This document shows positions 1-21,360 of a stretch of DNA of 21,360 nt, in pieces. Location: the IMG/VR virus record IMGVR_UViG_3300032053_006128, positions 1 through 21,360 of that record, one strand, 5' to 3'. The notes under the pieces are model-generated. The model was given only the letters and a program-made list of their open reading frames with translations, was not told the origin of the DNA and ran no database searches. The position numbers were made by a program, and so were the translations under genes. Within the stretch, counting starts at the first letter, position 1. The number at the start of each line of letters is the position of its first letter. This DNA comes from a virus.

Positions 1-1057
1 CACTCACTACGCCCGATGTGCCTTTGAGGAGGCCGGAGAGAGATTGGATATAGACAGAACCACGTTCTACACCTGCGGCTGTGCGGCCAAGATAGACATT
101 GCCAGCAGAACCACCACTTCCTGGCGAACCTATGAATCCACCTATAGCAGCAAAATTACCACCATCACCTGCTGTACCCGTTCCACTTGCCCCGCCAGTT
201 CCTCCGGTAAATAAAAAACTGCCCCCTGTGCCGCCCGAAGTGCTTGTGCCAGAACCACCTAGTCCGCCAGTAAGAGAATAACCGCCACCGGCATATCCAA
301 TTCCTGTTTCACCTGAACCTATTCCTCCAGTTGCTGTAATAACATCGATGGCATTACTACGACTACCATCCACTTTGCTCGTTCCCGTTATAGCCAACTG
401 CCCTGTGTTCATCGTCAGGGTATTAGTAGTTGTGGAATAGGCAAGTTTTGACGTATCTGTTAAGGTAGCAGGAGTGCCAGTGGCAAAAGGTAATCTTCCA
501 GTAGTTAGTAATCCGTATTGATAATCTGTGCCTGCTGTTGCCGCACTTACCACACCTGAAGTGGCCTTGAGAACACCAGAGAGAGAGTCAAGGGTCAGAC
601 CCGCAAATACAGGCGAAGAAGTGGTTTTTGCCGCCTGATTCAGGTAGTCCGAAAACTGATACCCGTCCCACAAATCAGCGTTCAGATTAGTATTGACCGT
701 GGTAGAGGTAACTGCGAAGGGCGAAGTTCCGATTGCAAGCGTCGAAACAATCTGCCCTGTCATTGTCCCGCCGGCAAGTGGCAGATAGTTGCCTATGCCA
801 ATTCCGGTAATCGCAGAATCGACGTAAACTTTTGTCGCTGCGTCCTGGTTGGCAGTCGGGTCAAGCACATTCGTCAGCTTCTTTGAACCCATCGACTGAT
901 TGCCGGTGAATGCCCGTGTGCCGTTGGCGAGAATGTAACTGGATATTGGGCCGGACTCATCGAGCTGCGCAGACAGTATCCGGCTCAAATCTGAAATGAT
1001 GTATTCCAGATTGTCCCAATCCTGCGGAACGACGGTATAATTTGGCCCTCTACCCAT
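1..1057 (-). CDS. Tail fibre protein, N-terminal part (cut by window edge)
   Basis: The frame stays open for 352 codons and runs off the left edge. Its ATG overlaps the stop of the upstream gene by one base (TAATG). Residues about 46-82 carry a pattern common near the start of phage fibres: GTRAFTGNQSMGSKKLTNV, then DPTANQDAATKVYVDS. LPLAGGTMTGQI (92-103) and NADLWDGYQFSDYL (126-139) are also classic fibre motifs. Residues about 244-320 are a Gly-rich, low-complexity stretch, probably a collagen-like or glycine-rich fibrous shaft. A short motif, SLSG(V/L)LK(A/G)TSGVVS, appears at about 158-171 and again at 339-352. The likely role is an adsorption fibre attached to the short tail; the receptor-binding C-terminus lies outside the window. 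The fibre class is well supported; the ligand is unknown. Confidence 0.85.
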   Translation of the reverse strand, partial: MGRGPNYTVVPQDWDNLEYIISDLSRILSAQLDESGPISSYILANGTRAFTGNQSMGSKKLTNVLDPTANQDAATKVYVDSAITGIGIGNYLPLAGGTMTGQIVSTLAIGTSPFAVTSTTVNTNLNADLWDGYQFSDYLNQAAKTTSSPVFAGLTLDSLSGVLKATSGVVSAATAGTDYQYGLLTTGRLPFATGTPATLTDTSKLAYSTTTNTLTMNTGQLAITGTSKVDGSRSNAIDVITATGGIGSGETGIGYAGGGYSLTGGLGGSGTSTSGGTGGSFLFTGGTGGASGTGTAGDGGNFAAIGGFIGSPGSGGSAGNVYLGRTAAGVERGSVYIQSLSGLLKGTSGVVS

Positions 1058-1758
1058 TACTCGTAAGTGCTCCAGTCGAAACTATCATTACCTATGGGGT
1101 TGTATGGTTCAGTGTAATTGGGCAGGTCGCCATAGCCCGACACGGTACCAGCACCATAATCGTATTCGTTCACACCACGGTTTACGCTGTATTGAGTTCT
1201 GTCGCCCCATCCGCCGGGGTCATATCCGCCGCCGCCGTAACCGCCGCGCGGTTTAGCTTTTCCTATCGGGTTATTCGCCCACGGGTCTGGGTGGTAACTG
1301 ATTCCCGATACACCGTAACCGCCGCTACTTTGCACGGGCGTTGGCCTGGGGTAATTCTGCGGATAGCCGGACAGTATCGAACCGAACGAGTTCATCATAT
1401 TGACATACTGCGAGTTCGCCTGCATACCGAGTTGCGCACGGCTGTCCTCGATATTCCTGTATTGTGTCGCCTGCAAGTCCTGCGCGCGTGTTTTCAGACC
1501 TCTTGCTGAAGATAGACTGGACATTCCAGTATTGACACCGGCAATCGTATCAGCCGCTACGCCCTGCTGGATTTTCTTTGTCGCAGACCGCTTCTGGCCG
1601 TAACCATACCCGCCGCCAACGGCAAAATAGTCCCTCGCTGTTTTCAGCGCAGGTGCGGCCTCGCCATACATCGTATTCCACTTGTCGTAAAGTTGCTTCC
1701 AGTAATCAAGATTTTGGTTGTATGCCGTTGTTTCGTTATAAATACCATAGCGACCCAT
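1057..1758 (-). CDS. Putative virion or internal structural protein, Gly/Tyr-rich C-terminus
   Basis: A 233-residue protein with an ATG preceded by AAAGGG. The N-terminal half (about 1-128) looks helical and rich in Gln, Ala and Ser; it includes YFAVGGGYGYGQKRSATKK and a long stretch spaced like a coiled coil (KIQQGVAADTIAG onward). The C-terminal half (about 129-233) is rich in Gly, Tyr and Pro and looks disordered. It lies between the nozzle-like protein and the fibre. In podoviruses this area often encodes internal or ejection proteins or fibre adaptors, so a minor virion role is inferred. No catalytic motif or signal peptide is visible. Its stop overlaps the fibre start, which implies coupled translation. 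Confidence 0.6.
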   Translation of the reverse strand: MGRYGIYNETTAYNQNLDYWKQLYDKWNTMYGEAAPALKTARDYFAVGGGYGYGQKRSATKKIQQGVAADTIAGVNTGMSSLSSARGLKTRAQDLQATQYRNIEDSRAQLGMQANSQYVNMMNSFGSILSGYPQNYPRPTPVQSSGGYGVSGISYHPDPWANNPIGKAKPRGGYGGGGYDPGGWGDRTQYSVNRGVNEYDYGAGTVSGYGDLPNYTEPYNPIGNDSFDWSTYE

Positions 1759-1770
1759 TGTAATCCCTTT

Positions 1771-3930
1771 CTATTTCGCCTTGCCTGATGTTTTCAGGTC
1801 AACGTCAATACTGTCAATACTGAATGATTCATCGGTGTTTAGGTTTTTTATCACTATGGCGATTGCCCGGTCCGAAACTTTGTCCCGCATTGTGCCGGGC
1901 TGGTCGCCTGTGAAGGTCTTTGTCGCAGACGGAGTAGAATCCGCCTCGATATTGTTTATCAGTTCATCGGCGTTATCCGCACGGTGAACGTCAACGGTGA
2001 TACTGTCCGTGGCCTTGCCCGGCGTGATTGCCACTTCGCCGAGCATACCCTTTGAGCGAGTTTCCTTGCCGGACACAAAAGCACCGACCGCCGCGTAAGA
2101 TTCTATCGCTTCTTCGCTATCTCCGCCATCGTCGTCGTTTTTGACCGCCTCGTCGAATTTGCGAACAAAGCCGTCGTATCCGCCGATTAGCAGTCCCCGT
2201 TCCGATGCCTTTACAGCGTCAAAATAAAACAGGCAGGATGGATTCACTGTCCCCGCAGGGAATACGTCTGGGAATATCCCGCCCGTCCGTATATCAAGCC
2301 AGAAAGCCACACCCCACGTCCCGTCATACTGCGAAATCGAAACTTGAACGCCATACCGCTGTTTATCGAACGCCATAGTCACCCTGTCTGTCCGGCGATT
2401 CAATTCCATCGACGTTACCAGTTTCGGTAATCGCTGTTTCGTTATGTTTGTCGGCGGTTGACCTCGAAGGATAGCGTTTGAGGATAACTTGTAAATGCCG
2501 TCTGTGCCGAGGAAATACAGGTTGTTCTTGTCGTCCCAGCAATAAGAAGTAGGACTGAATACCCCTGTCACTTTCGATAAGCAAGTCAAAACACCGCCCT
2601 GCAACGGGTCACTTCGCAGTATCCATACCTCGTTGACGCACCCGAAAATCAGGTAGTGGTCTTTGTAGGAAATCATTGCTGTAATTACGTCACCGACTTC
2701 GCCCGCCCGTGAGTTTTGGCTTGACGTGGAAGCCGCAACGTCGTCCTGTGAAGAATCCCAGTCATACGGCTCGTTTACCCTTGAACAGAACCATTGATGG
2801 GGATTGAGCATTGAATTGAGGAATATCCTGCCAAAGCAAAGACAGCCGATGTTCGAGCCGCCGTCAGGGAATATCCCGCCTGTGGTTTCCAATGCCGTTT
2901 CGCTTATGCCGTAAGTTGAATTGGCGTCTGGATGGGTGCTTGCTACGTCGTCCTTGTCTAACCAGTCGGCTACGGTAATTGTGCCGGTCAAAGCCACATA
3001 ATCTGTTATCACCGCCCGACTGCCTGCGCCTGTGCCGGTCTTGACGTAAACATACCAGTTATTGAGGTAATCGTTGGTGGGATATTCGGTTGCCAAAGAC
3101 GCATCTATCAATGTTACCGGCGAAGCCCCTACCGAATCGACATCGCCCTCATAGTCGTAAGTCAATAGCGACGGTGCTGTGTCCCAAGAAAACCATCGAG
3201 GCGGAGATATTACCCCTAATATCCCTGGGGTGGATTCTGTGACGGCGACGGTAACTGCGACAGAACCCGCACCAGTCATTGACGACGCTATCGTTATCGC
3301 TGATACATTGCCTAATGTGTTTGCGAATGTTATTGTGAGTCCACCTGTTCCTGCGGAAAATATCGTTCCGCCGACCGTGACTGTGCCTATCGTCGTAAGC
3401 AGTTCAAACGCTGTTTTTATGTCTCCAGTTGAGGCGTTATATGCGATTGCCGCCGTGGTTTCGCCGCCAAAAGTCAGCGTGAAAGTGCCAGCCGTAGCCG
3501 CGATAGAAGGCGTCAAGGTCTGTATTTCGGCAATCGGAGTAGGTGTCAAGGTTGCCCCCGAATCCGCACCCGTAATCAGGTTAGTCGTGTCAAACTCCGT
3601 TTCGGTTGTCCTGTAAACCAAGTGCTGTGCCGTCGCGCCCAAGCCGATAGTTTCGGCGAAAATGGCCTGCGCCCAACTTGTCGCCTGATTGATAACTTCA
3701 CCCTTTGTGAAAACGCCCGTCACTGTTCCAACGAGAACTGTATGAAGGAAATCCAGTCTGTGATACCCTGTCGTGTCTATGTCCGATGTCCACGGTCTCC
3801 CGTCCGCAAAAAAGCACTGCTGGAATGCAGGGATAAGGGCCAAGTAGCCGTCTGTGTTGAACGTAGTGCCTGCGCCACTCAAATCGAAGCCGTGTGACTG
3901 GTCTATCAAGGTTAATGCAGGTATGGTCAT
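1771..3930 (-). CDS. Tail nozzle-like beta-propeller protein
   Basis: A 719-residue protein whose ATG starts one base after the upstream stop (TAATATG). The body (about 245-255 and 360-600) resembles propeller-type short-tail nozzle or stabilisation proteins: FGRIFLNSML (367-376), SRVNEPYDWD (383-392), GDVITAMISYKDHYLIFG (413-430) and YFLGTDGIYKL (472-482). Two apparent domain insertions are visible. Residues about 134-234 match a beta-rich domain seen in many phage structural proteins (GTFTLTFGGETTAAIAYNAS). Residues about 270-345 match a second small domain (VKTGTGAGSRAVITDY). The usual N-terminal segment (GL.EG...RPG) is absent here but found in the gene at 6435-6683. The role is likely closing the tail tube; homology to T7 gp12-type proteins is inferred from pattern only. 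Confidence 0.7.
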   Translation of the reverse strand: MTIPALTLIDQSHGFDLSGAGTTFNTDGYLALIPAFQQCFFADGRPWTSDIDTTGYHRLDFLHTVLVGTVTGVFTKGEVINQATSWAQAIFAETIGLGATAQHLVYRTTETEFDTTNLITGADSGATLTPTPIAEIQTLTPSIAATAGTFTLTFGGETTAAIAYNASTGDIKTAFELLTTIGTVTVGGTIFSAGTGGLTITFANTLGNVSAITIASSMTGAGSVAVTVAVTESTPGILGVISPPRWFSWDTAPSLLTYDYEGDVDSVGASPVTLIDASLATEYPTNDYLNNWYVYVKTGTGAGSRAVITDYVALTGTITVADWLDKDDVASTHPDANSTYGISETALETTGGIFPDGGSNIGCLCFGRIFLNSMLNPHQWFCSRVNEPYDWDSSQDDVAASTSSQNSRAGEVGDVITAMISYKDHYLIFGCVNEVWILRSDPLQGGVLTCLSKVTGVFSPTSYCWDDKNNLYFLGTDGIYKLSSNAILRGQPPTNITKQRLPKLVTSMELNRRTDRVTMAFDKQRYGVQVSISQYDGTWGVAFWLDIRTGGIFPDVFPAGTVNPSCLFYFDAVKASERGLLIGGYDGFVRKFDEAVKNDDDGGDSEEAIESYAAVGAFVSGKETRSKGMLGEVAITPGKATDSITVDVHRADNADELINNIEADSTPSATKTFTGDQPGTMRDKVSDRAIAIVIKNLNTDESFSIDSIDVDLKTSGKAK

Positions 3931-3931
3931 A

Positions 3932-4111
3932 TTACCAACCCCCTATATATATCAAGTTATTATCTGTGACTGCAATCAGTATGTTTTTGTGCCGTCCGCC
4001 TGCGCGAGTTTCAATCGGCCTTGAATCAAGCCAAGTTTTATTTTTTTCGTCCCAAAACTGGTCTGGGTCATAAGTAACTTCCCTATCAGGAATCAGTGTT
4101 AAGTCTGCCAT
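3932..4111 (-). CDS. Small tail-region protein made almost only of the AGGR/IYIGG module
   Basis: A 59-residue protein. The ATG overlaps the previous stop by one base (TAATG), and the codons for that gene's last Gly residues supply a GGGGGGA ribosome site. Almost the whole protein is one module: YDPDQFWDEKNKTWLDS (14-30), then RAGGRHKNILIAV (36-48), ending LIYIGGW. The same module closes the 266-residue protein upstream and, more divergently, the 351-residue protein. No known family is recognised. Lying among tail appendage genes, it may be a docking or capping piece of the virion; this is inference. The frame is convincing because the module is conserved between genes while the DNA is not identical. 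Confidence 0.7.
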   Translation of the reverse strand: MADLTLIPDREVTYDPDQFWDEKNKTWLDSRPIETRAGGRHKNILIAVTDNNLIYIGGW

Positions 4112-4911
4112 TACAATCCCCCCACATATATCGTTTCGCAACCGACAACGATTAAATACTCTTTTTGTCTGCCGCCTGCACGTTTGGGTAATGCTACCGA
4201 ATCAATCCACGTTTGCGTTTCCTCATCCCAGAATTTATTGGCATCGTAATCGTTTGGTCTGTAAGGGACACCGAGAGAGATGCCTGTAAATATGATGTCA
4301 TCGTAAGGAGTGCGATTTCTAACTGCCGGACTCATTGAACTTGACGCGACTGCCGCGCCAGACGGGTAAATGAAAAATACTATAATTGTGATATTTGTCA
4401 TTTCGGCGGATGCCGCAGGCGTAGCGGAAAAATACAAATACGCCCAAGCCGACGTGCCCAGAGCGGGCATTGCGGCGGCGGACGCTATTGTCGCAGACGG
4501 GAATAGCGGCGTCCTGATTATAGACGACGTAATCGCCGCCGCAGACGCTATTGTAGCCGAGATATACCTGTTTACGATAGTTGGTGCGGTCATTGCTGCC
4601 GCCGCCGCAATCGTAGCTGATATACGTTTATCGCCCCAAAGAGCAATCACGGCTGTAATCGCCGCCGCGCCAACCATTGTCGCCGATAGATACCTGTATC
4701 CCCAATACAGAACCCCGTTGGCTGTCATTGCTGAAGCCGCCGCCGGCGTGGCGGACAAATACAGATACGCCCAAGCCGAAGTCCCTCTTGCGGGCATATC
4801 GGCGGCAGACGCTATCGTGGCGGACAGGAATAACGGCGTCCTGATTATGGACGATGTTATCGCCGCCGCGCCAACCATCGTATTAACGGTCGCAGGGGTT
4901 ACGTATGCCAT
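4111..4911 (-). CDS. Repeat-containing tail protein (SAT...AAA...T repeats) with C-terminal AGGR module
   Basis: A 266-residue protein. Residues about 11-182 form eight tandem units of 18-23 residues, typically (L/I/P/F)SAT followed by IASAAA(I/M)T and a variable hydrophobic or aromatic end such as AWAYLY. A degenerate ninth unit begins at about 183. Such Ala/Ser/Thr beta-type repeats suggest an elongated fibrous appendage. A linker follows, then the C-terminal module: YDANKFWDEETQTWIDS, KRAGGRQKEYLIVV, TIYVGGL. The start lies one base after the upstream stop (TAAAATG) and has no clear ribosome site, so translation is probably coupled. Two stretches, residues about 10-57 and 119-166, are close copies at the DNA level, so the array grew by segmental duplication. 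Function unknown; probably a virion protein. Confidence 0.75.
   Translation of the reverse strand: MAYVTPATVNTMVGAAAITSSIIRTPLFLSATIASAADMPARGTSAWAYLYLSATPAAASAMTANGVLYWGYRYLSATMVGAAAITAVIALWGDKRISATIAAAAAMTAPTIVNRYISATIASAAAITSSIIRTPLFPSATIASAAAMPALGTSAWAYLYFSATPAASAEMTNITIIVFFIYPSGAAVASSSMSPAVRNRTPYDDIIFTGISLGVPYRPNDYDANKFWDEETQTWIDSVALPKRAGGRQKEYLIVVGCETIYVGGL
4412..4880. repeat. Segmental duplication, two ~142-bp copies 327 bp apart
   Basis: Plus-strand bases 4412-4553 and 4739-4880 are close direct copies offset by 327 bases (109 codons, in frame). Shared blocks include AATACGCCCAAGCCGA... and GGCGTCCTGATTAT. Differences are mostly silent or conservative, so the protein repeats are maintained. 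The intervening part holds further, more divergent units of the same repeat family. Confidence 0.85.
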
Positions 4912-4912
4912 T

Positions 4913-5359
4913 TTACGTCAACGTCAATTTAAGTGTTCCGGCAAGAATCTTGACCTGTTGACCTACTGTTACGGCGGTTGAGGTGCAGGAAGCCGCAGCG
5001 ATACACCGTCCCGAGAGCGCAAGCGTATCGTCAAAGATGCAAATATAAGTAATGTTCGCAGGGTAGTTTGAACCTGCACAAACAGCAAACTCTATATCTG
5101 CCGCATTGACAACCTGTGTCGGCGCGGTAGCCGATACCGTCCATCCTGTCGCCCTTGCAACCGCTATGCGGGCATAGGCACTCACGGCAAACGTCGGCTC
5201 AGTAATACCATTGAGTGTCCCTGTTTCCTCTGTGGGGGTAGCTGAGGACAAACCCACCCACAAATTTGTTGCATCGGGCATCGTTAGTCCCGTTGTGGTA
5301 AAAACGTGCTTCAATATCAAATCCTCAAAAACATCTGTAAAACCTACTATTGTTGCCAT
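4913..5359 (-). CDS. Tail fibre-associated structural protein
   Basis: A 148-residue protein with ATG preceded by AAAGGATTCAAA. The pattern is a familiar small phage structural family: an N-terminal FEDLILKHVF (11-20), then LWVGLSSATPTEETGT, YARIAVARATGW, a central AADIEF, a DD turn in CIFDDTLALSGR, and a C-terminal GQQVKILAGTLKLTLT. Family members are usually encoded beside tail fibres and are annotated as tail or virion proteins. It is full length for the family and probably an all-beta fold. It lies in a run of appendage genes and is followed one base later by the repeat protein, suggesting coordinated expression. Precise role in the virion is not known. Confidence 0.7.
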   Translation of the reverse strand: MATIVGFTDVFEDLILKHVFTTTGLTMPDATNLWVGLSSATPTEETGTLNGITEPTFAVSAYARIAVARATGWTVSATAPTQVVNAADIEFAVCAGSNYPANITYICIFDDTLALSGRCIAAASCTSTAVTVGQQVKILAGTLKLTLT

Positions 5360-5371
5360 TTTGAATCCTTT

Positions 5372-6427
5372 CTATGCCTGTCTGATATAAATAGTTTTGT
5401 GCGAAACGGCCACTAAATAACTTGTGTGTCTGCCGCCACCAGCCGTTGTTATGTCGCCGTTATAGTCCACAGCATCGGGGTCAGTGTCGCCGTCGGTATT
5501 TGGCGGACGGTCGCCGCCATCACCGCCTGAATCTTCCCAAAAAACATTGAACGTCCAAACATCGCCCGTCGTTGTCCCATTGTCATTGAAAGCGTCAACT
5601 CGCCAAGCGTAATTTGAACCAGCCGTGTAGTAGTTGTCGTTATTGACCTGTTTGGCCGTCGCTGTAACTTGCGCGGCGGTCATATTTCCGCCTATCTGAA
5701 CCAAACTCATCGAGGTATGACCAAAAAATAATCTGAAACCCTCTGCGTAATTCGGTTCGAGTTTTCCGGGGTCAACCCATTCCAGTCCTGCGCTGCCTTG
5801 AACATTTAACGTCCCACTTGCAGGGGTAACGCAATCTGGCTTTTCGGGTAATACAGGAAGGCCGTAAACCTCAAAAAGCATAGCGAATCCACTGATTACG
5901 TTTCCGTAGTGATTCGCACTTGAATACACCATATTTTCCACAAATATCCCCAGCGGGCAAGAATCAGTGGAATCACCTGCTGAATAAGTTGAGCTGGCTA
6001 CAAATCCAGGGGGGACGTAAGATGGCTCATACGACACATAAATAGCATATTCTTTCCCAATTTCAACATCTACCGAAGCGTCAAGCGTAAACTCTGTCAA
6101 AGTCACCGTTGCTGGTTGTGGCGGGGCTTGTGGCAATGAAATACTACTTACGGTTGCGGTCGCCAAAGCAGAGCCAGTCGGCTGATGATTTACATCGCAC
6201 TCTTTTATGACAACCACGATGTCGTGTTGTCCATTTGAATCCTGAAAATACAAGCCCAACTTCACAGAAGTGATGCTGTGATTTGATTGAGCGATTATTG
6301 TTTGGTAAAAATCGAAACGGACAAGACCGACTTCCGGCGACTCACCGTAAGACAAGTTGCCGTATCCGTTGCCGTGTGGATTCCATACCGGCGAAGTGTC
6401 CCAATGTTCAAACAACGTACCAGACAT
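5372..6427 (-). CDS. Multidomain beta-sandwich tail protein with Fn3-like domain and divergent AGGR module
   Basis: A 351-residue protein with ATG preceded by AGAGGAAAT. Residues about 1-190 look like a jelly-roll or carbohydrate-binding beta-sandwich (GLVRFDFYQ, HDIVVVIKECD, EIGKEYAIYVSYEP). Residues about 193-300 resemble a fibronectin type III or Ig-like domain, with PASGTLNV, LEWVDP and YAWRVDAFNDNG. An acidic linker rich in Asp and Gly (about 301-330) leads to AGGGRHTSYLVAV and a final TIYIRQA, a divergent copy of the C-terminal module in the next two non-fibre genes. The likely role is a surface appendage that may bind sugars. Fold assignments are by eye. Confidence 0.65.
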   Translation of the reverse strand: MSGTLFEHWDTSPVWNPHGNGYGNLSYGESPEVGLVRFDFYQTIIAQSNHSITSVKLGLYFQDSNGQHDIVVVIKECDVNHQPTGSALATATVSSISLPQAPPQPATVTLTEFTLDASVDVEIGKEYAIYVSYEPSYVPPGFVASSTYSAGDSTDSCPLGIFVENMVYSSANHYGNVISGFAMLFEVYGLPVLPEKPDCVTPASGTLNVQGSAGLEWVDPGKLEPNYAEGFRLFFGHTSMSLVQIGGNMTAAQVTATAKQVNNDNYYTAGSNYAWRVDAFNDNGTTTGDVWTFNVFWEDSGGDGGDRPPNTDGDTDPDAVDYNGDITTAGGGRHTSYLVAVSHKTIYIRQA

Positions 6428-6434
6428 ATTTCCT

Positions 6435-6683
6435 CTATGGCGTTACCGCCGGGATGAAGGTCGAAGTTACTTGCGCGCAAAAAAGTATTGGATGGGCAGT
6501 TGCCCCATCGAGGCCGCATTGGGTCGAGTATTGCTTGGTCGTACCGGGCCGCTGGCCGCCAGTGAGGCGCTCGTTCTCTACTGAAAAAGCGCGGCAGTTC
6601 CGTAACAGAAATGCTGTCCGGTCTGGTTGTGTCGAGGACGGCAAACCCTCATTAAGCCCCTGAATTGGGAACGATATTCTCAT
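6435..6683 (-). CDS. Small protein resembling the N-terminal segment of nozzle proteins
   Basis: An 82-residue protein with ATG preceded by AAAGGGGG four bases away. Its core, GLNEGLPSSTQPD (9-21), LRNCRAFSVENERL (27-40) and GGQRPGTTKQY (42-52), matches the segment that normally opens beta-propeller nozzle or stabilisation proteins of short-tailed phages: a GL..G start, a central N.R and a GGxRPG turn. The large nozzle-like gene at 1771-3930 lacks this segment. It may therefore act as a separately made nozzle subunit or latch; that is inference. The stop (TAG) lies seven bases before the next ATG. Confidence 0.6.
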   Translation of the reverse strand: MRISFPIQGLNEGLPSSTQPDRTAFLLRNCRAFSVENERLTGGQRPGTTKQYSTQCGLDGATAHPILFCAQVTSTFIPAVTP

Positions 6684-6695
6684 ACAGCCCCCTTT

Positions 6696-7013
6696 CTATA
6701 TGTCTCTGGGGTCGCCGATAATCTGGTTGCCGTTCCATTCGATTCTTTTGCCGATAACGACGGAATCGGTTGCCGCTGGCGTCGCACCTTCATAAATCAG
6801 CATATCGTATGAGCCTGCTGGAAGGGCAGTCGGTATCGTTATCGGTGTGCCGCCGATATAGGTGGTGTCCCGCGTCAAGGCGGTATCGCTGTCGCCCCAA
6901 GCGGTTACGGCGGACATTAAACTGGTTGCCACATTCCAGACAAATCCGTCTGCAACTCGGACAAAACGCACGTAAGGACTCGTTAATACTCTGTAAATAA
7001 TGGTCGAAATCAT
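6696..7013 (-). CDS. Small tail protein, Ig-like pattern
   Basis: A 105-residue protein starting MISTIIYRVL with AAAGGGAATCT before the ATG; an upstream in-frame start would lack a good ribosome site. The pattern ADGFVWNVATSLMSAVTAW, then ALPAGSYDMLIYEGA, then VIGKRIEWNGNQII is a recurrent small beta-domain in phage tail and neck-appendage regions (PAGTY...I.WDG type). No catalytic residues are evident. It lies between the LamG-type protein and the nozzle N-terminal-like protein. Probably a minor virion or appendage component. Confidence 0.6.
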   Translation of the reverse strand: MISTIIYRVLTSPYVRFVRVADGFVWNVATSLMSAVTAWGDSDTALTRDTTYIGGTPITIPTALPAGSYDMLIYEGATPAATDSVVIGKRIEWNGNQIIGDPRDI

Positions 7014-7026
7014 AGATTCCCTTTCT

Positions 7027-8241
7027 TTAGGCCGCAACGACGGTCGCGCCTGCAATCATTGGTTTATACCGAATGTAGAAGTCAATATCGCCTGTTTTGG
7101 CTGTTCCGCCCGCGTTCACCGCCGCAAGTTCAAGCGAACCGGTAGGCAGTAGCAATCTCGGTGCAGGCATACCCAAAGCCACGCCGTTTGCTGTAATCAC
7201 CAAATCAGCCGCCACAACGCCCGCCCAAGTGATAATTGTGCCGATTGCGGCGGCGTTCATTTCAACCGCCGTTCCGTCTGTCCCGAAAACAGTATCGCCT
7301 GCGGGCGAAGTCGGGTCCATACTGTAATTGATAAGGCAACTTGCGCCTTGAATCGCCGTCTTGACTATACCGACCAATTCAACTACCTGTATCAGACCGG
7401 AAATCACAAACAGGTTTTGTAGTCCGTGCGCAATACCGACAAGTGATTTTACCGCACATTTTTCGTCCATTCCGCCGCCTGTGTATATGTTGTTTTCCAT
7501 ACTCATACTGCTCTCCTTTTTTGCGATTGTTTCAGCTATCCACGACACCCCACTCGTCATTGTTCCATTCAAAGCCGATTCTGTATCGGTCGAGAATACG
7601 TATTTAGTGCCAGAGGGATTTCCTGACCCTTCGTTCAAATTCATATACCAACAGTCAACGCCAAGCGAATTCACAAATGTCTTGTCAAATGTTGTACCTG
7701 CGCCATCATTGTAAATCTGCCCTATTTCCGCCTCTGATAACACTTTTTTGGCAATAAGAACATTGCCGAGTGTTCCCGAAAATGGAAATTGAAACGCTGG
7801 AGGTAACGCAGTATCGCGCCATTCCATTCCAATATAAAAACCCGTAGTATTAGAAATAGAGCCATCAGTCGTTATCGCACCAGTATCAGTGGCCGCTGTT
7901 AAAACGGAATCAATATACAGAGAAACAGTCTTTGTTGCCCTATTAACAGTCCAGCAATAAAAATGATTTGTCTCAGAAGTATATGCCGTATCGTGGTATC
8001 CAAAATTTATACTACTTACAGCATAAACAAAACTAAGGTAATATGTTCCGCCACTTAAAAATGTTTCTAAATACCAACCTTTCCAGTTAATATTCAACAA
8101 ATCAAATAGACAATAAGTTCCCGTGGGAATAGAACCGTAAAAACATAAACTGAAATCGCTCGTTGCCATATTGAACGCATCGTCGTTGCCTATATCAATA
8201 TGTCCGTCAATGCCATTAAACTGAAGGCGGCTAATAGACAT
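7027..8241 (-). CDS. LamG/concanavalin-like lectin protein fused to a second module
   Basis: A 404-residue frame. The ATG lies two bases after the adaptor stop, so translation is probably coupled. Residues about 1-215 are a LamG or laminin-G-like jelly roll: MSISRLQFNGIDGHIDIGN at the start, WTVNRATKTVSLYIDS (an R..K..LYIDG-type strand) and GTLGNVLIAKKVLSEAEI with YNDG near the end. Such domains bind glycans and are common on phage appendages. Residues about 246-404 are a different module of Ala, Val, Gly and Ile-rich beta type that I do not recognise. The junction IAKKESSMSM is a translated ribosome site followed by two in-frame ATGs, so the second module may also be made alone or may once have been a separate gene. 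Confidence 0.7.
   Translation of the reverse strand: MSISRLQFNGIDGHIDIGNDDAFNMATSDFSLCFYGSIPTGTYCLFDLLNINWKGWYLETFLSGGTYYLSFVYAVSSINFGYHDTAYTSETNHFYCWTVNRATKTVSLYIDSVLTAATDTGAITTDGSISNTTGFYIGMEWRDTALPPAFQFPFSGTLGNVLIAKKVLSEAEIGQIYNDGAGTTFDKTFVNSLGVDCWYMNLNEGSGNPSGTKYVFSTDTESALNGTMTSGVSWIAETIAKKESSMSMENNIYTGGGMDEKCAVKSLVGIAHGLQNLFVISGLIQVVELVGIVKTAIQGASCLINYSMDPTSPAGDTVFGTDGTAVEMNAAAIGTIITWAGVVAADLVITANGVALGMPAPRLLLPTGSLELAAVNAGGTAKTGDIDFYIRYKPMIAGATVVAA
7498..7518 (-). promoter_or_regulatory. Strong internal ribosome binding site in frame inside the LamG gene
   Basis: On the minus strand AAAAGGAG (7520-7513) is followed six bases later by ATG (7506) and a second ATG (7500). Both are in frame with the LamG frame. 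This is one of the strongest ribosome sites in the window and would direct a 159-residue C-terminal product (7027-7506). Confidence 0.65.
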
Positions 8242-8243
8242 AA

Positions 8244-9254
8244 TCAGTAAGTGATTCCTTTGTAAATAGGGTGACACTGGTTGTTTTGCCGGTCGAATCG
8301 GGTCGAAGCGTATGCGTCGCTGTTGTCGCCGTTGTAGCCAAGATACTCGATTCCAAGCTGTTTTTTGTCCGCCTGGATACTCGCAGTCAATCGGCTGATA
8401 AAATACTTCATCTGAACGCCGGTCGCCCGTTTGTCGTCGTCCTGCATTTCCGCCATAGCCAAACAACTGGCCTCTAACGTCTCTGCGTGGATTGCCCCGC
8501 CGTAAGGGTGCGTTACCGTGGTCGTTACAAGTGCCGATGGCAGAATGACCTTCTTGTATTCGAGCGTGAACGCTTCGTCCGGGGCAGGCCAGAAGATAAT
8601 CTCAAATCGCTGTCCGGTCGTGGTCGTTGTCTGCTCTTTTGGCCTGATTGCCGCAAATTCCGGGTCAGTAGCCGATGTTGATGGCTCAGAAGCCCGCAAA
8701 CGCCTGATTTCACCTTCGCCGACAAGCCGTATCGGTGCTTTTGAGTTTGCGTCATTGACGAACGTGATATTGCCTTCAATGCCGCCGAAGTCGTCCGGCA
8801 AGTCGTAATTCGCATCGTGTTCCAGCACAAAGGTTTCTGCCGTTTCTGTTGCCTCTGTCCAATCCGCGGACAATTCAATCTGTGAATCGCTCGTCCGTGA
8901 GGCAATCTCGTATTCGGCGTTATTGACTACCAAAGTGCCGTGAGTAGCCGTCCACGACGGCCATACGCCAGTTGTAAGCGTTACAGTCGTCCCTGTTATC
9001 ACAACCGCTATCGTGCCGGTCGAATAAGGTGCAATCGTCGTCAGTTGACAGACGGGCTTCAGGAAACTCCACTGATACGGCGGCTCCTGCCCTATTGGCG
9101 GCGGGAAGTAAAACTGCCGCAAGCCCTTCTTGATAATCTTGTCAACCTTATCTTCTTCGGTCGATGAGCAGCCGGTGTAGTTGGTTAAACCCAAATACTC
9201 CGCAACAGCGTCGCGTAACTCTGTAATTGTCGTCGCAAGTGTGCTTTCAGCCAT
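8244..9254 (-). CDS. Head-tail adaptor-like protein
   Basis: A 336-residue protein with ATG preceded by GAGGCGAAAT. The N-terminal 50 residues look helical (ELRDAVAEYLGL, DKVDKIIKKGLRQFYFPPP). A beta domain follows: GVWPSWTATHGTLVVNNA, ELSADWTEA, the signature YDLPDDFGGIEG (about 155-166), FEIIFWPAPDEAFTLEYKK, and a C-terminal helical region with AETLEASCLAMAE. This order (helical start, LPDDF, WP.P......YR/K) is typical of phage adaptor or tail-tube proteins that sit under the portal in podoviruses. It is the first gene of the tail block and overlaps functionally with the nozzle-like gene. Exact family not confirmed. Confidence 0.65.
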   Translation of the reverse strand: MAESTLATTITELRDAVAEYLGLTNYTGCSSTEEDKVDKIIKKGLRQFYFPPPIGQEPPYQWSFLKPVCQLTTIAPYSTGTIAVVITGTTVTLTTGVWPSWTATHGTLVVNNAEYEIASRTSDSQIELSADWTEATETAETFVLEHDANYDLPDDFGGIEGNITFVNDANSKAPIRLVGEGEIRRLRASEPSTSATDPEFAAIRPKEQTTTTTGQRFEIIFWPAPDEAFTLEYKKVILPSALVTTTVTHPYGGAIHAETLEASCLAMAEMQDDDKRATGVQMKYFISRLTASIQADKKQLGIEYLGYNGDNSDAYASTRFDRQNNQCHPIYKGITY

Positions 9255-9263
9255 ATTTCGCCT

Positions 9264-9785
9264 CTATGTATCAATTTCCATTTCTGGCATTTTGTAAACC
9301 TTGCCGCCGCTTTCAACATCGTAAACGTCGCTGCCTTTTTTCGGCAGGCCGACAATTACGCCCTTCACAATCTCGTCGTCCAAGAAAATCTCAACCTCTT
9401 GACCCATTGACAGACCTGTAACCGGCTCGGGGGCGGGTTTCTTTGCCTTCGGCTCTGGGGTTTCCTCTACTACCGGTGCATCGGCAGGGTCAGTTTCAAC
9501 TTGGGGCATCGTAGGCGGTTGCACGTCCAGTTCGTCGATTTTGGCCTGCATTTCGGGGGCAATAGCAGTTATTCGCTGAAAAGTCATCGTCTCCACGTCA
9601 AAACCGCACCGCAAAGCAATCTGCACCAAGTCGAACGGGCTTAAAACGCCGTCCACCTTATCCACCAGCTTCTTCACGGACAACCATTCTTGCACTAAGA
9701 AATCGGGCAGTTCCTTCAACCCCAACATCCTACAATACATCTCTTTTGTTACTGCGCTCATCTTTTCGCTAAGCTCTATTGTCAT
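9264..9785 (-). CDS. Putative head-completion protein, helical N-domain plus C-terminal barrel
   Basis: A 173-residue protein with a strong GAAGGAG site eight bases before ATG. The N-domain (about 10-85) is helical: MLGLKELPDFL, then FDLVQIALRCGFD. A Pro, Glu and Ala-rich linker spans about 89-122. The C-terminal domain (about 125-173), GQEVEIFLDDEIVKGVIVG followed by VYDVESGGKVYKMP, resembles a small SH3, Tudor or KOW-type barrel. The N-domain is related to the whole of the 73-residue protein at 10228-10449. No function is recognised. Its position between head-associated proteins and the adaptor suggests a structural or assembly role, which is inference. Confidence 0.6.
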   Translation of the reverse strand: MTIELSEKMSAVTKEMYCRMLGLKELPDFLVQEWLSVKKLVDKVDGVLSPFDLVQIALRCGFDVETMTFQRITAIAPEMQAKIDELDVQPPTMPQVETDPADAPVVEETPEPKAKKPAPEPVTGLSMGQEVEIFLDDEIVKGVIVGLPKKGSDVYDVESGGKVYKMPEMEIDT

Positions 9786-9817
9786 TTTTTTAACTCCTTC
9801 ATTTGGGTTTTATTGTT

Positions 9818-10201
9818 TTATCCCACCAACCGTAATTGCCCGCCACTTCCGGCATTTTTGCTCAGATTGCATCGTAAATGAGCCGCTTGGACGTTTATGG
9901 GTGAATCGCTACCACCCTTAGAAAGCGGGACGATGTGGTCTATGCTTTTCGAGCGGGGGTGCGGATACTTCAATCGCTTGTTGATTTTCCGTCCGCAAAT
10001 CCCGCAAACCCATCCATCTCGGTCGAAAACGCAACTGTCAAGATATTGCTCGTGGCGAGCCCCTCGCTTTACCGCTCTGTGTTTACGATTCCCTGCCTTT
10101 ATCTTTTCTGGATTAGCGAGAGCGTATTCCTTTACTGCTTTTAACACCGATTCTCTATTAACCAGATAGTACGCCTTTTGTTTTTCTTTATTCCAACTCA
10201 C
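9818..10201 (-). CDS. HNH endonuclease (probably free-standing homing type)
   Basis: A 127-residue protein with a GTG start and AAAGGAATACAAAACA before it. The N-terminus is basic and helical, typical of phage HNH proteins (NPEKIKAGNRKHRAVKRG). The nuclease domain spans about 57-115: a zinc CxxC (WVCGICGRK, C66 and C69), the catalytic DH (SIDHIVPLSKGG, H89), the HNH Asn (N103) and the closing AHLRCNLSK (H108, C111). All key residues appear intact. It lies between two related small genes of the structural block, not with other nucleases, so it is best read as a selfish or homing gene. A packaging-associated HNH is the alternative, but such genes usually sit beside the terminase. Confidence 0.85.
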   Translation of the reverse strand: MSWNKEKQKAYYLVNRESVLKAVKEYALANPEKIKAGNRKHRAVKRGARHEQYLDSCVFDRDGWVCGICGRKINKRLKYPHPRSKSIDHIVPLSKGGSDSPINVQAAHLRCNLSKNAGSGGQLRLVG

Positions 10202-10227
10202 TGTTTTGTATTCCTTTCGTCTGGGGG

Positions 10228-10449
10228 TTAGGGGATTATTGTTATTACTGGCATTATTCCATAAGAAGTAAATTGCTTGGCATCAGAGTCGTAACCGCAA
10301 AGCAAAGCTATATTTGCCATATCCACAACAGATATTGTCTCACCCATCCTTTCAGTAAGGATACTCAATTTTCGGTATCTTTCCGTTAATCTGACGGGCA
10401 GTTCTTCAACATCTAACATTTTCTTAAATATGTCGTCTGATTCACTCAT
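10228..10449 (-). CDS. Small helical protein, paralogue of the N-domain of the gene at 9264-9785
   Basis: A 73-residue protein with GGAG eight bases before ATG. It aligns end to end with residues about 17-78 of the 173-residue protein on the other side of the HNH gene: MLDVEELP against MLGLKELP, and VDMANIALLCGYD against FDLVQIALRCGFD. It lacks the linker and barrel. It begins just after an intrinsic terminator. Function is unknown. It could be a working short paralogue or the remnant of a gene shortened when the HNH gene arrived. Confidence 0.6.
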   Translation of the reverse strand: MSESDDIFKKMLDVEELPVRLTERYRKLSILTERMGETISVVDMANIALLCGYDSDAKQFTSYGIMPVITIIP

Positions 10450-10469
10450 TTTATTGCTCCATTACTATA

Positions 10470-10502
10470 GAAAAAGTGAGGCCGGAGCAGTTCCGGCCCC
10501 AC
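10470..10502 (-). terminator. Intrinsic terminator after the 271-residue head protein
   Basis: The minus-strand RNA forms an 11-bp stem, GTGGGGCCGGA with TCCGGCCTCAC, including one G-U pair, with a 5-base loop, followed at once by five T residues. The G-U pair forms only in the minus-strand transcript, which fixes the direction. It lies between the head block and the 73-residue gene. Confidence 0.85.
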
Positions 10503-10509
10503 ATTCGCT

Positions 10510-11325
10510 TTAGTCAATATCACAGTTAAAGAAAATCTCAGTCGCGCCGTTTGCCCCAGCATTGTTGTCAATGATGAAGCCAGCGTGTTGATTGTATTTC
10601 GCTGTTGCCGAAGCAACATCGTGTATATCAATCGAACCATCGTGCCTGAAAACAATCTGTCTTGCATAGGCGGTCGTTCCAACCGTGCCTTGCGGGGCAA
10701 CCCATATTCTTCCTTTTGTCTGCAACCAGAAATAATGTCCAGTAGCAGAAATATAGGTAGCCGGGAACCCGGCAACCGAATTGCCTGAACCAGCGTCATA
10801 GGCGATGTTGCTGTAAGGATTAGGCATAACAAAAGCATACGAAGCCGTTGTCAATGCCTTAGTCAATGCGTAATCCAGCGTTATCACCGTTGTTCCACCA
10901 GCAGCACAAGCGGTATTACCTACCACAGTCCGGTCTTGCAGATAGGCATTGTCAGAATCCGGCGGCAGATAGTTAATCGTGATAGTTCCACCTTTTAAGC
11001 TGTTTGCGGCCTGACCAACCACACTTGTCATCGTAATTGTCTTATCGCCTACTTGCCGTGCCGCCACCACAGCGGAATAGTCGATACCGACAGTGCCGAT
11101 AACATTCATAAATTTAGCACCCTGTCCAGTTCGGCAAATACCAGACGAAAGTGAATACCTGAATTTGCCTCTCTGTGTGAACGCCACATCGCCTATCTCA
11201 TAGAGTTTGGTCGTGCCTTCGTAATATACACCAAGGTCTTCCTGTGGAATAACGACGTGCTGTGAAGGATACAGCCACGTTGCACCCTCTTCTTGTAAAA
11301 ACAATCTCGTATTCTGTTTATTCAT
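10510..11325 (-). CDS. Head-associated structural protein
   Basis: A 271-residue protein. The start MNKQNTRLFL is chosen because AAAGGAG lies eight bases upstream; a longer frame from 11418 would begin inside a hairpin without a ribosome site. The middle and C-terminus match a beta-rich phage head protein pattern: DKTITMTSVVGQAANSLKGG, ITLDYALTKALTTASYA, VMPNPYSNIAYD, then YISATGHYFWLQTKGRIWV. The NPYS and YFWLQT.G motifs are familiar from capsid-associated proteins of uncultured phages. It lies two genes after the major capsid protein and is likely a decoration or minor head protein. It is bracketed by an upstream hairpin and a downstream terminator, so its expression may be tuned separately. 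Confidence 0.65.
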   Translation of the reverse strand: MNKQNTRLFLQEEGATWLYPSQHVVIPQEDLGVYYEGTTKLYEIGDVAFTQRGKFRYSLSSGICRTGQGAKFMNVIGTVGIDYSAVVAARQVGDKTITMTSVVGQAANSLKGGTITINYLPPDSDNAYLQDRTVVGNTACAAGGTTVITLDYALTKALTTASYAFVMPNPYSNIAYDAGSGNSVAGFPATYISATGHYFWLQTKGRIWVAPQGTVGTTAYARQIVFRHDGSIDIHDVASATAKYNQHAGFIIDNNAGANGATEIFFNCDID

Positions 11326-11345
11326 TTTTGTCACTCCTTTAACAT

Positions 11346-11360
11346 CCGCAAGAGTTGCGG
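11346..11360 (-). promoter_or_regulatory. Small hairpin just before a ribosome site
   Basis: CCGCAA and TTGCGG form a perfect 6-bp stem with a 3-base loop (CTC in the minus RNA). It lies eight bases upstream of the AAAGGAG that starts the 271-residue head protein. It may protect the message or affect initiation; no known riboregulator is recognised. Confidence 0.5.
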
Positions 11361-11373
11361 CTTTAATAAAGTT

Positions 11374-11419
11374 TTTGGGTTCGGGACGCCCAGTAGCCCG
11401 GAACGTCCCGAAACCCAAA
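11374..11419 (-). promoter_or_regulatory. Long stable hairpin between two head-protein genes
   Basis: On the minus strand TTTGGGTTTCGGGACG pairs with CGTCCCGAACCCAAA, a 15-bp stem with a single bulged T and a 15-base loop. It begins 10 bases after the stop of the 388-residue gene. It lacks a U tract in both directions, so it is not a classic terminator. It may be an RNA-processing or stability element, or a weak terminator. Confidence 0.7.
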
Positions 11420-11429
11420 CGAAAATCTG

Positions 11430-12596
11430 TTATGTGATTGTCGTGCCTTGGGATTCATCAATACCCCAACGGCCTGTCGTGCCGGCAGCGAAACTGCCGC
11501 GATAAGTAAGCACGGTGTGCTCGTCCGCAGCGTTAAACGAGAGGGTCGAAATGTCTGTCGTCCCGTCAAGTTTTTCGCCAGCGGTTACTGTTGCAAGGTA
11601 ATTGGCTGTTGCGATTGCACCGAGGCAATTAAACGCCTTCCTTGCGCCGTGACCGTTACCACCGATTGAATTCGGGCTGGCAAGGGTGTTTACGGTGCAA
11701 TCGGCGGCGATTGTGATACCGCCGAGAATGAAGGTCGTGCCGCCCTGATTCAAGGGGAACTGACTTGCCGCGCCAGTTATCGGTGTGACATAATCCGCGC
11801 AACCGGATTCCTCGCCGTCCTCAAGATAGGCCAGCATAAGCAGTCCTACTTTTGTGAGGAAAGTGGTCATTACGCCGTCGCCGGTGTTGCCGGTTACGGT
11901 GAATGTATTCGCGCCAGTTGCCTGATAGACAGGGTAGATGCCCGGAGTGCAGCGGGTTGTGCCTGTCGCAGCGGTTGCACCGCCGAGAACAGTCAATTCG
12001 TAGTCACTTGCATCGACTGCCGCGCTTACATAGCCGAGTGCCGTGCCTGCGCCGGTCAGTGATACGGTCGTGAGGCCGGTAGCCGCACTGTAAACGCCTG
12101 TGCCGGTTGTGCCGTCTGAATTGGTTATGGCGAGATTGCCGAGAGTGGCAGCGGCCAATGTCTGAAGCGGAACTGCCGAACCTTTGCCATTCAAGCCGCC
12201 CCAGCCAAACAAACCAGACAAACCTTGTCCGGCTGTTCTGTCAACGATACAGGTTACGCGGCCTACGCCGCTTGTGCTGATAACCCGTTGGGCTATCTCT
12301 GCGCAACCGCCGGGCAGTTGAAGCGTAACGAGCCGGGGTCTGCCGAGCGAATCAGCTTTGACATCCTGAGCCAAAACGCCTGCAAACCGATTGGCGTTTG
12401 AAGCCGAGGGGACTGCGATTACCTTCAGACCTCGTGCGCCGAAAGCGTCGGCTGCAAGTTCACCGGTGCTGGTCGTCAGGTAGTCAAGGTCATAGCACAT
12501 ACCACGACCTCTTTTGAGGGCGGTTGTGCCGTAATACACAAACTGGCCGGTGTTGATTACCGCCTGTTTGAAATACGTGCCATTGTTTCTAATCAT
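11430..12596 (-). CDS. Putative capsid decoration or head-associated protein
   Basis: A 388-residue protein with AAAGGAAAGTTAGT before the ATG. It follows the major capsid gene. The sequence is beta-rich with Gly, Thr and Ala: FVYYGTTALKRGRGMCYD near the start, RFAGVLAQDVKADS then RLVTLQLPGGCAEI (about 70-100), repeated TTVSLTGAG-type strands, and a C-terminal EHTVLTYRGSFAAGTTGRW. The VLAQDV and RLVTLQLPGG segments recall capsid stabilising or decoration proteins, but I do not recognise a named family. A structural role on the head is inferred mainly from position. Confidence 0.6.
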   Translation of the reverse strand: MIRNNGTYFKQAVINTGQFVYYGTTALKRGRGMCYDLDYLTTSTGELAADAFGARGLKVIAVPSASNANRFAGVLAQDVKADSLGRPRLVTLQLPGGCAEIAQRVISTSGVGRVTCIVDRTAGQGLSGLFGWGGLNGKGSAVPLQTLAAATLGNLAITNSDGTTGTGVYSAATGLTTVSLTGAGTALGYVSAAVDASDYELTVLGGATAATGTTRCTPGIYPVYQATGANTFTVTGNTGDGVMTTFLTKVGLLMLAYLEDGEESGCADYVTPITGAASQFPLNQGGTTFILGGITIAADCTVNTLASPNSIGGNGHGARKAFNCLGAIATANYLATVTAGEKLDGTTDISTLSFNAADEHTVLTYRGSFAAGTTGRWGIDESQGTTIT

Positions 12597-12632
12597 ACTA
12601 ACTTTCCTTTCTGGTTGTCCTTTGACGAACCA

Positions 12633-13724
12633 TTACTTGTTGATAACGAAGTTGTTTCTGCGGTTGACGCAGATTGTTTGATGTTTATGGTCGAGGTTGG
12701 CAGCCCAAACTCTGTGCTGTTTGCCTGCGGCCATATTCACGAAGTCACCGAGAACCATATTCTCGCCGGAGAAGGTCAGGGCGTGGAATGTGTCCATATC
12801 CAGACCGTAAACCGGGTCAGTGGTGTCGTCGTTCAACATTTCGGTAACGATAATCTGTTTGCGCTTGAACGTGAGTTCGCCGTCGTCGTTCTGGCGCATT
12901 CCCGTCCCTTTGAAGCCGTTATTTACGCTGTAAGGGGCAAGGTCGCGGCCAAGATTCTCGTTCTGGCCTTCGCCGATTGTTTCCATTTCCTCTGCGGTAT
13001 CCTCATTGACAAGGATAATGCAGTTATCGCTGGTATCGCCCTTGAAGTCAGGCATCGGGTGCGGGGACATCCACGAGGTCTTGCGATAGGCCCGTTTCAT
13101 CTTTGTAATGAGGTCGGCCTTTGTCGCGGCGACGTAGGTATCGGTGTAATTCTTGAAGGTCGGCGCTTCAGTCAGATTCACTTCGGCAATCCGCGTAAAG
13201 CCGGTCGGATACCCGCCGTTGAAGCCAGCCGTGGCGTTCTTGACAATCCAATACTTCAAACCCCACGGGGTTAGTTCTGCCGAGGCATCAGGCGTCTCGA
13301 AGAAGTTTTCTTCCATTGTGTGCGCCACTCTGAGCCACAAAGCCCTTGTTCTGGGCAGAAGAACATTGTTGATACGCGCCTCGCCCCTGTTCTCGACGAT
13401 TTCCGTCTTGGTGTAAATCATACTGTCGTTGAGTAGCTTGAAGTAAACTTTCATTTTTTTCAAGTGGTCCATCAGCGTGTGGACATCTTCCTCGAACTCG
13501 CCTACCCAACGGCTTCTGCCGCCGAAGTCGGTCATAAGCGTCTGTTCTACGCCTAATCCGTTTGACATTTCCTTGACGCCGCCCTTGCGGGTCAACAGAT
13601 ACGGCATAACGATAAATTTCCGTATCTCTGAGGAAATGTCAATAAACGACCCCTTATCCATATAGGCGGGCATCGTTGAATTGAGCAAATCTGTAATATC
13701 TTGGTCTCTTAATCTACTTGCCAT
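12633..13724 (-). CDS. Major capsid protein
   Basis: A 363-residue protein directly after the scaffold-like gene, with AAAGGAC about 10 bases before ATG. The N-terminal region (MASRLRDQDITDLLNS, then KGSFIDISSEIRKFI) and the mid-part (WVGEFEEDVHTLMDHLKKMKVY, an E-loop or spine-like region) fit an HK97-fold capsid protein seen in short-tailed environmental phages. Further on are CIILVNEDTAEEMETI, a GTGMRQND turn and VYGLDMDTFHAL. The length is normal for the class. It forms the icosahedral shell around the scaffold. The identity rests on the order portal, scaffold, capsid and on the general pattern, not on a specific motif. Confidence 0.8.
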   Translation of the reverse strand: MASRLRDQDITDLLNSTMPAYMDKGSFIDISSEIRKFIVMPYLLTRKGGVKEMSNGLGVEQTLMTDFGGRSRWVGEFEEDVHTLMDHLKKMKVYFKLLNDSMIYTKTEIVENRGEARINNVLLPRTRALWLRVAHTMEENFFETPDASAELTPWGLKYWIVKNATAGFNGGYPTGFTRIAEVNLTEAPTFKNYTDTYVAATKADLITKMKRAYRKTSWMSPHPMPDFKGDTSDNCIILVNEDTAEEMETIGEGQNENLGRDLAPYSVNNGFKGTGMRQNDDGELTFKRKQIIVTEMLNDDTTDPVYGLDMDTFHALTFSGENMVLGDFVNMAAGKQHRVWAANLDHKHQTICVNRRNNFVINK

Positions 13725-13745
13725 TGTAAAAAACGTCCTTTCTTG

Positions 13746-14750
13746 TTATCCATCGAGCTTCTTATCAAACTCGCTATTTGCCTGTTTTGCTTTTTCAAGT
13801 TCCGTTGCAGGCGAACCCTTGCTTGAGCCGCGACCAAGTGCTTGGGAAGCCCTTCTGTCGAGTTTCTTCCCGGCCCCGGCAATGACTGCGCCTTTAACTT
13901 TGTCTGGGAACTTCACATTTAACGCCATTTGGAAAAGGTCTGCTTTGGCGGGAACAGGGCGGTTTACTGCCTTGTAACCGGCGGCAATCGTGAACATTTC
14001 CTCGTCCAGGGCGGCGCGGTTTTTGAACTCGACGCTGCCTTTTTCAAGGTCTTTGATTGTCCCTTTGCCGAAAGTGTCCTCGTAACCTTCCAAGCCGGCA
14101 AGCTGGTTATCGAACCACGATGTATGCTGGTTGATTGCCTGTCGCCTGTCTCGCTCGCTGAAAGTATCCACCGTCCCTTTCAGGGCGGCGTTTTCTTTTT
14201 TCAGCGCGACAAGCTCGTTGCCGATTTTATTGACCGCCGCAATCAAACCCTCGTCGTATTTTTCGGGGTCTAATCCGCTGTCAAACGGCTTTTCTTCCTC
14301 GGCCTGTGCGGGTTCTTCGGTTGTCTTTGCCTTATGGCGGGATTCGAGAATACCCACGGTATTTTCCAAATCCTCTTTGCTGCTGAAACTTTCGACCTGT
14401 TCTTGTGTCAGGCCGACCGCTGCGGCGCGCTCGATGAGGGCTTGAATTTCCTCTTTGCTCGGCGCATCTTCTTCGGCTGGAATTTCCTCGTCAGCTTCAT
14501 CGGCTTCAGCGTCAGCCGGTTTGCCGGTATCGTCGTCGGCAGGTTTATCGTCGCCGGATTTTTCCTCGGCGGCGGGAATTTCTGGTTCTTTGGGTTTGTT
14601 TTCGAGCAGTTTGTCAAAATCGGCGTTGACCTTTTTCGCTTCGGTGTAGGCGGTTGTTTCTGCTGGCGCAACAACTTCCACCTTGACCTCTTCTACTGGT
14701 TTCGTTTCAACGTCTGCTGCCAAATTGTCCGTTGCTTTAATCTTGTTCAT
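13746..14750 (-). CDS. Scaffolding protein
   Basis: A 334-residue, very acidic protein with AAAGGA before the ATG, placed between the portal block and the capsid gene. Residues about 50-100 are Glu, Asp, Pro and Ala-rich and probably disordered. Residues about 160-200 have coiled-coil spacing (IAAVNKIGNELVALKKENA). The C-terminal 50 residues become basic (KKLDRR, GRGSS), which fits a capsid-binding tail. A helix motif EAKKVNADFDKLL (37-49) recurs near the end as KAKQANSEFDKKL (320-332). It would guide shell assembly and then leave. No protease domain is visible, so maturation cleavage, if any, depends on another gene. Confidence 0.8.
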   Translation of the reverse strand: MNKIKATDNLAADVETKPVEEVKVEVVAPAETTAYTEAKKVNADFDKLLENKPKEPEIPAAEEKSGDDKPADDDTGKPADAEADEADEEIPAEEDAPSKEEIQALIERAAAVGLTQEQVESFSSKEDLENTVGILESRHKAKTTEEPAQAEEEKPFDSGLDPEKYDEGLIAAVNKIGNELVALKKENAALKGTVDTFSERDRRQAINQHTSWFDNQLAGLEGYEDTFGKGTIKDLEKGSVEFKNRAALDEEMFTIAAGYKAVNRPVPAKADLFQMALNVKFPDKVKGAVIAGAGKKLDRRASQALGRGSSKGSPATELEKAKQANSEFDKKLDG

Positions 14751-14779
14751 TTTTTTCCTTTCGTTTGGGGTTATCGTTT

Positions 14780-14947
14780 CTATTTGTTGTATGCGGTCTT
14801 AATCACACCGCTTGCCTGCATAATCGCGGACTTTTCGCTACCGCCGCGCTTCAAAACGCTGTTAGCTATGGCCTTCCACTGTTTTTTCTTTTTTGACGAT
14901 TTCGCCTTTTTCGTAAACTTCGTCGCGTCTTTTGCTTGCCAGGGCAT
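14780..14947 (-). CDS. Small basic phage protein
   Basis: A 55-residue frame with a strong AAAGGAG six bases before ATG, and a start 12 bases past the end of the upstream stop. It begins MPWQAKDATKFTKKAKSSK. The C-terminal half, QWKAIANSVLKRGGSEKSA, resembles a short helical motif (W..IAN..LKR.G.E..AI) found in many small phage proteins of unknown role. Strongly basic in the middle, so nucleic-acid contact is possible. It lies between FmdB-like and scaffold genes. Too short to give more. Confidence 0.7.
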   Translation of the reverse strand: MPWQAKDATKFTKKAKSSKKKKQWKAIANSVLKRGGSEKSAIMQASGVIKTAYNK

Positions 14948-14958
14948 AAAATTCTCCT

Positions 14959-15309
14959 TTAGTCGCCGTATCCACCATTCCTGTCGTGCAGGTGGTGTGC
15001 GGCCAAGTATTTTTTCCTGTGCGACCGGCTTGTGAAAACCGGACTTTCGTTGTCTTTGTATTCGGTAGGGATACCCATTTCCCTGTCGTATTTTCTGTAT
15101 TCTTCGACCTGCCCGGGATTGATACCCGCCGCGTCTGATACCATCGGCCAGATGTCGCCGCGAACCTGTCTTTTGCCGCCGTGTTCAGCCACAAAGTCCC
15201 GCGTCATTACAAACTGGCAGATGGGACAGAGTTCCACCCTGTCTATCTCGGCCATCGGCTTGACGACTTCGACCTTCTTCCCGCAAGTGCATTGGTAGCA
15301 ATAAATCAT
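14959..15309 (-). CDS. FmdB-like zinc-ribbon protein
   Basis: A 116-residue protein. Its ATG overlaps the upstream stop in ATGA. The N-terminus MIYCYQCTCGKKVEVVKP, with Cys4, 7 and 9, then CPIC (28-31), matches the FmdB-type zinc ribbon that is common in phage structural blocks. The rest is hydrophilic: GKRQVRGDIWPMVSDAAG, EEYRKYDREMGIPTEY, and a His/Arg-rich end (SHRKKYLAAHHLHDRNG). The long C-terminal extension is typical of phage versions. Role is unknown; zinc and perhaps nucleic-acid binding are inferred. Located between portal and capsid. Confidence 0.75.
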   Translation of the reverse strand: MIYCYQCTCGKKVEVVKPMAEIDRVELCPICQFVMTRDFVAEHGGKRQVRGDIWPMVSDAAGINPGQVEEYRKYDREMGIPTEYKDNESPVFTSRSHRKKYLAAHHLHDRNGGYGD

Positions 15310-15506
15310 ATCGTTATTACTCGAATCCTTTTCCCGTCGAGCATTTTGACGGTATCGTCACACGCCTTTTTGGTCGAATACTCCTCACTGTGGCATAGAA
15401 TCTCGCCGTTGGTCGCTCGTATATGCCATTGCCATTTGCCGTGACTGTTCATAAACTTTGACGCTGTTACCGTCTTTCGGCAAAACAAGTTTTTTAGCCA
15501 TTCCAT
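15306..15506 (-). CDS. DUF1508 (YegP-like) domain protein
   Basis: A 66-residue protein. The ATG at 15506 is chosen because CGAGGTG sits just upstream; a GTG two codons earlier is part of that site. One domain covers about 16-55: KFMNSHGKWQWHIRATNGE, ILCHSEEYSTKKACDD. The pattern (G.W.W...A.NGE.......Y..K..C) is that of the DUF1508/YegP family, whose role is unknown. It lies between the membrane protein and the FmdB-like gene and shares a 4-base overlap with the latter. Confidence 0.7.
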   Translation of the reverse strand: MEWLKNLFCRKTVTASKFMNSHGKWQWHIRATNGEILCHSEEYSTKKACDDTVKMLDGKRIRVITI

Positions 15507-15518
15507 AATCACCTCGTT

Positions 15519-15686
15519 TTATTTTACCAACCATCCAACCGCCGCCGTTAATGCGGCTATGAGGAAAGTAGCCCACACCGGCAACCGATTCCTGATTTTA
15601 TCAACTGCTCCATAAAGAGTTTGTATATCCTTTTCTGTTTTTTCGATTCGTGATTCAAATGCTTCGTGCGTCTTGCAAAACTCCAC
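15519..15686 (-). CDS. Small coiled-coil plus single membrane-segment protein (XhlA/holin-like)
   Basis: A 55-residue protein with GTG start and GAAGGGA six bases upstream; a TTG at 15701 would place the start before that ribosome site, so GTG is preferred. Residues about 5-33 have coiled-coil spacing (FESRIEKTEKDIQTLYGAV). Residues about 36-54 form one hydrophobic segment (PVWATFLIAALTAAVGWLV), ending with Lys. This topology is that of XhlA-type or other small phage membrane proteins, sometimes linked to lysis. No lysin is beside it and it lies right after the portal, so lysis is only one possibility. Confidence 0.6.
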   Translation of the reverse strand: MEFCKTHEAFESRIEKTEKDIQTLYGAVDKIRNRLPVWATFLIAALTAAVGWLVK

Positions 15687-15701
15687 GTTGTTTCCCTTCA
15701 A

Positions 15702-17480
15702 TTATCCTGTCGGTCTTGATAGAGATGCCATTTCGCTGGCTTGAGGTTTGCCGCCCATTAAAATTCGCTGCATTACATCGCTTTTTCCTGCGTTTGACGC
15801 GCCGGGAATTGAACGCCTTGTATAATTTCTTGACGTTACGGACGGTTTACCTATCGGCTCTTCGCCTTCGTTTTCCGGCGTTATCGAATTTGCGTAAACC
15901 AGAATATCATTCAATTCTGGTATGTTGCCGAGTTTCGCTATCTTCCTGAAGAACGCCTCGAAGTCGATTGATACCCCCTGTGCCTGCATAGCGGGCATCA
16001 TCGGAGCAATCATTTCCATAAACACTGTCCGCAAGCCCTGCAATTTCGCTTCCGGCGTCTGATTCTGCATCGAATACGGCTCTATGTCGATGTTCATTTC
16101 CACAAAGTCATTTTCGTTTAACCTGTCCGTGGGAAGCAAAGGTGCTTCGATTGAAACAACGTCCTCGAAGCCCTTTAATGTCTTTGTGCCTTTATAAGTC
16201 GAATACGGGTCGTTCCAAACCCAGAATAGTAAATCATCAATTACCCTGCGGGTAAATCCGATGGTGCGTTTCTGCATTGACTGTATTCGCATTGACGCGG
16301 AGGCACTTAGTAATTCGTCTTGACCTAATGTGCCGGACTGCGGGCCTAAACCGCCTAACATATCCAGATTGCCGCCGAGATACGCGAATAAATCCTTGAC
16401 TTGCAGGAAAAACGCCAGTGAGGCGGGGTCGATACCGCCTGTCTTTATTTCGGCCATAGCTTTCGGGTTATCGAACACAAAAACATCGCCGTCGTCCGCG
16501 TTTCTAATCTTTTCGCCATCCGCTTCACTTCCGCGCGGAACGCCCCCTATTGTTTTCTGCCGTTCCGCCTGATTGCGGAGTTTCCTGAATAATTCGTTTG
16601 ACAGTTCGTGCAGGTCTCGCCACAACATCGCAGGGGCAAGAGGCATTGTATTATTCTCGACTTTGCCGAATCCAAGTTTGTGATACGGGCCTCGTTCAGG
16701 CCCAAGCCATTCAAAGGAATCCAGCACATCGCCGATAGGATTGCTGTCGTCGTCGGATGCCTGACACCGCATAATGAGATTTTGCTTCGGCAAAAACAGG
16801 TCGAGGCACTTTATCGTTTCGATAAATTCCTCTCGCTGTGTCGCAGACCCTTCGGACAGATTGCGGTCTGTTTCGTGTTCTTGGACCCGTTGGCTGCGGG
16901 GGATAAGTTTGTCGTGGACTTTTTTTGGGAAAACTTCATACGCTTCGTCGATTGTCGGGTAGTAAAAATTACCTTCAAACTGCACATTCTCCCATACGCC
17001 GACTGTCATATCGTGAATCCAGTCGTCGAGTGAAACATAATCAGCAAACGGTTGGCCGCTATCGTGCAGAATCCCGCCGACTTCGACTTTGGACAGGTTC
17101 AGGCCGACCTTTATGATGCCTATTGAGTTCATTGCCCCGATAACCGCCATTTCGAGGGTGTTGCCGAGGTCGATTTCTTTGATAAGGTGGTTTCCGGCGG
17201 CTTCAAATCGGGTGCATACTTCTTTGAGTTTCTTGATTTTGGTTTCGATGGAAACTGCCGGTGCTTGCGCGATGAGTCGTTGCAGATAAATGTTCATCGC
17301 CAGTTCTATCAAATTGATAGGCACTTTTTTATCTGCGCCGTTGTCTGAATAATGCGAACCAATACCCTGGCGGATTACGTCAAGGCGGTTCATACGGAAT
17401 GGCCGCAGGGAAGTCCAAGAATACCCTACCGCCTTTGAAAGTTGCTGTATATCTGATTCCGACTTCGGGCTAAAAGGCAT
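15702..17480 (-). CDS. Portal protein
   Basis: A 592-residue protein. The start MPFSPKSESD is chosen because AAGGAG lies four bases before it; a longer frame would start inside the terminator. Portal features: an N-terminal KKVPINLIELAMNIYLQRL (about 51-69), followed by PAVSIETK; DDWIHDMTVGVWENVQFEG; a middle clip/wing part with GPYHKLGFGKVENN and LWRDLHELSNELFRKLRNQ; then SGTLGQDELLSASASMRIQ and RRVIDDLLFWVWNDPY, as in stem and wing helices; and an Arg/Ser-rich end. The size is right for short-tailed phage portals. It forms the dodecameric ring for DNA passage and docks the terminase and adaptor. Confidence 0.85.
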   Translation of the reverse strand: MPFSPKSESDIQQLSKAVGYSWTSLRPFRMNRLDVIRQGIGSHYSDNGADKKVPINLIELAMNIYLQRLIAQAPAVSIETKIKKLKEVCTRFEAAGNHLIKEIDLGNTLEMAVIGAMNSIGIIKVGLNLSKVEVGGILHDSGQPFADYVSLDDWIHDMTVGVWENVQFEGNFYYPTIDEAYEVFPKKVHDKLIPRSQRVQEHETDRNLSEGSATQREEFIETIKCLDLFLPKQNLIMRCQASDDDSNPIGDVLDSFEWLGPERGPYHKLGFGKVENNTMPLAPAMLWRDLHELSNELFRKLRNQAERQKTIGGVPRGSEADGEKIRNADDGDVFVFDNPKAMAEIKTGGIDPASLAFFLQVKDLFAYLGGNLDMLGGLGPQSGTLGQDELLSASASMRIQSMQKRTIGFTRRVIDDLLFWVWNDPYSTYKGTKTLKGFEDVVSIEAPLLPTDRLNENDFVEMNIDIEPYSMQNQTPEAKLQGLRTVFMEMIAPMMPAMQAQGVSIDFEAFFRKIAKLGNIPELNDILVYANSITPENEGEEPIGKPSVTSRNYTRRSIPGASNAGKSDVMQRILMGGKPQASEMASLSRPTG

Positions 17481-17496
17481 AAATCTCCTTTTGGCA

Positions 17497-17543
17497 GAAA
17501 AAAAGATGAGCAGGCAGTGGGTAAGCACTTACCTGCTCATCTT
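17497..17543 (-). terminator. Intrinsic terminator between large terminase and portal
   Basis: In the minus-strand RNA AAGATGAGCAGG pairs perfectly with CCTGCTCATCTT (12 bp), and a run of T residues follows immediately. A smaller AGTG/CACT pairing can form inside the loop. The portal ribosome site is just downstream. Confidence 0.9.
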
Positions 17544-17556
17544 AATTTCTCTTGCG

Positions 17557-17586
17557 TCACTGTCACGGTGGCCGCCGCAACAGTGA
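17557..17586 (-). promoter_or_regulatory. Second hairpin upstream of the terminator
   Basis: In the minus RNA TCACTGTTGCGG pairs with CCGTGACAGTGA: a 12-bp stem with two G-U pairs and a 6-base loop (CGGCCA). The G-U pairs would be A-C mismatches in the opposite transcript, so the structure belongs to the minus-strand message. It lies 13 bases ahead of the terminator stem. Confidence 0.7.
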
Positions 17587-17642
17587 ACCAGTATTTCTAT
17601 TTAGTCATTCATATTATCAATCATATCGGTAAAGCAAATGGT

Positions 17643-19541
17643 TTACCACATACTTTTTGCTTTGAGCTTATCTTCTCTGTCCCTTTTCCGTGCCGCATAG
17701 CAGTTTACGGGTATGACCGTCGGCGTTGCGGACTTCTTGTCGCCCTGCAATAATTCCACGCCTTTACAGGCAAGGGCATCGGCCACACAGCGGTCTCCGT
17801 GACTCGCACCTGCCCCGGACGGGTCAACTGTATTCTTTGCCGAGCTGTGTTCGATTTCGCTTCCGCTGATATAAATATATGATAGACACTCCTGATTCGC
17901 TTCGTGGCTTCGCTGAATGAAAATCTTATTTTTGAGACAGTAGCGGTATCGCTCAAGGACTATCCGCTTCTCTTTTGGATTCAGGAAAACGCCCGGCTTA
18001 TCGGAAACTTTAACTGTCAACCCTTCTTCGTTTCGCCTGTAAAATAGGTCGCGGTATCCAAGTTTAATTACGGTATCGCAGAATGTCCTGCCGGGTCCGG
18101 CGCCATCCGGTATCATAAACGCATCATTGAACCATTTGCATAAAGCGATTGCCACTGAAGCAAAAGATTCCGGCATTGTGTTCGGATTGACGTATTCGCC
18201 GATTTTCTCACCTGTTTTGATATTCGCAAAGGTGATTGCTGAGTTACTTGCGCCGGTGCCGGCTGAAATATCAATACCCGCCGCGACGGTCAAATCTTCC
18301 GGCATCTTGCCATAGGCGTCGAGATTGACCCAGAGTTTCAAAAAGCCGTTTTCGCCTTCCGTGAACTCGATAGGGTCAAGTGACTGCTCATCAAAAGACA
18401 GCATACCCGTTAAAAATGGCCTTCTCACGTCCTCTTTTTCGATTTCCTGTATCAATTCGCCTGGGAACGCCTGAAAATCGCTGGCGAAGGCGTCCATATC
18501 CAATTCCTGAGCTATCTGCATCGGGTGTGAAGCTCTGTCACATTCATTGTCATACCACGGGCTTCGTAGCTTGCCGTCTTTTCGGAAATGGTAGTTGTCT
18601 GGATAGTCAAACTCTCGCCTTGTGACTGTTACTTTGCCTTTGAAGTCGTCGCAGCGAATAACTCTGCCGGTTTTGTCAGAGTAATATAACCCCTTATTAT
18701 AGAGGGGGTGCAATGACCAGTGGAGAACCAGCTTCTTGATACTGCCCTGTGTCAATCTATAAAAGGCGGTATTTGCGCCTTGATGCGTCGAATTGAATAT
18801 CCGGCACTTTGTAACCGCCTGTGTCGCCTTTTCAATGCCGTCGCCATCGGGAACTGCGGCGAACTCGTCTGCGAACAGGGCTGTGCATCGACCGCCGCGG
18901 GCAGCGTCGCTTGTCGTTGTGCAGCCGGTAACGGTTGACCTGTTGTCCTCATTCAGTATGCTCAGGTGAATGTAGTTTTTCGGCGGTCGAAGAAACGACG
19001 GCAGGTGTTCGAGAATAAACAATACCTTCCAGAACAGGCAGTCAGGGTCGTCTGTCTTATCCACTAAATCCTCATTCCTTGACAGCATACGGAAAGAGGC
19101 GTAATCCTTAAACATCCAGAACCAAGTAAAAACCGTCAGGCATATCCAAGAAACGCCCATCGTCCGGCTCTTGTCAATCAGGCCGTCGTAGCCCAATTCG
19201 ATTGCCTGCTTGAGTTCGTCGATAGCAACATCTTGAAAATCGTATGTATCGAACGGCACAACCGTCGAAAACGGCACTCGGCGCGGGTCGTATGTAAAAA
19301 CAAAGGTGTTAATCCAGAAAAGTATGTCCCGACTGCACATAATCCAAAGCTGGCGCGAGTATTCCTCATTGCCTTTCACCAGTTCCAGACACTTCTTGCG
19401 AAAAGCTACGTTGCCAGCACGGGTTTTGTAACCTTTGACGTTCTTGCAGGCCCAACTATAAAACGGGTATTTCTCCCGAACCGTCGTCGCCTTCGCCCGA
19501 TAGTCGGCCAAGCAGGTCAAAAGTTGCTCTGTTGTCATCAT
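17643..19541 (-). CDS. terL: Terminase large subunit (packaging ATPase-nuclease)
   Basis: A 632-residue protein. ATPase motifs: a deviant Walker A, DKSRTMGVSW (123-132), in which the Lys after Gly is replaced by Val, as in some phage terminases with an upstream KSR; Walker B ALFADEF (221-227, D225 and E226); and the coupling motif STHQG (251-255). The adenine-region pattern FWINTFVFTYDPR (75-87) is typical. The nuclease domain has D424 in AAGIDISAGTG, E449/D479 candidates, and HGDRCVADALA (581-591). The protein cuts and pumps DNA through the portal. The start ATG lies 86 bases inside the upstream gene with only a distant GGAGAA, so expression is probably coupled. Length is normal to long. Confidence 0.95.
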   Translation of the reverse strand: MMTTEQLLTCLADYRAKATTVREKYPFYSWACKNVKGYKTRAGNVAFRKKCLELVKGNEEYSRQLWIMCSRDILFWINTFVFTYDPRRVPFSTVVPFDTYDFQDVAIDELKQAIELGYDGLIDKSRTMGVSWICLTVFTWFWMFKDYASFRMLSRNEDLVDKTDDPDCLFWKVLFILEHLPSFLRPPKNYIHLSILNEDNRSTVTGCTTTSDAARGGRCTALFADEFAAVPDGDGIEKATQAVTKCRIFNSTHQGANTAFYRLTQGSIKKLVLHWSLHPLYNKGLYYSDKTGRVIRCDDFKGKVTVTRREFDYPDNYHFRKDGKLRSPWYDNECDRASHPMQIAQELDMDAFASDFQAFPGELIQEIEKEDVRRPFLTGMLSFDEQSLDPIEFTEGENGFLKLWVNLDAYGKMPEDLTVAAGIDISAGTGASNSAITFANIKTGEKIGEYVNPNTMPESFASVAIALCKWFNDAFMIPDGAGPGRTFCDTVIKLGYRDLFYRRNEEGLTVKVSDKPGVFLNPKEKRIVLERYRYCLKNKIFIQRSHEANQECLSYIYISGSEIEHSSAKNTVDPSGAGASHGDRCVADALACKGVELLQGDKKSATPTVIPVNCYAARKRDREDKLKAKSMW

Positions 19542-20118
19542 TGAATTTGTCTGAGTTCTCCATCTGTGATTTCGCCGGTATCAGCCGGGGAAACGCCTTT
19601 GTGTAAAAATCCACCATATTGTCCTGATTCTTCTGTATGAACCGCAGATAGGCATACGCGCCCGGGCTGGGTGCATCTTTGGGAGTAACGCCCTTGACGG
19701 ACATATTATTAAAAACCCACGTCATCATTGTAATAGGGTCGATTTCGCCCTGCCCGCCAAATTCGGACAAGTCGAACAATTCATCGCCCGCAGCCGTGCC
19801 GTTATCGACCGCCGCGGCGATAAGACTGTCGCTCGGCACTATCGGCTCCGCTATCAGTTTGCCCCGCGCCCTTAATAATAAATAGGTGTCAATCTGCACC
19901 TGCGCTACGTGCGTAGCTATGTCGTGGAATACATAACCCGTCTCGTCTGTGCATTTCTTGCGATAAAACGCCCGTAACTGACTGAAAAGCGGCCATACCC
20001 CCTGGTCTCGGTAACAATGTTTCTTCTCCTCGAACCCGTAATCATGGCTATCGACGTATTTGCCGACTTTCACCCGCCGCAGTTCTTCCTCGGTATAGAC
20101 CTTCAGGATTTCAGCCAA
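19456..20118 (-). CDS. Putative terminase small subunit
   Basis: A 220-residue protein starting with TTG, overlapping the previous stop by 8 bases, with GACGGGG seven bases upstream. The call rests on position directly before the large terminase. The N-terminus is charged (YTEEELRRVKVGKYVDS) with helical character; the centre has KKHCYRDQGVWPLFSQLRA and HDIATHVAQVQIDTYLLLRA. The end is acidic and disordered (SGEGDDGSGE). I do not see a clear helix-turn-helix signature. If it is the small subunit it would recognise the packaging site and start packaging. Another packaging or DNA-binding role is possible. Confidence 0.55.
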   Translation of the reverse strand: MAEILKVYTEEELRRVKVGKYVDSHDYGFEEKKHCYRDQGVWPLFSQLRAFYRKKCTDETGYVFHDIATHVAQVQIDTYLLLRARGKLIAEPIVPSDSLIAAAVDNGTAAGDELFDLSEFGGQGEIDPITMMTWVFNNMSVKGVTPKDAPSPGAYAYLRFIQKNQDNMVDFYTKAFPRLIPAKSQMENSDKFNDDNRATFDLLGRLSGEGDDGSGEIPVL

Positions 20119-20365
20119 TGTAAAACCCCGTCCTCTCCAAAACCTCTTGCCTGTCCATATTATACGCCTTCACCAGATACTCCGCCTCGGTGTAATCGCG
20201 TTCCGGCGACGGCGTCCGGTAAATCTCGTATGAATTACAGCCCTGGGCGAACGCCAAGTGAATCTGCCTCAATAACTCAATATCCCGCAAATCAACGTGC
20301 AACACCGGTGCTTTCGGTGCTTCTGCTGGCTTCGACTTGCAGAACAACCGCTTAATCCACCTCAT
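20111..20365 (-). CDS. Small hypothetical protein
   Basis: An 84-residue protein with GACGAGGTG just before ATG, overlapping the upstream stop by 14 bases. The N-terminus is short and basic (MRWIKRLFCKSKP), followed by an Ala/Pro linker. The rest is soluble, with VDLRDIELLRQIHLAFAQG and TEAEYLVKAYNMDRQEVLE looking helical. No family is recognised. A longer frame upstream (from 20485) reads through the small Cys-rich gene and has no ribosome site. Encoded just before the terminase genes. Confidence 0.6.
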   Translation of the reverse strand: MRWIKRLFCKSKPAEAPKAPVLHVDLRDIELLRQIHLAFAQGCNSYEIYRTPSPERDYTEAEYLVKAYNMDRQEVLERTGFYIG

Positions 20366-20492
20366 TAAACACCTCGTCCAGCGCATAAGGCCGCTTCCTA
20401 TGCTCAGAATAGCACTTACGGCAAGGATTCGGGCTCTCCGGCCAGTCGTTGACCTCTGAAACAAACGACGGCTGTCCGCACGCACATAACAT
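20352..20492 (-). CDS. Small zinc-ribbon-like protein
   Basis: A 46-residue frame with Cys at 3, 5, 24 and 27: CAC then PNPCRKCYSEHRKRP. The CxC...CxxC spacing fits a minimal zinc ribbon. The ribosome site is weak (GAGCGGAATCCG), so translation may depend on the preceding gene, whose stop is ten bases upstream. The end overlaps the next start. The conserved Cys pairs and the coupled layout support it as real, but it is short. Confidence 0.6.
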   Translation of the reverse strand: MLCACGQPSFVSEVNDWPESPNPCRKCYSEHRKRPYALDEVFNEVD

Positions 20493-20502
20493 CGGATTCC
20501 GC

Positions 20503-20700
20503 TCAGAATGGCCGCTGGTTGTCAACCGGCACGCTCCTTTCTGTTACGGTAGTCCCTGCCGCCTCGTAATATTTCCGTCGTTGGTGGTTCACGACGTTAT
20601 GGCAACCCCGCATAGGACAATCCCGCAACTCCCGCTTAAATATAAACAAAACCTGACAATCTAAGCAAAAATGCGGGTAATACTCCGTTCGCTCGGACAC
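20503..20700 (-). CDS. Small zinc-finger-like protein, first gene of the operon
   Basis: A 65-residue protein. The GTG start is chosen because AAAGGAG lies five bases upstream; a longer frame to 20778 would include the promoter. Cys12, Cys15, Cys28, Cys33 and His34/His39 form a CxxC...CxxxxCH pattern (FCLDCQ, CPMRGCHNVVNH), a probable zinc site. It ends VPVDNQRPF. The family is not recognised. As the first gene after the promoter and before the terminase genes, it could be a small DNA-binding or regulatory protein, but this is inference. Confidence 0.6.
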   Translation of the reverse strand: MSERTEYYPHFCLDCQVLFIFKRELRDCPMRGCHNVVNHQRRKYYEAAGTTVTERSVPVDNQRPF

Positions 20701-20719
20701 ATCGACTCCTTTCGTCTGG

Positions 20720-20747
20720 ATTATACATACATATCGACCCCTGACTA
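20720..20747 (-). promoter_or_regulatory. Sigma70-like promoter for the late operon
   Basis: On the minus strand a perfect TATAAT (20725-20720) lies 16 bases after TAGTCA (20747-20742), a 4-of-6 match to the -35 box, with an AT-rich palindrome directly upstream that may act as an UP element. Transcription would start near 20713, close to the AAAGGAG of the first gene. Confidence 0.65.
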
Positions 20748-20750
20748 TTA

Positions 20751-20765
20751 AATTATTTAATAATT
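20751..20765. promoter_or_regulatory. AT-rich palindrome beside the -35 box
   Basis: AATTATT and AATAATT form a perfect 7-bp inverted repeat around a single central base, three bases upstream of the -35 box. It may be an operator for a repressor or an UP element. Confidence 0.5.
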
Positions 20766-20786
20766 CCAACAATATCACGCCGCACC

Positions 20787-20844
20787 CCCAAAATCAACAC
20801 ACCCAAAATCACCCCATCCCTAAATTTCCCGAAAACCCAAAATC
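20787..20844. repeat. Three direct CCCAAAATC repeats
   Basis: The 9-mer CCCAAAATC occurs at 20787, 20802 and 20836 in the same direction, with spacings of 15 and 34 bases, in a C-rich and A-rich tract. They may be protein-binding repeats or simple-sequence drift. Confidence 0.5.
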
Positions 20845-20951
20845 GTAAACCCCCGCAAAACAACCACTTATGTATTCTCGATACCAACTGTCCAGAATCT
20901 TTCAAATTTTATGAGAAATCGGGAGAGGTACCTGGGACTCCGGACGCAAAA

Positions 20952-20968
20952 GGGGGGCGGGGGGTTGG
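20952..20968. other. G-rich tract (two G6 runs)
   Basis: Six G, one C, six G, then TTGG. The two G6 runs can supply four G3 tracts with short loops, so a G-quadruplex is possible; a mutational tract is the alternative. Confidence 0.5.
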
Positions 20969-21036
20969 TAAAGATTCCGGCTGGGGATATGACTTTTTTT
21001 TATCTTATTGTCCTGTTATTAAAGCCCTAATACGCC

Positions 21037-21067
21037 CTTATTAAGCCCAAAACAAGGGCTTATTAAG
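21037..21067. repeat. Imperfect inverted and direct CTTATTAAG repeat
   Basis: CTTATTAAGCCC and GGGCTTATTAAG face each other around 7 bases. They pair with a single mismatch, and CTTATTAAG is also a direct repeat. AT-rich flanks and another GCCC just upstream. Confidence 0.55.
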
Positions 21068-21078
21068 TGGGTGGATGG

Positions 21079-21102
21079 GACACGCATAAGGACACGCATA
21101 AG
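21079..21102. repeat. Tandem 12-base repeat
   Basis: Two exact adjacent copies of GACACGCATAAG, followed by the partial unit GACA. They lie a few bases after the CTTATTAAG element. Confidence 0.75.
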
Positions 21103-21263
21103 GACAGTATTAGCTCGCTACCTGCTATGTTACGCTCTACTGCTTGAACATCACGCAAAGTTTTGTTGCGACCGAACAAACACTAACAAGAGTTACCCTT
21201 CGCAATTTTTGGGGTTCGGTATGTTAAGTTAGGGGTTTTGTTGTTGCTGGTGATTATTAGTGC

Positions 21264-21279
21264 TAATGCCAGGGCATTA
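21264..21279. promoter_or_regulatory. Perfect palindrome TAATGCC-AG-GGCATTA
   Basis: A 7-bp perfect inverted repeat with a 2-base spacer. Operator-like dimension; no paired promoter was found, so function is uncertain. Confidence 0.4.
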
Positions 21280-21360
21280 ACGCTGCCGCTTGTCGGCTAC
21301 CAAGTCCCGGCCAAGCCCAAGCGAACACACAACACCATCACATCTACTATCTACACATTA

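Follow-up and report, generated by a model that had tools for sequence, protein, structure and literature searches.

In an uncultured short-tailed phage, a small C-terminal module shared by neighboring tail proteins probably supplies, in trans, a beta-hairpin that is missing from a nozzle encoded in pieces, and the appendages bearing it would plug into one docking site. The stretch of DNA that we analyzed (hereafter the window) is a 21,360-base record of an uncultured virus whose late genes, including the one that encodes the terminase large subunit, are located on the minus strand. It encodes a nozzle split into an N-terminal piece (N-piece) and a body, with the genes of the tagged proteins lying between them. 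The features considered here are the following:

1771-3930, minus strand: body of the split nozzle (P0004), 719 aa, beta-propeller and C-terminal platform (family profile versus intact nozzle L046, E 2e-42)
3932-4111, minus strand: P1, 59 aa, module-only protein (translation; window-excluded module HMM, E 3e-14)
3935-4075, minus strand: module of P1, residues 13-59 (module HMM match 13-57)
4111-4911, minus strand: P2, 266 aa, SATIASAAAMTA-type repeats and C-terminal module (translation; window-excluded HMM, E 2e-13)
4114-4251, minus strand: module of P2, residues 221-266 (module HMM match 221-265)
4913-5359, minus strand: GP4 gp80-like fiber I protein, among the tag genes, without the module (Pfam PF23140, E 3.3e-17, 63.5 bits versus a cut-off of 27)
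5372-6427, minus strand: P3, 351 aa, beta-sandwich/FN3-like head and C-terminal module (translation; window-excluded HMM, E 5e-7)
5375-5458, minus strand: module of P3, residues 324-351 (module HMM match 324-349)
6435-6683, minus strand: N-piece, 82 aa, N-terminal (platform) part of the split nozzle (homology to the N-terminus of intact nozzles)
8244-9254, minus strand: adaptor, the head-tail connector on which the nozzle would dock (Pfam PF24175, SU10_adaptor, E 8.7e-11)

Three neighboring proteins share a C-terminal module

A first-pass annotation of this DNA had described three ORFs whose products (P1, P2 and P3) end alike. Re-translation gave the same coordinates and reading frames, and the common module is borne out both by pairwise identity and by a profile built from 48 module sequences that all come from other genomes, the window being excluded. 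P1 and P2 are 48% identical over 52 residues (E 1e-14), and the P1/P3 and P2/P3 pairs show 47-50% identity across 19-24 residues (E 4e-4 and 3e-3). The window-excluded profile gives 49, 46 and 26 bits to P1, P2 and P3, respectively, with maxima of 12, 6 and 9 bits for 1000 shuffles of each; none of the remaining ORFs of the window, on either strand, falls below E 0.015. The module comprises about 25-45 residues, the last 22 or so of which follow the pattern GGR....LVVVG..gxIYFG. As the annotation had also pointed out, a YD..xFWDExxxTWxDS stretch is found in P1 and P2 only, P3 being devoid of the WDE..TW part. Its statement that no named family has this pattern agrees with our searches of Pfam and PHROGs, in which no family covers the module. 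The ATG of P1 overlaps the stop codon of P2 (TAATG). The head of P2 (4111-4911) is made of degenerate repeats of about 20 residues (SATIASAAAMTA...), which are not picked up as tandem repeats in the DNA.

The module is confined to one interval of related genomes

Relatives of the nozzle body P0004 (1771-3930) were found in many IMG/VR contigs, and in all those with a complete interval, the genes preceding the body carry the same terminal module. In total, 50 C-terminal copies were counted in 23 distinct genomes (window included), with two or three copies per genome; three of them, one each in L021, L027 and L070, have weak profile scores. This answers in the affirmative the question, raised by the first-pass annotation, of whether a profile would find similar C-termini in other phage appendage genes. 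All 50 modules are located between a gene encoding an N-piece of about 77 residues and the gene of the nozzle body, and a same-strand search outside this interval, in the available sequence of the 23 genomes, found no C-terminal module. In cultured phages, searches with the nozzle body, an intact nozzle and a consensus module gave no related matches, and scans of genome contigs with the N-piece and the body gave no matches.

The heads of the tagged proteins vary, being FN3/Ig-like, Laminin-G, PASTA or repeats, and some of the proteins have none. Further module-only genes are found in L010, L016, L020 (two), L027, L033 and L070, and the L004 protein encoded at 9524-10000 resembles P3 in both head and tag. 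In L011 and L045, tagged proteins have Laminin-G domains as their heads; the same domain type occurs in a window protein (7027-8241; PF13385, E 9e-7) encoded between the adaptor and the N-piece. Many relatives, but not the window, also encode a small Lys/Glu-rich protein, often with an end like '...GASGSDLAELQKRFGKK', whose gene separates the last tag gene from that of the nozzle body (L003 9563-10000; L005 3854-4258; L012 2711-2941; L024 6756-7001; L028 6624-7001).

In L071, three neighboring proteins are 77-87% identical over their C-terminal 30 residues, with heads that are only 22-28% identical. These tags are under purifying selection, with dN of 0.12-0.18 and dS of 0.9-2.8, values that are rough for such a short stretch. 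Near-identical tags behind divergent heads suggest one shared partner, this being the pattern expected if three appendages fit a single one. Together with the 50 tagged proteins and their varied heads, the L071 tags support the proposal of the first-pass annotation that the module is a common docking tag by which different appendages share one site. In L071 (6338-8533), the nozzle body is itself preceded, in the same protein, by a DUF4082-like N-terminal head and a linker of Ser/Pro repeats, another way to attach a head at the same place.

The nozzle is split into an N-piece and a body

The N-piece is a separate ORF in all split genomes. Its family HMM (A1) matches the intact nozzle L046 (E 7.5e-15), and hhalign places it on columns 5-86 of the alignment of intact nozzles (E 4e-18), while the N-terminus of the body aligns with columns 113-142 (E 3e-6). 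In eight distinct distant phages (L046, L048, L049, L053, L054, L055, L059 and L061), both parts are found within one ORF. The model of the intact L061 protein (pLDDT 84, pTM 0.84) matches the nozzles of Pa223, VP1, P22, Sf6, SU10, T7 and GP4 over essentially its own full length (E 4e-20 to 3e-12), with a TM-score of 0.76 for Pa223, and L061 also matches PHROG 578 (head closure Hc3). A model of the L004 split body, although of lower quality, retrieves with Foldseek the SU10 nozzle (3.5e-12) and those of Pa223, VP1 and T7 (gp12). These matches indicate the platform and the presumably seven-bladed beta-propeller of a nozzle. The SU10_adaptor gene (8244-9254) is located upstream of both pieces on the same strand, so that they lie downstream of the adaptor in the tail block, as a nozzle does. 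Since the two halves belong to one ORF in distant phages and the intact and body models match nozzles, the window protein is a nozzle in two parts, the N-piece (6435-6683) and the body (1771-3930), which flank the tag genes. Instead of a single polypeptide, it is encoded by two ORFs that are about 2.5 kb apart in the window. As the split is common to 23 contigs, we discarded a sequencing or assembly error as its cause.

Residues 134-230 or so of the window body (1771-3930) form an inserted stretch that matches tail proteins of another phage in the PDB (9d93 chains, E 7e-12); it is missing in most relatives, and a similar one was seen by eye in L045.

A hairpin is missing where the tag genes are located

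Columns 88-113 or so of the intact alignment (about 26 residues) are absent from both the N-piece and the body. In the L061 model, this segment is a confidently predicted beta-hairpin (strands 93-99 and 102-106) that belongs to the first part of the propeller and is preceded by a loop (74-90) of low model confidence. In the nozzles of L046, L048, L049, L052-L055 and L058-L060, the loop contains, directly before the hairpin, a large insert that is some hundreds of residues long. Hence, the order N-piece, extra domain, hairpin and body in one chain is the same as the order N-piece, head, module and body in the separate genes of the split genomes. The tag genes are found precisely where this segment is missing, the position expected if the module is the hairpin; this location names a probable docking site, which the first-pass annotation had not done. 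In L004, only a single TAA separates the last tag gene from the body, with which it shares the reading frame. Split bodies also have about 100 residues after the first hairpin that are not found in L061, and their propeller may therefore differ in other respects.

Proposed mechanism and alternative explanations

Podophage nozzles are hexamers that sit on a dodecameric adaptor. In the mechanism that we propose, the nozzle would be assembled from pieces encoded separately: the N-piece, two or three appendage proteins and the body. The putative C-terminal hairpin of each appendage, similar in pattern to the missing one, would insert into the open blade of the N-piece and body by strand complementation. 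This insertion would both complete the nozzle and hold the appendage at the position at which the nozzle chain of other phages contains inserted domains. An intact nozzle can accommodate a single hairpin per subunit; the two or three tags would therefore have to share, or compete for, equivalent sites of a putatively hexameric nozzle ring, and module-only proteins such as P1 would act as blank plugs, occupying sites that carry no appendage. More tentatively, and with slightly less than even odds in our judgment, this may amount to a multi-gene propeller, each subunit of which needs one competing appendage or a blank plug, leading to combinatorial tails from one genome. However, all genomes examined keep at least two tags, which counts against the supply of a hairpin in trans, as this reading leaves it unaccounted for.

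Because propeller hairpins look alike, the argument for the hairpin in trans is positional, and we do not claim direct sequence homology between tag and hairpin. Profile-profile comparison of the two with hhalign was not significant (P about 0.1), the full module scored best at a different propeller blade (P 0.011) without any support from column shuffles, and windowed HMM scores, likewise non-significant, ranked the hairpin first in two of 12 intact nozzles (L048 and L056). Furthermore, when L004 was modeled with AlphaFold2 as a tag-body read-through of the stop codon, from a shallow alignment, the tag was left unplaced with a pLDDT below 50. The non-significant homology would also fit a tag that is an ordinary peptide ligand, bound to the outside of the nozzle, to the adaptor or to the gp80-like fiber, the propeller not being completed and the hairpin being simply lost. 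Other data point in this direction, namely the extra WDE..TW part of the module, which has no clear counterpart in intact nozzles, and the gp80-like gene found among the tag genes of the window and L002 (Pfam), with similar ones seen by eye in L024 and L035. In SU10, the short fibers attach at blade 1 of the nozzle, to a dock loop that bears tryptophan (PMC9509320), and the tryptophans of the WDE..TW part may recall this loop, a likeness that we take only as a lead. We nevertheless consider such an outside ligand unlikely: it does not account for the fact that, in each of the 23 genomes, the tag genes lie precisely where the segment is missing, and fails to say why the inserts of intact nozzles end at the hairpin.

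The first-pass annotation had also evoked a capping or assembly role, and the module could be a folding, trimerization or chaperone-recognition tag of the appendages that is not linked to the nozzle. It is indeed C-terminal, common to unrelated heads and also found alone as a small protein (P1), but on that strand of the available sequence it was not found outside the interval between N-piece and body, despite other likely appendage genes downstream of the body, which makes this role quite improbable. The variable copy number and the module-only genes might even suggest functionless leftovers from tandem duplications of a nozzle segment. This appears very improbable for tags that are intact and end a few residues from the stop codon in 23 divergent genomes and that, in L071, show dN far below dS (0.12-0.18 versus 0.9-2.8).

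Comparison with known systems

Nozzles with domains inserted in the propeller have been described in SU10 (PMC9509320), T7 (PMC6702177) and crAss001 (PMC10172136). N-piece, hairpin and body together correspond to one such podophage nozzle protein (T7 gp12, P22 gp10/Hc3, SU10 gp17 or the crAss001 gp44 muzzle). In contrast to these, the nozzle considered here is in at least two pieces, and the domain plus hairpin is carried by two or three separate paralogous genes. The tagged proteins also resemble receptor-binding proteins in having one conserved module, varied heads and several kinds per virion, as described for N-terminal tailspike anchors (PMC12692247) and for the branched tailspikes of Ackermannviridae (PMC11414711). 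Whereas the conserved anchors of such proteins are N-terminal, the module is always C-terminal, has only about 25-45 residues, can be a gene of its own and appears to be part of the receiving structure. The window protein encoded at 4913-5359 is a member of the GP4 gp80 fiber I family (PF23140) and, unlike the tagged appendages among which it is encoded, lacks the module.

Another likeness is with the genes in pieces of T4-type phages that are attributed to free-standing homing endonucleases (PMC2988022), which share with the nozzle a split gene in conserved order. Endonuclease VII-type genes are located between the nozzle pieces in L005 (2003-2479), L006 (4852-5457) and L027 (6486-7013). By contrast, there is no endonuclease gene between the nozzle pieces of the window (1771-6683), where the space between them holds appendage genes that seemingly encode a portion of the split protein. 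The late region of the group contains dispersed free-standing HNH/endonuclease VII genes, for instance at 9818-10201 in the window. Homing endonucleases are thus weak markers of split sites, since such genes separate the pieces in L005, L006 and L027 but occur elsewhere too.

In the open-access literature, we found no paper on a nozzle in pieces that is completed by appendage tags. Nozzles, inserted domains, anchor modules and split genes are all of known kinds; their combination is new. This analysis describes a module for which Pfam and PHROGs have no model and offers an explanation for the existence of small module-only genes. Moreover, the sequence rule N-piece, tagged genes and body can serve to spot appendage genes with unrecognizable heads in uncultured phages. 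Phages are known to exchange their receptor-binding heads while the anchor stays constant. If the proposed mechanism is true, the anchor would here be the very part that the channel protein lacks, tail completion would be tied to appendage loading and several heads for one site would be provided by a single genome.
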